Part shown: positions 1 to 64,000 of the stretch, piece after piece | How positions within the stretch are numbered: the stretch's first letter is position 1 | Layout: every line of letters starts with the position of its first letter | NCBI RefSeq assembly: GCF_020694005.1 | Contig: NZ_CP073013.1 | Coordinates: 2,056,578 to 2,120,577, forward strand | Source of the DNA: Marinomonas profundi | GTDB lineage: Bacteria > Pseudomonadota > Gammaproteobacteria > Pseudomonadales > Marinomonadaceae | Length of the DNA: 64,000 bases | Reading direction: 5' to 3' | Notes under the pieces: model-generated | The model's input: the letters and a program-made list of their open reading frames with translations, nothing else | What the model was told of the DNA's origin: nothing | The model's database searches: none | Made by a program: the position numbers and the translations under genes

Positions 1-138
1 CATCGCCAAGAAGGATTCTGTGTGTGTTTCTCCTTTGGTAATATCGTATTGTTTTAGCGTCACTTTTAGACCTAGGCAAGCGCATAACAAACGAATTTTA
101 TAACCGTTTCCCGAGGGCAAAAAATCGTGCAGAATCAT
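1..138 (-). CDS. Glutathione S-transferase family protein, N-terminal part (cut by window edge)
   Basis: Only the first 46 codons are inside the window; the gene continues to the left. The start MILHDFLPSGNGYKIRLLC reads as the thioredoxin-like N-terminal domain of a glutathione S-transferase, with the SGNGYK segment where GSTs carry the Ser/Asn that activates glutathione. The ATG at 138 is preceded by a good Shine-Dalgarno sequence (AAGGAAAG) about 5 bases upstream. GSTs of this kind are cytosolic and conjugate or reduce electrophiles with glutathione. The substrate cannot be told from this fragment. It is transcribed away from dps across a shared upstream region (139-397). Confidence 0.7.
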   Translation of the reverse strand, partial: MILHDFLPSGNGYKIRLLCACLGLKVTLKQYDITKGETHTESFLAM

Positions 139-397
139 CAGTCTTTCCTTCTTGGTTGATGGCTTTCATTTTTGTTTGGCATTACTTAAGTTAACAATCT
201 AGCCACTTTTTCCCACATTATCTCCTTATTTTTTCAATGTCATGTGGTTTCGGGGCAGCGCATTTTATTGTAATAATATAAATACAAATGAATGAAATAC
301 GGCTGTTTTTTTTGCCCACTTGGCTTTTTGCGAAAAAATGCGCGGGAAGCACGGGTGGGAAAAAGCGTTATCACAAATCTAACTATGAGGTAATAAC

Positions 398-868
398 ATG
401 ACAGACATTGATATTGGTATCAGTAAAAAAAATCGATCTGAAATTTCAGAAGGGTTAAAACATCTTTTAGCTGACACCTATACCCTGTATTTACAGACAC
501 ACAATTTTCATTGGAATGTTACTGGCCCTCAATTTCGTGAATTGCATTTAATGTTTGAGGAGCAGTATCAAGAATTAGCGCTTGCTGTAGACGATATTGC
601 AGAACGTATTCGTACTTTGGACGTTGCCGCGCCAGGTACTTACAAAGCCTTCGCAGAACTGAGTTCGGTGAAAGAAGTAGATGGTGTGCCAAGCTCGACG
701 GACATGGTTAAGTACTTAACCAAAGGCCATGAGCAGGTTGTCAAAACCGCACGTAAAGTATTGAAAGTAGCGCAAGAAGCCGATGATGAATCTTCTGCGT
801 CTCTGGTATCTGATCGTATGCGAGTGCATGAGAAAACCGCGTGGATGCTAAGAGCCACCCAAGCTTAG
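398..868 (+). CDS. dps: Dps family DNA-binding ferritin-like protein
   Basis: This 156-residue protein has the size and motif spacing of Dps, the dodecameric mini-ferritin that oxidises and stores iron with hydrogen peroxide and coats DNA in stress or stationary phase. The ferroxidase ligands are visible as H38 (in THNFHWN), H50, D65 and E69, the usual H-x11-H-x14-D-x3-E pattern. The N-terminus is short and carries a few lysines (SKKNR) that could contact DNA. The start follows a TGAGGT ribosome binding site 7 bases upstream. It is monocistronic: a hairpin terminator lies just downstream. The 258-base region upstream is AT-rich and probably carries its stress-controlled promoter, but I could not identify an OxyR or Fur site with confidence. 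Confidence 0.93.
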
Positions 869-925
869 TCGCGTATGAGTGATTGAATGGTACGTTTCAA
901 CGTGCTTGATGAATGTTTCATCAGT

Positions 926-960
926 AAAACCAGCCACCGTCATTGGTCGCTGGTTTTTTT
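926..960 (+). terminator. Rho-independent terminator after dps
   Basis: Stem AAAACCAGC (926-934) pairs with GCTGGTTTT (949-957), followed by more T residues. It ends at the 3' end of the convergent EamA gene. The A-run on its left side lets it act for the minus strand as well. Confidence 0.75.
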
Positions 961-1870
961 ACGCCTTGCGTTTTATCGCCCAATTAAATTTTACCGCGCT
1001 CACTGCCAGTAATATCAGTATCACGCCAACTATTTGCGTTAGGCTGATGTGTGTTGAAAAGGCAAAATGGTCGACAAACAAAGCGGTGATCGGGTAAATA
1101 AAAGACAGCAGAGCAATCAGGCTGGTGGGCAGTTTTTGAAAACTATCGTATAGGATGATGTACATAAATCCGGTTAGCACGGCACCGAGTATCAATAGAT
1201 CGATCCATTGGCCAGTTTGCGTGGGTAAAGTGTCGAAATCGGCAAAGGGCAAGAGCATAAAAATGCCAACGATCACCTGTACCAAAGCCACAAAGGTGGA
1301 AGGCACTTGGCTGACTTTTTTGGTGACCAATGTGGTTACGGTGTAGAGCAGCGCGGCGCCTAAAGCGAGTAATAAGCCGAATAACCCAGACGAACCGTCG
1401 CGGCTTGCCTGACCGGAGAAGAGCGCGCTTATCTCAGTCAGGTCTAATTCCACGATCAAAAACAAGCCAACAAACGCCAAGGCGAGCCAAAACAGTAAGC
1501 TGGCCGATAACTTTTCTTTGGTGATTAACGCGCCTACTAGCACTAAAAATAATGGCTGCATGTGATAGGCCACGGTGGCGATAGAGAAGGGAATATAGTT
1601 GAACGAGGCAAACAGAAAGATCCAGTTCCCGACTAAGGTGACGCCACCTAAAATAATCATCAGCAGTACGCTGCGCTGGAAAAATTCACGACGAATCAGC
1701 CCCGCATAATAAGCGTAGCCTCCCAGAACGGCGGCCCCAATGACGCAGCGGAAAAACACCACATTCCAAAATGCTTGCCCTGAGCTGATAACAAAATAGC
1801 CAATGGTGCCAGATAGCATCATGGCTAAGATGAGCTCAATGCTGCCGATTGTGTTGTTTGAACGATGCAT
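959..1870 (-). CDS. EamA/DMT family permease
   Basis: This is a 303-residue, strongly hydrophobic protein with about ten predicted membrane segments arranged as two tandem EamA repeats (roughly residues 8-140 and 160-295), the layout of the drug/metabolite transporter superfamily (RhaT, YdcZ and related inner-membrane exporters). It ends in a positively charged tail (FNWAIKRKA). The ATG at 1870 is preceded by a GGGAG motif. Members export amino acids, metabolites or drugs; nothing in the sequence tells which. It is transcribed away from ohrR and converges with dps. No operon partner is apparent. Confidence 0.85.
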   Translation of the reverse strand: MHRSNNTIGSIELILAMMLSGTIGYFVISSGQAFWNVVFFRCVIGAAVLGGYAYYAGLIRREFFQRSVLLMIILGGVTLVGNWIFLFASFNYIPFSIATVAYHMQPLFLVLVGALITKEKLSASLLFWLALAFVGLFLIVELDLTEISALFSGQASRDGSSGLFGLLLALGAALLYTVTTLVTKKVSQVPSTFVALVQVIVGIFMLLPFADFDTLPTQTGQWIDLLILGAVLTGFMYIILYDSFQKLPTSLIALLSFIYPITALFVDHFAFSTHISLTQIVGVILILLAVSAVKFNWAIKRKA

Positions 1871-2080
1871 TCTTAACTTAACTCCCGATTAGGTTTTGTC
1901 GTATAGCTTGCACGACGCGCTGTTTTTTCGAAGCCATGGTCTATGAGGAATAGGATAAAGGAGAACGTCGAACTTTGGCATACACAGAAAAAGATAGATA
2001 TGGTCAAGTACTGTATTTGTTGGAGGCAAAAATGCGGTAGAATTCGACATTATTATCGTTATAACTGTTACTGTGAGACT

Positions 2081-2512
2081 ATGAAACCTAATCCATTATT
2101 ACTTGATAACCAGCTTTGTTTTGCTTTGTACTCAACGTCGTTGGCAATGACGCAGTTTTACAAAGAGCCGCTTTCGGCGATTGGTCTGACGTACCCACAA
2201 TACACGGTAATGTTGATTCTGTGGGAGCAAGACGGTGTCAGTTTGAAACACATCAGCGATGCGCTTGGGCAAAAGTCTGGGGCGTTGACGCCGGTGATCA
2301 AACGTATGGAGGCGGATGGTTTAGTGCAGCGTTTACGTGGTGTGGACGATGATCGTAGCTTGAGCATCGCCTTGACAGAAAAAGGTAAAAAATTGCGTGA
2401 GCAAGGGTTAGATGTGAACCGTTGTGTGGCTGAAGCCTGTGGGCTTGAGATGAGTGAGGTGGTGGCTTTGCGCGAGCAGCTTATGGCGTTAAGGGCGAAA
2501 TTAATAAAATAG
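2081..2512 (+). CDS. ohrR: OhrR-type MarR family organic-peroxide sensor
   Basis: This 143-residue [10 protein letters not shown] winged-helix repressor begins MKPNPLLLDNQLCFALYST. The cysteine at residue 13 in the LLLDNQLCFALYS context is the reactive cysteine of OhrR proteins, which senses organic hydroperoxides and releases DNA when oxidised. The winged helix spans about residues 50-105 (LGQKSGALTPVIKRMEADGLV, then a DDDRS wing). A longer reading frame runs upstream to 1943, but its extra 46 residues look non-coding, so I chose the ATG at 2081. The gene is followed by a terminator and then by ohr on the same strand, the usual pairing. Similar AT-rich palindromes lie upstream of both genes, so it probably represses ohr and itself. 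Confidence 0.9.
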   Translation: MKPNPLLLDNQLCFALYSTSLAMTQFYKEPLSAIGLTYPQYTVMLILWEQDGVSLKHISDALGQKSGALTPVIKRMEADGLVQRLRGVDDDRSLSIALTEKGKKLREQGLDVNRCVAEACGLEMSEVVALREQLMALRAKLIK

Positions 2513-2528
2513 TACTTGCGCAATAATA

Positions 2529-2542
2529 GTTATTGCAATAAC
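2529..2542. promoter_or_regulatory. Candidate OhrR operator (palindrome 1)
   Basis: GTTATTGCAATAAC is a perfect 14-base palindrome 17 bases past the ohrR stop and about 135 bases before ohr. It resembles TTATCGCGATAA at 2615-2626 closer to ohr. OhrR proteins bind AT-rich inverted repeats; assignment to OhrR is inferred from position. Confidence 0.5.
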
Positions 2543-2553
2543 ATAAATTCAAC

Positions 2554-2578
2554 AGCTCAGGTCACTGAGCTTTTATTT
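2554..2578 (+). terminator. Terminator after ohrR
   Basis: Stem AGCTCAG (2554-2560) with CTGAGCT (2565-2571), loop GTCA, followed by TTTATTT. It separates ohrR from ohr, so ohr needs its own promoter. Confidence 0.75.
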
Positions 2579-2614
2579 AACTTTTTATTTGATTGTACTT
2601 ATTTGATTATATAG

Positions 2615-2626
2615 TTATCGCGATAA
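2615..2626. promoter_or_regulatory. Candidate OhrR operator (palindrome 2)
   Basis: TTATCGCGATAA is a perfect 12-base palindrome 50 bases upstream of the ohr start, in the position expected for a repressor site over the promoter. A shorter related palindrome, GTTATAAC (2058-2065), sits just upstream of the ohrR start. Confidence 0.5.
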
Positions 2627-2675
2627 TTATTATCCAAATAACTTAATTTAATAGTGTCATTCTAGGAGCAATATT

Positions 2676-3098
2676 ATGCAAGCCGTATACAGTGCAACAG
2701 CAACCTCTACTGGTGGCCGCGATGGCCGTTCTATTTCATCTGATAACAAGTTGGATCTGGCGCTAAGCACACCTAAAGAACTAGGCGGCGCAGGTGGTGA
2801 AGGGACGAACCCAGAGCAACTTTTCGCCGCAGGTTATTCGGCTTGTTTTATTGGCGCGTTGAAGTTAGTGGCGTCACAACAGAAAGTAAAAGTGCCTAAT
2901 GATGTTAACGTCACTGCCACTATTGGTATCGGTGCCAACACTAAAGGTGAAGGTTTTACCATCTGCGCGGATTTGGAAGTGAATATTCCTGGTGTGGAAA
3001 AAGACGTGGTAGAGCAGTTGGTTGAAGCCGCTCACAAGGTTTGCCTGTACTCAAACGCAACTCGTGGCAACATTGAGGTGAACTTCACTATCAAATAA
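2676..3098 (+). CDS. ohr: Organic hydroperoxide resistance protein (OsmC/Ohr family)
   Basis: This 140-residue OsmC-fold thiol peroxidase reduces organic and fatty-acid hydroperoxides with lipoyl-dependent electrons. The two catalytic cysteines are visible: C57 in GYSACF (peroxidatic) and C123 in HKVCLYSNATRGN (resolving). R15 in TGGRDG and E47 in NPEQLF match the Arg/Glu pair that positions C57. This active-site pattern and the Ohr-type ending RGNIEVNFTIK distinguish it from OsmC. The ATG at 2676 follows AGGAGCAAT. It sits directly downstream of ohrR, has its own terminator, and is probably induced by organic peroxides. Confidence 0.95.
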   Translation: MQAVYSATATSTGGRDGRSISSDNKLDLALSTPKELGGAGGEGTNPEQLFAAGYSACFIGALKLVASQQKVKVPNDVNVTATIGIGANTKGEGFTICADLEVNIPGVEKDVVEQLVEAAHKVCLYSNATRGNIEVNFTIK

Positions 3099-3124
3099 TG
3101 GTTTTCCATTAAATCGTTAACGCT

Positions 3125-3163
3125 AAAAATCCCTTTTGCACTAGATTGCGAAAGGGATTTTTT
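3125..3163 (+). terminator. Terminator after ohr
   Basis: AAAAATCCCTTT (from 3125) pairs with AAAGGGATTTTT (3151-3162) across a 14-base loop, followed by T residues. Confidence 0.8.
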
Positions 3164-3245
3164 GTTGCGTTTTAATCCCAGTCTTAAGCGACTACACTGG
3201 TGCTTGGTACAATAAATTTTCTGATTTAAATAGAGGTGAAAAAGC

Positions 3246-3548
3246 ATGACACATCGAAAGCTTGAACCACACGAGATAGAAGACGCACTTAATCAGCTAA
3301 ATACAGAAACCTCACAAGACTGGACAATAGAAAACGACAAACTCAGTAAAACTTTCAAATTTAAAGACTTTCAACACGCTTTTGGTTTTATGACCCTTTG
3401 TGCACTCTATGCTGAAAAGCAAGACCATCACCCAGAATGGTTCAATGTTTACAACAAAGTAAAGGTTCAACTGACGACTCATGATGTGTCGGGGATTTCA
3501 CCTAAAGACTTTGACCTTGCCAAGAAAATGGAAGCCTTTGCAAATTAA
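3246..3548 (+). CDS. phhB: Pterin-4a-carbinolamine dehydratase (PhhB/DCoH)
   Basis: This 100-residue protein has the family size. It carries the signature D-H-H-P-x-W-x-x-x-Y (H61, H62, P63, W65) followed by THD at 79-80, which form the active site. The enzyme dehydrates 4a-hydroxytetrahydropterin, regenerating the cofactor for phenylalanine hydroxylase. No phhA lies in this window, so it may act with a distant hydroxylase or in another pterin pathway. The start follows AGAGGTG. Its stop codon overlaps the 3' end of the convergent XRE-type gene by three bases. Confidence 0.9.
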
Positions 3549-4105
3549 TGAGTCAGCATAGCGGACAATAGTTGGCTGGAAGTCGGCACTAGACCCACTT
3601 TTATATCAAAAGGCTTGAACACTTTATTAAGGATTTCAGCGGTGTAATTGCCTTTGTCGTTTTCGATCTCAGATAAGGTCTTACGAGAAACGCCCGACAG
3701 TTTTGTATAGGAATCTTGTCTAATGCCCAATACGCCAACGCGTAATTCCCGCAAAGCCTCACCTTGTGACAGATCATCCAACAATAAGCGCTTGATGATC
3801 TGGTGAATGGCGATCAACTGCTCTTCTTTCGTCATGGGTTCTACGTTTTTAGACACGCGTTGACGAGGTACATTGCTTGTTGAGTTGACCGTTTCGACTT
3901 CTGCTTCAACAGCAGCATTCGAAATAGCCGCCGTCTTTTTGATTGCTGTCACCGGTTCCGTCGCGATGTTGACTTTGCCTGTCTTAGTCTGTATTTCTTC
4001 TAACTTGCCCTGCTGCTGCTGCTTCTTTTTTAACCCATTTTTCTTAGATTTAGCTTTATGCTTCTTCATTGGCAAAGCACTGTCTAACTGGCCTTTCATC
4101 TTCAT
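3545..4105 (-). CDS. XRE/HTH_3 family DNA-binding protein with Lys/Gln-rich N-terminal arm
   Basis: This 186-residue protein has two parts. Residues 1-90 are low complexity and strongly basic: a [19 protein letters not shown] segment encoded partly by a CTG/CAG run, then Thr/Val/Ala-rich sequence. Residues about 105-175 form a Cro/CI-type helix-turn-helix ([20 protein letters not shown], then [19 protein letters not shown]). This suggests a transcription regulator with a disordered DNA- or RNA-binding tail. The HTH part resembles small XRE regulators, including some antitoxins, but no toxin gene is adjacent. The ATG at 4105 follows CGGAGA. The target is unknown. Confidence 0.75.
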
Positions 4106-4350
4106 TTGTCGTCTCCGTAGGCTTAACAGCAGCCTTAAAAAAGCGAGGTTGAATACCGCGAATGAAATGAGAGTACAGAATTAATATGACAGATAAGTAA
4201 CAAAAGACCTTTATTGATACTATTGCACCGTACTGAGTTGGCACTTGCCGAGCCCGTTTAAAAAAGGGGTTTTACTGGTTCCGATTCCGCTTTATTGTAT
4301 TGGTAGGGAAAGTAAGAAAAATAAAAGGTCTCTCACCATAGGATTAGATA

Positions 4351-5442
4351 ATGTCTCAGAATAACAAGGCGCGTCAGTATGTGTATGTGTCCAATGCCAA
4401 AGACGGCACGATTGCTCGATATTTATTAGACGACAATTACCTAGACGACAATCACAGTAAACTGGTGTTTCTTGGGCGCACGCCCGCGGGCGATAATGTG
4501 ATGCCTTTGGCAGTGAGTCCTGATAAATCGCATGTGTATGCCGCTGTTCGTTCAGAATCCTTTAGAGTGATTTCGTATCGTATTGATTCAACATCGGGGG
4601 ATTTGTTGGCAGAAGGTGAAGCCAGTTTGCCAGTGAGTATGGCCAATATTGATACCGATAAATCGGGACGCTTTCTGTTTGCTGCCTCTTATGGTGGTAA
4701 TTTGATTAGTGTTAGTCCGATTAATGAGCAAGGCGTAATCACTGCCGATGCGCAACAAGTGATACCCAGTAGCCGCAATGCGCACGCTATTCATGCTAGC
4801 CCAGATAATCGTTTTGTCTTCTCCACCAGCTTGGGGGATGACGAGATCAGGCAGTATCGGTTTGATGAGCAAAATGGACAACTGACACCGAATACCCCCG
4901 CGGCTGTGAAAACCGAACATTATGCTGGCCCTCGGCATTTTGTCTTTTCTAATGATGGTCAATACGTCTACGTTTTAGGCGAGTTGTCAGGTACGGTAAC
5001 CACGTATGCTTTTGATTCTACGAGCGGATTATTGACGCTAAAAGGAGTGAGTGAAGGCGTTCCCGCGAAGATATTAGGGCTTGAAAATGGCGTTCCGCCT
5101 TCAGTTAACGCAGATAACGATCACCCTAAAGTGTGGGCGGCTGATATGCAGTTAGCGGCTGATGGTCGTTTTTTGTATCTGTCGGAAAGAACCACAAACA
5201 CCATTGTCACCTTATCGATTGATCACAGCACAGGGCTTCCAAGCTATCAAGATATAACGCAAGTTGAACAACAGCCGCGAGGTTTCGCGCTCAGCAAAGA
5301 TGGCCGTTTTATGGTGGTATCAGGTGAGAAAGACACGAATGTCGGCTTATATTCGGTGGATACCCAATCTGGCGAGTTGACGAAAGTTGACTCAGCGCCA
5401 GTCGGTATCGGGGCAAACTGGGTAGAGATTGTCGCGTTTTGA
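4351..5442 (+). CDS. Lactonase family protein (seven-bladed beta-propeller, Pgl/YbhE type)
   Basis: This 363-residue protein is built of repeated propeller blades, each with the pattern D-x(4-5)-VY/LY-V (for example SPDKSHVYAAV, DKSGRFLFAAS, SPDNRFVFSTS, SNDGQYVYVLG, AADGRFLYLSE, SKDGRFMVVSG). This is the lactonase family of cytosolic 6-phosphogluconolactonase and carboxymuconate-cyclase-like proteins. No signal peptide is seen. In E. coli the relative hydrolyses 6-phosphogluconolactone. Here the neighbours are an SDR dehydrogenase and aldonate catabolic genes, so it may open the aldonolactone made by the SDR. That is inference. It converges with the SDR gene, with a terminator between them. 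Confidence 0.8.
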   Translation: MSQNNKARQYVYVSNAKDGTIARYLLDDNYLDDNHSKLVFLGRTPAGDNVMPLAVSPDKSHVYAAVRSESFRVISYRIDSTSGDLLAEGEASLPVSMANIDTDKSGRFLFAASYGGNLISVSPINEQGVITADAQQVIPSSRNAHAIHASPDNRFVFSTSLGDDEIRQYRFDEQNGQLTPNTPAAVKTEHYAGPRHFVFSNDGQYVYVLGELSGTVTTYAFDSTSGLLTLKGVSEGVPAKILGLENGVPPSVNADNDHPKVWAADMQLAADGRFLYLSERTTNTIVTLSIDHSTGLPSYQDITQVEQQPRGFALSKDGRFMVVSGEKDTNVGLYSVDTQSGELTKVDSAPVGIGANWVEIVAF

Positions 5443-5462
5443 TGGTTGGTGAAGCGATCAGA

Positions 5463-5515
5463 AGCCCCTTTGATACGCCTCTGTTTTTTGCAGAGTGTGA
5501 AGGGGCTGCTTTTTA
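5463..5515. terminator. Terminator between lactonase and SDR genes
   Basis: Outer stem AGCCCCTT (5463-5470) with AAGGGGCT (5500-5507), inner stem CTCTG/CAGAG (5479-5483, 5491-5495), then GCTTTTTA. It lies between convergent genes. Confidence 0.7.
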
Positions 5516-5524
5516 TCAGAGGGA

Positions 5525-6289
5525 TCAGACAATCCCAGCATCTACGATAAAGTTTTGTCCCGCACAGGCGCGGCTGTCCTGAGAGGCAAGGAATAACGCC
5601 ATGGCAACAATGTCGTCTGGTTGAATGCGGAATTTAAGGGATTGCACATCGATAAATTCTTGGTCCAATTCAGGGGTTAGCCAGAGTGCTTTTTGGCGTC
5701 CTGTGACCACGGCGCCAGGAACAATCGAGTTAACGCGAATGCCGCGTGGCCCCAGCTCCCGTGCCATGGTGCGCGTCATGGTGTGAATCGCGCCTTTTGA
5801 TGTGGTGTAGCCCACCATGCCAGCACGACCACGCATCCAGCTGATCGACCCCATATTGATTATGCTCGAACCTTCCTTCATCCATTTAGCGGCGGCTTGC
5901 ATGCCAAAGAAATGCGGGCGCATATTGATGTTTAGGCAGTTGTCCCAGTATTCCGGTGTGACGTCTTCAATCTTGTGGCGATCGTCTTTACCGGCGTTAT
6001 TTATCAATACGTCTAAGCGGCCCAGTTCTTGTGCGGCGTCGTCTACAGCGGATTGCAAGGCGGCAATATCGCGTACGTCGACTTTTCTAAACCAAGGTGT
6101 GACGTTGAATTCGTCGCTCAGTTTTTGATTTAATACGGCAGAGCTCGCCTCATCGATATCGATATAAGCGACGCGTGCGCCTTGTTTTATAAAGTGATGA
6201 ACAAGGTATTCGCCAATCCCTGAGCCACCACCAGTGATAAAAATAACCTTGTCTTTTAAAGAAGGGTATTGGTTGGTTAATGTCGGCAT
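5525..6289 (-). CDS. SDR family NAD(P)-dependent dehydrogenase, probable aldose dehydrogenase
   Basis: This is a 254-residue classical short-chain dehydrogenase. It has the cofactor motif TGGGSGIG (19-26), NNAG (97-100) and the catalytic S148/Y161/K165 set (YTTSK). An acidic residue after the second strand (YIDID, about 42-46) suggests preference for NAD. Classical SDRs of this kind next to an aldonate dehydratase and aldolase usually oxidise an aldose to its lactone, the first step of non-phosphorylative sugar breakdown; the sugar cannot be named from sequence. It is transcribed after the aldehyde dehydrogenase on the same strand, 74 bases downstream, so the two are probably an operon. Confidence 0.8.
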   Translation of the reverse strand: MPTLTNQYPSLKDKVIFITGGGSGIGEYLVHHFIKQGARVAYIDIDEASSAVLNQKLSDEFNVTPWFRKVDVRDIAALQSAVDDAAQELGRLDVLINNAGKDDRHKIEDVTPEYWDNCLNINMRPHFFGMQAAAKWMKEGSSIINMGSISWMRGRAGMVGYTTSKGAIHTMTRTMARELGPRGIRVNSIVPGAVVTGRQKALWLTPELDQEFIDVQSLKFRIQPDDIVAMALFLASQDSRACAGQNFIVDAGIV

Positions 6290-6363
6290 GTATTTTCTCC
6301 GATCGACAAAAAGATGGGTGTGCTCGTGCGCATGAACACACCCTACAAGTTTTGATTTATCTG

Positions 6364-7824
6364 TTATTTATCTAAGCCAGCAAGACAGACGTATTTGGTG
6401 TTGATGTAGTCTTCAATGCCGTATTTAGAACCTTCACGGCCAAGACCGGATTCTTTATAACCACCAAATGGCGCCACTTCCGTGGCGATGACGCCAGCAT
6501 TCACGCCAACTAAACCTGTCTCTAAGGCTTCTGCCACGCGGAAAATACGACCAATGTCACGAGAGTAGAAATAAGACGCTAGACCGTATTCGGTGTCGTT
6601 TGCCATGGCGATCACATCGTCTTCTGTTTCAAACTTGAAGATTGGTGCTAAAGGACCAAAGGTTTCTTCTTTGGCAAACAACATGTCTTGTGTGGCATTG
6701 GCGATAACCGTTGGGTGATAGAAGTTGTCGCCCAATTCATGACGTTTTCCGCCAGTAACGACTTTGCCGCCTTTGCTAATCGCATCTTGTACATGCTCGT
6801 CCACTTTATCGACCGCTGCACGGTTAATCAGTGGGCCTTGTTCCACGCCATTTTCAGTACCGTGGCCGATTTTCATCGCCGACACTTGCGCGGCAAACTT
6901 TTCAACAAAGGTATCGTATACGCCAGCCTGAACATAGATACGGTTGGCACAAACGCAGGTTTGTCCAGCATTTCGGTATTTTGACATCATGGCGCCAGCA
7001 ACGGCGTCATCGATATTGGCATCATCAAAGACAACGAATGGCGCATTACCGCCGAGTTCAAGAGAGACTTTTTTCATCGTATCGGCGCAGTCTTTCATCA
7101 GCAATTTGCCAATCGGTGTGGAACCTGTGAAGGTGAGTTTACGTACAACAGAAGAGTCTGTTAGGGTTTTGGCAATTGGACTCGCTTTACCTACGACGAT
7201 ATTAATTACGCCAGCTGGAATGCCTGCTTCAATGGCAAGAACGCCCATGGCTAATGCACTTAATGGTGTTTCGGAAGCGGGCTTGATGATCATAGTACAA
7301 CCAGCTGCAAGAGCTGGACCCGCTTTACGAGTGATCATGGCGGCAGGGAAATTCCAAGGCGTAATAGCCGCACAGACGCCAACCGGTTCTTTCATTACTA
7401 GGATGCGACGATCTGGCGCGTACGTTGGAATCATGTCGCCATAGATGCGTTTGCCTTCTTCAGCGAACCACTCAATGAAAGACGCCGCGTAGCCGATCTC
7501 GCCACGAGATTCGGCCAATGGTTTACCTTGCTCAGCGGTCATCAGTTTCGCTAAGTCTTCTTGGTTGGCCATTAATAGGTCATGCCAGCGGCGTAATAAT
7601 GTCGCGCGTTCTTTGGCTGTTTTCTTCTTCCAAATTTTTTGGGCTGCTTCGGCCGCTATGATGGCTTGTTGCGTTTCTGCTGGCCCAACACTCGCAATGG
7701 TTGCGACTAATTCACCTGTGGCTGGATTGAATACATCGAGCGTGTTGCCTTCTGCAGATTCGACCCACTCTCCATTGATTAAGCATTTGGTTTGCAGGAG
7801 TGCTTTGTTATTTAGTTCAAGCAT
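6364..7824 (-). CDS. NAD(P)-dependent aldehyde dehydrogenase, GabD-like
   Basis: This 486-residue aldehyde dehydrogenase has the catalytic C290 (NAGQTC), the general base E256 (LELGG), N158 (PWNFP) and K181 (IKPAS). Its sequence and length fit the succinate-semialdehyde dehydrogenase group, which also includes glycolaldehyde and lactaldehyde dehydrogenases. In this cluster the aldolase would release a short aldehyde with pyruvate, and this enzyme could oxidise it. The reading frame extends to 7875, but the ATG at 7824 has an AGAGGT ribosome site 8 bases upstream, so I chose it. It is divergent from the aldonate dehydratase across a region with a 17-base motif shared with the dctP promoter. 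Confidence 0.88.
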   Translation of the reverse strand: MLELNNKALLQTKCLINGEWVESAEGNTLDVFNPATGELVATIASVGPAETQQAIIAAEAAQKIWKKKTAKERATLLRRWHDLLMANQEDLAKLMTAEQGKPLAESRGEIGYAASFIEWFAEEGKRIYGDMIPTYAPDRRILVMKEPVGVCAAITPWNFPAAMITRKAGPALAAGCTMIIKPASETPLSALAMGVLAIEAGIPAGVINIVVGKASPIAKTLTDSSVVRKLTFTGSTPIGKLLMKDCADTMKKVSLELGGNAPFVVFDDANIDDAVAGAMMSKYRNAGQTCVCANRIYVQAGVYDTFVEKFAAQVSAMKIGHGTENGVEQGPLINRAAVDKVDEHVQDAISKGGKVVTGGKRHELGDNFYHPTVIANATQDMLFAKEETFGPLAPIFKFETEDDVIAMANDTEYGLASYFYSRDIGRIFRVAEALETGLVGVNAGVIATEVAPFGGYKESGLGREGSKYGIEDYINTKYVCLAGLDK

Positions 7825-7916
7825 TGCGGTACCTCTAATGAGTTGGTGTGTTTTATTTTTAGTGACTATTTTCATTCACTATTTTTAATGGGTAAGGGGA
7901 TAGTTCTTGACTTCTC

Positions 7917-7933
7917 TTATGTCTTATATAAGA
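7917..7933. promoter_or_regulatory. Shared operator of module A, copy 1
   Basis: TTATGTCTTATATAAGA contains the perfect palindrome TCTTATATAAGA (7922-7933). The same 17 bases recur at 14221-14237 before the TRAP binding protein. It lies between the divergent aldehyde dehydrogenase and aldonate dehydratase genes. The likely ligand is the GntR/UTRA regulator encoded at 13263-14000. Confidence 0.65.
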
Positions 7934-8025
7934 GTTATATCACAAGTTTTAAGAAGTCGTAAACAAGCATTCTTGGTTAAGCGATCGAATGATAAAAATA
8001 AACAAGGTAAAAACAGGACGGCATC

Positions 8026-9747
8026 ATGGTAAAACGTATCGAAGACCTACGCAGTCAGCGTTGGTTTGCTCCTGACAATATGCGAGCGTTTGCGCATCGA
8101 CAACGCACGCAGCAGACGGGATATAAGCGCAGCGATTTTATGAATCGCCCTGTCATTGGCATTATTAATACGTGGAGTGACATCAGTACTTGTCATACTC
8201 ATCTTAGAGAACGTGCTCAGTTTGTCAAAGAGGGTATTATTCGTGCTGGCGGCTATCCATTAGAAATGCCCGCTATGTCGCTGGGTGAAGTGATGGTGAA
8301 ACCCACCACCATGATGTATCGAAACTTTCTAGCGATGGAAACCGAAGAACTACTGCGTAGCCATCCCATTGATGGCGCGATTTTGATGGGCGGTTGTGAT
8401 AAAACCACGCCGGGTCTATTAATGGGTGCCATCAGTATGAATATTCCCGCTATTTATATTCCGGCTGGTGCGAGCCTAAATGGTAACTTTAAAGGTCAAA
8501 AAATTGGTACGGGCACTCATACTCGAAAGTTTTGGGATGAAAAGCGTGCTGGTAATTTGAGTGATGAAGATTGGCTTGAATTGGAAGCCAAAATGACGCG
8601 TTCGGTGGGCACCTGCAACACCATGGGCACGGCGTCTTCACTAACTTCTATGGCGGAAGTGTTGGGCTTTTGTTTACCCGGCTCTGCGACCATTCCGGCG
8701 GCGGACTCGGCGCATCAACGTTTGTGTTCTCTCGCTGGAGAACGTATTACCAAAATGGTGTTTGAAGATCTGACCCCCAAATCCCTCGCCACCAAAGAAG
8801 CCTTTGAAAACGCCATTGTGACCTATGTTGCGCTGGGTGGCTCTACCAACGGCATTATCCATTTGATCGCCATGGCGGGACGTGCAGGTATTGATTTACC
8901 TATGTCTTTGTTTGATGAGTGGGCGCGTAAAGTGCCGGTTATTGCCAATCTCATGCCTGCGGGCGAATACCTGATGGAGGACTTGTTTTACGCGGGCGGT
9001 TTACCAGCGTTATTAACGCGTCTAAAAGATTTTCTGCATCTTGATCAAGGCAATGTGAATGGTCGTACCTTGGGTGAGAACTTGGAAGGCGTGGAAATTT
9101 ACAACGAGGATGTGATTCGTTCCTTAGACAATCCGGTAAATGACCGCGGTACGATTGGTGTGATTACTGGAAATCTCTGTCCAGATGGCGCGGTGTGTAA
9201 ACCGTCTGCGGCGTCTCCGCATTTATTAAATCATCGTGGTAAGGCTTTGGTATTTGAAAACCACGCACAAATGAATGCGCAGATCGACGACCCTGATTTG
9301 GATGTCGATGAAAACACTATTTTGGTACTGAAAAATGCCGGCCCTATTGGTGGGCCGGGCATGCCTGAGTGGGGCGGTTTGCCGATTCCGAAAAAGCTGC
9401 TGCAGAAAGGCGTACGCGATATGGTGCGTATTTCGGATGCGCGCATGAGTGGCACACATTACGGCACCTGCATTTTACACGTGGCGCCTGAATCTTACGT
9501 TGGCGGACCCTTGGCCTTTGTGCAAACCGGCGACTGGATCGCCTTGGATGTAGAAAAACGCACGCTGAACTTAGAGATAAGTGACGAAGAAATGGCGGCT
9601 CGAAAAGCGGCTTGGACACCACCACCGCCAAAATTTTCCCGTGGCTATGGCGCTATGTTTTCAACCCATGTCACCCAAGCAAATGAAGGGTGCGACTTTG
9701 ACTTTTTACAAGGTGACGCTGTCATCGATGAACCGGAGATATTCTAA
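8026..9747 (+). CDS. IlvD/Edd family aldonate dehydratase (L-arabinonate dehydratase type)
   Basis: This 573-residue IlvD/Edd enzyme has three cysteines expected to hold an iron-sulfur cluster: C56 (STCHTH), C124 (GGCDKTTPG) and C197 (GTCNTMG). The proteins most like it dehydrate sugar acids such as L-arabinonate, D-xylonate or related aldonates to 2-keto-3-deoxy acids, rather than acting in branched-chain amino acid synthesis. The partner genes agree: an HpcH/HpaI aldolase starts at the next base after its stop, followed by TRAP transporter genes. The exact sugar acid is not determined. It is the first gene of the plus-strand operon and carries the shared operator upstream. Confidence 0.88.
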   Translation: MVKRIEDLRSQRWFAPDNMRAFAHRQRTQQTGYKRSDFMNRPVIGIINTWSDISTCHTHLRERAQFVKEGIIRAGGYPLEMPAMSLGEVMVKPTTMMYRNFLAMETEELLRSHPIDGAILMGGCDKTTPGLLMGAISMNIPAIYIPAGASLNGNFKGQKIGTGTHTRKFWDEKRAGNLSDEDWLELEAKMTRSVGTCNTMGTASSLTSMAEVLGFCLPGSATIPAADSAHQRLCSLAGERITKMVFEDLTPKSLATKEAFENAIVTYVALGGSTNGIIHLIAMAGRAGIDLPMSLFDEWARKVPVIANLMPAGEYLMEDLFYAGGLPALLTRLKDFLHLDQGNVNGRTLGENLEGVEIYNEDVIRSLDNPVNDRGTIGVITGNLCPDGAVCKPSAASPHLLNHRGKALVFENHAQMNAQIDDPDLDVDENTILVLKNAGPIGGPGMPEWGGLPIPKKLLQKGVRDMVRISDARMSGTHYGTCILHVAPESYVGGPLAFVQTGDWIALDVEKRTLNLEISDEEMAARKAAWTPPPPKFSRGYGAMFSTHVTQANEGCDFDFLQGDAVIDEPEIF

Positions 9748-10515
9748 ATGAGCAAGACGATTAACCCATTTAAACAGCGTTTACTGGATGGTCAGAAGTT
9801 GATTGGAGGCTGGACTTTGTCTGGTAGCCCAACGGTGGCAGAAGCGATGGCGTTTTTGAACTATGACTATTTGGTGGTGGACTTAGAACACAGTCCCGCC
9901 AGCATTCACGATACTACGCCGATTTTGCGTGCCATTGAGCAAACGCCAACGGCTGCGGTAGTTCGTATGCCAAGCCATGATCCGATAGCGATTAAACAAG
10001 TATTGGATCAAGGCGGTATGACCTTGTATTTCCCATTTGTGGAATCGGTGGAAGACGCGAAAGCCATTGTCCAAGCCAGTCTGTATCCGCCATTGGGCAA
10101 ACGTGGTTTTGCCAAAATGCATCGTGCGGCGCGTTATACCACGCGTGACGATTATCCGACGGCAGCCAACGAGCAAGTGTGTTTGATTCCTCAGCTAGAG
10201 ACGGTTGAAGCGTTAGCGCTTGCGGTCGAAATCGGCCAGCTTGATGGTGTCAGTGCGGTGTTCATCGGCCCAGGAGATTTATCGATGACCATGGGCTTGC
10301 CGGGTCAGGTGAATCACCCTGATGTACGCGCAAAAATTGTTGCCTGTGTGACAGCCTGTAACCAAGCGGGGATTCCTGTGGGAACCGTGATGCCAACGCC
10401 TGATGATGCAAAATGGGCACTAGAAGTCGGCTTTAGTTTTGTGTCGATTGCCAATGATTTGGCCAATATGCTGGGACAGTGTAAAGCGCATTTGGCGCAA
10501 ATGAAAAACTCATAA
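9748..10515 (+). CDS. HpcH/HpaI family aldolase (2-keto-3-deoxy acid aldolase)
   Basis: This 255-residue class II pyruvate aldolase has the family residues: E47-H48 (DLEHS, catalytic His), R73 (VVRMP, binds the pyruvate carboxylate), and metal ligands E151 (PQLET) and D177 (GPGDLS). Members split 2-keto-3-deoxy acids into pyruvate and an aldehyde such as glycolaldehyde, lactaldehyde or tartronate semialdehyde. It follows the dehydratase with no gap (TAA then ATG), so the two are translationally linked. The product aldehyde would be the substrate of the divergent aldehyde dehydrogenase. Alternative names in the family are GarL and RhmA; the substrate length is not decidable here. Confidence 0.88.
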   Translation: MSKTINPFKQRLLDGQKLIGGWTLSGSPTVAEAMAFLNYDYLVVDLEHSPASIHDTTPILRAIEQTPTAAVVRMPSHDPIAIKQVLDQGGMTLYFPFVESVEDAKAIVQASLYPPLGKRGFAKMHRAARYTTRDDYPTAANEQVCLIPQLETVEALALAVEIGQLDGVSAVFIGPGDLSMTMGLPGQVNHPDVRAKIVACVTACNQAGIPVGTVMPTPDDAKWALEVGFSFVSIANDLANMLGQCKAHLAQMKNS

Positions 10516-10525
10516 AGGTGTCTCT

Positions 10526-11074
10526 ATGCTTTTATTAACAAGAATAATAACGTTTCTGGGGCAGATAAACTCTGCCTTTGTGTTCGTTTTCAAATATCTG
10601 GCGATTACCGCAGTGGCTGTGATGACGACGACCATTTTAGTGCAGGTATTTTGCCGTTATGTATTAAACGACTCATTACCTTGGTCCGAAGAGCTGGCGC
10701 GTTATCTGATGGTATGGATGACGTTTCTAACACTGCCTGTGGTGTCTCGTACTAAGCAACATGCGGCACTCGATATTATTTTAGGGTCTCTGCCAAGACG
10801 CTTGAGCTTGTTGCTGGAGCTGGTGCTGTATCTGTTGGTCGGGATTGTGCTGTATTACGCCTTTAATAGAAGCTTAGATTTCGCTCTAAAAGGCACGCGC
10901 ATGTTAGCAACGGCGCTGCCTATTACCAAAGCGTGGTCTTACATGGCGATGCCAGTTGGTTTTGGCGTGATGATGTTGGTCTATATCGAGCTTTTCTTGA
11001 TTGGTATTGCGCGTCTTTTTAATGAATCTAATGACGACAAGTTTGTGTTGTCTGATAGCGAAAGCGAGGCATAG
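10526..11074 (+). CDS. dctQ: TRAP transporter small permease (DctQ)
   Basis: This 182-residue protein has four predicted membrane helices and the DctQ signature region (FCRYVLNDSLPWSEELARYL, then VWMTFLTLPVVSR). DctQ is the small membrane subunit of tripartite ATP-independent periplasmic transporters; it pairs with DctM and a periplasmic binding protein to import organic acids with sodium. It starts 10 bases after the aldolase and ends 3 bases before dctM, so it is within the same operon. The binding protein is encoded separately at 14395. The likely cargo is the sugar acid degraded by the neighbouring enzymes. Confidence 0.9.
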   Translation: MLLLTRIITFLGQINSAFVFVFKYLAITAVAVMTTTILVQVFCRYVLNDSLPWSEELARYLMVWMTFLTLPVVSRTKQHAALDIILGSLPRRLSLLLELVLYLLVGIVLYYAFNRSLDFALKGTRMLATALPITKAWSYMAMPVGFGVMMLVYIELFLIGIARLFNESNDDKFVLSDSESEA

Positions 11075-11077
11075 CCC

Positions 11078-12364
11078 ATGGGTATTTCATTTTTCTGGAT
11101 TTTGCTTTCTGTGATGTTTTTGGGCATGCCTGTGGCGTTCGCTTTACTGTTTGCGCCGGGTTTGAGTCTATTTTTAGAAGGCAAGGAGATGTTTTATCTC
11201 TTGCTCACGCAGCGTTTGTACAACGGTATTGATAGCTTCCCTTTGATGGCGATTCCGTTTTTTATGTTGGCGGGCGAGGTAATGAACCGCAGCGGTATTA
11301 CCTTGTCACTTGTTCAGGTAAGCCAAGCCTTTATTGGCCATTTGCGTGGCGGTTTGGCACAGATCAATATTTTATCTTCCATGTTGTTTGCCGGTCTTAG
11401 TGGTTCGGCGGTGGCGGATTGTTCGGCGCTGGGGAAAATGCTGATTCCCGCAATGGAAAAGAACGGTTATTCGCGTCGTTTTGCGGCGGCGGTGACAGCG
11501 GCGTCTTCGGTGATTGGGCCGATTATTCCACCCAGTGGCATCATGATTTTGTATGCGTTTGTGATGAACGTGTCGGTTGGTGGCTTGTTTGCTGCCGGTA
11601 TTGTTCCGGGCATTTTGGTCGGTGTTAGTTTGATGGTGATGACGTGGTTCTTGGCGCGTCGTCGTGGCTATAAAGTGGCCTCTGAAAAAGCCACATGGAA
11701 AGAGCGTGGCACGGCAGTTAAACACGCGTTTTGGCCTTTGCTAACGCCGGTTATTTTGCTTGGGGGAATTTTGTCTGGGGTGTTTACGCCAACCGAAGCG
11801 GCGGCGGTTGCAGCAGCGTATGCCTTGGTTGTTAGTTTGATGTCGAAAACCATGACAGTAAGCAACTTGCCTAGTTTGTTTTATGCCACAGCGAAATCGT
11901 CCGCGGTGATTTTGTTTCTTGTCGGTAGTGCGGTGGCTTTTTCATCGGTGATCAGTTTGTCCGGTGCGCCACAAAAAATAGCCAATATTATGGTGACATT
12001 AACGGAGAATCCGTTGTTATTGCTGTTGATTATTAACCTGCTGCTGTTGTTTGTCGGCATGTTCTTAGACGCAGGTCCTGCGATTTTGATTCTTGGCCCT
12101 ATTCTTGGTCCGATAGTCACGCAATTTGGTATTGATCCACTGCATTTTGCCATCGTGATGTGTGTGAACTTAACCATAGGTTTGACGACGCCGCCCATGG
12201 GCTTGGTGCTGTTTGTTGCCTCGAGTGTGAGTGGGGAGCGAGTGGAGACCATTAGCCGAGAAATGCTGCCGTATTTGGCGGTGCATATCTTTGTTATTTT
12301 ATTGATTACCTATATCCCAGCATTGACGATGACCTTGCCTCGTTTACTGGGTTTTGCTTCCTGA
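11078..12364 (+). CDS. dctM: TRAP transporter large permease (DctM)
   Basis: This 428-residue protein has about twelve membrane segments and DctM hallmarks: IDSFPLMAIPFFMLAGEVMN near residue 50, SAVADCSALG near 110, IIPPSGIMILYA near 150, and LTIGLTTPPMGLVLF near 370. It is the sodium-driven transport subunit of a TRAP system in the inner membrane. It is translated right after dctQ, and the operon structure ties it to the aldonate dehydratase and aldolase. The TauE-like permease gene follows after 60 bases. Confidence 0.92.
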   Translation: MGISFFWILLSVMFLGMPVAFALLFAPGLSLFLEGKEMFYLLLTQRLYNGIDSFPLMAIPFFMLAGEVMNRSGITLSLVQVSQAFIGHLRGGLAQINILSSMLFAGLSGSAVADCSALGKMLIPAMEKNGYSRRFAAAVTAASSVIGPIIPPSGIMILYAFVMNVSVGGLFAAGIVPGILVGVSLMVMTWFLARRRGYKVASEKATWKERGTAVKHAFWPLLTPVILLGGILSGVFTPTEAAAVAAAYALVVSLMSKTMTVSNLPSLFYATAKSSAVILFLVGSAVAFSSVISLSGAPQKIANIMVTLTENPLLLLLIINLLLLFVGMFLDAGPAILILGPILGPIVTQFGIDPLHFAIVMCVNLTIGLTTPPMGLVLFVASSVSGERVETISREMLPYLAVHIFVILLITYIPALTMTLPRLLGFAS

Positions 12365-12424
12365 TGGACGGCAAAAAAATAGTTTTCGATAGAGTTAAGT
12401 GCACAAAAAATGAGGGAGGCTTTT

Positions 12425-13177
12425 ATGCTTATGGATAGTTCAAGCCTGCTTTTATTATTGTTTTTTGCTCTCGGCAGTTACATTCAAGCGACCACAGGTT
12501 TCGCCTTTGGGTTGATTGTCGTGAGCAGTGTGTCGGCATTAGGTTTAGCGCCTATTGAAGTCACGGCCTTTGCAGTGAGTGTGTTAAGCCTTATTAATGC
12601 TGGTATTGGGCTTTATGGCGGACATTGGCGAAAGATAAATCGACGTGCGTTTTGGGGTTTTATCTTGCCTTGTCTGCCAGCCATTTTTCTTGGCGTATGG
12701 TTGCTTGGTTACCTTGGCGAGAACGCGTTAGGCTGGCTAAAATTTAGCTTAGGTTTGTGTATCGTGGTCAGTAGTTTGCTGATGATGCTGCAGGCTCATA
12801 GGGTGAGAAAAGAATCCTCAGCTGGCGCCTTTGCAGTCAGTGGTGTAATAGGTGGGGTAATGGGGGGGATGTTTGCAACCTTTGGTCCGCCTATTACCTT
12901 CATGATGTACCGCCAGCCAGATGATCAGGCCAGGATACGTGCAACGCTATTAGGGATATTTTGTTGCACAGCCGCCCTGCGCGTGGGATCGGTCAGCATG
13001 ACGCAAGGCGTTGATGTCGAGACTTGGTTGTTATGTGCGCTTGGTTTTCCTGTGGTTGTTGTAGCGACGTTAGTGGCGAGAAAGTTTCCATTGCCTATTT
13101 CGGGCCGAGCGATGCGGTTTGTGGCGTTTAGCTTGTTGCTACTGTCTGGCGTTAGCTTGATGTGGCAGGGATTTTAG
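12425..13177 (+). CDS. TauE/SafE (TSUP) family permease
   Basis: This 250-residue membrane protein has about eight helices and the two repeated TSUP segments (GFAFGLIVVSSVSALGLAP near the start, GVIGGVMGGMFATFGPPITF in the middle). TSUP proteins carry anions such as sulfite, sulfoacetate or organic acids across the inner membrane, often as exporters. I chose the ATG at 12425 because a GAGGGAGG site lies 5 bases upstream; an earlier in-frame ATG at 12410 has no site. It is the last gene of the plus-strand module A operon before a terminator. Its cargo may be a by-product of the pathway, but this is inference. Confidence 0.8.
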   Translation: MLMDSSSLLLLLFFALGSYIQATTGFAFGLIVVSSVSALGLAPIEVTAFAVSVLSLINAGIGLYGGHWRKINRRAFWGFILPCLPAIFLGVWLLGYLGENALGWLKFSLGLCIVVSSLLMMLQAHRVRKESSAGAFAVSGVIGGVMGGMFATFGPPITFMMYRQPDDQARIRATLLGIFCCTAALRVGSVSMTQGVDVETWLLCALGFPVVVVATLVARKFPLPISGRAMRFVAFSLLLLSGVSLMWQGF

Positions 13178-13202
13178 ATAGAAGCTCTCAGTAAACAGAA
13201 AA

Positions 13203-13241
13203 GGGAGCGCGTTGACCTTGTTGTCAGGCGCTCTTTTTTTG
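13203..13241. terminator. Terminator between TauE and GntR genes
   Basis: GAGCGC (13205-13210) pairs with GCGCTC (13228-13233), with an inner TGAC/GTCA stem, followed by seven T residues. It separates convergent genes. Confidence 0.8.
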
Positions 13242-13262
13242 TTCGTTAATTTAGAAAGTCCG

Positions 13263-14000
13263 TTAATTCAGTTCGACAAGATAATGTAGGTCTTGGCTGT
13301 TGGCGCGGCTGATTCGATGTTCGACGGTACGGCCATCTAATGATCGAGCGGTGCGGCTGACTTCTAGCAAGGGCTGTCCTGAAGCAATGTTTAATATCGC
13401 CTGATCTTGTTCGTTGGCCAATACGGCTTTTAATCTGTCCGTGGCCTTGTGAACGGTAATGTTAAAGCGTTGTTGATAGTAGTGATAAAGGGAGTGAGGC
13501 AGTTTTTCTTCTTTTTCTAAGTCAACAAAATAACCTTGAGGGAGGTAGATAAGTTCCCGTATACAAGCCGTGTTGTTGATGGAACGAACACGATGAATTT
13601 CAATGACTTTCTCGTTGCTTGAGTTGCCGAAGAGCGCACGCAGGTGGGTGTCTGGTGTGATTAATCGTATTTCGAGTAATTGAGCATTAGGCAGCTCAGG
13701 GATGTCGCCGTTATCACTTTTGAAATGGAAAAAGTGGAACAGCATTTTTTGCAATGTATGCTCTGATACAAAAGTGCCAACGCCTTGGCGACGAAATAAC
13801 ACGTTGTCTTCGGTGAGGGCGTTGAGTGCTTTTCGAACGGTTCCTTGGCTAACACCCAGTAAATCCGCCAGTTGGAACTCACTTGGCAACATTTCACCGG
13901 GCTTCCAAATACCTTCAATAATTCTCTCGGTAATCAGCTCTTGAACTTGTTTATACAGAGGTTTGAAGATAGGTGATGGCTGCGGTGCTTTGTCTGTCAT
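13263..14000 (-). CDS. GntR family regulator, HutC/UTRA subfamily
   Basis: This 245-residue protein has an N-terminal GntR winged helix (residues about 12-80: LYKQVQELITERIIEGIWKP, then PSEFQLADLLGVSQGTVRKAL) and a C-terminal UTRA ligand-binding domain (about 95-240). HutC-type regulators are usually repressors released by a pathway sugar or metabolite. The frame extends to 14075, but the ATG at 14000 has AGGT 8 bases upstream. It sits between the catabolic operon and the divergent TRAP binding protein gene. The identical 17-base palindromic motif in both promoter regions of the module is its most likely target. Confidence 0.88.
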   Translation of the reverse strand: MTDKAPQPSPIFKPLYKQVQELITERIIEGIWKPGEMLPSEFQLADLLGVSQGTVRKALNALTEDNVLFRRQGVGTFVSEHTLQKMLFHFFHFKSDNGDIPELPNAQLLEIRLITPDTHLRALFGNSSNEKVIEIHRVRSINNTACIRELIYLPQGYFVDLEKEEKLPHSLYHYYQQRFNITVHKATDRLKAVLANEQDQAILNIASGQPLLEVSRTARSLDGRTVEHRISRANSQDLHYLVELN

Positions 14001-14394
14001 GGCTTGACCTGCTTTGAGTTTGTTGCTCTTAGAATAAGTAAATGAGATTTTTTGCACGACTACTGTGCTTGCCAATACTTTGTTAAAAATAGACTCGAAA
14101 TACTCATTTATAACCCATAAACTCTGCTTTTTCGTCTATTTTTGCCTCGTCTTGGCTTCGCTCGTGACGTCGTGTAAATATCTCTTACTGTAATAAAAAA
14201 ATCTGTTCTTTTCTTGCACTTTATGTCTTATATAAGATATAAAACAAGTTATAACAAGATAATGACTTATTTACTATCAGCAATCCGTTAATAAGATGGC
14301 GACCAGTGAATAAATAGTCTGTTGGCTTGTTTACCGCTTACGTGATGCAAGAATAAAAATACGAGATCCAAAAATAAAAAACGGAGCCTTCGAA
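14001..14394. other. Divergent control region between gntR and dctP
   Basis: No gene is seen in this 394-base stretch. It is AT-rich, holds the second shared operator (14221-14237), and probably carries the promoters of both flanking genes. A CGGAGCC ribosome site precedes the ATG at 14395. Confidence 0.6.
14221..14237. promoter_or_regulatory. Shared operator of module A, copy 2
   Basis: TTATGTCTTATATAAGA is identical to 7917-7933 and includes the palindrome TCTTATATAAGA (14226-14237). It lies about 160 bases before dctP and about 220 bases before gntR, which fits repression of dctP and autoregulation. Confidence 0.65.
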
Positions 14395-15465
14395 ATGAAA
14401 AGAAACGATTTACTAAAAAAAACCACTGCTGCTTTTGTGCCAACACTCATGGCGGCGAGTTTGTCGCTTGCTGCTATGCCAGCATTGGCTGCCGATTATG
14501 AGTTCAATATTGTGCATCTTTCCAATACCAGTGATGAAGATTACGACGGTGCAGTGGTGCTGAAAGACTATGTTGAAGCGCAGTCCAATGGACGTATTCA
14601 GGTAAATATTTATTCTGGCGGTCAGTTATGTGGTAACCCAACAGAATGCATTGAAGCTCTGCAAGCCAATTTGATTCAGGTGTTTAATACCACGACGGGT
14701 GGTTTGGCCAATGTGTTTCCAGAAATTCAAGCGTTAGACATTCCGTATATTTTTCCCACCGACCGTGTTGCAGAGTGTGCGCTAGATAATGAAATGCTGG
14801 TTGGTCCCATCCGTAAAGAGCTGTTAGATCGCACTGGTTCTATGCGTCTGATGACCATTGGTAATACGGGCGGTTGGCGTAATTTCGCGACAACGGATAA
14901 ATTGATTAAAACCCCTGCTGATGTGAAAGGTTTGAAAATCCGTACCATTAATTCCCCTATCCAAATGGAACTGGTAAAAGCCATGGGTGGCAGCCCAACC
15001 GCCGTGCCTTGGCCAGAAGTCTATACCTCATTGGCAACCGGTTTGGTGGAAGGCACGAAAAACGGTATTACCGATATTATGGGGATGAAGTTTAACGAAC
15101 ACATTAAATATATGACGTTGGATGGTCACGGTTATATGGCGTCTATGTGGTGGATGAATAATGATTCACTGAAAGGCATGCCAGACGATCTTCAACACAT
15201 TATGATGGATGGTTTTGATGCGCTACGTGAAGTGACAACCGTGATGCCTAAACGTCGTCAGATCGACGCGTATAACGAATTTAAAGCCTCTGGTGGCACC
15301 GTTTATGCGCCAACCGCCGATGAGAAAGCTCAGTTCCAAGAAGCCGCGAAACCGGTTCGTGACTGGTTCGTAAATGAATATGGCGCGAAATGGGTAGAAG
15401 TGACAGAAAGTGCGGTGAAGTCCTGCGAAGCGTCAATCAACAACTCTTATACTGCGCAAAATTAA
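14395..15465 (+). CDS. dctP: TRAP transporter substrate-binding protein (DctP)
   Basis: This 356-residue periplasmic protein has a signal peptide (residues about 1-32, basic start MKRNDLLKK, hydrophobic core, cleavage near MPALA-ADY). The mature part is a DctP-family binding protein: TPADVKGLKIRT near 180-190 carries the Arg that pairs with the ligand carboxylate, and TSLATGLVEG follows near 210. It would deliver a sugar acid to the DctQM permease encoded at 10526-12364. Separation of the receptor gene from its permease by the regulator is unusual but functional, and the shared operator ties them together. Two cysteines (LCGNPTEC) near residues 80-87 may form a disulfide. Confidence 0.92.
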   Translation: MKRNDLLKKTTAAFVPTLMAASLSLAAMPALAADYEFNIVHLSNTSDEDYDGAVVLKDYVEAQSNGRIQVNIYSGGQLCGNPTECIEALQANLIQVFNTTTGGLANVFPEIQALDIPYIFPTDRVAECALDNEMLVGPIRKELLDRTGSMRLMTIGNTGGWRNFATTDKLIKTPADVKGLKIRTINSPIQMELVKAMGGSPTAVPWPEVYTSLATGLVEGTKNGITDIMGMKFNEHIKYMTLDGHGYMASMWWMNNDSLKGMPDDLQHIMMDGFDALREVTTVMPKRRQIDAYNEFKASGGTVYAPTADEKAQFQEAAKPVRDWFVNEYGAKWVEVTESAVKSCEASINNSYTAQN

Positions 15466-15506
15466 TGTATTGCTAATCCTCCTTCTGAACGGCGATTTTC
15501 CGTTGG

Positions 15507-15533
15507 GCCAGTGCTTGCACTGGCTTTTTTTTG
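15507..15533 (+). terminator. Terminator after dctP
   Basis: GCCAGTGC pairs with GCACTGGC (15507-15524), followed by eight T residues. Confidence 0.85.
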
Positions 15534-15555
15534 CCTGTTAGATATATGCCAAGCC

Positions 15556-16449
15556 TTATTGATTCGGCACTTGCGCTTGTAGGTGGGCGATCAGCCTTTC
15601 CATCAATGGCGTTAAGTTGTTTTTACGCCAGACAAAATGAATCGCAAGCTCTGGTAAAGCCCCATCAATAGGGCGATAGGTTAAGCCTTCTCGTTGATCA
15701 AATTGCGTAGATTCAGGAACCAGGGCAATACCCACACCCGCCGCCACTAGGGTTCGAGTTGTTTGCGTTAATCGAGCGACTTGTACAATGTTGGGTTCGA
15801 CGCCCGCCACGTGTAGGTGATGCATGATCTGATCGTATAAAGACGGATGGGCTTGCCGAGCAAACGAAATAAACGGCAGCTGGTGTAAATCACTTAAAGG
15901 CACACTGTCTTTTTGTGCGAGTGGATGATTTTCAGGCAAAGCGAGAAGGTGTTTTTGTGTCTCATAGTCTTGGTGCTCTAAGTCTGTGACGTCTATTAAG
16001 GGATTGAGAAAGATCATTGCTAAGTCGATTTTCTCTGTTCTTAAGGCATCCAACGCATGGGTTGTGGTCATTTCTTCCAGATTGAGTGTCACGCCATGAT
16101 TGTCTTGTTTAAACTGCGCGATGCCTTTGGAAAAATGCGGTGTACCCGCCGCCCAAACAAAACCGAGTGACATAGTGCCTGCGGTGCCATTGGCAACACT
16201 GCGAACTTGCTCTTGGATCTTTTCCCAGTTCTGTAAAAGCGCCCTTGCTTGAGGCAAAAGCGCTTCTCCTGCAGGCGTCAAAGACACCTTTTGGCTGCTG
16301 CGCTCAAAAAGTACGGCCCCCAGTTCATCTTCAATGGCTTTGATTTGTTGCGACAGTGGCGGCTGGGCAATATGTAATCGAGCTGCCGCACGCCCAAAAT
16401 GCAGCTCTTCCGCCACGGTAATAAAATAATTCAATTTTCGAAAGCGCAT
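15556..16449 (-). CDS. LysR family transcriptional regulator
   Basis: This 297-residue protein has the LysR N-terminal helix-turn-helix (residues 1-60: MRFRKLNYFITVAEELHFGR, then AARLHIAQPPLSQQIKAIEDEL) and a periplasmic-binding-like effector domain (about 90-290). The start of the HTH is typical of the CatR/BenM-like group, which senses aromatic or dicarboxylic metabolites. It is divergent from the Gfo/Idh oxidoreductase gene, the classic LysR arrangement, and probably controls it. An inverted repeat in the intergenic region is a candidate binding site. The inducer is unknown. Confidence 0.9.
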   Translation of the reverse strand: MRFRKLNYFITVAEELHFGRAAARLHIAQPPLSQQIKAIEDELGAVLFERSSQKVSLTPAGEALLPQARALLQNWEKIQEQVRSVANGTAGTMSLGFVWAAGTPHFSKGIAQFKQDNHGVTLNLEEMTTTHALDALRTEKIDLAMIFLNPLIDVTDLEHQDYETQKHLLALPENHPLAQKDSVPLSDLHQLPFISFARQAHPSLYDQIMHHLHVAGVEPNIVQVARLTQTTRTLVAAGVGIALVPESTQFDQREGLTYRPIDGALPELAIHFVWRKNNLTPLMERLIAHLQAQVPNQ

Positions 16450-16469
16450 GATATCTTTTTCATATTAAG

Positions 16470-16484
16470 TATGTGATTAACATA
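16470..16484. promoter_or_regulatory. Candidate LysR operator
   Basis: TATGT-GATTA-ACATA is a perfect inverted repeat with a 5-base spacer in the 108-base divergent region between the lysR and Gfo/Idh genes. Position fits LysR autoregulation; sequence alone is not proof. Confidence 0.4.
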
Positions 16485-16557
16485 TATTAGACATAACGAT
16501 GCGCTTTTCCTATCTTAGTCCTACAAAATAATTCTAAATGAGTTTAGGTGAGACATC

Positions 16558-17769
16558 ATGAGCAGAGAAAAAATCGACGGACAACTATTTAGCTACACAG
16601 GCCCCGCGTTTCATTACATCAATGAAGAAGAGCGTCACTTCTTCGCTAAAGAGCCAGCGCAGTTTCGTGTCAACTTAATTGGTTGCGGCATGATAGGTAT
16701 GGAGCACATGCGCGTGGCTACTCGTGTGGGTCGCTCTGCTATTCATGGTGTGTTCGATCTCAACGAGCGCAGCGTTAAAGTCGCGAAAGAAGAATTTGCT
16801 AAAATTACCGATGAAGATTTTAAAGTCTACGACACTTTAGAAGCAGCCTGTAATGATCCAGAAGTGGACGGTATTTTAATTTGCACACCTAACTTCACTC
16901 ATCTCGATGTACTAAAAGTGGCGATCAAATCGGGCAAGCATATCTTCATGGAAAAGCCGATGGCGACCAAGCTGGAAGATGCCTACGAAATTACCAAAAT
17001 GGCGAAAGAGTACGGCGCTGTTTTGCAGATCGGTTTGCAATATCGCTATAAATCCATCTATTCCGAAGCGATTCATGAAGTACTAGAGCGCAAAGCGGTC
17101 GGTGAGGTGAAAATGATTAATATCATGGAGCACCGCATTCCGTTCCTTGATAAGGTCAATCAGTGGAATAAATTCTCTAAATTCTCTGGCGGTACGCTGG
17201 TGGAAAAATGTTGTCACTACTTTGATTTGATGAACTTGTTTGCGCAGTCTCGTCCTGTGCGTGTTTATGCCAACGGCTCTCAATCTACCAACTTCCGTGA
17301 TTTCGAATTCAAAGGTGAAAAATCCGATATTCTGGATAGCGCTTTTGTGACGGTTGAATATGAAAACGGCGTTCGCGCGGGTTTCAACCTTTGCATGTTT
17401 GCGCCTATGTTCCATGAAGAACTCTTGGTGTGCGGTGACGAAGGCCGCGTGAAAGCCGCTGAAATCGAAGACTTTAGTGAAAATGCGCGTCTGCGTACCG
17501 AGATGGAGGTCTTCTGCGGTCAGAATCGTCCATCTAAAACCTCGCAACCAAGCTACCCAAAATTGATTGAGGCCTCTGGTCACAACGGTGCAACCTGGTT
17601 CGAACACATTGCCTTTGCGGATCAAATGGCGGGTAAGCAAACTAACAGCGCAACAGTCGAAGAAGGTTTCTGGTCTGTTGTAGTAGGTTGTGCTGCTGAG
17701 GAATCGGTAAAAACCGGAAAAATTATCGAAGTCGCTGAACTGCTTAAATCCAAAGGGATTGACCTATAA
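16558..17769 (+). CDS. Gfo/Idh/MocA family oxidoreductase
   Basis: This 403-residue NAD(P)-dependent sugar dehydrogenase relative has a Rossmann motif GCGMIG (42-47), the conserved EKP motif (132-134, HIFMEKPMATK) and a C-terminal alpha/beta domain with a GGTLVEKCCHYFDL segment that should hold the catalytic His. It carries an extra 36 residues before the Rossmann fold. Members oxidise or reduce cyclic sugars, inositols, or aldonate derivatives. It lies between a LysR gene and the aldarate transporter, so it may feed the aldarate pathway, for example from a uronate or inosose, but that is inference. A strong terminator follows, so it is a separate transcript. Confidence 0.82.
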   Translation: MSREKIDGQLFSYTGPAFHYINEEERHFFAKEPAQFRVNLIGCGMIGMEHMRVATRVGRSAIHGVFDLNERSVKVAKEEFAKITDEDFKVYDTLEAACNDPEVDGILICTPNFTHLDVLKVAIKSGKHIFMEKPMATKLEDAYEITKMAKEYGAVLQIGLQYRYKSIYSEAIHEVLERKAVGEVKMINIMEHRIPFLDKVNQWNKFSKFSGGTLVEKCCHYFDLMNLFAQSRPVRVYANGSQSTNFRDFEFKGEKSDILDSAFVTVEYENGVRAGFNLCMFAPMFHEELLVCGDEGRVKAAEIEDFSENARLRTEMEVFCGQNRPSKTSQPSYPKLIEASGHNGATWFEHIAFADQMAGKQTNSATVEEGFWSVVVGCAAEESVKTGKIIEVAELLKSKGIDL

Positions 17770-17788
17770 AACGGGATAAGCCCGACAC

Positions 17789-17828
17789 AAAAAGCCCAAA
17801 CCTATTTCAAGGTTTGGGCTTTTTTTTA
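17789..17828 (+). terminator. Terminator after Gfo/Idh gene
   Basis: AAAAAGCCCAAACCT (17789-17803) pairs with AGGTTTGGGCTTTTT (17810-17824), followed by T residues. Confidence 0.9.
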
Positions 17829-17930
17829 CCTAAAATATAAGCTGGCGAAAGCGGTTTACGTTGATTTTTTAGTGTATAGATTGTCTTTTAAGGTTAAAAA
17901 GAATGGCGTTATTTTTTTGTTGAAAGGTGT

Positions 17931-17952
17931 GATGTATGATGTATGATGTATT
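17931..17952. promoter_or_regulatory. Tandem GATGTAT repeats before the aldarate transporter
   Basis: GATGTAT occurs three times in a row (17931-17951). The 13 bases TGTATGATGTATT (17940-17952) recur exactly at 22712-22724 upstream of kdgD. This is a candidate site for the FCD-type GntR regulator at 25180. Confidence 0.45.
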
Positions 17953-18015
17953 TAGCCTCTGTGCAGGGGGTTAAAAATGTGTCCTACATATAAAAACAAC
18001 GATAGGAATACGGTT

Positions 18016-19065
18016 ATGAAAAAATTGTTTCAGAGTTCGACAATTCTAATGGCTGCGGCATGTGCTTTGGCTCCAGCGGCGGCTTATGCAGCGGAGAACC
18101 CTATTCGAGGTAATATCCGTGTGGTTATTGGCTCGACATCGACGGGGGGTGATACTTATCAGGTGTCATCGATTATTGCCGAAGCCTTAGCCAAAAAAAT
18201 CGATACCAACATTAAAGTGGATGCGGTCGGTTTTTCAGCGGGTTATCAAGCGCTTGGACGAGTGCCAAGTGGTAATACCTTGATGATTTTTCATGACCAA
18301 GCTTACCTTGGTTATTTATATGGGCAAAAAGGTTATGAAGATCCTTTCAAAAAGTGGAATATTGGGCCGTCTTTTGCCATCAACCCAGGTAATGGCTACC
18401 TAGTTTCAAAAGAATCGCCTTACAAAAACATGGATGAAATTCTTAATGCCGCTGGCAATGGCAAAACCGTGCGAGTGGCGATTCAGCCAGGTGGTGTGTC
18501 TGAGATCGGTTATACGGCGATGAAAAACGCGGTGCGTTTAGCGTATCCAGGTCAAGAAGACAACTTGGTCGCCCTTAATACTGGCTCTCAATCTGATAAA
18601 AACCAAGCTTTGTTCGATGGTTTAGCCGATGTGATTAACGGTAGTGTACAAGCGAACGAACAATACACACGTTTACCCGCTGACGATCAAAAAGCCATGG
18701 ATTTTGTATGGTTAACGGCAAAAGCGTCTACTATTGGCCAAGCAAATCCTAAAGGTATGGGTGAAACCTCACGTGATCAGTTGATGCAATATGCGTCTGG
18801 TCTTGGGGTGAATATTCCGATGGATGCCGACAGTGACTTTACCTTCGATAAAGAGTTTTACTTTTTATACAACAAGCGTATGTCGCCTGAAGTTGTTAAA
18901 TTCTTAGACAACGCATTGGCAGAAGTGTTTGCCGATGGTGAAGTACAAGAAACCCTCAAAAGATCGTTTTTCATTCCAAACTTCCGCAAGTCTGCCGAAG
19001 CGCAACAGCACTTTCAAGCGAAGAGTGACAGCTACGCGAAGATTATCAATAGCTTGCAAAAGTAG
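18016..19065 (+). CDS. tctC: TTT transporter substrate-binding protein (TctC-like)
   Basis: This 349-residue periplasmic protein has a signal peptide (residues 1-27, MKKLFQSST start, cleavage near AAYA-AEN). The mature protein resembles the extracytoplasmic receptors of tripartite tricarboxylate transporters and lies directly upstream of tctB and tctA. Family members bind carboxylates, here most likely galactarate or glucarate because the catabolic genes follow. The frame extends upstream to 17977, but the ATG at 18016 follows AGGAA and begins a proper signal peptide. A hairpin follows the gene and may keep its message more abundant than the permease message. Confidence 0.82.
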   Translation: MKKLFQSSTILMAAACALAPAAAYAAENPIRGNIRVVIGSTSTGGDTYQVSSIIAEALAKKIDTNIKVDAVGFSAGYQALGRVPSGNTLMIFHDQAYLGYLYGQKGYEDPFKKWNIGPSFAINPGNGYLVSKESPYKNMDEILNAAGNGKTVRVAIQPGGVSEIGYTAMKNAVRLAYPGQEDNLVALNTGSQSDKNQALFDGLADVINGSVQANEQYTRLPADDQKAMDFVWLTAKASTIGQANPKGMGETSRDQLMQYASGLGVNIPMDADSDFTFDKEFYFLYNKRMSPEVVKFLDNALAEVFADGEVQETLKRSFFIPNFRKSAEAQQHFQAKSDSYAKIINSLQK

Positions 19066-19078
19066 TCTTCTTAGGTTT

Positions 19079-19107
19079 GCGTCGTAGGTATTTACTGCCT
19101 ACGACGC
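19079..19107 (+). other. Intercistronic hairpin between tctC and tctB
   Basis: GCGTCGTAGG (19079-19088) and CCTACGACGC (19098-19107) form a perfect 10-base stem with a 9-base loop. It has no T-run, so it is more likely an mRNA-stabilising element for the abundant binding protein than a terminator. Confidence 0.55.
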
Positions 19108-19134
19108 TATGGTATCTCGCTTGTGAGGGTTAAT

Positions 19135-19572
19135 ATGTTTGACTGGTTTATATCGTTGAATTCGGTGTCGATCGATTTTGATCTGTCTCACCAATTCTTT
19201 CCTCGTATCATTATTACGCTGCTGGTGGTGTTGGGTGGCGTTATTGTCCTAGCTAATTTTCGCTCTGTTATGCAAGCGATTCGTTCTGGGCGCTATCAGT
19301 TTTTTGTTCGCAATGCGGATTTCTTTCGCTTGCTAGTGACGCTGGTGCTGATTCCTGCTTATTTCTGGTCGATGGATGCGATAGGCGGTGTATTGCCAAA
19401 TATGGGCTTGGGCTTTTTGTTGGCATCGATTCCGTTTGTGTTTCTCATGTCGATACTTTATTGCCATGAAAGGACACGTCGTAACGTGACTATCATTGTG
19501 ATCAATGCTGTGGTTGCGCCTACTTTTGTATGGGGCGTACTTTATCATCTTTTTCTTGTCTCGATGCCCTAG
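19135..19572 (+). CDS. tctB: TTT transporter small permease (TctB-like)
   Basis: This 145-residue protein has about four membrane helices in the size range of TctB, the small membrane subunit of tripartite tricarboxylate transporters. Sequence conservation in this family is weak; position between the tctC- and tctA-like genes is the main evidence. The ATG at 19135 follows GAGGG, better than the GTG at 19123. It ends 18 bases before tctA. Confidence 0.78.
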   Translation: MFDWFISLNSVSIDFDLSHQFFPRIIITLLVVLGGVIVLANFRSVMQAIRSGRYQFFVRNADFFRLLVTLVLIPAYFWSMDAIGGVLPNMGLGFLLASIPFVFLMSILYCHERTRRNVTIIVINAVVAPTFVWGVLYHLFLVSMP

Positions 19573-19590
19573 CTATCAGGAGTAAATGTT

Positions 19591-21093
19591 ATGGAGTTTT
19601 TAGAATTACTCTCACCGGCCTTTTTCTTGTTAGCCGCCGCTGGGGCGATTATTGGTATTATTTTTGGTGCTATCCCAGGTATGACAGCAACCATGGCTGT
19701 CGCGGTGTGTTTACCGCTGACTTATACGCTGGGCTTGCAAGAAGGCTTGGCTTTGTTGTTGGGTTTGTATGTTGGCGGTATTTCTGGTGGCTTGGTGCCC
19801 GCAATATTGCTGAATATTCCTGGAACGCCTTCTTCTATCACCACTACCTTTGATGGTTACCCCATGGCGCAGCGTGGGGAGGCTGAGCGCGCCTTAAAAA
19901 TTTGTATCGTCGCGTCTTTGGTTGGCGGTATTTTTAGTGCCTTGGTGTTGTTTTTCTTTGCGCCTGTGTTGGCGGATTTTGCCATTAAGTTTTCCTATGT
20001 TGAAAAATTCTTAATGATTTTCTTTGCTTTGACGGTCATTGCTTCTTTGTCGAAGAATATTGTCATGGGGGTGTTTAGCGGTTTATTAGGGGTTTTACTC
20101 AGTTTAATTGGCACTTACGATGTCTCCGACGGCGGTAATGGCGAATATCGATTGATGCTGCCTTTTATGGAGCCTTATCTCGCGTTTGGTTTTTCCTTGT
20201 TGCCGGTACTGATCGGTTTGTTTGGAATATCGACCATCATCGAAGAGGCAGAAAAGGGCGCAAAAGAATCGTCTCATGAAGACAAAGTCAATTTGTCAAA
20301 AGGTAAGCCATTTCGCGTTACTGTTTTCAAAGGCCAAATTGGCAATCTATTACGTTCCTCATCGATTGGTACTTTTATTGGGATGTTGCCGGGGATCGGT
20401 GGTAGTGCTGCGTCGATTTTGGCGTATACCCAGCAAAAAAACCTCTCAAAACAACCGCAAAAAATGGGTACAGGCGAACCGGAAGGTGTGATAGCGTCCG
20501 AGTCTGCCAATAATGGTTTGACGGGTGGCGCGCTGATTCCATTGTTGTCATTGGGAATTCCTGGAGACAGCACCACGGCAGTATTGATTGGCGCTTTTAC
20601 CTTGCAAGGTTTGCAAGTCGGGCCCTTGTTTATCGGTGAAAATATCGATACATGGTACTCCATGATAACGGCGTTGATGTTCGCCAATATTGTGATGTTT
20701 GTAGTGATGTTCTACGCCATTCGGTACATCGCCAGAGTCGTGTTGATCCCTAAATTTATCCTTTATCCCATCATCGTAATGATGTGTACCGTGGGTGCGT
20801 ACGCTATTAACTACGGCATTATGTTCGATGTATGGACTTTGTTTATTTTTGGTGTCGCGGGCTGGATTTTTACAAAAATTGGCATTGAGGTCGCGCCTTT
20901 AGTGATTGGTTTTATTTTGGGCGGCAGTGCAGAAGTCTACTTTGTGAAGAGCTTAGAGTCTTACGGCGAGTATTCTGTACTGTTTACCAAGAGCCCGATT
21001 GCCATGGTCCTTTGGGGATTGATCGTCTTGTCTATTGTGGTGTCCTTCATGATACACAAGAAAAGTAAGCAACATTCGGAGTCTGCAGAATGA
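19591..21093 (+). CDS. tctA: TTT transporter large permease (TctA-like)
   Basis: This 500-residue protein has about twelve membrane segments with the TctA hallmarks: [20 protein letters not shown] near residue 30, a [20 protein letters not shown] block near 75-95, [20 protein letters not shown] near 265, and [18 protein letters not shown] near 320. TctA is the main channel of this secondary importer in the inner membrane. Its last four bases overlap the start of garD (ATGA), which couples the transporter to the dehydratase and supports aldarates as cargo. Confidence 0.93.
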
Positions 21094-22661
21094 GTTCATC
21101 GTATGTGTTAATCAAAATTCATGATAACGACAACGTCGCTATTATTTTGAATCAAGGTGGTGCGCCAGCGGGTGCCGAGCTGGATAACGGTCTGGTGTTA
21201 AACGAGGCGGTGCCGCAAGGTCATAAGGTGTCTTTGCAGCCGATAAAAGCAGGCGAAAAGATCATTCGTTATAACGAAGTGATTGGTTATGCGAATAAAG
21301 ATCTTGAGGCTGGTTGTTGGGTGTCGGAGCAGGTGGTGCGTATGCCGACGCCGCCGAATCTTGATGAGCTGCCATTGGCGACCCGTGAGAAACCTAAATT
21401 TGAGCCATTAGAAGGGTATAGCTTTGACGGTTATAAAAATGCCGATGGCTCGGCGGGCACGAAAAACCTTTTGGGAATCAGTACCAGTGTGCAGTGTGTC
21501 GCGGGTGTTACCGATTATGTAGTTAAGCTGATCAAGCAAACCTTGTTGCCCAAATACCCGAATGTTGATGGCGTGGTGGCGCTCAATCATTCTTATGGGT
21601 GCGGTGTGGCGATTAATGCGCCGGGTGCGATTGTGCCGATTCGGACGCTACAGAACATGGCAAAGAACCCCAATTTTGGTGGCGAAATCATGGTGATCGG
21701 CTTGGGTTGTGAAAAATTACAGCCCCATCGTTTATTGGAGATTGATGATTCGCAAGCGGTCAATATTCTGCCTAATTCTGCGGCGGCGAAACGACTTGAA
21801 GACAGCGTGGTGAGTTTACAAGACGAATCTCATCACGGCTTTCAAGATATGGTCGATCACATTATGGACATGGCCGAAGATCACCTTAAGCGCCTTAATG
21901 TGCGCCGTCGTGAGCCTTGCCCGATTTCAGAGCTGGTTGTCGGTATGCAGTGTGGTGGCAGTGATGCTTTCTCTGGTATTACCGCGAATCCCGCGGTGGG
22001 TTATGCCTCGGATTTAATCGTGCGGGCGGGTGGTTCGGTGATGTTTTCAGAAGTCACTGAAGTGCGCGACGCCATTCATTTATTAACTCCCCGCGCGGAA
22101 ACCGTCGAAGTAGGCAAGGCCTTGCTGCGTGAAATGCAGTGGTACGACGATTACCTGAACCAAGGTCAGGCTGATCGCAGCGCGAACACTACGCCGGGTA
22201 ATAAAAAAGGCGGTTTGAATAACATTGTAGAGAAGTCATTGGGGTCGATTACGAAGTCCGGTAACAGCCCAATTGTTGATGTATTAAGCCCGGGGGAACG
22301 TATTCGTAAGCGTGGTTTGAATTTCGCTGCGACGCCAGCCAGCGACTTTATTTGCGGTACTTTGCAGTTTGCTTCTGGGATGAATGTGCAAGTGTTTACC
22401 ACAGGTCGAGGCACGCCTTATGGCCTAGAAGTCGCGCCGGTGATTAAAGTGTCGACCAACAGTTCATTAGGCAATCGTTGGCATGACTTGATCGACATGG
22501 ATGCTGGGCGCATGGCAACCAAGGAAATCACTTTAGAAGAAGCGGGTTGGGAATTGTTTCAGCTTATTTTGGATGTGGCCAGTGGTCGCAAGCAAGTGGC
22601 GGCTGATCGTCTTGGCTTGCACAATGATCTTGTGTTGTTTAATCCAGCGCCTGTGACCTGA
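21090..22661 (+). CDS. garD: Galactarate dehydratase (UxaA/GarD family)
   Basis: This 523-residue protein matches E. coli GarD in length and in many stretches, for example [59 protein letters not shown] and [10 protein letters not shown]. It has an N-terminal SAF domain (residues about 1-100) and the UxaA catalytic part. GarD is an iron-dependent enzyme that dehydrates galactarate (mucate) to 5-dehydro-4-deoxyglucarate. It is translationally coupled to tctA (4-base overlap). The next gene, kdgD, uses its product, so the pathway is complete. Confidence 0.95.
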
Positions 22662-22710
22662 GTCGAGAAGAGGATAAGAGTGAAATTTGACTTGTAATTA
22701 GTATGTTTAG

Positions 22711-22728
22711 TTGTATGATGTATTACAA
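22711..22728. promoter_or_regulatory. Candidate GntR operator before kdgD
   Basis: TTGTATGATGTATTACAA contains the inverted repeat TTGTA/TACAA and shares TGTATGATGTATT (22712-22724) with the tctC promoter region. It lies about 60 bases before the kdgD start, suggesting a promoter of its own for kdgD. Confidence 0.5.
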
Positions 22729-22790
22729 ATAGAGTGAATAATCTTCCACTAGGGGAAGGTGTTGTTAATATAATAAAAGAGGAAAAAAAC

Positions 22791-23702
22791 ATGGCTTTTT
22801 CGGTTGAGCAAATGAGATCGGCGTTGAGTGACGGACTCTTGTCCTTTCCTATTACAGATTTTGATGCGAATGGTAAATTTAATGCTGAAACCTTCCGCCA
22901 GCGCATAGAGTCTTTTATTGAGCACGGTGTATCGGCTATTTTTGTTGCCGGTGGCACGGGGGAGTTTTTCTCTCTCGACGAAGACGATTATCGTCAAATT
23001 GTTGAATTATCTGTTGCTACCGTCAAAGGCCGCGTGCCAGTTATTGCCTCGGCGGGTCGCAGTGTGTCTGACGCGAAGACATTTGTCGCGATCGCCGATG
23101 CCGCGGGCTGTGATGGTATTTTATTGATGCCGCCTTTCCTGACCGAATGCCCAGAAGACGGCATTGTGGAATACGCGAGCCAAATCATGGCATCAAGCAA
23201 AACACAGTTTATTTATTACAACCGTGGTAACGGTGTTTTGACCGCAGAAAGCGTGAAAGCCTTGGCAGCGGCCAACCCCAATATGGTCGCATTGAAAGAC
23301 GGCGTAGGCGATATTGCCGCGCTGAACGATACGGTTAAAACCGTTGGTGACCGTTTGGTGTACATTGGTGGTGTGCCAACCGCAGAAATTTTTGCTGAAG
23401 CCTATTTGTCGATTGGTGTGAATACCTATTCTTCCGCTGTGTTTAACTTTATGCCGGAGATGGCGAATAAGTTTTACAAAGCCTTACGCGAAGGTGATAA
23501 GGCGGTTGTTACCGCGATTATTAAAGATTTCTTTATCCCGTTTTGCCGTTTGCGTGATCGCAAAAAAGGGTACGCGGTGAGCCTTATTAAAGCCGGTGCT
23601 GCGTTGATGGGTCACAGTGCGGGTAATGTTCGCGCGCCACTTACTATGCCCACCGCGGGCGAAGTGGCGGAATTAGAAGCGATCATTAAGAAAAACGCAT
23701 AA
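22791..23702 (+). CDS. kdgD: 5-dehydro-4-deoxyglucarate dehydratase
   Basis: This 303-residue enzyme belongs to the DapA/N-acetylneuraminate lyase fold. K169 ([10 protein letters not shown]) is the Schiff-base lysine, Y142/Y143 (FIYYNRGN) the catalytic tyrosine, and [14 protein letters not shown] (54-67) the substrate carboxylate loop typical of KdgD. It decarboxylates and dehydrates 5-dehydro-4-deoxyglucarate to 2,5-dioxopentanoate, the common product from galactarate and glucarate. The ATG at 22791 has AAGAGG upstream. It begins 130 bases after garD and has a candidate operator before it. Confidence 0.95.
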
Positions 23703-23784
23703 CTTTTTAACGTATAGCTCCTTAGGGAAGGTCAGGCCGGATGGTCTGATTTTTCCATTTTTTAACAAGGCAGAGACTCGCATT

Positions 23785-25110
23785 ATGTTCACAACGATAA
23801 AAAAGATGCAGGTTATTCCTGTTGCTGGTCATGACAGTTTTTTATTAAACCTCAGTGGCGGACATGCGCCGTGGTTTATTCGTACTGTGGTGGTGCTAGA
23901 AGATAGCGATGGCAATATCGGCTTAGGTGAAGTGCCAGCGACAGATAAAATCATTTCCACACTCGAAGAGTGCCGTGCTCTGGTAGAAGGCAAAAACGTC
24001 GGAAAATGGAAAAGCATTATCAGTGAGGTTCGTCATGCTACGGCGGGTAAATCGGACGATGTACGCGGTAATCAAACGTTTGATCTAAGAACCGCGGTGC
24101 ATGTTATTACGGCGATTGAGTCGGCTTTGTTAGACTTAGCGGGTCAAAATATGGGCTTGCCTGTGGCCGATTTATTAGGTCAATACGGTAAGCAACGCGA
24201 CGACGTTGAAGTGCTCGGTTACTTATTCTTCCTTGGTGATCGCAGCAAAACCAATTTACCTTACCCAGCTTATGATAATCCTGTGGATGAATGGGATCGT
24301 GTGCGCGGATTAGAAGCGGTAACACCGGAATCCATTGTTACCTTAGCGAAAGCGGCCTATGAGCGTTATGGTTTTAAAGATTTCAAATTAAAAGGCGGCG
24401 TGTTGGATGGCCATCAAGAGGCCGAATGCATTGCGGCCTTGTATGAGGCTTTCCCAGATGCGCGTTTAACGCTGGATCCGAATGGCGCTTGGACGCTTGA
24501 TCAAGCGGTTGAATACCTCACACCAGTGAAACACATGTTGAGCTACGCAGAAGACCCTTGTGGGCAAGAAGGCGCTTGGTCGGGTCGTGAAACCATGTCC
24601 GAATTCAAACGTCGAACGGGTCTAAAAACCGCGACCAACATGATAGCAACCGATTGGAAACAACTGAAAAACGCTGTACGTCTTGATGCGGTGGATATTC
24701 CGCTAGCGGATTGCCATTTTTGGACCATGCAAGGCGCGGTGGCGGTTGGCGAGCTGTGCAACGAGTGGGGCATGACATGGGGCTCTCACAGTAACAATCA
24801 TTTCGATATTTCCTTGGCGATGATGACGCACGTTGCGGCCGCTTGCCCTGGAGAAGTCACGGCGATTGATACCCATTGGATTTGGCAAGATGGACAACGC
24901 ATCACCAAAGCGCCATTGGAAATTCGTGGCGGCAAAATTACGGTGCCAACGACGCCGGGCTTAGGCATTGAATTGGATCGCGAAAAACTCATGCAAGCGC
25001 ATGCGCTTTATAAAACGTTAACTCTCGGTCAGCGTGACGACAGCTTGGCGATGCAGTTCCTTATTCCCGGTTGGACCTTTGATGCAAAGAAACCAGCGCT
25101 TGTTAGATAG
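23785..25110 (+). CDS. gudD: Glucarate dehydratase (enolase superfamily)
   Basis: This 441-residue enolase-superfamily enzyme retains the GudD active site: the K201-x-K203 base pair (FKLKGG), D231 and N233 (LDPNGAW), E256 (AEDPCG), N285 (ATNMIATDW) and H335 ([10 protein letters not shown]). GudD is magnesium-dependent and converts D-glucarate (and L-idarate) to 5-dehydro-4-deoxyglucarate. Together with garD it lets both C6 aldarates enter through kdgD. It lies 82 bases after kdgD; a weak hairpin in that gap may give partial read-through. Confidence 0.95.
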
Positions 25111-25179
25111 ATAGCACTGGGGTAATGTTCAGGGTTTTAGAATAGACGGCGTATATTAGATATGGATGGGGGAAAAACA

Positions 25180-25926
25180 GTGGCAAAATCACTACAAATA
25201 GAGCGAGTTGGCAAAGGCGATAGTTTGGCCAGCAATGTGGCAAAACAGCTTGAAAAGCAAATTTCGGCTGGTCACATTGCTGTGGGTGACAAGTTGCCCA
25301 CAGAAAACGCCTTATGTGATCTATTTGGGGTGAGCCGTACTGTTATCCGAGAGGCCATTATGCAGCTCAAATCGCTGGGCTTGGTCGAAACAAAGCGCGG
25401 CGTGGGCACCAGTGTTATTCGAGCTCAATCGAGTGAAACGCTGTTTGCTTATCAGATTGACCCCACCGCGATTACCGATATTCTACATATTCTAGAAATG
25501 CGTTTGAGTGTGGAAACAACCGCTTGTGAGTTAGCCGCTGTGCGTCGCTCAGAAGAGGATGTGGTCCTACTTGAGAAGCATTTTAACGAGTTTGACGAGG
25601 CACTGAGCCGTGGCGAGCTGGCGCGAAAAGAAGACTACGCTTTTCACTTGGCCATTTGTACGGCGACTCGTAACCCTTTCCTTAAACAGTTCTATGAGCA
25701 GTTTAATAAAAACGTTATCCCCAGAGCAAAATTAATCAATACCAACTTGAAACAAGTTGCAACCGATGAGTATTTGCGTCGCATTCGATCAGAGCATCTT
25801 GCCATACTTAATTGTATTAAAAACCAAGATGCAGAAGGCGCAAAGCAGGCCATGCACAACCATTTGTATCGCGCCTATCATCTGTACGAACGCTACCAAA
25901 GTGATAACAAGTTTGACCTAGAGTAA
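25180..25926 (+). CDS. GntR family regulator, FadR/FCD subfamily
   Basis: This 248-residue regulator has a GntR winged helix (residues about 15-80: KLPTENALCDLFGVSRTVIREA) and an FCD effector domain (about 95-225). The domain shows the metal-site pattern: an Asp/His in YAFHLAICTAT, a His in SEHLAIL and a His in MHNHLYRAY. FCD regulators bind carboxylate ligands, so an aldarate or its keto-deoxy product is a likely signal. I chose the GTG at 25180 because a GGGGG site lies 7 bases upstream; an ATG at 25162 has none. It is embedded in the operon it most likely controls. Confidence 0.88.
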   Translation: MAKSLQIERVGKGDSLASNVAKQLEKQISAGHIAVGDKLPTENALCDLFGVSRTVIREAIMQLKSLGLVETKRGVGTSVIRAQSSETLFAYQIDPTAITDILHILEMRLSVETTACELAAVRRSEEDVVLLEKHFNEFDEALSRGELARKEDYAFHLAICTATRNPFLKQFYEQFNKNVIPRAKLINTNLKQVATDEYLRRIRSEHLAILNCIKNQDAEGAKQAMHNHLYRAYHLYERYQSDNKFDLE

Positions 25927-25982
25927 TTCTCTAGGCTGGGTGTTGCTCACTGCGGTTTTATTACAAAAAATTGGGGACAAAC

Positions 25983-27569
25983 ATGAATACGAACGAGCTT
26001 TTGAAAGGCACTTTATTAGTGGCTGGACAAGACATTCTTGGCACGCAACAGGCCATTCACGCCATCAACCCTGCTACCAATGAAACGCTTGCGCCAGCGT
26101 ATCTTGGTGGCACAAAAGCGAACGTTGAACAGGCGGCGGGTGCGGCGTGGCAGGCATTTGATCAATATCGAGCGCTTAGTGTTGAACAGCGTGCTGCTTT
26201 TCTTGAATGCATCGCCGATGAAATTTTAGCCTTGGGCGACGCGCTGGTTGAACGTGCGGTGCTAGAAAGTGGCTTGCCAAAAGCACGTATCGAAGGTGAG
26301 CGTGGTCGTACCATGGGACAGCTTAAGTTGTTTGCTAATGTGGTGCGTTTAGGCAAAGCCACCGACGCTCGTATTGATCCTGCTATGCCAGATCGTGCGC
26401 CTTTACCTCGTGCTGATTTGCGTTTCCAAAAGATTCCATTGGGCCCAGTGGCGGTGTTTGGTGCGAGTAACTTCCCATTGGCTTTCTCCGTGGCGGGTGG
26501 CGATACGGCGTCGGCTTTGGCGGCGGGTTGCCCTGTTATTGTAAAAGCACATTCTGCTCATCCAGGAACCTCTGAATTGGTTGGTCGCGCTATTACGGCG
26601 GCGGTTAAAAAATGCGGCCTTCCTGCTGGCGTTTTTTCTTTGCTTTATGGTTCTGGTCGTGAAATCGGCAGCGCGCTTGTTGCGCATCCTGCTATTAAGG
26701 CGGTTGGTTTTACCGGTTCTCGCAGTGGTGGTATGGCGTTAATGTCTATCGCCGCGAATCGTCCTGAACCGATTCCGGTTTACGCGGAAATGAGCAGCAT
26801 TAACCCTGTGTTTGTGATGCCAGAAAAACTGCAGGTCGATGCACAAGCGGTGGCAAAAGGCTTTGTTGGCTCGCTCACCATGGGCGCTGGGCAATTTTGC
26901 ACTAGCCCAGGTTTGGTGGTGCTGTTAAAAGGTGACGCGGCTGAGACTTTCAAGGCGACGGTGACTAGCGAAGTCCAAGCTTTGGGTACGCAAACCATGT
27001 TGACGCCGGGTATTTACCAGGCTTACTGCGATGGCGTGGCGAAATTGAATGGTAATTCTGCTGCGGTTTTGTTGGCGAAAGGTCAGCAAAGCGACCAACC
27101 AAACCAGTGTTGCCCACATGTTTTTGCGACCAGCGCCAAGACTTTCTTGGCGGATGCATCGATGGAAGACGAAGTGTTTGGCTCCACTTCTCTGTTGATC
27201 GAATGCGATACATTGGACGAATACAAAGCGGTGGCTGAGCACTTAGAAGGTCAATTGACTGCAACGGTTCAGATGTTAGAGGCAGATGTGGAAGCGGTTC
27301 GTGGCCTGTTGCCAACATTAGAGCGTAAAGTCGGTCGAATCTTGTGTAATGGTTATCCAACTGGGGTGGAAGTCTGTTATTCCATGGTGCATGGTGGGCC
27401 TTTCCCTGCTACATCGGACAGCCGTTCAACGTCTGTCGGTAGCGCGGCGATAGAGCGCTTCTTGCGTCCAGTGTGTTATCAGGATTTCCCTAGTGCATTG
27501 ATTCCAGCGGCTATTCAAGATAAAAATCCCTTGAATATTCCTCAATTAGTTGATGGTAAATTGGTATAG
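25983..27569 (+). CDS. 2,5-dioxopentanoate (2-oxoglutarate semialdehyde) dehydrogenase
   Basis: This 528-residue aldehyde dehydrogenase has N163 (GASNFPLAF), K188 (VIVKAHSAHPGTSE), E269 (YAEMSSINPVF) and the catalytic C306 (GAGQFCTSPG). The KAHSAHP and GQFCTSPG blocks and the longer length are typical of 2-oxoglutarate semialdehyde dehydrogenases of aldarate and pentose pathways. It would oxidise the KdgD product to 2-oxoglutarate, which enters the citric acid cycle. The ATG at 25983 follows GGGGA; an in-frame TTG at 25971 would place the ribosome site inside the gene. It is the last gene of module B. Confidence 0.92.
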   Translation: MNTNELLKGTLLVAGQDILGTQQAIHAINPATNETLAPAYLGGTKANVEQAAGAAWQAFDQYRALSVEQRAAFLECIADEILALGDALVERAVLESGLPKARIEGERGRTMGQLKLFANVVRLGKATDARIDPAMPDRAPLPRADLRFQKIPLGPVAVFGASNFPLAFSVAGGDTASALAAGCPVIVKAHSAHPGTSELVGRAITAAVKKCGLPAGVFSLLYGSGREIGSALVAHPAIKAVGFTGSRSGGMALMSIAANRPEPIPVYAEMSSINPVFVMPEKLQVDAQAVAKGFVGSLTMGAGQFCTSPGLVVLLKGDAAETFKATVTSEVQALGTQTMLTPGIYQAYCDGVAKLNGNSAAVLLAKGQQSDQPNQCCPHVFATSAKTFLADASMEDEVFGSTSLLIECDTLDEYKAVAEHLEGQLTATVQMLEADVEAVRGLLPTLERKVGRILCNGYPTGVEVCYSMVHGGPFPATSDSRSTSVGSAAIERFLRPVCYQDFPSALIPAAIQDKNPLNIPQLVDGKLV

Positions 27570-27671
27570 ACTAGCGCTGCAATTTTTTTACGACTTGTAA
27601 ACAGAGCACTCTATTAGCCAAGTTGGCTTTTAGGGTGTTTTTTTTAGGGGATTTTTAGGGAGTTCACTCTA

Positions 27672-28604
27672 TTGGATACGCAAAGTGTGATTTTGGATGT
27701 GGCAGCACCGGTTTTATTAATGATTGCGATGGGGGCTTTGCTGCGACGAGTTCAACTAATCAATGACGGTTTTATTCTCGTCAGCTCGCGTTTTGTCTTT
27801 ATGGTTTCTATGCCCGCGTTGTTTTTTTTCGGGATGTTGGAAAACGATCTTAGCGGTTTGATCAGTGTTAATTTGGCGGTGTATTTTATTGCCGCTATTG
27901 TGCTGACGTTTTTGCTTGCTTGGTGGTTGGCAGTGCGTTTGAATTTGCCTGAGTCGCAACGTGGTGTCTTTGTTCAGGTCGCATTCAGGGGTAATTGCGG
28001 TATTTTTAGTGTGGCCTTGGTGGTGAACATGTTTGGCAAAGAGGGCGTCGCGATTGGCGGTGTTATGTCTGGGTTGAGCGTTTTCTTATTTAATGTGTTG
28101 GCAGAAGTGATTTTGACCCGTTATAGCCATGGTAAGCTGCAACTGGTTTCTGTGTTAAAGAGTTTATTGAAAAACCCGTTAATACTCGGTATTGTTTTGG
28201 GCGTTTTGGGGCACGCTGTTGGGTTGACGTTGCCCATTTTTGTGATGAAAACGGGGGCCTTGATTGGCGGTTTGTCTTTGCCTTTGGCGTTGATTTGTAT
28301 TGGCGGGGCGCTAGCGACCAGTGGTTTTTCGTTGCCTAAACATTTTTCTATGGCGCTTGTCTGTAAAGTGGCGCTAAGCCCGATTTTATTTACGGCGCTG
28401 GGTTATGTTTTGGGATTCAGTCAGAAAGAGTTGTTGTTTTTGTTTCTATTCTTAGCCGCACCGACGGCGGCCTCGGCTTATGTCACCGCGGTGGCGAAAG
28501 GCGATGATGGTCGTTCGACGGCAAATTCCATTGCGATTACCACCTTATTTTCTTCGGTGATTATTGTGGTGGGTATTCCTATTATTATTGCCTTTACGGG
28601 CTGA
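27672..28604 (+). CDS. AEC family transporter
   Basis: This 310-residue membrane protein has about ten helices in two halves, with the AEC/auxin-efflux-carrier features (ASRFVFMVSMPALFF-like first half, NCGIFSVAL near 110, a GLSLPLALICIGGALA repeat near 200, and AAPTAASAYV near 265). AEC proteins export or import organic anions such as malate, malonate or auxin-like acids. It starts with TTG at 27672, preceded by AGGGA; no ATG fits. It stands alone after the aldarate operon; a link to 2-oxoglutarate or other acid transport is possible but not shown. Confidence 0.82.
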   Translation: MDTQSVILDVAAPVLLMIAMGALLRRVQLINDGFILVSSRFVFMVSMPALFFFGMLENDLSGLISVNLAVYFIAAIVLTFLLAWWLAVRLNLPESQRGVFVQVAFRGNCGIFSVALVVNMFGKEGVAIGGVMSGLSVFLFNVLAEVILTRYSHGKLQLVSVLKSLLKNPLILGIVLGVLGHAVGLTLPIFVMKTGALIGGLSLPLALICIGGALATSGFSLPKHFSMALVCKVALSPILFTALGYVLGFSQKELLFLFLFLAAPTAASAYVTAVAKGDDGRSTANSIAITTLFSSVIIVVGIPIIIAFTG

Positions 28605-28626
28605 CATTGAGCCTTGATTGAGCGTT

Positions 28627-28662
28627 TAAAAAAGCCGCCGTTGCTGTCAACGACGGCTTTTT
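28627..28662. terminator. Terminator after AEC gene
   Basis: AAAAAAGCCGCCGTTG pairs with CAACGACGGCTTTTTT with one mismatch and loop CTGT. A-run and T-run on both sides make it bidirectional between convergent genes. Confidence 0.85.
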
Positions 28663-28676
28663 TGTATAGCTTCTTT

Positions 28677-28733
28677 CAGAGGTGCGAGACTAAATCAGAG
28701 GTGCGAGACTAAATCAGAAGTGCGAGACTAGAT
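28677..28733. repeat. Three tandem 19-base repeats over a gene end
   Basis: The unit CAGAGGTGCGAGACTAAAT occurs at 28677-28695 and 28696-28714 exactly, and as CAGAAGTGCGAGACTAGAT at 28715-28733. The third copy includes the stop codon of the minus-strand oxygenase gene, so the repeat seems to be a local duplication of the gene's 3' end. Confidence 0.9.
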
Positions 28734-29567
28734 TACTCCTAGCTCAACCAGCCGTTCGTGTAGGTAGCTTTTCGCTGTGTGGCGTTCGGACAATATGACC
28801 TCGGGCTTGGGGTGAAGGAATAGCGGCAAAGAAATGCGTGCTTTGGTTTTGTCGGCGCCTTCTGGGTTGATGACTCGGTGTGACGTGGAGGGAAAGTAGC
28901 CGCCAGAGGCTTCTTGTAACATGTCGCCAATATTGACGATGAGCGTGCCAAAGTCACAAGGTACGTCCATCCAGGTGCCATCTTTGGCTTTTACTTGCAA
29001 GCCGGGTTCGTTAGCAGAGGGCAGAATGGTCAATAGATTGATGTCTTCGTGCGCGCCTGCTCGAATGGCGCCAAGTTCTTCATCGCCTTTTAAGGGTGGA
29101 TAATGCAACACCCTCAGCAAGGTTTGATCGCTGCCATCGACCATACTAGAAAGCGCTTGCGAATAATGTTTTGCGACGTCCGCTGGTGAGTGGCTTTCGA
29201 CCCATGTGAGCAGTTCAGACGCGAGTTGGTTGGCCTGCGTATAGTATTGTTCTAGCAAGGCTTTTTTGTCTTGCGGGCATTGTCCCCAAGGGTAGTAATG
29301 GAAGTATTCTTTGATGTCTTTTTTGGTATGGCCTTTTGCTGTCTCAGACACATCAGGCGGAAAGAAACCATCTTGTGTGCCCTTGTTGTAGCGGTAATCG
29401 TATTTTGAGTCACTGTTAAAAAAGGTTTGCCATTCTTGGTAGATGGCGCTGACCAATTGTTTTTTTATTGGGTGATTTTTAAGCACGCCAAAACCGGTTT
29501 CACGTAGGGATTTGACAAAGTCTTGTTGGGCCGTAGGGCTAGTGTAATCAATGGCTTGTAGTTGCAT
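28728..29567 (-). CDS. 2-oxoglutarate/Fe(II)-dependent dioxygenase, isopenicillin N synthase-like
   Basis: This 279-residue enzyme has the double-stranded beta-helix iron site: H173 and D175 (AHEDINLLTIL), H230 (STSHRVINP), and R244 (KARISLPLF) which binds the 2-oxoglutarate carboxylate. The N-terminal DIOX_N-like part (residues 1-110) resembles the isopenicillin N synthase and plant-type dioxygenase group. Bacterial homologues act on varied small molecules and the substrate is not predictable here. Two adjacent palindromes lie 70-90 bases upstream. Its end is overlapped by tandem repeats. Confidence 0.85.
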   Translation of the reverse strand: MQLQAIDYTSPTAQQDFVKSLRETGFGVLKNHPIKKQLVSAIYQEWQTFFNSDSKYDYRYNKGTQDGFFPPDVSETAKGHTKKDIKEYFHYYPWGQCPQDKKALLEQYYTQANQLASELLTWVESHSPADVAKHYSQALSSMVDGSDQTLLRVLHYPPLKGDEELGAIRAGAHEDINLLTILPSANEPGLQVKAKDGTWMDVPCDFGTLIVNIGDMLQEASGGYFPSTSHRVINPEGADKTKARISLPLFLHPKPEVILSERHTAKSYLHERLVELGVI

Positions 29568-29635
29568 GGTGGTTTCCTGTGGCCAACTTATGTTGGCTGT
29601 CTCGTCTCAAGGTACGGCACGTCAGTACGGTATTT

Positions 29636-29658
29636 TAGTGCACTATTTCAGTACTGAA
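29636..29658. promoter_or_regulatory. Paired palindromes upstream of the dioxygenase gene
   Basis: TAGTGCACTA (29636-29645) and TTCAGTACTGAA (29647-29658) are both perfect palindromes, one base apart, about 70-90 bases upstream of the dioxygenase start. They may be an operator; no adjacent regulator gene is present. Confidence 0.4.
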
Positions 29659-29738
29659 GAGCGTTTCGTTTAATCACTGTGAGCAGGGTTTAAAAATAGC
29701 GCTATATGGCTGTTTTTAAAAGGTGATATGAGAGCGTG

Positions 29739-29894
29739 CTAAGAAGACCAGCCACTGTGAAAAAAGTAACGTAAATCAACGGTTTCGGCTTGGTAATGTT
29801 GCCACCAGTGGGTCATATTCATCATACCTAGGCCGCCAACGGTCTTGGCGTTGGCCAATGCAGTGGTGAGCATGTATGAAGAACGTATGGGCAT
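29739..29894 (-). CDS. Small hypothetical protein, 51 residues
   Basis: This short frame starts at the ATG at 29894 and ends with TAG at 29739. The product begins MPIRSSYMLTTALANAKTVG, is rich in Met, aromatic and His residues (GMMNMTHWWQHYQ) and ends FFHSGWSS. Its codon choice looks plausible for a gene and nothing else explains this 600-base gap between the dioxygenase and yqgE. No clear ribosome site is visible and I recognise no family. It could be a remnant of a larger gene. Confidence 0.35.
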   Translation of the reverse strand: MPIRSSYMLTTALANAKTVGGLGMMNMTHWWQHYQAETVDLRYFFHSGWSS

Positions 29895-30165
29895 GTTATT
29901 TGGCTCAAGAGTGGAATGAGGATAAGTTTACTGCTTGAAATCGGTGTTTTGAAGGAGTTTCGTAATAAATTTGTGCCTTAGGGGGTGGGTTAATTCTCTG
30001 CTTGCTCTATACTGCAGGAGTCGGTTATGTTTTTTTACCGTCTTCTCTTGCTCTTCTATACCGTCTACCTTGCCTTTTTTGGCGTGTTATCTTTTTAGAT
30101 CTAAGTACTTCTTAAGTTCAAATAATCAACGCGATTCTTGCGTTGTCATCAATTAAAGAGGGCTC

Positions 30166-30738
30166 ATGACTATGAATGCATATTTCGATTCGTTTAAAAA
30201 TCACTTTTTAATTTCTATGCCACATCTAGACGACCCACATTTTGAACACACGGTTATTTATCTTTGCGAACACACGAAAGCGGGCGCCATGGGGATTATT
30301 ATCAATCGTCCCTCAAATGTTGATTTTACGGAATTAGCGAATCATCTTGGTATGCCTATTTGCAGCCCACCATTAGCTGCTGAACCTATTTATACTGGTG
30401 GGCCGGTGGAAGCCGAGCGAGGCTTTATTTTGCATACGACGGATAAGTCTTGGGATCGAACCCTGCATGTTACCGATGAGGTCTCTTTATCGGCGTCATT
30501 AGAGGCGTTAGAAGACATCGCTCAAGGTAACGGTCCAAATGCCTTTCGTATTACCTTGGGGTGTGCTGGCTGGGATGCGGGACAGCTTGAAACTGAAATT
30601 GCGAACAATGATTGGCTGGTATGTGAGGCGGATTTAGACGTATTATTTCACACGCCAAGTGATATGCAATTTACCGCCGCAACGCGTGTGCTGGGAATTG
30701 ATATGACAAGACTTTCACCGGATATAGGACATGGTTAA
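30166..30738 (+). CDS. yqgE: YqgE/AlgH family protein
   Basis: This 190-residue cytosolic protein shows the family pattern: FKNHFLISMPHLDDPHFEHT at the start, GAMGIIINRPS near 40-50, YTGGPVEAERGFILH near 75-90, and TLGCAGWDAGQLETEI near 145-160. The biochemical role is not settled; the Pseudomonas relative AlgH was linked to alginate regulation. It precedes ruvX, whose ATG overlaps its stop by one base, a conserved gene pair. A second start two codons on (MNAYFDS) is equally possible. Confidence 0.92.
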   Translation: MTMNAYFDSFKNHFLISMPHLDDPHFEHTVIYLCEHTKAGAMGIIINRPSNVDFTELANHLGMPICSPPLAAEPIYTGGPVEAERGFILHTTDKSWDRTLHVTDEVSLSASLEALEDIAQGNGPNAFRITLGCAGWDAGQLETEIANNDWLVCEADLDVLFHTPSDMQFTAATRVLGIDMTRLSPDIGHG

Positions 30739-31196
30739 TGACGGTAATATCGTCTTTGAATAATAACGTAGAGCCCAATACTGCTTGTTCAGTATTGGGC
30801 TTTGATTTTGGCACCACGCGTATTGGCGTGGCGATTGGCCAAAGTATAACGGGGACGGCACAGCCATTGGCGCCGATTAAGGCAAAAGACGGCGTTCCTA
30901 ATTGGGATGAGATTACCCGTCTGGTCGACGAGTGGCAGCCCGATGCGTTTGTTGTTGGCTTGCCATTGGATATGGACGGCCTAGAAAATGAGATGTGTCA
31001 ACGCGCACGTAAGTTTGCCAAACGACTGCATGGACGCTTTAACCTGCCTTACCATATGATGGACGAACGTTTGTCTTCTTATGAAGCCAAAGGACAAGTT
31101 ATTGCGCGTGGCGGCAATCGTAACTTTAAAGAAAATTCGGTAGACGGTTTGGCGGCACAGATGATCCTAGAAACCTGGTTCGCAGACTCTCCTTGA
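30738..31196 (+). CDS. ruvX: Putative pre-16S rRNA nuclease / Holliday junction resolvase (YqgF)
   Basis: This 152-residue RNase H-fold protein has the catalytic acids D23 (GFDFGTTRIGVA), E110 (MMDERLSS) and D136 (NSVDGLAA). YqgF is essential in E. coli and takes part in maturation of the 5' end of 16S rRNA; it was first proposed as an alternative Holliday junction resolvase. The N-terminus is about 15 residues longer than in E. coli. It overlaps yqgE by one base and lies upstream of pyrR, the order seen in Pseudomonas. A tandem repeat begins at its stop codon. Confidence 0.93.
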   Translation: MTVISSLNNNVEPNTACSVLGFDFGTTRIGVAIGQSITGTAQPLAPIKAKDGVPNWDEITRLVDEWQPDAFVVGLPLDMDGLENEMCQRARKFAKRLHGRFNLPYHMMDERLSSYEAKGQVIARGGNRNFKENSVDGLAAQMILETWFADSP

Positions 31197-31240
31197 TGTT
31201 TGTCAGTCTTGATGTTTGTCAGTCCTTGATGCTTGTCAGT
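31193..31240. repeat. Three short tandem repeats after ruvX
   Basis: TTGATGTTTGTCAGTC occurs at 31193-31208 and 31209-31224, followed by a third copy at 31226-31240 with one change (TTGATGCTTGTCAGT). The first copy includes the ruvX stop codon. Confidence 0.85.
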
Positions 31241-31300
31241 GACGTGCGAACTAAGCGAACAACGGTCTTTAATACATTCAAGAACAAGGTATAAGAAATA

Positions 31301-31798
31301 ATGAAGCTAGATTTAGAAGGGCCGCTGGCGTCAATGAAAGAACAGCTGTCGGCGTATTGCGAAAAGAAAAACATCGAAGACGCTATTGTTGTCGGCATTC
31401 ACACGGGTGGTGTGTGGGTCGCTGAACAGTTGATGTCTGTGGTGCCGACAAATGAAGCATTGGCCACGCTCGACATTACGTTTTATCGTGATGATTTTAC
31501 GATGGCGGGGTTAAATCCTAAGGTAAATCAAACGTCTTTGCCGGCGATCGAAGATCGGCATGTTATTTTAGTGGACGATGTTTTGATGTCGGGACGTACG
31601 ATTCGTGCGGCAATGAATGAAATCTTTGATTTTGGTCGACCGGCGAGTATCACCTTGGCGATTCTGTACGATCTTGGGCAACATGAGCTGCCTATTGCGG
31701 CCGATATTGTGGGTCAGCGTTTGACCCTTAATCCTGATCAAAGGGTTAAGTTAGTGGGGCCGGATCCCTTGAGTGTGTCGATAATGGATACTCATTAA
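31301..31798 (+). CDS. pyrR: PyrR bifunctional pyrimidine regulator / uracil phosphoribosyltransferase
   Basis: This 165-residue phosphoribosyltransferase has the PRPP loop VILVDDVLMSGRT (88-100) and the PyrR-type flexible region (FYRDDFT, 61-67). PyrR proteins bind uridine nucleotides and, in many bacteria, pyr mRNA leaders; they may also convert uracil to UMP. The gene lies between ruvX and pyrB, as in Pseudomonas, with a possible attenuator in the gap before pyrB. Whether this copy binds RNA cannot be read from sequence. Confidence 0.9.
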   Translation: MKLDLEGPLASMKEQLSAYCEKKNIEDAIVVGIHTGGVWVAEQLMSVVPTNEALATLDITFYRDDFTMAGLNPKVNQTSLPAIEDRHVILVDDVLMSGRTIRAAMNEIFDFGRPASITLAILYDLGQHELPIAADIVGQRLTLNPDQRVKLVGPDPLSVSIMDTH

Positions 31799-31848
31799 TA
31801 TGCATAACAATGCTTTATTTTTTGTTAAACACGTACGACAATTACGGT

Positions 31849-31989
31849 ATGGATAACATGAATAATGCAACCGTTAAGATAATGATATTTCGTCAAAAAA
31901 CGTTGGCGAAATGGCGGTTTAATATCGTTAGTGCCCGGTTGCCGTTTTCAGCGCCGGGCATTTTCTTATCTAGACGTCCTATTAAGTAA
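31849..31989 (+). CDS. Possible pyrB leader peptide, 46 residues
   Basis: An open frame starts at ATG 31849 (or 31858), reads MDNMNNATVKIMIFRQKTLA, and runs through the hairpin at 31932-31960, stopping at 31989, 42 bases before pyrB. The enterobacterial pyrBI leader has the same design: a translated peptide that crosses a terminator hairpin so that coupling to RNA polymerase decides read-through. The ribosome site is weak. Function is inferred from layout only. Confidence 0.4.
   Translation: MDNMNNATVKIMIFRQKTLAKWRFNIVSARLPFSAPGIFLSRRPIK
31932..31967 (+). terminator. Attenuator-like hairpin before pyrB
   Basis: TGCCCGG (31932-31938) pairs with CCGGGCA (31954-31960) across a 15-base loop, then TTTTCTTA. 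It lies 70 bases before pyrB inside the leader frame, so it may terminate when UTP is high. Confidence 0.55.
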
Positions 31990-32031
31990 GAGAAAGACGA
32001 TACCGTCTTTGCAGTTTGAGGAAAGCAAACC

Positions 32032-33036
32032 ATGATGCGATCCGAACCTCGGGCATTACAGTTAAATGAACACGGGCAGCTTAAGCATTTTCTAACGCTG
32101 GATGGCTTGGATAAAACCCTTTTGACCGAGATACTTGATCGGGCAGAATCGTTTTTATCTATGGGGGAGCAGTCGGTCAAAAAAGTGCCTCTGCTTCGCG
32201 GAAAAACCGTGGTGAACTTGTTTTTTGAAAACTCCACCCGAACCCGCACTACCTTTGAATTAGCCGCAAAGCGTTTGTCGGCGGATGTGATTAACCTCAA
32301 CATTGAAACCTCTGCGACGTCCAAAGGCGAATCGTTACTGGACACCTTACAAAATCTCGAAGCGATGCAAAGCGATATGTTTATTGTGCGCCATTCAGAT
32401 AGTGGTGCTGCGCACTTTATTGCGGAGCATTGCACACCGAATGTGGCGATTATTAATGCGGGGGATGGTCGACACGCTCATCCAACGCAGGCGATGTTAG
32501 ATATGCTGACCATTCGTCGCCATAAAGGCGGCTTTGAAGGGTTAAAAGTCGCCATTGTCGGGGATATTATGCATTCTCGTGTTGCACGCTCTCAATTGCA
32601 GGCGTTGACGACATTGGGGGTGAGTGAGGTGCGTTTGGTCGGGCCAAAAACCCTTGTGCCGAGCTTTTTTGCTGAAATGGGCGCGACGATTTGCCATGAT
32701 CTTGAAGCGGGTCTAAAAGACGTTGATGTGATTGTCATGCTGCGTCTTCAAAAAGAGCGCATGAAAGGCGCGTTGTTGCCCAGTGAAAGTGAATTTTATC
32801 GCTTATATGGGTTAACGGAAGACACTCTGGCGTGGGCCAAGCCTGATGCGATTGTGATGCACCCAGGGCCAATTAATCGTGGTGTGGAGATCTCTTCTGA
32901 AGTGGCGGATGGAAAGCACTCGGTGATTTTGAATCAGGTGACGAACGGCATTGCTATCCGTATGGCGGTGATGTCTATGGCAATGAGTGGGCAGTTACAG
33001 TGCGATGAGTCACCAATGGCAGGGGAAGATAAATAG
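32032..33036 (+). CDS. pyrB: Aspartate carbamoyltransferase catalytic subunit
   Basis: This 334-residue transcarbamoylase has the carbamoyl-phosphate loop [13 protein letters not shown] (65-76), the HPTQAMLD segment near 150 and HPGPINRG near 280. It makes carbamoyl-aspartate in the second step of pyrimidine synthesis. The N-terminal extension and the following pyrC' gene match the Pseudomonas-type enzyme, a dodecamer of PyrB and an inactive dihydroorotase-like subunit, rather than the E. coli PyrB-PyrI form. No pyrI is present. The start follows GAGGAAA, and pyrC' begins one base after its stop. Confidence 0.96.
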
Positions 33037-33037
33037 T

Positions 33038-34315
33038 ATGAAATTACGTATTCAAAATGGTCGTTTGATTGACCCTAGCCAAGACCTAGACGCTATCGTA
33101 GAGCTGTTTATTGATAATCAAAAGATCGTTGCAATTGGCGATGCGCCTGACGGTTTCGATGACGCTGAGGTGGTAGACGCCTCAGGCCAGTGGGTTTTAC
33201 CTGGCTTGGTCGATTTGGCGGTGGCGTTACGTGAACCTGGCTTGACACAAAAAGGCAACATTGCGACAGAAGGTCGTGCTGCCGTATCGGGTGGGGTAAC
33301 AACTTTGGTTTGCCCTCCTAATACTCGACCGATTGTTGATACGCCAGCGGTTGCGGCCTTGATTCAAGATAAGGCGGATGAAGCGGGTATGGCAAACGTG
33401 TTTCCTCTTGGCGCCTTAACGCAAGGTCTCGAAGGGACGCAACTGAGTAATATGGTGGCGTTAACCGACGCGGGTTGTATTGCGGTATCGAATCACCGTT
33501 CCCCTATGGCGAGCACAAAGGTGTTATCAAGGGCACTTGAATACGCCGCCACTCACGATTTATTGGTGGTATTTCACCCTGATGAGCCGAGCCTTTCCGA
33601 AGGTGGCTGTGCTCATGAAGGCTTGATGTCGACCATGCATGGCTTGGCGGGTATTCCTGAAGAAGCCGAAACCATCGCCTTAATGCGCGATTTATTATTG
33701 GTCGAAAAAACCGGTGTCCGCGCCCATTTCGCCCGTCTTTCTTGTGCGAAATCGGTTGAAATGATTGCCGATGCGAAAGCATCTGGCTTGGATATCACGG
33801 CCGATGTTGCGGTGCATAATTTGCTATTAAACGACCAAGTATTGGATCGTTTCGATGGCCACTATCATGTTTTGCCGCCTTTGCGTGGCGATGAAGATCG
33901 ACTGACGCTGATTGAAGGCATCAAAGCGGGCGTTATTACTGCGATTTGTTCGGATCATCAGCCTCACGAAAAAATGGCTAAAATTGCGCCATTTGCCGCG
34001 ACTGAGCCCGGTATGGCAAACGTCGAAATATTATTGCCATTGGCCATGCTGTTGATGGATGAGGGCGATTTAGACATTTCGACCGTATTGACTTGTTTAA
34101 CCTCTGGACCCGCGGCGTGTTTTGGTTTGGAAGCGGGGTCGTTATCGGTTGGCAGTTTTGCTGATTTTATTTTGTTTGATAGCACGGCTCGCTGGACATG
34201 GTCATATGAAAGCCGTAAGACCAAAGGTCATAACTCGCCTTATTTTGATGAGGAGTTTGTTGGTCGTGTGATGGCAACGTATATTTCGGGCCAACGTGTT
34301 TATCAGGTTGTTTGA
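33038..34315 (+). CDS. pyrC': Dihydroorotase-like protein PyrC' (probably inactive)
   Basis: This 425-residue amidohydrolase-fold protein is a type I dihydroorotase relative. Active enzymes have a D-x-H-x-H metal motif; here the segment reads PGLVDLAVALREPG, with A61 and A63 in place of both histidines. Some later residues remain (CSDHQPHE near 310), but the metal site cannot form normally. In Pseudomonas such a PyrC' is needed to assemble an active aspartate carbamoyltransferase and has no dihydroorotase activity; the same role is inferred here. I chose the ATG at 33038, one base after the pyrB stop, over an upstream frame start inside pyrB. Confidence 0.92.
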   Translation: MKLRIQNGRLIDPSQDLDAIVELFIDNQKIVAIGDAPDGFDDAEVVDASGQWVLPGLVDLAVALREPGLTQKGNIATEGRAAVSGGVTTLVCPPNTRPIVDTPAVAALIQDKADEAGMANVFPLGALTQGLEGTQLSNMVALTDAGCIAVSNHRSPMASTKVLSRALEYAATHDLLVVFHPDEPSLSEGGCAHEGLMSTMHGLAGIPEEAETIALMRDLLLVEKTGVRAHFARLSCAKSVEMIADAKASGLDITADVAVHNLLLNDQVLDRFDGHYHVLPPLRGDEDRLTLIEGIKAGVITAICSDHQPHEKMAKIAPFAATEPGMANVEILLPLAMLLMDEGDLDISTVLTCLTSGPAACFGLEAGSLSVGSFADFILFDSTARWTWSYESRKTKGHNSPYFDEEFVGRVMATYISGQRVYQVV

Positions 34316-34429
34316 GTAAATTGGTCAGATAAATCAAGCTTTTCGCTTGCTTGGTCTGACTATTACTTTACTTTTAATGTTTGGCCGTTAATCTGGTTCG
34401 ACGACAAATTATTATGGCTTTAATGTTTT

Positions 34430-35536
34430 ATGTCTATCGACTCTGCTGATGTTTTGCTTAGGGAGCAGCAGGTTTTACGATCTCGTGTGGTGAGTCTTGA
34501 GAAAGAACGCGATTTTATAAAAAACCTGTACAGTGACCTGCCTTCAATGCTCCAAGTGATGTCAAAAGGTGCGCCTTTGAGCACTTTGTTGAGTCGCTTT
34601 AAAAATAAAATGCAGACACAACTGCCTCATTCATATTGTCTTTTTATTGTTGGCGATAAGCACTGCCTGCAGTGGCGCTTGCAGTACACGGATTCTATTA
34701 ATGAAAGCTTGTTGGGGGCGAACGGTAAGCTGGTGGCGGTTCCTCACGCTTTAATTACCTTTGCCGCCAGCCCTTCTAGTCCTAAACGCCATGATATTAA
34801 TATACAACATGCCTCTAGCTGGTCTTTATGGTCGTCGTTTTTTGACCTTCACCAGTTCACTGATGCCTCTATGGTGAGTGTGTCTGACGGTCAGGACTCT
34901 ATTTACCTGATGCTGGTGTTACAGAAAAAAAATACCGTGCTTGAAGGGGATTTGATGGCGCTGGCGTTGGATAGCTATGCGGCGTGGCTAAAGGCGGCGT
35001 TTGAGCGGGAAAAAGCGGATTTTTTATTGCTTGAAGACAGCCATCGAGACCCGATTACGGGGTTATTAAGACGTTATAGCTTTGACAACAGCTTTGGTAT
35101 TGTATTGAAAGATTCCCGTCGTCATTTTCAACGTGCGGCGTTGTTTTCTTTGCGTTTGCTGTCGACAGCCAAGGTCTGTAATACGGAGTTAAAAGTATTG
35201 GCGGATGTGGTGCGTGATACCGTTCGGGAAAACGATCTGATTGCTCACTACAATGATAGAGAGTTGGTCATGGGGATTCGCATTCAGCATTTAGAGGACG
35301 CTGACATTGTGGCTGAAAAGCTGTTAAAAACGCTTCACTCTGAGCAGTTTTCGGACAATACGCTTATCCGTGCTGGACTCTCAATTGGCATTTCTTTTTA
35401 TCCCGAACATTCGACATTAGACTCGCTCTATCAAGCGGCGCTTTTTGCCGCAGAAACATTGAAGAATCGCCCTGGATATCGAATAGAGTTTCATGGTGAA
35501 TGTTATCAATCCAGTGCGAATTTATACTCTTTATAA
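34430..35536 (+). CDS. GAF-like sensor with degenerate GGDEF domain
   Basis: This 368-residue cytosolic protein has an N-terminal coiled-coil stretch (residues 8-30), a GAF-like domain (about 40-190) and a C-terminal GGDEF-type domain that opens with DPITGLLRR (207-215). The signature GGDEF position reads YNDREL (274-279), so the catalytic glycines and aspartate are missing and it should not make cyclic di-GMP. Such proteins often act as receptors or scaffolds. It lies alone between pyrC' and yggS. Start choice at 34430 is not backed by a clear ribosome site. Confidence 0.72.
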   Translation: MSIDSADVLLREQQVLRSRVVSLEKERDFIKNLYSDLPSMLQVMSKGAPLSTLLSRFKNKMQTQLPHSYCLFIVGDKHCLQWRLQYTDSINESLLGANGKLVAVPHALITFAASPSSPKRHDINIQHASSWSLWSSFFDLHQFTDASMVSVSDGQDSIYLMLVLQKKNTVLEGDLMALALDSYAAWLKAAFEREKADFLLLEDSHRDPITGLLRRYSFDNSFGIVLKDSRRHFQRAALFSLRLLSTAKVCNTELKVLADVVRDTVRENDLIAHYNDRELVMGIRIQHLEDADIVAEKLLKTLHSEQFSDNTLIRAGLSIGISFYPEHSTLDSLYQAALFAAETLKNRPGYRIEFHGECYQSSANLYSL

Positions 35537-35686
35537 GCGTCTTTCTGCTGTCTAAAATAATGTTATGATGGGGCTTGGTAGGCTTCACCTTTGCTTTCAT
35601 TTTCAATTTCCGGTGCTTTCAATTAAGGCTCTGGTTCTACTTGAAGCAGGGTATTATCCGATGAAATTAGGAGCGTCACGAGAGTC

Positions 35687-36415
35687 ATGTCAGCAGATAT
35701 TACGCAAGACGAAAGCGTCGACATTAAGGCCAATTTGGCACAAGTATCACGGCAAATAGCGTCTCTTATTCAACAGCACCAGCGTGTAACAGACAGTGTT
35801 CGCTTGCTGGCGGTGAGCAAAACAAAACCGCTTGCGGCCTTAGAAGCGGCTTATCATGCAGGCCAAAGAGCCTTTGGCGAGAATTATGTCCAAGAAGCGG
35901 TGGATAAATGCCAAGCGTTAGCGCATTTATCTGGCATTGAGTGGCATTTTATCGGCCCCATTCAGTCTAATAAATCCCGCCTTATCGCCGAAACCATGCA
36001 TTGGGTGCATTCTGTTGATCGTGAAAAAATCGCCTTGCGTCTTAATGATCAGCGTCCAGTTGGGCTGCCGCCTCTTAATGTGTGTATTCAGGTCAATATC
36101 AGCGGGGAAGAAAGTAAGTCTGGTGTGGCCTTGTCACAATTGGATGCCATGGTTACTTTCATCGCGCGATTGCCGAATTTACGCCTGAGAGGCTTGATGG
36201 CAATACCTGCCCCTCAAGCTAATCACATGGCGCAATGCGCGGTTTATGCGCCATTACAGCAAGCTTTTATTGAATTATCGAAATCTGACAGCATGATAGA
36301 TACCTTATCGATCGGCATGTCTGGGGATTTATCGGCCGCCATCCAATCTGGTAGCACTATGGTGCGTGTTGGGACGGCTATTTTTGGCGAACGGGATTAT
36401 TCGGCTAAGGCGTGA
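35687..36415 (+). CDS. yggS: Pyridoxal phosphate homeostasis protein (YggS/PROSC family)
   Basis: This 242-residue PLP-binding TIM-barrel protein has the cofactor lysine K45 (LAVSKTKP), the GENYVQEA motif near 65, HFIGPIQSNK near 90, and GMSGDLSAAI near 210, all PROSC family marks. It buffers pyridoxal phosphate and affects amino acid balance. It begins the yggS-proC-yggT gene set, conserved in gammaproteobacteria. A -10-like TATGAT at 35564-35569 lies upstream. pilT, often near yggS in relatives, is not in this window. Confidence 0.95.
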   Translation: MSADITQDESVDIKANLAQVSRQIASLIQQHQRVTDSVRLLAVSKTKPLAALEAAYHAGQRAFGENYVQEAVDKCQALAHLSGIEWHFIGPIQSNKSRLIAETMHWVHSVDREKIALRLNDQRPVGLPPLNVCIQVNISGEESKSGVALSQLDAMVTFIARLPNLRLRGLMAIPAPQANHMAQCAVYAPLQQAFIELSKSDSMIDTLSIGMSGDLSAAIQSGSTMVRVGTAIFGERDYSAKA

Positions 36416-36505
36416 TGACCATGACTTAGCGTTTGATTGTTTGAATGTTTGAATTAGCGGATGGGCATATTAGTCTGCTGATAAAATAGAATAGTAGGGT
36501 ATAAA

Positions 36506-37336
36506 ATGACACCAAGTATTGCCTTTATTGGCGTAGGAAATATGGCAAGAGCCATTTTTAGTGGCTTGCTAGCCAGTGGTTACCCAGCAGAAAAAATCAT
36601 TGGCACATCAAGAACGCCAGAGAAGCGTGATTATTATCATGATCACTATGGCATTGCCATGCTGGCTGAAAATGAATTGGCAGTGAGCCAAGCGGATGTG
36701 GTGGTGTTATGTGTTAAGCCTGCTCAAATGCAGTCCGTTGTTGAAGATTTTGCGGCTCAGGTGCGAGAGGATCAGTTGTTTATTTCCGTGGCGGCCGGTA
36801 TTGAACTGGAGGCGTTGTCTCGCTGGTTAAACACCGACGTGGCGGTGGTGCGCAGTATGCCAAATACACCGTCGCAGTTGGGAGCCGGGATGACGGGGCT
36901 GATTGCCAATCACCACACCAGCGCAGAGCAAAAAAGCTGGGTGAGTGAGCTTTTTTCGAGCATAGGTCATTCTGTTTGGGTGGAAGAAGAGGAGCATATG
37001 CACACGGTGACCAGTTTATCGGGCAGCGCGCCAGCGTATTTTTTCCGCTTCCTTGAAGCCATGGTCAAGAGTGCAGCCGCACAAGGTTTGGATGAAAAAA
37101 CAAGTCGTGAATTGGCCAGTTATGCCATGCTCGGTGCGGCGCGAATGGTCATAGAGTTAGACGAACCGATAGCGCAATTGCGTAAAAATATTACTTCCCC
37201 TAAGGGAACAACTGAGCAAGCTTTGTTGTCATTTGAAGCGTCAGATATCGATACCATTGTGGCTGATGCTATGACGGCCTGTTCGAATCGCTCTAAAGAA
37301 ATGGCAAATGACTTTTCTGTTCAGAAAAACAAATAA
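36506..37336 (+). CDS. proC: Pyrroline-5-carboxylate reductase
   Basis: This 276-residue enzyme has the NAD(P) motif GVGNMA (8-13) and the ProC signature near the C-terminus (SLSGSAPAYFFRFLEAM near 173-189, and ITSPKGTTEQALLSFE near 232). It performs the last step of proline synthesis, reducing pyrroline-5-carboxylate. The gene lies 90 bases after yggS and 12 bases before yggT, and is probably co-transcribed with them. Confidence 0.96.
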   Translation: MTPSIAFIGVGNMARAIFSGLLASGYPAEKIIGTSRTPEKRDYYHDHYGIAMLAENELAVSQADVVVLCVKPAQMQSVVEDFAAQVREDQLFISVAAGIELEALSRWLNTDVAVVRSMPNTPSQLGAGMTGLIANHHTSAEQKSWVSELFSSIGHSVWVEEEEHMHTVTSLSGSAPAYFFRFLEAMVKSAAAQGLDEKTSRELASYAMLGAARMVIELDEPIAQLRKNITSPKGTTEQALLSFEASDIDTIVADAMTACSNRSKEMANDFSVQKNK

Positions 37337-37348
37337 GGGATATTTCGT

Positions 37349-37891
37349 ATGAATTCAAGTCCATTGATTATGTTAGTAAAGGTGTTATGTAACCTTTACT
37401 TGTTCGTCGTATTGCTGCGTTTGGTGCTACAGCTTACACGAGCCGATTTTTATAACCCGGTTAGTCAGGGGATTGTAAAAGCCACTAGCCCATTTGTGTT
37501 GCCGTTGCGTAAAATTATACCGTCGATTGGCCGATTAGACACCGCCACGCTGGTGTTGGCGTTTGTTGTGCAGTTACTCACGGTGTTCTTGGTGGTGTTT
37601 TTACAGAATGCGGCCATGCCGCCAGTGGGGTATGCCATTTATACCGTCGCTGGGACGTTATACCATTTGTTGGATTTGTATTTTTGGGCGATGCTGATTT
37701 CGGTTATTTTAAGCTGGGTGGCTCCAGGGGCTAGCCATCCTGGTGCGTTGTTAGTCGGGCAAATTACGGCGCCTTTATATCGTCTTTGTCAGCGTTTTAT
37801 TCCGCCTTTGGGTGGCTTGGATTTATCGCCTATTTTTATTTTTCTGGCGATTTCTTTTTTAAAGCAAGTATTAGCGCCTTATAGTATTTAA
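37349..37891 (+). CDS. yggT: YggT family membrane protein
   Basis: This 180-residue inner-membrane protein holds two YggT repeats, each with a pair of helices and an R-x-x-x-P motif (PLRKIIPSIGRLDTATLVL near 50, and PLYRLCQRFIPPLGGLDLSPIF near 145). Its function is uncertain; it has been linked to osmotic tolerance and division-related membrane organisation in other bacteria. It is 12 bases after proC, the conserved order. Confidence 0.93.
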   Translation: MNSSPLIMLVKVLCNLYLFVVLLRLVLQLTRADFYNPVSQGIVKATSPFVLPLRKIIPSIGRLDTATLVLAFVVQLLTVFLVVFLQNAAMPPVGYAIYTVAGTLYHLLDLYFWAMLISVILSWVAPGASHPGALLVGQITAPLYRLCQRFIPPLGGLDLSPIFIFLAISFLKQVLAPYSI

Positions 37892-37944
37892 GGCTTTTCT
37901 GCTGTTTCGATTTGATTATAAAAATGCTGGCTGCAGTCAGTGAA

Positions 37945-37973
37945 TTGAGAATAGGGGCGTATTCCTATATGAT
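37945..37973 (+). promoter_or_regulatory. Sigma-70 promoter before coaD
   Basis: TTGAGA (37945-37950) and TATGAT (37968-37973) are separated by 17 bases. This is a near-consensus housekeeping promoter about 85 bases upstream of coaD. Confidence 0.7.
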
Positions 37974-37996
37974 GCGACCCCTAACAGGAACGATAG

Positions 37997-38545
<549 letters not shown>

Positions 38546-38559
38546 TCCTGATGATTTAA

Positions 38560-38865
<306 letters not shown>

Positions 38866-38883
38866 CCTATAGGTTGCACGACC

Positions 38884-40614
38884 ATCGACACAAATAGTTT
38901 TATCTTCTTAGCCGGAATCTTGTTATTGGTGAGTATTCTGGCCAGTTCTTTTACCGTTCGTGTCGGCTTACCTTTATTACTTGTTTTTCTCGGAATGGGA
39001 ATGCTCGCAGGTGAAGAAGGTATCGGCCGATTGGACTTTGACAATCCAAGTCTCGCCTTTTTTGTGGGTAACCTTGCCCTCGCTGTCATTCTTCTCGATG
39101 GCGGTATGCAAACCAAAACCAGCACCTTCCGTGTGGCACTATGGCCCTCTTTATCGCTCGCGACATTAGGCGTGGTCTTTACCACGGCAGCGGTGGGCGT
39201 GTTTGCGGCTTGGCTGCTCGATGTAAAATTGATTTATGGTTTATTGCTAGGGGCCACGGTCGGGTCGACAGACGCGGCGGCGGTGTTTAGTTTATTGCGT
39301 AACAGTGGCGTTAAGCTAAATGAGCGAGTGGGCGGCACACTGGAAATAGAATCTGGTGCCAACGATCCCATGGCGATTTTGCTGGTGGTGATGCTAACGG
39401 GGTTGCTGCAAAGTTCAGATCATTTGAGTGTGTGGGCTTTTTTAGGGCAAATGATTCAACAATTCGCCGTAGGTGGGGCGCTGGGTCTGATTGGCGGCAA
39501 GCTACTATTAACGGTGTTGCGCCGCGTGCCTTTGATTGAAGGCTTGTACGCGCTGCTCATTATTTCCTTTGGTTTGGCTGTGTTTTCTGGTGCTAACATG
39601 ATCGGTGGCAGCGGTTTTCTTGCGGTTTATTTAGTGGGCTTAACCGTCGGGAATGGACGAATTAAGCAGCTTGATGCCATTTCGCAGGTGATGGATGGCT
39701 TGGCATGGTTGGCGCAAGCGGGCATGTTCTTATTGCTTGGCCTGTTGGTCACGCCATCTAGCTTGCTGACTCATGGTTGGCAGGCGATCACCATTGCAGC
39801 ATTTTTGATTTTTGTGGCGCGTCCTCTGGCGGTGATGGCTTGCCTATTACCGTTCGATTTTCGCTGGTCGGAACGTTTTTACATTAGCTGGGTTGGGTTA
39901 CGTGGTGCGGTACCGATTGTATTGGCGCTTTACCCTATTATCGCAGGCCTTTCTAATTCTGAGTTATTATTCGAAATTACCTTCACTGTGGTGCTTATCT
40001 CCTTGTTGCTGCAGGGATCGACTGTGCCTTTGGTGGCGCGATGGCTAAAAGTCGTCGTCCCGCCTGCGCCAGCACCGACAACGCGTTTTTCGTTGATTGA
40101 GGATGTTGATTCCCATCATTCATTAGAATTGTATGAATTCTTGGTGCAGACCGAAGAGGTGCGCATTCCCGCGTCGATTGTGCAAAATGTGCCCAGTGTG
40201 ACCGTGTCTACGCCGCAATTGGTTTCCCTTGTCCGCGATCAGAAGCCCATTGTGGTGAATGCCGATACCGTGCTGAAGCTAGGCGATAGAATTTGGATGC
40301 TTTTGCACCCGGAAGACGTTAATGAAGTGGCACAGATTTTCTCTCAGCAAGCGTCTGGCTCATTCTTGTTACAGAACTTCTTTGGGGAATTTGCGATTCG
40401 CGCCGATGCGCCTTTGATTGATTTAGCGAAGGTCTATGGCGTGCCACTGGATGGCATTGACCCAGAAGACACTGCCGCTAAATTATTACAGCGACAGCTT
40501 GGTAAGCATCTGGTGGTAGGCGATAGAGTACGTTTTGGTAATATTCGTCTAACGATTAGACAAATGGACGGTAACCAAATCGAGATAATCGGGCTTAAGC
40601 TGCAAGACAAGTAA
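38884..40614 (+). CDS. cvrA: K+/H+ antiporter of the CvrA/NhaP2 type (start uncertain)
   Basis: The protein has about twelve or thirteen membrane helices of a CPA1 antiporter (residues to about 390), a TrkA-C-like domain, and a CorC/HlyC-type C-terminal domain, the NhaP2 layout. NhaP2 proteins expel potassium in exchange for protons. The start is unusual. The first standard codon is TTG at 38920, which would cut into helix 1. Homologues begin near Met-Asp-x-x-x, and here the matching position is ATC at 38884 (ATC GAC ACA AAT), with AGGT 10 bases upstream. I give the longer coordinate; the alternative is 38920-40614. Confidence 0.8.
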   Translation: MDTNSFIFLAGILLLVSILASSFTVRVGLPLLLVFLGMGMLAGEEGIGRLDFDNPSLAFFVGNLALAVILLDGGMQTKTSTFRVALWPSLSLATLGVVFTTAAVGVFAAWLLDVKLIYGLLLGATVGSTDAAAVFSLLRNSGVKLNERVGGTLEIESGANDPMAILLVVMLTGLLQSSDHLSVWAFLGQMIQQFAVGGALGLIGGKLLLTVLRRVPLIEGLYALLIISFGLAVFSGANMIGGSGFLAVYLVGLTVGNGRIKQLDAISQVMDGLAWLAQAGMFLLLGLLVTPSSLLTHGWQAITIAAFLIFVARPLAVMACLLPFDFRWSERFYISWVGLRGAVPIVLALYPIIAGLSNSELLFEITFTVVLISLLLQGSTVPLVARWLKVVVPPAPAPTTRFSLIEDVDSHHSLELYEFLVQTEEVRIPASIVQNVPSVTVSTPQLVSLVRDQKPIVVNADTVLKLGDRIWMLLHPEDVNEVAQIFSQQASGSFLLQNFFGEFAIRADAPLIDLAKVYGVPLDGIDPEDTAAKLLQRQLGKHLVVGDRVRFGNIRLTIRQMDGNQIEIIGLKLQDK

Positions 40615-40639
40615 GCATAAGCCCAATGACCCTTTTATT

Positions 40640-41741
40640 TTATGCTTTAAAAAACTGACTGATTTCTTCCAACGATGGAATCACTTGATCGTCGTTTATT
40701 AGAATAATCAAGCCCTCAGCTTCTATGGTTGAGAAGGTCTGTGGATGTGTAACAATGTCGCCGTTTTTACGCACATAGCCCAAGGCCGTGCCAATGTCTT
40801 TTTGAATGAGGGTGGTCACTACTTTGGCCCAGGTTACCCCGCTTAAATGGACATTAAGACGAATCGTATGATCTCCTTGATGCCGGAATAAATCTTCCAA
40901 TACCTGCTCTGTTCCAGGGGCGATCAATGAACGCACCAGCATTTCTGGGTAGGCTCTAACGGGCCTAATTACCGCTTTCGCCCCAGCGGCTTTGAAGCGG
41001 GGTCGATTCGAGTCATTAATGGCTTCCGCCATGACAAAAGCCGGTGACGGCAAAGCCTGGATACGATGTAGAGCGTCAAAGGTGAGACTATCTGAGTGGC
41101 TGTCTTGAGTCTCTTTGCAAAGCACAATGATGTACTTCGCCTTGTGGGCGCCTGCGGACGCTAGCATGCCATCTTCCAGCGCGTCGCCAGTATGGTGAAC
41201 CACGCCATGAGACCTAAGCTCAATCGGTAATCCTTCAGGAAACGCTTCCGTTAAGATTTGGATCGGAATGTCCGCAAGTTCTGGGGTATGGCTGATCTGA
41301 TTGATTAGTAGCCCTAGATAGCGTTCTGCATCGTATTTGGGGTATTGATGATAAGTATATGGTTTTGCATGTCATCCCACTTTATGCGGCCTTTAATGCG
41401 CATTTCTTTGCGCGTCAGCCTGATTTCAATATAGTCACTGGCGATTTGAGCGAGTAGGGTAATCCCCATCCCATAGATGAGTACAATGGTAGAGAACTGG
41501 CCCCAAAAGGTTCCGGCCGATATATCACCGTACCCCGTTGTACTGGCAGACGTCATGGTCAACCAGAAGGCTTGCCACCAATCCAAATCTTCAAAGAAAA
41601 TCATCGCGACACTGTGTAATGCAATGATGCCAGCCAACAGGATAAAGCGTTTTCTTAAATCCCCGGCATCGTGCAAGTGGACTTGTTTACGGAATTGACG
41701 ACGGCTATTTTTTTATTTAAGAGCAGAGCAAGAGAATTCAT
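40640..41741 (-). pseudogene. TrkA-type potassium channel, broken by two frameshifts
   Basis: Three reading frames on one strand join into a single channel protein. It starts at ATG 41741 (AGAGG 7 bases upstream; MNSLALLLNKK), shifts at an A-run (T7 on the plus strand, 41708-41714), continues through two helices and the selectivity filter TTGYGD, shifts again at a C-run (GGGG on the plus strand, 41339-41342), and continues through a TrkA-N domain to 40640. Adding one base at each run restores one frame. Intact relatives are cytosolically gated potassium channels. A TTG at 41676 could still start a shortened pore fragment. It follows trmL on the same strand by 14 bases. Sequencing error at homopolymers is also possible. 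Confidence 0.85.
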
Positions 41742-41755
41742 TGTGCCTCTATAGG

Positions 41756-42229
41756 TTATTCATTGTCGGCTGGCATAGCGTAACCCAGTTGACGCCAAGA
41801 CTCATACACCATCACCGCCACGGTATTAGAGAGATTCAGGCTGCGTGAGTTCGCTTGCATCGGTAAACGTAGGCGTTGGGCGGCTGGTAGCGCCTCAATG
41901 AACTCGGCCGGCAAGCCGCGCGTCTCAGGGCCAAACACCAATACATCGTTTTCAGCAAAGCGAGCTTCGCTATGAGTGCGGCTGCCTTTTGTTGTCAACG
42001 CATAAACAGTGCCTATCTCATTTTGATCAACAAAGGCCTGAAAGTCAGGGTAGCGTTTGAGCCGTGTGAACTCGTGATAATCCAAGCCTGCTCTGCGCAG
42101 TTTCTTGTCGTCTAGGTCAAAGCCAAGTGGCTCGATCAGATGCAAATGATAGCCAGTATTGGCGCACAATCGAATCACATTGCCCGTATTGGGTGGAATT
42201 TCAGGTTGGTAAAGTACAATATGCAGCAT
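41756..42229 (-). CDS. trmL: tRNA (cytidine/uridine-2'-O-)-methyltransferase TrmL
   Basis: This 157-residue SPOUT methyltransferase has the knot motifs: [20 protein letters not shown] near the start, [11 protein letters not shown] near 96-106, and [20 protein letters not shown] near 120-139. TrmL methylates the wobble position 34 of tRNA-Leu isoacceptors in E. coli. It lies just upstream of the tRNA-Phe gene, which runs the other way, and just ahead of the broken channel gene. Confidence 0.93.
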
Positions 42230-42309
42230 AGGTTTATCTCCTTGATATAAGAAGATAATACCAGACCAACAAGAGAAACTAAGTTTTTAATTTTTTTTCA
42301 AAAAAACTA

Positions 42310-42337
42310 TTGACCAGCAAAAAGGTTTCTCTATAAT
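42310..42337 (+). promoter_or_regulatory. Promoter of tRNA-Phe
   Basis: TTGACC (42310-42315) and TATAAT (42332-42337) with a 16-base spacer sit 11 bases before the mature tRNA. A GC-containing discriminator (CGCACC) follows. Confidence 0.85.
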
Positions 42338-42348
42338 ACGCACCACTT

Positions 42349-42424
42349 GCCCAGATAGCTCAGTCGGTAGAGCAGAGGATTGAAAATCCTCGTGTCGGCG
42401 GTTCGATTCCGTCTCTGGGCACCA
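42349..42424 (+). tRNA. tRNA-Phe (anticodon GAA)
   Basis: A complete 76-base cloverleaf: acceptor stem GCCCAGA pairs with TCTGGGC, D-arm with AGCTCAGTCGGTAGAGC, anticodon loop TTGAAAA with anticodon GAA, T-arm GGTTCGATTCC, and an encoded ACCA 3' end. It has a strong promoter and its own terminator, so it is a single-gene transcript. Confidence 0.97.
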
Positions 42425-42436
42425 TGATTAAGAAGA

Positions 42437-42468
42437 AAGCCTGCTATTTTTAGCAGGCTTTTTTTTGC
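42437..42468 (+). terminator. Terminator after tRNA-Phe
   Basis: Perfect stem AAGCCTGCTA (42437-42446) with TAGCAGGCTT (42451-42460), loop TTTT, then T residues. Confidence 0.95.
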
Positions 42469-42619
42469 TTTCAAAAAACCTCATTCCCCAACACTCTTGC
42501 CTCTTCTGTTTGGCTAAAGCTTCTTAAACGTAGAAGGTTAGTCATCTGAACTATTTTTCCCGCAGTGCCACAGACCGTTCTTCAGTGTCTCACTCACTGT
42601 GATAAGCCTTTGTAAAGCC

Positions 42620-42652
42620 AATAAAAAGCCCAGCTTGATGAAGCTGGGCTTT
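42620..42652 (-). terminator. Terminator after ppk
   Basis: Perfect 12-base stem AAAGCCCAGCTT (42625-42636) with AAGCTGGGCTTT (42641-42652), loop GATG; the minus-strand transcript ends in TTTTTATT. Confidence 0.9.
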
Positions 42653-42672
42653 GGGTGCGAAAACGTTAGAGA

Positions 42673-44892
42673 TTAGCGTGTGTTGTCCGCCAGTTCGCTG
42701 AGAAGGGTGCGTTGAGCGCTGCGGTATTCGCCTTTTCTTGGCTTGGAAAGCTGATAAGAGCCGTCACTTTGTAGAATCCAGCTTTGGGTATTATCCGCTA
42801 GGTAGTACTCTAATTCTTTCTTTACACGGCGCGTTTGTTTGTAGTCTTGCAGTGGGAAGGCAACTTCAATCCGGTTGTTTAGATTTCTGTCCATGCCGTC
42901 TGCGCTCGACAAATACACTTGTGGGTTGCGGTCGTTGTAGAAGTAGTAAACGCGTGTGTGTTCAAGAAAGCGACCAATGATGCTACGTACTCGAATATTC
43001 GAGGAAATGCCTTTGATGCCTGGACGCAGCGTGCAAATTCCTCGAATGATTAAGTCGATTTTCACTCCCGCTTGTGACGCCTTGTAAAGAGACTGAATAA
43101 GCCTTTGTTCGGTCAAGGAGTTTACCTTGATGATGATACGAGAAGGCTCACCTTTGAGGGCGTTTTCGGCTTCACGGTTGACCATTTCGAGTAAGCGATC
43201 GCGTAACGTGAATGGCGCGTGCAAGAGCTTTTTCACCTTTAGCTCTTTGCTCATGCCGGTGAGTTGCTGGAACACTCTATGCACATCGTCGCCTATTTCT
43301 TTATCAGAAGTCATGAAGCTGTAGTCGGTATAAAGTCTGGCGTTGCCTGCGTGATAGTTGCCTGTGCCTAAGTGGACATAGCGCGTGAGATCAGCGCCTT
43401 CTCTACGCACGATCAGGATCATTTTGGCATGGGTTTTGTGGCGTACAACGCCGTATACCACAATCGCGCCTGCGTCTTGTAGACGACTAGCGAGGGCGAG
43501 GTTTTCGGCTTCATCAAAGCGCGCTCTTAATTCGATGACCACGGTGACTTCTTTGCCATTACGGGCCGCTTCAACCAATGCATTGGCAATGGGGGAGCGT
43601 GAACCCGTACGATACAAGGTTTGTCGAATGGCGACGACGCTCGGGTCTTTTGCGGCTTCGCTGAGTAAGTCTATAACCGGTGAAAAGCTCTCGAACGGAT
43701 GCATGAGTAGATAATCACGCTGACGAATTGCTTCGAATAATCCGCCTGAGCTGGCCAGTTTTCTGGGTAAGCCCGGTGAGAACGGAGGGTACATAAGATC
43801 GGGGCGATCAACGAGTTCCAGAACCGCCATAAGGCGGCTTAGATTGACCGGCCCGTCAATGCGATAAAGGTCTTGTTGCTCCAAATCAAACTGTTTTAGT
43901 AGCGAGTCAACGATGTGCAACGGACAGTTTTCTGCAATTTCTAAGCGTACCGAGCTGCCATAATGGCGGCTTTGTAATTCGGTGCGTAGTGCGCCAGCCA
44001 AATCGACCCCTATGTCATCGGAGTCCACTTCTAAGTCGGCATTACGCGTTAAACGGAACTGGAAGCAGCCTTTGACCGTCATGCCAGGGAATAACTGATC
44101 CGCGTGGGCATGGATAATCGAAGAAAGAAATACTAGGTTGTCGCCACCTTCGCTAATGTCATCGGGCATTTTGACTAAACGCGGTAAGGAGCTTGGGGCG
44201 GGGACAATCGCCAAGCCATTTTCACGCCCAAACGCATCGCGGCCTTCTAATTCGACCACAAAGTTAAAGGTTTTATTGGCAAGACGCGGAAACGGATGGG
44301 CAGGATCAAGCCCAATAGGGCTGATAATCGGCAGCACATTATCGCGAAAATAGCGTTTCACCCAAGTTGCTTGTTTTTCATTCCATACCGTACGGCGGAT
44401 AAATTTGACGTTTTCTGCGGCCAGTTTGGGAAAAATAATGTCATTCAAAATACGATATTGGCGACGTACAAGCTTGTGAGCATGTTCACTGATCAGTCCC
44501 AATACTTTTTTCGGGTGCATGCCATCGGGGCCGTTTTTTTCACGGCTGTATTCTAGTTGACTCTTTAAACCCGCCACCCGAATCTCAAAAAACTCGTCCA
44601 TGTTTGAACTGAAAATACACAGGAACATCAATCTATTGAAGATAGGGTGGTTTTCATCCATGGCTTGTTCAAGTACGCGAGCATTAAACTGTAAGTGGCT
44701 TAATTCACGGTTGAAGTAAAGTTCAGGGTCCGCCAAGTCAATTGCTTCTGGGAGGCGTTCTTCTATCGCGACCTTGTTTGGGTCTTGTGGTTGCTCTGGA
44801 ATAGGCTCAAGAACCAACTCAGAATCTAATTCAGTGGGTTGGCTCGCTAGCAACTCTTTTTTTTCTATTATGTTCACAGACTGCTCAGACAT
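42673..44892 (-). CDS. ppk: Polyphosphate kinase 1
   Basis: This 739-residue enzyme polymerises the terminal phosphate of ATP into polyphosphate. The four-domain PPK1 layout is visible: an N-terminal helical domain (YFNRELSHLQFNARVLEQA, about 58-76), the head domain, and two catalytic C domains. The phosphorylated histidine lies in RHKTHAKM, and a second histidine region in YVHLGTGNYHAGNARLYTD. The first 45 residues are a Glu/Pro-rich extension. Its product partner ppx is encoded 10 kb away. A strong terminator follows. The gene is monocistronic. Confidence 0.96.
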   Translation of the reverse strand: MSEQSVNIIEKKELLASQPTELDSELVLEPIPEQPQDPNKVAIEERLPEAIDLADPELYFNRELSHLQFNARVLEQAMDENHPIFNRLMFLCIFSSNMDEFFEIRVAGLKSQLEYSREKNGPDGMHPKKVLGLISEHAHKLVRRQYRILNDIIFPKLAAENVKFIRRTVWNEKQATWVKRYFRDNVLPIISPIGLDPAHPFPRLANKTFNFVVELEGRDAFGRENGLAIVPAPSSLPRLVKMPDDISEGGDNLVFLSSIIHAHADQLFPGMTVKGCFQFRLTRNADLEVDSDDIGVDLAGALRTELQSRHYGSSVRLEIAENCPLHIVDSLLKQFDLEQQDLYRIDGPVNLSRLMAVLELVDRPDLMYPPFSPGLPRKLASSGGLFEAIRQRDYLLMHPFESFSPVIDLLSEAAKDPSVVAIRQTLYRTGSRSPIANALVEAARNGKEVTVVIELRARFDEAENLALASRLQDAGAIVVYGVVRHKTHAKMILIVRREGADLTRYVHLGTGNYHAGNARLYTDYSFMTSDKEIGDDVHRVFQQLTGMSKELKVKKLLHAPFTLRDRLLEMVNREAENALKGEPSRIIIKVNSLTEQRLIQSLYKASQAGVKIDLIIRGICTLRPGIKGISSNIRVRSIIGRFLEHTRVYYFYNDRNPQVYLSSADGMDRNLNNRIEVAFPLQDYKQTRRVKKELEYYLADNTQSWILQSDGSYQLSKPRKGEYRSAQRTLLSELADNTR

Positions 44893-45082
44893 GTGCTTTT
44901 ATTCTCTCCAAATACCATTTAATTTTTTTTGTTGGTAATTTGCTTTCGTGCCTGCCGCCAGCAGACACAAATTAACAAATTACACCAACGCAGCCTGTTG
45001 GTCACCGTTTCTATGTACTTATTTAAACTAAGTTTTATGCGCTTAGAACAAACCAAGACATTTTGTTTAGTTTATTCAGGGT

Positions 45083-46108
<1,026 letters not shown>

Positions 46109-46204
46109 TCAGTATTGTGACAATATTATGTCAACGCGTAATTAAAAGCCTTGCGTGAAGACAAACTTTACGCATTGCTCGCACTTAATTGAATTATGTG
46201 GCCT

Positions 46205-48130
46205 TTATGCCAGTAGCGCTTCCGCCTCTTCTAGTTCTTCTTGCGCTTCAAACCAAGCGTCTTCACTGTCGGCTTGGGCTTTTTTCCATTTCGCCTCTTC
46301 GCTTAATAGCGTTTGCAGTTTATCTCGTTGCTCCGCTTCATAAAGCGTGGCGTCAGACATGGCGTCGGAAATGCGTTCGAGATGTTCTTGTGCGGTGTGG
46401 ACGGCTTTTTCATATTTCTCTATTTGTTTGCGCAGCGGGCGCAATTTTTCGCGCATTTCGGCGGCTTTACGGCGCTCTTCTTTGCGGTCCACCTTGTCTA
46501 TTTTGTCGCCGGTTTGCTCGCCTTTCTCTTGTTGCACCACGCTGGCTTGTCTTGCTTGAAGCCAAGCGTGATAGGCGGGCAAGTCACCGTCGAATGCTTG
46601 AATTTGATGGTCGGCGATCAGATAAAACTCATCGACTGTACTGTTGAGCAAATGTCTGTCGTGGGAGACCAATAAAATGGCGCCAGGAAATTCCTGTAAC
46701 GCTTCGGTTAACGCTTGGCGCATATCTATGTCTAAATGGTTGGTCGGCTCATCCAGTACTAATAAGTTGGGTTTGGTCCAAGATATTAACGACAAGGCCA
46801 AGCGCGCTTTTTCTCCACCGGAAAAGCCTTTCACTGGGCGCAGCGCGTCGTCACCAATAAAACCAAAACCGCCTAAGTAGCGACGAATATCGCTTTCAAG
46901 TACTTTTGGCGTGAGCCGCTGAATGTGCAGTAATGGCGAAGCTTCTAGGTCGAGTGCGCTTAACTGATGCTGTGAGAAGTAACCGATTTTTAGGTTTTCT
47001 CCCATGATGCGGTCGCCTGCCAGAATACGGATTTCGCCGACAATGGATTTGATCAAGGTTGATTTGCCCGCGCCATTAGGGCCGAGTAAGCCAATGCGTT
47101 GGCCGTCTCGAAGGGCAAAGTTGGTATTGCCCAGTTGCACGGTTTTTGTGCCCGATTCTGAGGTGTAGCCCAGATCGGCTTGAGATAAATTAATTAACAG
47201 CTGTGAGGTTTTTTCGGCCACAGGAATCGTAAATTGAAACTGTGAGTCAATATGGGCGGGGCCAATAAACTCCATTTTTTCGAGCATTTTTAAGCGGCTT
47301 TGGGCTTGTTTGGCTTTGTCTGCTTTATAGCGAAACCGATCAACATATTGCTGTAAGTGCGCGCGTTTCTCTTGTTGCTTTTCGTAGTTCGCTTGTTGTT
47401 GAGCTAGGTGCTCGGCGCGTTGGCGTTCGTAATCTGAGTAGTTGCCTTTATAAAGCACCAGTTGTTTTTGATAGAGATGAACAATGTGGCTGCAAATACC
47501 ATCTAAAAAGTCCCTATCATGGGAAATCAATAACAAGGTGCCTGGGTATTGGCGGAGCCAGTTTTCTAGCCACATAACCGCGTCTAAATCTAAGTGGTTA
47601 GTTGGCTCATCAAGCAAGAGTACGTCAGAAGGGCACATCAAGGCTTTGGCAAGATTAAGGCGAATTCGCCAGCCACCCGAGAAATCAGACACGGGCCTTT
47701 GCATGTCCGTCATCTTGAAGCCGAGACCTTGAAGAAGCGTCTCGCCGCGTGATTGCGCGGTATAACCATGGGCGTTTTCATATTCGCCTAACCAGCTGGC
47801 GTGGGCATGGTTGTCGCCGTTTGCTTGGGCCTTGGCAATATTGCTTTCTATGTCTCTGAGTCTATCGTCGCCATCTAGACAATAATCCAGCGCACTGCGT
47901 TGTGTTTCTTCTACCTCTTGCGCCATAAACGCAATGCGGCGTTGTCCTGGCAAAATAACGTCGCCCGTGTCGGCGTGCAGATCGCCTTTGATCATGGCGA
48001 ATAAAGAGGATTTCCCGGCGCCATTGGCGCCAATTAAACCGACTTTTTGGCCTTCAAAAATAGTGAGGTCGGCCTCTTCGAGTAAAAACTGAGTGCCGCG
48101 CTGTAAACTTACTTGCGTAAATTGGATCAT
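46205..48130 (-). CDS. yheS: ABC-F family ATPase, YheS type
   Basis: This 641-residue soluble protein has two ABC ATPase domains, each with Walker A (GANGAGKS at 34-41; GPNGAGKST later), signature SGG (DFSGGWRIRL and GFSGGEKARL) and Walker B (LLLDEPTNHLD, LVLDEPTNHLD). Between them lies the charged P-site linker (residues about 235-290), and the C-terminus is a coiled coil, which is the YheS arrangement. ABC-F proteins bind the ribosome E site and aid stalled translation. The frame extends to 48244, but the ATG at 48130 begins the usual MIQFTQVSLQRG. Confidence 0.92.
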   Translation of the reverse strand: MIQFTQVSLQRGTQFLLEEADLTIFEGQKVGLIGANGAGKSSLFAMIKGDLHADTGDVILPGQRRIAFMAQEVEETQRSALDYCLDGDDRLRDIESNIAKAQANGDNHAHASWLGEYENAHGYTAQSRGETLLQGLGFKMTDMQRPVSDFSGGWRIRLNLAKALMCPSDVLLLDEPTNHLDLDAVMWLENWLRQYPGTLLLISHDRDFLDGICSHIVHLYQKQLVLYKGNYSDYERQRAEHLAQQQANYEKQQEKRAHLQQYVDRFRYKADKAKQAQSRLKMLEKMEFIGPAHIDSQFQFTIPVAEKTSQLLINLSQADLGYTSESGTKTVQLGNTNFALRDGQRIGLLGPNGAGKSTLIKSIVGEIRILAGDRIMGENLKIGYFSQHQLSALDLEASPLLHIQRLTPKVLESDIRRYLGGFGFIGDDALRPVKGFSGGEKARLALSLISWTKPNLLVLDEPTNHLDIDMRQALTEALQEFPGAILLVSHDRHLLNSTVDEFYLIADHQIQAFDGDLPAYHAWLQARQASVVQQEKGEQTGDKIDKVDRKEERRKAAEMREKLRPLRKQIEKYEKAVHTAQEHLERISDAMSDATLYEAEQRDKLQTLLSEEAKWKKAQADSEDAWFEAQEELEEAEALLA

Positions 48131-48371
48131 AAAAACTGGGTGTCTCTTTATTCTGTAAGTGAGCGTGCCGTTGCTGTTCCATTGGAGGCACAATGCACAA
48201 CATTTTAGAGTGCTGTTGAGGTAAACGAAATAGCCAAGGTGCATATTCCTCGTACATATTCCCAGTTAATCACGCTTTAAAGTGGATGATTGAGCGTCTC
48301 AAGGGTAAAATGGCGGCAATATTAATTTGAACTTTTTTACTCAGGTTTTTGACTTGAGCAAGGTGTGCTTT

Positions 48372-49247
48372 GTGAACAGTGTAACCCTAAATGAAATTCA
48401 GCGTTTTTCCTTTGATAATACTAATGTCCGTGGCGAGCGGGTTTTATTGAGCAGTGCTTATCAGGAGATTATTAAGCGTAAGCAATACCCTTTGTCGTTA
48501 GAGAAGCTGCTAGGGGAATTCGTTGCCGCCATCGCGCTGCTAAGAGACATTGTAAAAATCGACGGCGTGTTGTCTATCCAAGCCAAGGGGAACGGTTTTT
48601 TATCCACCTTGATGACGGAATGCGACGAGCTGCAGAACCTTCGCGGTATTGTTCAGTGGGATGAAAGCCAAGCGGTGCCAGAGGTTATTTCGTTAAAAGA
48701 GGTGCTTGACGGCGGCTATTTGGCCATTACGATTCAGCCGCGCAACGGTCAGCGTTATCAAGGGATTGTCGAAATTGTTGGTGATACCTTGGCAGAATGT
48801 CTTGAGCAGTATTTTTCTCAGTCTGAGCAATTGCCAAGCCGCGTTTGGTTGGCGGCGAATGGCTCGCAATGCGGTGGTTTATTTTTGCAGCGTTTACCGC
48901 AAGAGCAAGCCAAGGTGGAAGATGAAGACGCTTGGGAGCGTTTAACTCATCTTGCTTCAACCGTGAAAGAAGAAGAGTTATTGGGTCTTGAGACCGCTGT
49001 GCTCTTGCATCGCTTATATCATGAAGAAGACGTTCGCTTGTACGACATTAAAACCATGCAGTTTGGTTGTTCATGTTCGCGTCAGCGCACTTTGGATGCG
49101 GTGATGTCGCTTGGTTCAGAAGAAATACGCGAGCTGTTAATCGAGCAAGGTAGCGTAAATGTAGACTGTCAATTCTGTGCCGAAAAATACCATTTCACCG
49201 AAACGGACTTGATAGATTTGTTGGGGGATCAAGCAAAAACCCATTAA
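48372..49247 (+). CDS. hslO: Hsp33 redox-regulated chaperone
   Basis: This 291-residue holdase is switched on by oxidation. The zinc-binding cysteines are C233-x-C235 (FGCSCSRQRT) and C266-x2-C269 (DCQFC). The GTG at 48372 has AAGGTG 7 bases upstream and gives the usual short N-terminus; a TTG frame start at 48327 is less likely. It is divergent from the ABC-F gene and convergent with the CBS-domain gene. Confidence 0.94.
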   Translation: MNSVTLNEIQRFSFDNTNVRGERVLLSSAYQEIIKRKQYPLSLEKLLGEFVAAIALLRDIVKIDGVLSIQAKGNGFLSTLMTECDELQNLRGIVQWDESQAVPEVISLKEVLDGGYLAITIQPRNGQRYQGIVEIVGDTLAECLEQYFSQSEQLPSRVWLAANGSQCGGLFLQRLPQEQAKVEDEDAWERLTHLASTVKEEELLGLETAVLLHRLYHEEDVRLYDIKTMQFGCSCSRQRTLDAVMSLGSEEIRELLIEQGSVNVDCQFCAEKYHFTETDLIDLLGDQAKTH

Positions 49248-49266
49248 GTAAAAAACCATTAAGTCA

Positions 49267-49674
49267 TTAAGACTGAAACGTGGCGTGATGCAGTAGATCG
49301 CGCCACGATATGATGCCAATCACCTGATCCTCGTCGTCTGTTACGGGGAGACAAGAAATGTCTACGCGTTTAAACCAAGCGATAATGTCCGCTATCGGCG
49401 TTTCTGCTTTGACGGTGATCGGTTGGCGTGTCATGACCTGATGCGCGGCGCGATTGAGGGTGTCTAGGTCTCTTGGTTGTTCGGACACCTTGTCAATAAA
49501 AGGGCTTATTAAACGCAGTAGATCTCTGTCTGAAATAATACCCACCAGCTTGTTGTGTTCAGTCACAGGAAGGTGATGAAAGCCATTCTCCTCGATGATT
49601 TTTCTGATAGTGGGTAAGCGTTCATCCATATCAACACAGATGACATTGGTGGTCATGATATCTTGTGCTTTCAT
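49267..49674 (-). CDS. CBS-domain pair protein
   Basis: This 135-residue protein consists of two CBS domains (about 1-60 and 70-130), with the typical DIMTTNVICVD opening, GIISDRDLLRL near 48, VMTRQPITV near 80 and GIISWRDLLHH near the end. CBS pairs bind adenosine nucleotides such as AMP, ATP or SAM and regulate partner proteins. No partner gene is adjacent. The ATG at 49674 sits 8 bases after GGGGAG; an earlier ATG at 49680 is too close to it. Confidence 0.88.
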   Translation of the reverse strand: MKAQDIMTTNVICVDMDERLPTIRKIIEENGFHHLPVTEHNKLVGIISDRDLLRLISPFIDKVSEQPRDLDTLNRAAHQVMTRQPITVKAETPIADIIAWFKRVDISCLPVTDDEDQVIGIISWRDLLHHATFQS

Positions 49675-50093
49675 GGGCATTACTCCCCTGCGCAAATGAG
49701 AGAATTTAGTATATTTATAGTGAACATTATTATTTTAATATAATGGCAAAATCTAAGCATGTTTTTTCTTTATGTTGCTAAAATCGTCCTTCTGGTCGCC
49801 AAAGTCAATAAAATACAAGCGATCGTGAAAATCGAAATGTGAATATATCTACATTCTTATACTAAGGTCTCAAGACATTATTTTGAAAACCCGTATAATT
49901 AGCTGACACCTGCTCAGAATCCCTTACAGACTGTTTGTTTTTTTGTTTTGAACTTTCAGCATACGAGCAAAGGCGTTCTGAAGAGAGGATGAAGAAAACA
50001 AGACAGAGCATTCTAACGTGTTTCTGTTGGCCAAAAGCCTCCTTTTCTACATCACTCTCATATTCACAATTGGCTATGACACGGCGAAATCAT
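49675..50093. other. Control region between CBS gene and mqo
   Basis: This 419-base stretch is AT-rich and holds the promoter of mqo; a TATAAT at 49894-49899 is a plausible -10. An in-frame extension of mqo runs through its end, but the residues do not look like protein, so I see no further gene. Confidence 0.5.
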
Positions 50094-51572
50094 ATGACCT
50101 CAAATTCTGTAGACGTTTTACTCGTCGGAGGCGGTGCCATGAGCACCACTCTAGGCGTATTACTAAAACAACTGGATCCCAGCATGACCATGTTAATGGT
50201 CGAACGGCTGGACAGTGTCGCAAAAGAAAGTACCGATGGTTGGAACAATGCCGGAACGGGCCATGCGGCCTATTGCGAGCTGAATTACACGTCTGAAAAT
50301 GAAGACGGCTCCGTTAATATAAAGAAGGCCGTCACTATTAATGCGGCGTTTGAAATCAGTCTTCAGTTTTGGTCTTATCTTGTTGAGCAAGGTTTGATGC
50401 CTGCGCCGCAAGAGTTCATCCATCGCGTTCCCCATCAAAGTTTTGTGTGGGGCGAGCGTAATGTCAAAATGCTCAAAGCACGCCATGCCGCAATGAGTGC
50501 GCACCCTGCCTTTAAAGAAATGCAATACACGGAAGATCGCGAAAAAATGAGAGAATGGATGCCTCTTATTATGAACAATCGTGATGACAGCGAACCGCTC
50601 GCGGCGACACGTGTTGAGCATGGTGCAGATGTAAACTTCGGTGCTATTGCCCGTAATATGAGTAAGCATTTGCAGGGGTTTGATAACTTTGACTTGAGCT
50701 TGAACAGCGAAGTCAGAGATTTAACGAAAAGAGCCGATGGCCGTTGGGATGTCGAAATTGAGCAAAATGGTGCTCGTAAGACAGTCGATGCTAAGTTTGT
50801 TTTTTTAGGCGCGGGTGGTGGTGCTTTGCCTTTGCTGCAAATGGCAGACGTGAAAGAAAGCGAAGGCTTCGGCGGCTTTCCGGTGAGTGGTCAATGGTTG
50901 GTCTGTGAAAAACCGGACATCGTTGAACAACACTTTGCGAAAGTTTATGGTGCTGCGCCTATTGGTGCGCCACCTATGTCTGTTCCGCATTTGGATACCC
51001 GTATTATTGATGGTAAAAAAGCCCTCTTATTCGGTCCATTTGCAGGGTTTACGACGAAGTTCTTAAAGACAGGTTCCTTCTTTGATTTGCCCAAAAGCGT
51101 TCGCTTTAATAACATTAAGCCTATGCTGAGTGTCGGTAAAAATAATATGGATCTGACTCGCTACTTGATTAGCGAAGTGATGCAATCCCATAAAGATCGC
51201 TGCAACTCATTGCGTCAGTTCTTCCCGGATGCAAAGGATGCAGACTGGGAGCTGGCTTACGCTGGGCAACGTGTGCAGATCATCAAGAAAGACGAAAAAC
51301 TAGGCGGAAAGCTAGAATTCGGAACAGAAGCGATCAGTACAGAAGATGGCTCGCTTGCCGCTTTATTGGGCGCCTCTCCTGGTGCCTCAACGACGGTGAA
51401 TACCATGATTGGTATTTTAGAACGCTGTTTTCCTGAGCGTTTTCACTCCGCGGATTGGCAAGAGAAGATGAAAGCGATGGTGCCGTCTTATGGCGAGTCT
51501 TTGGTCGAGAATACGGACTTGTTGTTGACGATTCGTGCGCACACTTTAGATACGCTGAACTTGAAGCCTTAA
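50094..51572 (+). CDS. mqo: Malate:quinone oxidoreductase
   Basis: This 492-residue peripheral membrane FAD enzyme oxidises malate and passes electrons to quinone in the citric acid cycle. It has the FAD motif VGGGAMS (11-17), the STDGWNNAGTGHAAYCELNY block near 45-64 and a conserved AGQRVQIIKKDE near 400. I chose the ATG at 50094 (MTSNSVDVLLVGGG), the usual family N-terminus; in-frame starts at 50076 and 49989 would add an odd Ser/Thr/Cys-rich tail. A terminator follows. Confidence 0.95.
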   Translation: MTSNSVDVLLVGGGAMSTTLGVLLKQLDPSMTMLMVERLDSVAKESTDGWNNAGTGHAAYCELNYTSENEDGSVNIKKAVTINAAFEISLQFWSYLVEQGLMPAPQEFIHRVPHQSFVWGERNVKMLKARHAAMSAHPAFKEMQYTEDREKMREWMPLIMNNRDDSEPLAATRVEHGADVNFGAIARNMSKHLQGFDNFDLSLNSEVRDLTKRADGRWDVEIEQNGARKTVDAKFVFLGAGGGALPLLQMADVKESEGFGGFPVSGQWLVCEKPDIVEQHFAKVYGAAPIGAPPMSVPHLDTRIIDGKKALLFGPFAGFTTKFLKTGSFFDLPKSVRFNNIKPMLSVGKNNMDLTRYLISEVMQSHKDRCNSLRQFFPDAKDADWELAYAGQRVQIIKKDEKLGGKLEFGTEAISTEDGSLAALLGASPGASTTVNTMIGILERCFPERFHSADWQEKMKAMVPSYGESLVENTDLLLTIRAHTLDTLNLKP

Positions 51573-51598
51573 TGCCAATCTAAAAGGTAAATCGTTGT

Positions 51599-51628
51599 AA
51601 AAAGCTGGGTCAATGACCCAGCTTTTTT
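51599..51628 (+). terminator. Terminator after mqo
   Basis: AAAAAGCTGGGT (51599-51610) pairs with ACCCAGCTTTTTT (from 51616), loop CAATG. Confidence 0.88.
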
Positions 51629-51671
51629 GTATTTTGTAGATGTTAAAAATAAATGGATACCGAGATTAACT

Positions 51672-51944
51672 ATGATAATGACCTTTGCTGAACGCGCAGA
51701 TCAACTGTGTGATCGATTACGAGACATGGAACATCAAGCAGAAGAGGGCGATCAGCTTTTTTATTGCGCTTATCTTCTAGGGCTTTTGGGCTTGCACAGC
51801 AGTGTGGAAGGTGAGGGACAAGAGGAATTTGATCGTGCTTTTACGGGGACCCTGCAAGAAACGCTTGAAGCGGAAGGGGTGACACCGAGCGACCAAGAAA
51901 ACATCACGGCCTTGTGGAAAGCGGTTTGCGCAAAGGCGGCTTAG
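51672..51944 (+). CDS. yfcL: YfcL family protein
   Basis: This 90-residue acidic protein resembles E. coli YfcL, a small conserved protein of unknown function: QLFYCAYLLGLLGLHSSVE matches the helix region of YfcL, and the ending (TPSDQENITALWKAVCAKAA) matches the family's S/T-P-x-D-Q-x-x-V-x-x-x-W motif. The ATG at 51672 gives the usual length; the frame extends upstream to 51627. No clear ribosome site is visible. It lies between mqo and a bidirectional terminator. Confidence 0.75.
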   Translation: MIMTFAERADQLCDRLRDMEHQAEEGDQLFYCAYLLGLLGLHSSVEGEGQEEFDRAFTGTLQETLEAEGVTPSDQENITALWKAVCAKAA

Positions 51945-52001
51945 TCAGCGTTAAAAACAAAAGCCAGCGCTAAAAGCAAAATACCGGTCGGTACGAGAAC
52001 G

Positions 52002-52038
52002 AAAAAAGCAGAGACAATGAATCGGTCTCTGCTTTTTT
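52002..52038. terminator. Bidirectional terminator between yfcL and flavin reductase
   Basis: Perfect 14-base stem AAAAAAGCAGAGAC (52002-52015) with GTCTCTGCTTTTTT (52025-52038), loop of nine bases. A and T runs on both sides suit convergent genes. Confidence 0.95.
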
Positions 52039-52060
52039 AAAGAAAAGTCTTAGATTTAGA

Positions 52061-52789
52061 TTAAAGCACAGGCTTATCTGGGTGTGGCGCGTAGGCAAAA
52101 ACATCAGAAAAGCAGCGTTCTTTACTCAAGCCTTTTAATTCTAGTTGGTCGAGAGTGCCGTATACCATGCCCACTGAGCCACTAATAAACGCCACACTTT
52201 GGCTCAAGTCTGGATGATCTGCCAATACCGCTTCATATAACCAGCCGCTTCTGCCATGCCATTGGTCACTTTTTTCGTTCACCACAACGTCCAGCGTAAA
52301 AGGTGTGTATTTGTGTGATTCTTCTAGCCAGTCTTGTGCAAAGACATCTTCGGCGGTTCTTAAACCCCAATAAAATGAGACTTTCCCTGAATAGTTTTGT
52401 TCAACCAGTGCGCTGTACAGGCTTTTGATTTGAGCAAACCCCGTGCCGCCAGCGATCAGTAAAATGTGTTCAGGATTCGAGTCCAATACGCCATTATTCA
52501 AATGGCAATCACCACCAGGTGCTTTTATGGTGATGCTGCTGTTTGCTTGAATGTGTTCCACGACTTTGCTGGCAAGAGAGTCTGGGTCAGAAACGAGAAT
52601 ATACAAGGTCAGGCTAGGCAATTCATGGGCTGCGCTGCCAATAGAATAGGGGACTTGCTCGCCTGTCGGTAACATCACCATCAAGTATTGGCCAGCGGTA
52701 AAGGCCAAATCATCAGCTTGTAAGGTAATCTGATAGACGTTCTGATTAATCAACTCAACTGCGTTTACCTTCGCGGTCATCTCTTTCAT
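52061..52789 (-). CDS. NAD(P)H-flavin reductase, Fre-like
   Basis: This 242-residue protein has a ferredoxin-reductase fold: a flavin-binding barrel with VPYSIGSA near 46-53 (in place of RxYS), and an NAD(P) domain with LLIAGGTGFAQIKSLY near 110-125 and an ending near FAYAPHPD. Fre-type enzymes reduce free FMN or FAD with NAD(P)H. In Pseudomonas a similar reductase follows rho and ubiD; here ubiD is absent. The exact partner (ubiquinone synthesis, iron reduction) is not shown. It follows rho on the same strand with a terminator between. Confidence 0.85.
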   Translation of the reverse strand: MKEMTAKVNAVELINQNVYQITLQADDLAFTAGQYLMVMLPTGEQVPYSIGSAAHELPSLTLYILVSDPDSLASKVVEHIQANSSITIKAPGGDCHLNNGVLDSNPEHILLIAGGTGFAQIKSLYSALVEQNYSGKVSFYWGLRTAEDVFAQDWLEESHKYTPFTLDVVVNEKSDQWHGRSGWLYEAVLADHPDLSQSVAFISGSVGMVYGTLDQLELKGLSKERCFSDVFAYAPHPDKPVL

Positions 52790-52866
52790 TTAAATTACTC
52801 CAATATGGGTCACACTTTCCTCTTGAGGCCAGTGGGCAGACATTGATCAAGATCCGATAAATAAAA

Positions 52867-52893
52867 AAAACCACTTCAGGAAGTGGTTTTTTA
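52867..52893. terminator. Terminator after rho
   Basis: Perfect stem AAAACCACTT (52867-52876) with AAGTGGTTTT (52881-52890), loop CAGG. The minus-strand transcript ends in a long T-run. Confidence 0.93.
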
Positions 52894-52908
52894 TGGCGAT
52901 GTGTCTGC

Positions 52909-54174
52909 TTATTTGTTTTTGCCTTTCATCGACTCAAAGAACTCATCGTTAGTTTGAGTGACTTTTAGGCGATCAATCAAGAATTCCGTAGCGGCAACAT
53001 CTTCCATTGGATTCAAGAGTTTACGAAGAATCCACATGCGTTGTAATTCGTCTTCAGACGTGAGTAAGTCTTCACGACGAGTGCCTGAGCGACGGATATT
53101 AATCGCTGGGAAGGTACGTTTTTCAGCGATTTTACGGTCAAGGTGTAATTCGGAGTTACCAGTCCCTTTGAATTCTTCAAAGATAACTTCGTCCATTTTT
53201 GAGCCGGTATCGACTAGTGCGGTTGCAATAATGGTTAAGCTGCCACCTTCTTCGATATTACGAGCGGCACCAAAGAAACGTTTTGGGCGCTCTAGTGCGT
53301 TCGCATCCACACCACCGGTGAGTACTTTACCGGAAGAAGGAATCACGGTGTTATAGGCACGAGCAAGACGCGTAATAGAGTCTAACAAGATGACAACGTC
53401 ACGTTTGTGTTCAACCAAGCGTTTGGCTTTTTCGATGACCATTTCCGCCACTTGAACGTGGCGAGCAGGTGGCTCATCAAATGTAGAGGCAACCACTTCA
53501 CCACGCACAGTACGAGACATTTCGGTTACTTCTTCAGGACGTTCGTCGATCAGCAACACGATTAAATGGCATTCTGGGCTGTTGCGCGTGATGGCGTTAG
53601 CAATGTTTTGTAACATGAAGGTTTTACCCGCTTTCGGCGGAGAAACGATCAAAGCACGTTGGCCTTTACCCATTGGAGCAACAAGGTCAATAATGCGAGA
53701 CGTCACGTCTTCAGTGGAGCCATTACCGGCTTCCATCAATAAGCGCTCATCTGGGAATAAAGGCGTTAAGTTTTCAAAAAGAATCTTGTTACGAACGCTT
53801 TCTGGCTTATCAAAGTTAATTTCGTTGACTTTCAATAGCGCAAAGTAGCGCTCGCCGTCTTTTGGCGGGCGAATCTTCCCAGCAATGGTGTCGCCGGTGC
53901 GTAAATTGAAGCGTCTGATTTGGCTAGGAGAAACATAAATATCATCTGGACCCGCTAAATAAGAACTGTCAGGTGATCGCAGGAAGCCAAAGCCATCTTG
54001 AAGGATCTCTAAAATACCGTCGCCGTAAATGTCTTCCCCACCTTTTGCATGACGCTTTAGGATGGCGAAAATAACATCTTGTTTACGAGAACGAGCCATA
54101 TTGTCTAGGCCCATTTCTGCTGCGATATCTAAAAGTTCGTGTACTGATTTCTGTTTTAAGTCGGTAAGGTTCAT
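52909..54174 (-). CDS. rho: Transcription termination factor Rho
   Basis: This 421-residue hexameric RNA helicase ends transcription at Rho-dependent sites. It has the N-terminal RNA-binding domain (residues about 1-130, with [20 protein letters not shown] near 52-71), Walker A PPKAGKT (179-185), Walker [14 protein letters not shown] near 210, and the Q/R loops ([10 protein letters not shown] near 285). It is about the E. coli length, with no insertion. Upstream lies a 500-base region with no clear gene, as is common for the autoregulated rho leader. Confidence 0.98.
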
Positions 54175-54677
54175 AAATGGGTTTTGTACTAGCTCATTAG
54201 AGGAAAAACGACGGAATTAGAGTTAATTAATGCGTAACCATAATTTGTCTGGAAGTATTTAACAATGTATCAGCTATTCGGCACCAAAAAACGCAGGACA
54301 ACATGGTTAGAACTTTGTTCTGGTTTAAATTAGCCCGGATAGGGCAAAGCCAATACAGCGCGAAACAATTTGATTGGGATCTAAAACGATGTAAATACTG
54401 CAATATCATCATCAAGACCATCCATACTATAGTTCGACTTAGAGTCGAGGTCTATAGGGAAATTTAGGAAAAAAACATTTTTTGCTAAATTTTTGATCAA
54501 ACTCAGGGGTTATTGCCCCCGCCCGGCTTGATTGCTTAATGGATGGGGCATTTATTCAAGCTGCAAGAAGGTCATTTACCGGTTGGCGGCGTTTGGCGCG
54601 TTCATGGTCAATGACATGATGTAGTAACTGATATACTCTTGCCTCTATCGAGATTTCCGCAACATAAGGCTTTCTGA
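54175..54677. other. Divergent rho/ppx control region
   Basis: No gene is recognised in these 503 bases. It should hold the rho leader and promoter (minus strand) and the ppx promoter (plus strand). Short frames here do not resemble proteins. trxA, which precedes rho in many relatives, is absent. A GGGG/CCCC hairpin with loop TTATTG lies near 54507-54520. Confidence 0.5.
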
Positions 54678-56195
54678 ATGCAATCACTTTTTTTGCAACA
54701 ATCCCATGATTTTCCCTTCGAGAAAATCGCGGCCATAGACCTAGGTTCAAACAGTTTTCACATGGTAGTCGCTCAGGTGACCCATGGACAGCTGCGTATT
54801 ACTGGCGAGTTTGGTGAAAAGGTTCAGTTAGCCGCTGGCTTGGTTAATGGCCATCTAGATGATGCGTCACAGCAAAGAGGGCTAGATTGCCTAGCGCAGT
54901 TTGCTCAGGTAATAGAGGGAATGCCAGCGGGCTCCGTTCGTGTTGTGGGGACAAATGCATTGCGAGTGGCGAAGAATCGTTATGATTTTATTGGCAAAGC
55001 CATGGACATAATGAGCCACCCAGTGGAAATCATAGCCGGGCGTGAAGAGGCTCGATTGATTTATGTTGGGGTGTCAAAAACCATGGATCATGGGGATTTG
55101 AAACGCCTAGTAATTGATATCGGTGGTGGTAGTACAGAGTTTATTATTGGTCGACAGCTTGAGCCAATATTGACCGAAAGCCTTCATATGGGGTGCGTGA
55201 GCTTTACCCAGCGTTTTTTTGCCGATGGCGCGATTAACAAATCTAATTTCCAAAAAGCCGTTACCGCCGCCCGTTTAGAATTGCTGAGTATTCAAGACGA
55301 CTACCTGGATGAAACATGGGATGTGGCGATTGGCTCTTCTGGCACCATTAAAGCTGCGTTTAATATTGTTAAGGAAAACAATTGGAGCAAAAAAGGCATT
55401 ACCCTCAAAACACTGAAGCAAATTCAGAAAGTGCTTTTTACGGCGGGCCATGCCGACAATATTGAGCTAACGGGGTTAAAGCCTGAACGAAAAAACACCT
55501 TTGCTGCGGGCGTTGCGATATTAACCGCGGTATTTGAATGTTTTGATATCAAGCAGATGGACTTCTCGAATGGCGCACTAAGAGAAGGCGTCCTTTACGA
55601 TATCATGGGGCGTTACGCAGAAAGTGACATTCGAGAACGCACCGTTAACTACATGCTGAATCAATATCATATCGATACCGAACAGGCGAAATTGGTCACC
55701 CACACCGCCTTGTCGGCGTTGGCACAGGTGAAAGAGGATTGGGATTTAAGCAGCATCTCCAGTGAAGATTTGCTGCGCTGGGCAGGTTTGCTGCATGAGG
55801 TCGGCGCGGGCATTTCACACAGTCGATATCATAAACATGGTGCCTACATTATCCGTGAATCGGACATGCCTGGCTTTTCCCAACAAGAGCAGCAAGCATT
55901 GGCGAATTTAATTCTGCGACACCGTCGTAAGTTTACCCAATCGCTGGATTATCGTTTTACAAAAAGTGACCAACAAGATTTAGACCGATTGTCGATTTTA
56001 TTAAGGCTGTCTATTTTACTGCATCATGATAGAAAAGAAGGCGACATGCCTATTTTTACATTAAAGGCAGCCGACAAAAGCCTTCATGCTGAGTTTTTAC
56101 CCGGTTGGCTGGACAGTCGACCGCTGACCTTAGCCAACTTACAAAGAGAAGCGGACTCTCTAGGTTCAGAAGGTTATTCTTTAACTTTTAGTTAG
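54678..56195 (+). CDS. ppx: Exopolyphosphatase
   Basis: This 505-residue enzyme releases phosphate from the ends of polyphosphate. It has the ASKHA ATPase-fold motifs DLGSNS (21-26) and DIGGGSTE (147-154), the GREEA motif (121-125), and a C-terminal HD-like domain (about 320-500) with HEVGAGISHSRYHKHGAYII near 374. Relatives also hydrolyse pppGpp. AAGG lies 8 bases before the start. It is divergent from rho, and ppk is elsewhere in the window. Confidence 0.95.
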   Translation: MQSLFLQQSHDFPFEKIAAIDLGSNSFHMVVAQVTHGQLRITGEFGEKVQLAAGLVNGHLDDASQQRGLDCLAQFAQVIEGMPAGSVRVVGTNALRVAKNRYDFIGKAMDIMSHPVEIIAGREEARLIYVGVSKTMDHGDLKRLVIDIGGGSTEFIIGRQLEPILTESLHMGCVSFTQRFFADGAINKSNFQKAVTAARLELLSIQDDYLDETWDVAIGSSGTIKAAFNIVKENNWSKKGITLKTLKQIQKVLFTAGHADNIELTGLKPERKNTFAAGVAILTAVFECFDIKQMDFSNGALREGVLYDIMGRYAESDIRERTVNYMLNQYHIDTEQAKLVTHTALSALAQVKEDWDLSSISSEDLLRWAGLLHEVGAGISHSRYHKHGAYIIRESDMPGFSQQEQQALANLILRHRRKFTQSLDYRFTKSDQQDLDRLSILLRLSILLHHDRKEGDMPIFTLKAADKSLHAEFLPGWLDSRPLTLANLQREADSLGSEGYSLTFS

Positions 56196-56284
56196 TTCTC
56201 TGGTTCGTTTTCTAGTAAGTAGATTAGCGAGGCTTTGGTGGGTTTACAGCGGCGGAAGAGGTAAGCATCAGCTTGTTATATTGA

Positions 56285-56581
56285 TCAAGTGAGTTTGTCT
56301 ATCGAGCGATACAAAGCGGCCACTTCTTCACGCTGTAACCCTGTAATACGAGAGAGTCGGCCAATGCTTGAGGAGACTTGTACCGACTCTGTACCTTCTT
56401 CTTTTTCCTTGTCTTGTTCAGTACGGTTAAATTGAGCATGAGCGGACAGTAGCTGTTTTCCTTGATCGGACAATAACACCAGGTTTTGTTGTCTTTCCGG
56501 TTGTGAGCGCGCGCCTGTTTCTGCTTGTGCTGATAGCATAGGCAAATACGAATGATTGCTTGATACAGATGAAATAGACAC
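56285..56581 (-). CDS. Small hypothetical protein, 98 residues
   Basis: I do not recognise a family. The product begins MSISSVSSNHSYLPMLSAQA, is Ser/Gln/Glu-rich and likely disordered over residues 1-65, and ends in a charged helix (SSSIGRLSRITGLQREEVAA, then LYRSIDKLT). There is no signal peptide or membrane helix. I chose the GTG at 56581 because AAGG lies 7 bases upstream; another GTG at 56588-56590 overlaps that site. It is divergent from the tubulin-like gene. The C-terminal helix could be an interaction motif. Confidence 0.6.
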   Translation of the reverse strand: MSISSVSSNHSYLPMLSAQAETGARSQPERQQNLVLLSDQGKQLLSAHAQFNRTEQDKEKEEGTESVQVSSSIGRLSRITGLQREEVAALYRSIDKLT

Positions 56582-56938
56582 AACAGGCACCTTAATTCAT
56601 TCGGGCATTTTTAAAAGATATTTTAAAGAATAGTATAAAAAGTGAACATTAGGCGTTTTGATTGCGCTATTTTGTTTGCGGCTCGCTTAGGTTCTGACTA
56701 CACAATGGGGGATTGAGTGTTCATCGCGGCTTGGGTTTTATTGGGCTTATACTGATTTTCTCTTTTCATTCGCCATATTTAGTGTCATTGCTATATTAAG
56801 GATGATATTGTTTGCACATTATTGTCGATAATATGACTAACAAAACTGTGCATTTTACAGATGAAGTGCTGGCGTTACGCTAAGCTGACACGCTAAATTT
56901 TGTCTGTTCTACGTTATTTGCTTCAAAAAGGGCGCCGC
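56582..56938. other. Divergent region before the tubulin-like gene
   Basis: No gene is seen in these 357 bases. They lie between two divergent genes, so promoters for both are expected, but I could not identify a convincing -35/-10 pair. An AAGGG ribosome site lies 7 bases before the ATG at 56939. Confidence 0.5.
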
Positions 56939-58966
56939 ATGAGTCAAGAAAATCTCCCAATAGAACATCTGTATTTCACTGAGAGCAATCTAGAGCAAAT
57001 CTTAGAAAATTTAGATGTGGTCCGAAACCGAATTCACCCACAATTAAGTGATGAAGAAGGCGTAAATGAACAGGTATTTCCCTCTGTTTGCCTGATTGGT
57101 TTGGGACGCTGTGGTTCCAATATCGCATTAGATGTCGCATCGTTGGTATACGATGCACGAACAAACTACATGCGAGAAGTGGAAAACCAAGAAATATTGG
57201 ACAGTGAGCGTGAATTTCGACCTATGCGTTGGATCCGTAAACATCTGCCGCTGGAAGGAAAAGATGGCTTTAAGCCAGTTTTCCTCATTGAACCTATTGT
57301 GCTACTAGGTGATTTGGATAAAGACATCGAAGGGCGAATTCGTTTTTCGAATCAAGAAGGCCGCACGAAATTTCTAGAAGAATACACCAAACTGCAAATA
57401 ATGGACTTGTCTGAAGTGCATGCGGGTGGGGCGGGTAATGCGCCGATTTTAGGGCAGTACTTAGCAAAAATTATTCTTAATAAAGATGCCACGACCTTTC
57501 GTAATGAAAGCTGGAAGCAGATGCACTCCTATTTGGTGGATTCCTGCGGTATCAAAGCCAACCAATCACGCTTGTACTTTTACATCTTCAGTGCGGGTGG
57601 TGGCACCGGGTCTGGTATGGCGTCTGAGTTCGGTCTTGCGCAACAATTCTCTTACTTAAGCAAGACTTTTGACTATCGTTCTGATCAGAGCAAAATGGCC
57701 GACAAGCGTCATAGTTTTGTGTTTGAACCTATCTTTACATCGGGCATTTGTATCCTTCCTAATATTTCTGGGAAAAATGTTGAAATTTCCGAGGCCTTGC
57801 ACATTAACGCAGGGCGTTTGTTAACCAAATACATTTCAGAAGAGTGGAATTTCTCTTACAACGAAGAGCGTGAAGAAGACGAAGTCCCCGCGGATGTTAT
57901 GGAACGAATTCGTCCGTGGAACTCGATGATGCTGATCTCTAATGACATCATGCGTTACGCCGAGGAAGAAGACGGTGGTGATGCGGACAATATCGATGTT
58001 AACACCATGGAAAAATACGCTAACCAGTATATTTCCCAGCAAATTTTCAACATCTTAACCGCTCAAGCCGTGACCACCGACTATGACGAAGATTACTTTC
58101 GTCGTGCCGGTATCGATATTGCTGAAACCATTCGTTTGGACGCCAACGACTTATTTATGAGTTTAGCGGGTCCTGTTGCCGTGGCGTATGCCGAAAGTGT
58201 TGTGAACGAAGGAACACGTCAAGACAGCGTTGATATTGATGACCTGTTCTGCCGCTCGATTGAGCTACCGCATTTTAATGACGACACATCGGCTATTGAA
58301 GGGGTAAGTGTATTGCCGGTTGAATCAGAGCGATACCGCGAAGCCATTAAGGATTATCGCAAAAGTGGCTATGATGCGAGCACCTTGAACCACCTGCACT
58401 TCTTTAAAAACTGTTCGTCTATCGTGTCGATTATTTCTTTGCCACGGGACTATAAGTTATCCTTTACTGCATTGAATCGTCTAAAAATGCACCTCAACCG
58501 TTTGTGCCCTAATACCACATTGAAGCGTTATGCGCTGGTGATTGGTGCTTCGGCCAACTTGTCATTGACGACGCTAATTGCCAAAAGCCCATGTTTGAGT
58601 GACGACTTCCTAACCTTGATGGTGGCTTACATGAAGCGTTGTTTCGCCCGTGATGATTACCGATACACGGATGAAATAGACAATGCGATTATTAAGATGA
58701 TCCAAGACGATGATTTTGATGAGGCGTTGGTGGATAAGTTCTTTACGACTTATGAAAACCCCGCCAAAATCTTGGACACAAACTGGTATGCCATTAAGCC
58801 CATGTACGAGAAAAAATACCGTGAGTTGATTGATAACAACCAACGTTTTGTCTCGATCAATGACATTCGCTTAGACATCAACAATGTCAAAAATGCCATC
58901 AAGTATCTTCGCGAAATTTACCGTCATCGCATTAGTAAAACCAACGTACTGACGCTTAATGGTTAA
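56939..58966 (+). CDS. Tubulin/FtsZ-like GTPase family protein
   Basis: This 675-residue protein has the loop order of the tubulin/FtsZ superfamily. T1-like GLGRCGSN (54-61) follows a hydrophobic strand; HAGGAGN (161-167) matches T3; AGGGTGSG (219-226) matches the T4 signature GGGTG[S/T]G; NQYISQQIFN (362-371) could be T6; and LDANDL (400-405) aligns with the FtsZ T7 loop, keeping both acidic residues (D401, D404) with R399 in place of the asparagine. About 270 residues follow, predicted mostly helical, unlike FtsZ's short tail. No membrane helix or signal peptide. It stands alone with a terminator after it, and no plasmid or phage genes are near. It likely belongs to the Tubulin_2-like bacterial group of unknown function. 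Confidence 0.75.
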   Translation: MSQENLPIEHLYFTESNLEQILENLDVVRNRIHPQLSDEEGVNEQVFPSVCLIGLGRCGSNIALDVASLVYDARTNYMREVENQEILDSEREFRPMRWIRKHLPLEGKDGFKPVFLIEPIVLLGDLDKDIEGRIRFSNQEGRTKFLEEYTKLQIMDLSEVHAGGAGNAPILGQYLAKIILNKDATTFRNESWKQMHSYLVDSCGIKANQSRLYFYIFSAGGGTGSGMASEFGLAQQFSYLSKTFDYRSDQSKMADKRHSFVFEPIFTSGICILPNISGKNVEISEALHINAGRLLTKYISEEWNFSYNEEREEDEVPADVMERIRPWNSMMLISNDIMRYAEEEDGGDADNIDVNTMEKYANQYISQQIFNILTAQAVTTDYDEDYFRRAGIDIAETIRLDANDLFMSLAGPVAVAYAESVVNEGTRQDSVDIDDLFCRSIELPHFNDDTSAIEGVSVLPVESERYREAIKDYRKSGYDASTLNHLHFFKNCSSIVSIISLPRDYKLSFTALNRLKMHLNRLCPNTTLKRYALVIGASANLSLTTLIAKSPCLSDDFLTLMVAYMKRCFARDDYRYTDEIDNAIIKMIQDDDFDEALVDKFFTTYENPAKILDTNWYAIKPMYEKKYRELIDNNQRFVSINDIRLDINNVKNAIKYLREIYRHRISKTNVLTLNG

Positions 58967-58998
58967 TGACTTAAAGCAAGCGCCATCTACGTAACAGC

Positions 58999-59029
58999 AA
59001 AAAGGCCGCCTAATTAGGTGGCCTTTTTT
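58999..59029. terminator. Terminator between tubulin-like gene and mrp operon
   Basis: AAAAAGGCCGCCT (58999-59011) pairs with AGGTGGCCTTTTTT (59016-59029) with one G-T pair, loop AATT. It serves converging transcripts. Confidence 0.88.
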
Positions 59030-59075
59030 GTTGGTTGTGGAATTAAATACCGCAGTGGCTCAGTGGCCAAGCTAC

Positions 59076-59453
59076 TTAGTTAGGCTCTTGTGGTGGCTTA
59101 ATGGTTTCTCTATTGCGAATGGTTTCCATAAGGTCTTGGTTTTGAGTTTTTTCAATCGGCTTAGTTCGGTGGTGGAGTGCTGTTTTAGCAATCATATTGG
59201 CCGCCACTGGCGCGGTAATCAAAAGAAACAGCGTGATTAATAACTCTTGAATAGACAAAAAGCCTTTTAAATGGCTTTGAAAAATCATCGACGCAATCAG
59301 TACGCCAGTAATGCCTAAAGTTGACGCCTTGGTGGGGCTGTGTAGACGCATATAAATATCTGGCAAGCGCACAAGGCCATAAGAGCCGATCAGCAAAAAC
59401 ACGCCGCCGATGAGCAAAGAAATACACATAATAATTTCGAGATAAAAAGGCAT
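59076..59453 (-). CDS. mrpG: Mrp antiporter subunit G
   Basis: This 125-residue protein has three membrane helices and the MnhG/PhaG core (GSYGLVRLPDIYMRLHSPTK near 23-42, then LITAPVAANMIAKTALH near 77-93). It is a small subunit of the multi-subunit Na+(K+)/H+ antiporter. The C-terminal 30 residues form a hydrophilic tail. It is the last gene of the operon, 9 bases after mrpF. Confidence 0.92.
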   Translation of the reverse strand: MPFYLEIIMCISLLIGGVFLLIGSYGLVRLPDIYMRLHSPTKASTLGITGVLIASMIFQSHLKGFLSIQELLITLFLLITAPVAANMIAKTALHHRTKPIEKTQNQDLMETIRNRETIKPPQEPN

Positions 59454-59462
59454 AACCGTTCC

Positions 59463-59732
59463 TTATTCTATGATGTCACCGCGAAGTAAGTACTTACATA
59501 ACGCCGCTGTACTGACAAATCCCAGCATGGCAATTAGCACAGCTGCTTCAAAATACAACGCACTTTTTGCGTATATTCCGTACAGTAAAATGAGTGCAAT
59601 CGCATTAATGTACATGGTGTCTAGCGCTAGGATTCGGTCAGACAGCGTGGGCCCTTGTAATAAGCGCCACAAATTAAAAATCAACGCAATACAAATACAA
59701 ATGGCGACAATGGTGATAGTGACACTTAGCAT
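59463..59732 (-). CDS. mrpF: Mrp antiporter subunit F
   Basis: This 89-residue protein has three helices and the MnhF core (LLQGPTLSDRILALDTMYINAIAL near 24-47). It is a small membrane subunit of the Mrp antiporter. Its start overlaps the end of mrpE by seven bases, which suggests coupled translation. Confidence 0.93.
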   Translation of the reverse strand: MLSVTITIVAICICIALIFNLWRLLQGPTLSDRILALDTMYINAIALILLYGIYAKSALYFEAAVLIAMLGFVSTAALCKYLLRGDIIE

Positions 59733-60211
59733 CCAAAAATCTCCTTGATGGGTCGTTCATAACGTTGCTTAACGGACTTAATAAGCGTGGCTTCATTTTC
59801 TAAATGAAGGGTATGCACGTAGAGCCAAGTTTTGTCTTTTGACACTTCAGCGCTGACCGTCCCGGGTGTAAGAGAAACCGTACTCGCTAGAATGACAATG
59901 CCTAAGTCCGAATTCATTTCAATGGGAATCGCCACAAATCCAGGGTTGAGCTTTTTGACCGGACCAATAATGAGCAATGCCACCTCCACATTGGCGGTAA
60001 GAATGTCCCACATTACCATCAGCACATAGCGAATCGCGAGCCAGGGTTTGAGGATTTTCGGGTGTTCATCGCGCATGCCCGTGACCAGCCAAGGAATGGT
60101 AATGGCAAAGAAAGCCGCCAACGTCATGTGACCTGCGCTAATAGAATTATTGAGCAATAACCAAACCACAAACAGCAAAACGCTGTGAAATGGCATAGGG
60201 AATAACGTCAT
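59726..60211 (-). CDS. mrpE: Mrp antiporter subunit E
   Basis: This 161-residue protein has two or three N-terminal helices and the MnhE cytosolic domain, with PGFVAIPIEMNSDLGIVILA near 89-108 and a SLTPGTVSAEVS segment near 112-123, both family marks. It overlaps mrpD by four bases. The family subunit is needed for assembly of the complex. Confidence 0.93.
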   Translation of the reverse strand: MTLFPMPFHSVLLFVVWLLLNNSISAGHMTLAAFFAITIPWLVTGMRDEHPKILKPWLAIRYVLMVMWDILTANVEVALLIIGPVKKLNPGFVAIPIEMNSDLGIVILASTVSLTPGTVSAEVSKDKTWLYVHTLHLENEATLIKSVKQRYERPIKEIFGC

Positions 60212-61719
60212 TGTGCTACTCCAGGTAATAGGTCGTAAGCCGAGGATTGGATGTCGTGCAAATAGAATGCCGCCTGTTGTGTAAACTCACTAATATCACC
60301 ACCGAGTAAAACCAAGACAGGGGACGCCAGAAGTAACATAGCAATACTGATTATTTCGGCCGTTTTGGCTGGCTCCGCTGAGGTCGCCATCGTGCCATTA
60401 TGTCGCCAAAACAACGTCGTACCGGCTCTTGAAAAAGTGATCAGCGCCGCTAAACTGCCTATTAACAACAGCGGCCAAACCCACATGGTTTGTGCGTTTG
60501 ACTGAGTGGCCTGCAAAATCATAATCTTGCCAACAAACCCAGATAACGGCGGCATGCCGATTAACGCTAAAGCCGAGATTGCGAAGGCAAAGCCCAGTAA
60601 TTTTGGTTGGACAAAAGGGCGCGAGTGAACAAAACGGTCTTCCGCTTTGCCACGCTGGCGAGCCACAACGTCAGCCAACAAAAACAACCCGGCCGATGCC
60701 AAGGTACTGTGAACCAGATAGTAAAGTGCGGCGGAAGTGGCGGCTTCGGAATTGATTGCTGCGCAAGCCAGTAAGCTACCGCTGGAAACGATGACCAAGT
60801 TTGCACTGAGCGTTCTAATGCTTGGACTGGCAAGCACGCCTATACTGCCCATGGTAATAGTGAGCAAGGCCAGCGGCCATAGCCAAGGTGTAGCAATATT
60901 GGCCAACTCCCCCGCATTATCACCAAAAATAACGGTGTAAACGCGGAAAATACTGTAAATCCCTACTTTCGTCATGATGGCAAACAAAGCAGCGACAGGC
61001 GCGGTGGCGCTAGCGTATGTTTTTGGTAGCCAAAAATGCATCGGCAGCATAGCGGCTTTTAAACCAAACACGACCAACAGCAAGAGCGATCCTGTTTTGG
61101 CTAGCGTGGCTGTTTCACCCTCTAGTTGACCTACTTTAATCGCCATGTCCGCCATGTTTAATGTGCCAAGCGTGCCGTAGAGAATGCCAAGACCAAACAG
61201 GAACAAGCTAGAGCCCACCAAGTTTAGAATCACATAATGCATCGCCGCTTGGGTTTTTTGTTTGCCGCCAGCGTGAATCAATAACGCATAAGAAGCGATC
61301 AACAGCACTTCAAAGAAAACGAATAAATTGAATATATCGCCAGTCAAAAAGGCACCATTGATCCCCATGATCTGAAACATGAACAAAGGGTGGAAATAGG
61401 CTCCGCCTTTGTCTTGCCCTGCAACGGCATACAGCATGATGGTAAAGGCTAAAAATGACGTGAGTAAAACCAGTAAACTCGAGACTTTATCAACCACAAG
61501 AGCAATACCGTAAGGGGCTTGCCAACCGCCCAAGGCATACAATTGAACGCCTTGGTTGTTTACCTGATACAGCAAAAAAGCCGATGAAACGAGTAACAAC
61601 AGCGTGCCAACAATAGACGCTATTCGTTGTGACTGAATATTGCGAGAGATGGGCGGCAAAAGCATCAAGGCGCCAAATAGCAAAGGAATAAGAACCGGAA
61701 AAATGCTGAGATGCTGCAT
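60208..61719 (-). CDS. mrpD: Mrp antiporter subunit D
   Basis: This 503-residue protein has about fourteen helices of the NADH dehydrogenase ND4/NuoM-related proton-pumping family. Conserved helices include LTGDIFNLFVFFEVLLIASY near 119-138 and LKAAMLPMHFWLPKTYASAT near 219-238, with the key lysine, plus the glutamate in FFEVL. It is one of the two large ion-translocating subunits. It directly follows mrpC with no gap. Confidence 0.94.
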   Translation of the reverse strand: MQHLSIFPVLIPLLFGALMLLPPISRNIQSQRIASIVGTLLLLVSSAFLLYQVNNQGVQLYALGGWQAPYGIALVVDKVSSLLVLLTSFLAFTIMLYAVAGQDKGGAYFHPLFMFQIMGINGAFLTGDIFNLFVFFEVLLIASYALLIHAGGKQKTQAAMHYVILNLVGSSLFLFGLGILYGTLGTLNMADMAIKVGQLEGETATLAKTGSLLLLVVFGLKAAMLPMHFWLPKTYASATAPVAALFAIMTKVGIYSIFRVYTVIFGDNAGELANIATPWLWPLALLTITMGSIGVLASPSIRTLSANLVIVSSGSLLACAAINSEAATSAALYYLVHSTLASAGLFLLADVVARQRGKAEDRFVHSRPFVQPKLLGFAFAISALALIGMPPLSGFVGKIMILQATQSNAQTMWVWPLLLIGSLAALITFSRAGTTLFWRHNGTMATSAEPAKTAEIISIAMLLLASPVLVLLGGDISEFTQQAAFYLHDIQSSAYDLLPGVAQ

Positions 61720-62085
61720 TTAGTGATTTCCCTCCGATTTTGAGGCCGCGTCATTAGGCTGCATGGGTAGCGTGCCATCCACGTGATCATTGCCTAAATC
61801 GGCACGTGCTCGCATGGCGAGAATGACGCAGAAAGCCGTCATAGCAAAACCAATAACAATAGCGGTTAACACCAAGGCTTGTGGCAGCGGGTCGCTGTAT
61901 TCCTCGGATTGACCCAGTACCGCAGCGGCATTGAGTTTCAGTCTGCCACTTGCAAACAAGAATAAGTTCACCGCATAAGACAACAAAGTTAGCCCTATTA
62001 CCACCGAAAAACTGCGGCCTCGTAAAGCGAGAAAGACACCGCAAGCGGTTAATAAACCGACGCAAAATGCGTATAAACCTTCCAT
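61720..62085 (-). CDS. mrpC: Mrp antiporter subunit C
   Basis: This 121-residue protein has three helices of the NuoK-like MnhC family (GVFLALRGRSFSVVIGLTLL near 16-35, then DPLPQALVLTAIVIGFAMTA near 65-84). It overlaps the fused mrpAB gene by one base and abuts mrpD, so the operon is tightly packed. Confidence 0.93.
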   Translation of the reverse strand: MEGLYAFCVGLLTACGVFLALRGRSFSVVIGLTLLSYAVNLFLFASGRLKLNAAAVLGQSEEYSDPLPQALVLTAIVIGFAMTAFCVILAMRARADLGNDHVDGTLPMQPNDAASKSEGNH

Positions 62086-64000
62086 TAATCATGCTCCTTT
62101 TGAATAGGGCGTTCACTGGTTGTTAATTGACCTAAGTTGGCGAGAATCAACATCGTTGCGCCCACCACTGTCAGGAAAACACCAAGATCAAACACCATGG
62201 CGCTGGCCAGTTCGAACTTACCAATTACTGGCAAGTAAAAGTAATCAAACCAAGACGATAAGAAGGTGTGCCCAAAGACCCAGCTGCCTAAACCGCTGAG
62301 CGTCGCAATGCCAATACCAGAGCCAATCATGATTTGATAATCCAATTTAATACGCGTTTTTATCCACTCCACACCATGCGCCACATATTGTTGAATAATC
62401 GCCACAGAAGTGATTAAGCCAGCAATAAATCCCCCGCCGGGCATATTGTGCCCACGTAAGAAAATATACGCCGAAACCAAGAGTGCAAGAGGCAATAAAC
62501 TTTGCGAAATAACCGCCAACAAAATGGGGTGTCGATCTTCAGACCAAGGTCGGCCATTGCCATCTGATGACGGCATAAACAGGCGCATTTTGGCAATAAG
62601 CTTGTAAATACCAAGCGCCGCTATCCCTAAAACAGTGATCTCGCCGAGCGTATCGAAGCCGCGAAAATCTACCAAAATAACATTAACGACATTGGTTCCC
62701 CCTCCGCCCGTTTTACTGTTCTCAGTAAAAAAGGTGGAAATAGTATCGAGAGGTCGAGTCATTAAGGCATAACTGATCGTACCAATAATACCGCCCATCA
62801 AAGACGCCAAACTCAAATCACGCACAATACGACGGGGAGAAGACTCTTTCGGTGTTTTCTGCGGTAAGAAAAACAGCGCCAATATCAATAAAATCACCGT
62901 CACTACTTCTACAGAGAGCTGGGTCAGAGCGAGGTCAGGCGCGGAAAACTGCGCAAACGCCAAAGAAACGATCAAACCCACAACGGACAATGTTAACAAT
63001 GCCACGACACGTCTTCTGTGCCATATCACTGTCGCCAGAGCAGAAAGGCACAAGAGCACCGCACAAGTGATCGATAACGCATCAACAGGAATCTCAGGTC
63101 GTTGCCCGGCCGTTGTATTGAGTTTCATTAGTGAAGACGCCGTCATCACCACGGCAAACGCCAATACAAAGAAAATATAACGCTGTAATGAGCCATTCTC
63201 AGTGATCTGGATAAGACGGCTCGCCTTATTGACCAAAGATTGAATCACACCCTCAAAGACCAGCTTTGGGTCGCTGGTTGGGAACTGCGCTTGAAATTTA
63301 AACAGATGAGAGCGACTGTGATACATCAACAAACCACCCACTAAGGCAATCGCACTCATCAACAGAGGGAAATTAAAACCATGCCAAATGGCCAGACTGT
63401 AATCTGGCGCAGGGCCATTTAGTGTCGCTGTCGCGGCGGCGAGTAACAGATCGCCAACGACCAGGCTCGGAAAAATCCCCACCAACAAACAAAGAGCAAC
63501 TAAGACCTCTACCGGAACGCGCATATAGCGCGGCGGCTCATGGGGCGTTTTCGGCAGATTAATTGGTTCACCATTGAAAAACACATCATGAATAAAGCGC
63601 ATAGAATACGCCACCGCAAAGATGCCGCCTAACGTCGCTAGCACCGGAATAAACCAAGACAAAGAGCCGAGGGACGCCTGATGCAGCGTCTCAGTAAAAA
63701 ACATCTCTTTAGATAAAAAGCCATTCAAGAGCGGAACGCCAGCCATAGAGGCAGAAGCGACCATCGCCAGCGTGGCCGTATAAGGCATGTATTTCCATAA
63801 ACCGTTTAACTGACGCATGTCTCGGGAACCCGACTCATGGTCAATGATGCCAGCGGCCATAAATAACGATGCTTTAAAAATGGCATGGTTAATAATGTGA
63901 AAAATAGCCGCAACAGCCGCCAGATCGGTTCCCATACCAAGCAGTAAGGTGATTAGCCCCAAATGGCTGATGGTAGAGTTGGCCAATAGGCCCTTTAAAT
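62085..64000 (-). CDS. mrpAB: Mrp antiporter fused subunit A/B, N-terminal part cut by window end
   Basis: The frame runs to the window edge with no start codon, so the gene continues to the right; the visible part is 638 codons plus the stop. It begins within a MnhA/NuoL-like core ([20 protein letters not shown], then [20 protein letters not shown]), continues through MnhA C-terminal helices, and ends in a MnhB domain ([20 protein letters not shown] near the end). MnhA and MnhB are separate in many bacteria but fused in the group 2 (Pha/Sha) type. It heads the operon AB-C-D-E-F-G, which exchanges Na+ or K+ for protons and supports life in salty or alkaline water. Confidence 0.94.

Follow-up and report, generated by a model that had tools for sequence, protein, structure and literature searches.

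A solitary gene for a probable FtsZl2-type protein of the tubulin superfamily in Marinomonas

The locus and its single gene

The window (the whole stretch of 64,000 nucleotides of Marinomonas profundi DNA that was analysed) contains, at positions 56939-58966 of the forward strand, an intact open reading frame that encodes 675 amino acids, with an ATG start preceded by an SD-like AAAAAGGG and a stop codon ending at 58966. The open frame, the SD-like sequence and the invariant motifs described below mark it as a single gene for what would be an FtsZl2-type protein of the tubulin superfamily. The gene is chromosomal, lying in a single-contig genome of 3.65 Mb. Upstream of it are ppx and, between ppx and the FtsZl2-type gene, an unannotated frame of 101 amino acids (56285-56590, reverse strand) that is without a Pfam match; downstream, on the opposite strand, is an Mrp/Mnh antiporter operon. 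The preliminary description had reported that no plasmid, phage or division gene stood next to the gene, and among these window neighbours we likewise recognised none. Relatives of the 101-amino-acid frame, with 37-59% identity, were found adjoining ppx at other sites as well (L007, L013, L132 and L139).

Directly 3' of the FtsZl2-type gene lies an intrinsic-terminator-like hairpin (58999-59028, forward strand) with 13 pairs and a T-rich tail, which suggests that the transcript ends there; terminator-like sites in the region numbered 5, compared with 2.8 expected. Because of this hairpin, and of the antiporter operon that follows on the opposite strand, the gene looks like a one-gene transcript. 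A promoter scan turned up 2 sites where 5.3 were expected, no more than by chance, and a search of Rfam gave no match. A stretch around TAAGGATGATATTG (56781-56813, forward strand), which was detected by eye in five of the six other Marinomonas upstream regions compared and was absent in that of L013, may be a regulatory site.

Sequence motifs and kinship with tubulin and FtsZ

The T1-, T3-, T4- and T7-type motifs that had been noticed in the protein at the outset were found exactly where they had been placed and in the right order. All on the forward strand, they comprise a T1-type loop, GLGRCGSN (amino acids 54-61; 57098-57121), a T3-type loop, HAGGAGN (161-167; 57419-57439), a T4 signature, AGGGTGSG (219-226; 57593-57616), and a T7-type LDANDL (400-405; 58136-58153), the last assigned by order and motif only; a T6-type ISNDI (333-337; 57935-57949) stands between the T4 and T7 elements. 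These assignments were compared with FtsZ by a block scan, in which gapless profile blocks were tried at every offset along an FtsZ profile. For T1, T4 and T6 the blocks ranked first at FtsZ's own T1, T4 and T6 (VPNERL), and the T3 block ranked FtsZ T3 (GLGAGANPEVG) second, after FtsZ T4. The H7 and T7 blocks did not rank their FtsZ counterparts first, and the C-terminal strands were unsupported by the scan, save for a weak first rank of the S9 block.

In an alignment of 47 family members, the others of which are 64-91% identical to the window protein, the residues G54, G56-N61, H161-G164, G166, N167, G220-G226, D401 and D404 are invariant. Seven scanned elements occur in order in all of 123 distinct family proteins, the window's own copy included, a set that was picked by the T1 pattern and so contains T1 by construction; a stricter T4 pattern with the following Met was present in 121 of the 123. 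The pattern GGGTG[ST]G has a single occurrence in the six-frame translation of the window, and this falls in the FtsZl2-type gene. Compared with the gene of L002, there are 35, 8 and 290 differences at codon positions 1, 2 and 3, respectively, and such mostly third-position differences between species are as expected under purifying selection. Variation was seen at the N-terminus: 20 of the 21 N-termini compared (for example those of L022, L026, L029, L036, L037, L050 and L059) had a variable tail of about 20-80 residues before a conserved YFTE stretch, the exception being that of Agarivorans (L016), and neither the window protein nor its relatives in Marinomonas have the tail.

Against Pfam, the window protein matched Tubulin_2 (PF13809) over amino acids 163-233, spanning T3 to T4, with an E-value of 0.02 and 14.6 bits; the cut-off is 27 bits, and the PF13809 profile search that the preliminary description had proposed as a check thus stayed below the curated threshold. 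The match to Tubulin (PF00091) had an E-value of 0.16 and 12.7 bits, compared with a gathering cut-off of 33 bits, and other weak matches stood alongside. Across the family, PF00091 was matched at E<=1 by all 47 members (best 8.5e-4) and PF13809 by 46 of the 47 (best 4.3e-3). An unrelated family, DUF6562 (PF20200), was also weakly matched, by 25 of the 47 members (best E 4.1e-4), and in part of the family its scores equal those of Tubulin. When the own genome was searched with PF13809 at E<=0.001 the FtsZl2-type gene was missed, NCBIfam and PHROGs gave one weak match each (E 0.088 and 0.16, respectively), and a PDB sequence search with the single protein gave no match. Four ribosomal L23 entries that appeared in a profile search of the PDB, with E-values of 0.83-2.3, were taken to be chance matches.

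Direct comparison with 31 FtsZ proteins by hhalign gave an E-value, as for a single comparison, of 0.0096 and a probability of 4.3%, with T3-T4 aligned and T1 in a second alignment. For amino acids 40-420 the score against FtsZ was 27.9, the maximum in 30 column shuffles being 23.9, and the scores of four segments starting at amino acid 330 or later were not above those of column shuffles. In pairwise comparison with the 31 FtsZ proteins, the score of amino acids 150-240 was reached by 1% of 200 shuffles and that of amino acids 40-240 by 5.5% of 200 (p 0.055). Smith-Waterman comparisons with shuffles placed amino acids 325-415 (T6 to T7), 400-552, 484-552 and 552-675 at chance level against FtsZ. 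From these sequence comparisons we conclude that the GTPase half is probably tubulin-like; for the C-terminal half they gave no clear support of the kind.

The 270 amino acids that follow T7 matched no Pfam family over its cut-off and had no significant match in the PDB. A full-length AlphaFold model made with 47 relatives was unusable (mean pLDDT 42), which we attribute to how alike these relatives are (64-91% identical to the window protein). A model of the C-terminal part (amino acids 394-675) reached modest confidence, with a pLDDT of 62.6 and a pTM of 0.49; it predicts a helical extension over roughly amino acids 555-675 (58601-58963, forward strand), and none of the helices in the model is longer than 16 residues. 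With this model, a Foldseek search of the PDB gave 740 matches at E<=10 and none at E<=0.001, and the best VIA-align Z score was 5.2, for a chain of a spliceosome complex over 66 residues. Tubulin and FtsZ were absent among the matches listed (the best 50 each for Foldseek and VIA-align), which is no evidence against a tubulin fold. A reading by eye of the region from T7 to about amino acid 550 as the FtsZ C-terminal domain, with a strand-helix-strand unit at 494-535, was set aside, as it was unsupported by hhalign, Smith-Waterman comparison and block scans.

Distribution, neighbourhoods and signs of transfer

A pattern search of bacterial and archaeal genome contigs, which finds close relatives only, returned 119 relatives. 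The best 80 of the 119 have 63-97% identity and are all proteobacterial by title, and among the matches listed the closest named relatives of the window protein are from Marinomonas species. Within its own family the gene was present in 29 of 48 genomes, all of one genus (29 of 47 near-complete ones), the own genome included. In a class-wide sample it was found in 2 of 369 genomes and in a phylum-wide sample in 5 of 299, the own genome being counted in both. A second concentration of the gene was in a genus of the same order (g273, taken to be Pseudomonas), where 99 of 149 genomes carry it and the proteins are about 70% identical to that of the window; two of these 99 carriers (G767 and G759) have split or partial copies. 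The gene starts at 1.28-1.62 Mb in 13 of the 26 single-contig g273 genomes that carry it, and it is presumably near these positions that a locus number of 1302, as in the name PFL_1302, would fall. Searches of 72,556 plasmid and 50,697 phage records found no relative; a pattern scan of viral contigs gave three candidate stretches, none of which was confirmed, and a DNA-level search of E. coli genomes gave no match.

Canonical FtsZ was found in the own genome and in each of 18 genomes examined, 17 of them with the FtsZl2-type gene, so that this gene is an addition to FtsZ. For each of the 16 non-Marinomonas genomes among these, the FtsZl2-type protein showed a higher identity to that of the window (64-88%) than was seen between the FtsZ proteins (51-67%), three of the FtsZ matches in this comparison covering the conserved part only; examples are 70% compared with 61% in G752 of g273, and 64% compared with 51% in Psychromonas hadalis. 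Within the genus, the one carrier compared (G035) gave values slightly in the opposite direction (79%, with 81% for FtsZ). The result for the 16 genomes suggests tight constraint on the FtsZl2-type protein, although values of this kind can be raised by transfer too.

The search for partner genes covered 79 of 80 loci; the gene of the remaining one, L052, fell outside the cluster. At these loci no gene family up to four genes away was common to more than four genus labels, counts that are rough, as three MAGs (L041, L048 and L062) were counted with Rheinheimera, and that were made with naive ORF calls; the genus labels that share neighbour families are mostly close kin. The survey of neighbours across relatives thus gave no broadly recurring partner. 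Within Marinomonas and within g273 the position of the gene is stable. In the named Marinomonas loci, ppx lies within four genes of it in 16 of 17 and mnhG in 14 of 17, and in g273 what by reading is a branched-chain amino-acid transporter operon is nearby in 8 of 10 loci.

Several further neighbours were recorded. A gene of about 1020 amino acids (for example L004:12298-15360, forward strand), by reading a fusion of an ammonium transporter with PAS, GGDEF and EAL domains, is no more than four genes away from the FtsZl2-type gene in 12 of the 17 named Marinomonas loci; the window site has no room for it. A gene with a GGDEF/EAL motif was present in 6 of 10 g273 loci, in five of them two genes away and at the same position. 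A link to c-di-GMP was considered and rejected: GGDEF- or EAL-type motifs occurred in 6 of 594 other genes at 35 loci, which was taken as background. In Vibrio gelatinilyticus a gene of the ppx cluster (L069:8733-10250, reverse strand) is about 6 kb from the FtsZl2-type gene, which may be chance. In the Alteromonadaceae MAG NORP200, two contigs (L074 and L075) have a near-identical gene order around the gene, and these perhaps represent mixed strains or a duplicated assembly.

Eight ppx sites were fetched from relatives that have no FtsZl2-type gene, and three of them (L132, L134 and L139) proved to be clean empty sites. In L132, ppx, a 101-amino-acid frame and mnhG stand in a row, and in L134 and L139 an Amt-GGDEF-EAL gene lies between ppx and mnhG; of the others, at L133 the contig runs out, and at L135-L138 the remaining neighbours are all missing. 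The absence of the gene from 18 of 47 near-complete family genomes, together with the intact empty site in three of the eight fetched, suggests that it is dispensable.

Trees of a quick kind grouped the Marinomonas sequences with those of Agarivorans, Aliagarivorans and two Vibrio, and placed Paraglaciecola marina inside Marinomonas. With groups that had been chosen after the first tree, a single clade of Marinomonas without Paraglaciecola was rejected (p-AU 1.5e-9), as was a single clade of Marinomonas, g273, Marinobacter and Halomonadaceae (p-AU 1.5e-4); for the second tree the long-branch rows L055 and L080 were left out, and 8 of the 99 g273 members were in. The FtsZl2-type protein of P. 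marina is 88% identical to that of the window, compared with 61% for FtsZ, a clear sign of horizontal transfer.

Possible role and comparison with known systems

Taken as a whole, the evidence makes it somewhat probable that this FtsZl2 orthologue is an accessory, GTP-dependent filament protein of the tubulin family that acts outside division and plasmid partition, the filaments themselves being predicted from its motifs. Most likely it would serve a non-essential function in organising or shaping the cell. The case for GTP binding comes from the invariant loops, while D401 and D404, likewise invariant in the T7-type motif, point to hydrolysis between adjoining subunits and thus to filaments; with R399 in the place of the FtsZ Asn, and with the T7 region unsupported in the comparisons with FtsZ, hydrolysis coupled to the polymer is not assured. 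In such a mechanism the T1-T4 and T6 loops would hold the GTP, and subunits would assemble head to tail, with D401 and D404 of one completing the GTPase site of the next; the product would be a dynamic filament distinct from the Z ring. The C-terminal helical part (after about amino acid 555) and, in many genera, the N-terminal tail might then bind the target. We propose that this target would be one present in most gammaproteobacteria, be it the membrane, the envelope or a core protein, and the gene could therefore work alone in changing genome positions. For the FtsZl2-type protein we infer GTP binding, polymerisation and target binding, and with them the label 'cytoskeletal'. A bolder version, which we regard as doubtful, is that the gene alone suffices for a GTP-driven cytoskeleton in aquatic gammaproteobacteria and in Pseudomonas-like bacteria, one that would be independent of division, under FtsZ-like constraint, mobile, and directed at a universal target through its C-terminal part.

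The altered T7-type motif, with R399 and without a first rank in the block scan, would also suit a non-polymerising nucleotide switch of the tubulin superfamily, one in which GTP is bound and the signal passes through the C-terminal part, and the large family-specific C-terminal region could, judging from the model of modest confidence, block the filament interface. However, all 47 aligned members keep D401 and D404, and a switch of this type is unlikely in our view. Less likely again is a modulator of the divisome that would co-assemble with FtsZ: FtsZ was present in each of the 18 genomes checked, but no division gene adjoins the FtsZl2-type gene in the window, and its absence from 18 of 47 near-complete family genomes indicates that division does not need it. 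Absence from so many close relatives suggests dispensability and hence that this is not the division protein.

Patchy occurrence, horizontal movement and a solitary setting might be expected of a one-gene defence factor that passes between genomes, but this we consider very improbable, as PADLOC gave no match, the neighbour families are by reading metabolic, transport and other household genes, the place of the gene is stable within Marinomonas and g273, and its divergence appears low for a defence gene. Hardly credible is a DNA segregator of the TubZ/PhuZ plasmid or phage type that has become chromosomal, which the superfamily motifs and the signs of transfer would fit, because the absence of relatives from plasmid and phage records and from the viral-contig pattern scan, together with that of a recognised partner (no recognised TubR adjoins, and the 101-amino-acid frame at 56285, compared with Pfam only, gave no match), argues against DNA partition, and only short two-copy repeats, not an array, were found around the gene.

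If the accessory protein favoured here does form filaments, the bacteria that carry it would have a further dynamic cytoskeletal system. The value of this tubulin-superfamily family, which is strongly conserved between genera, occurs in 99 of 149 g273 species and seems to be without a reported function, lies in its unsolved function, its strong conservation and its easy genetic access rather than in novelty of kind.

With FtsZ (PF00091) the window protein shares the GTP-loop motifs in order, and the T1, T4 and T6 blocks fit best at the same elements. It is far longer, as had been noticed from the start (675 amino acids, the genome's canonical FtsZ having about 410), it scores below the PF00091 cut-off, it has R399 where FtsZ has the T7 Asn, and its gene lies outside any division cluster in a genome with an FtsZ of its own. 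TubZ, PhuZ and CetZ belong to the tubulin superfamily as well; in contrast to TubZ and PhuZ, no plasmid or phage setting was found for the window gene and its relatives in the collections searched. Similarity to FtsZl1/Tubulin_2 (PF13809) is a weak one over T3-T4 and under the profile cut-off, and no vWA, GTPase or kinase gene stands beside the window gene. A survey from 2023 set divergent Tubulin_2 proteins aside, and the term FtsZl is absent from its main text (PMC9871819).

The closest description is that of FtsZl2 (FtsZ-like 2), for which Makarova and Koonin in 2010 gave PFL_1302 as the type (PMC2875224). They described T1, T4, T6 and T7 motifs in the nucleotide domain, a C-terminal region of about 300 amino acids without known relatives, no coiled coil after the FtsZ domain, a restriction to Proteobacteria beside canonical FtsZ, and no conserved associated genes, and they predicted filaments (PMC2875224). 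In the legend to their Figure 1 a Marinomonas sequence stands between those of Chromobacterium and P. fluorescens (PMC2875224), and it apparently belongs to the FtsZl2 block. In a literature search for FtsZl2 and PFL_1302 among papers open without subscription, no experiment on the family was found beyond the 2010 description; one hit, PMC7327170, was discarded, the matching text being the mutant name FtsZL272E. The window protein shares with FtsZl2 the T1, T4, T6 and T7-type motifs (T7 by motif and order only), a long C-terminal region without known relatives (here 270 amino acids after T7), a proteobacterial spread, canonical FtsZ alongside and the lack of associated genes, and in the features compared there was no difference. 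The preliminary description of a chromosomal, solitary protein of the tubulin/FtsZ superfamily with an unknown role can therefore stand, but its kind is not a new one: judged from its sequence, with PFL_1302 matched by description only, the protein fits FtsZl2 (PMC2875224). What the present analysis adds to the 2010 description is the relatives and their distribution, the changing neighbours, the signs of transfer, the empty sites and an identity between genomes above that of FtsZ.
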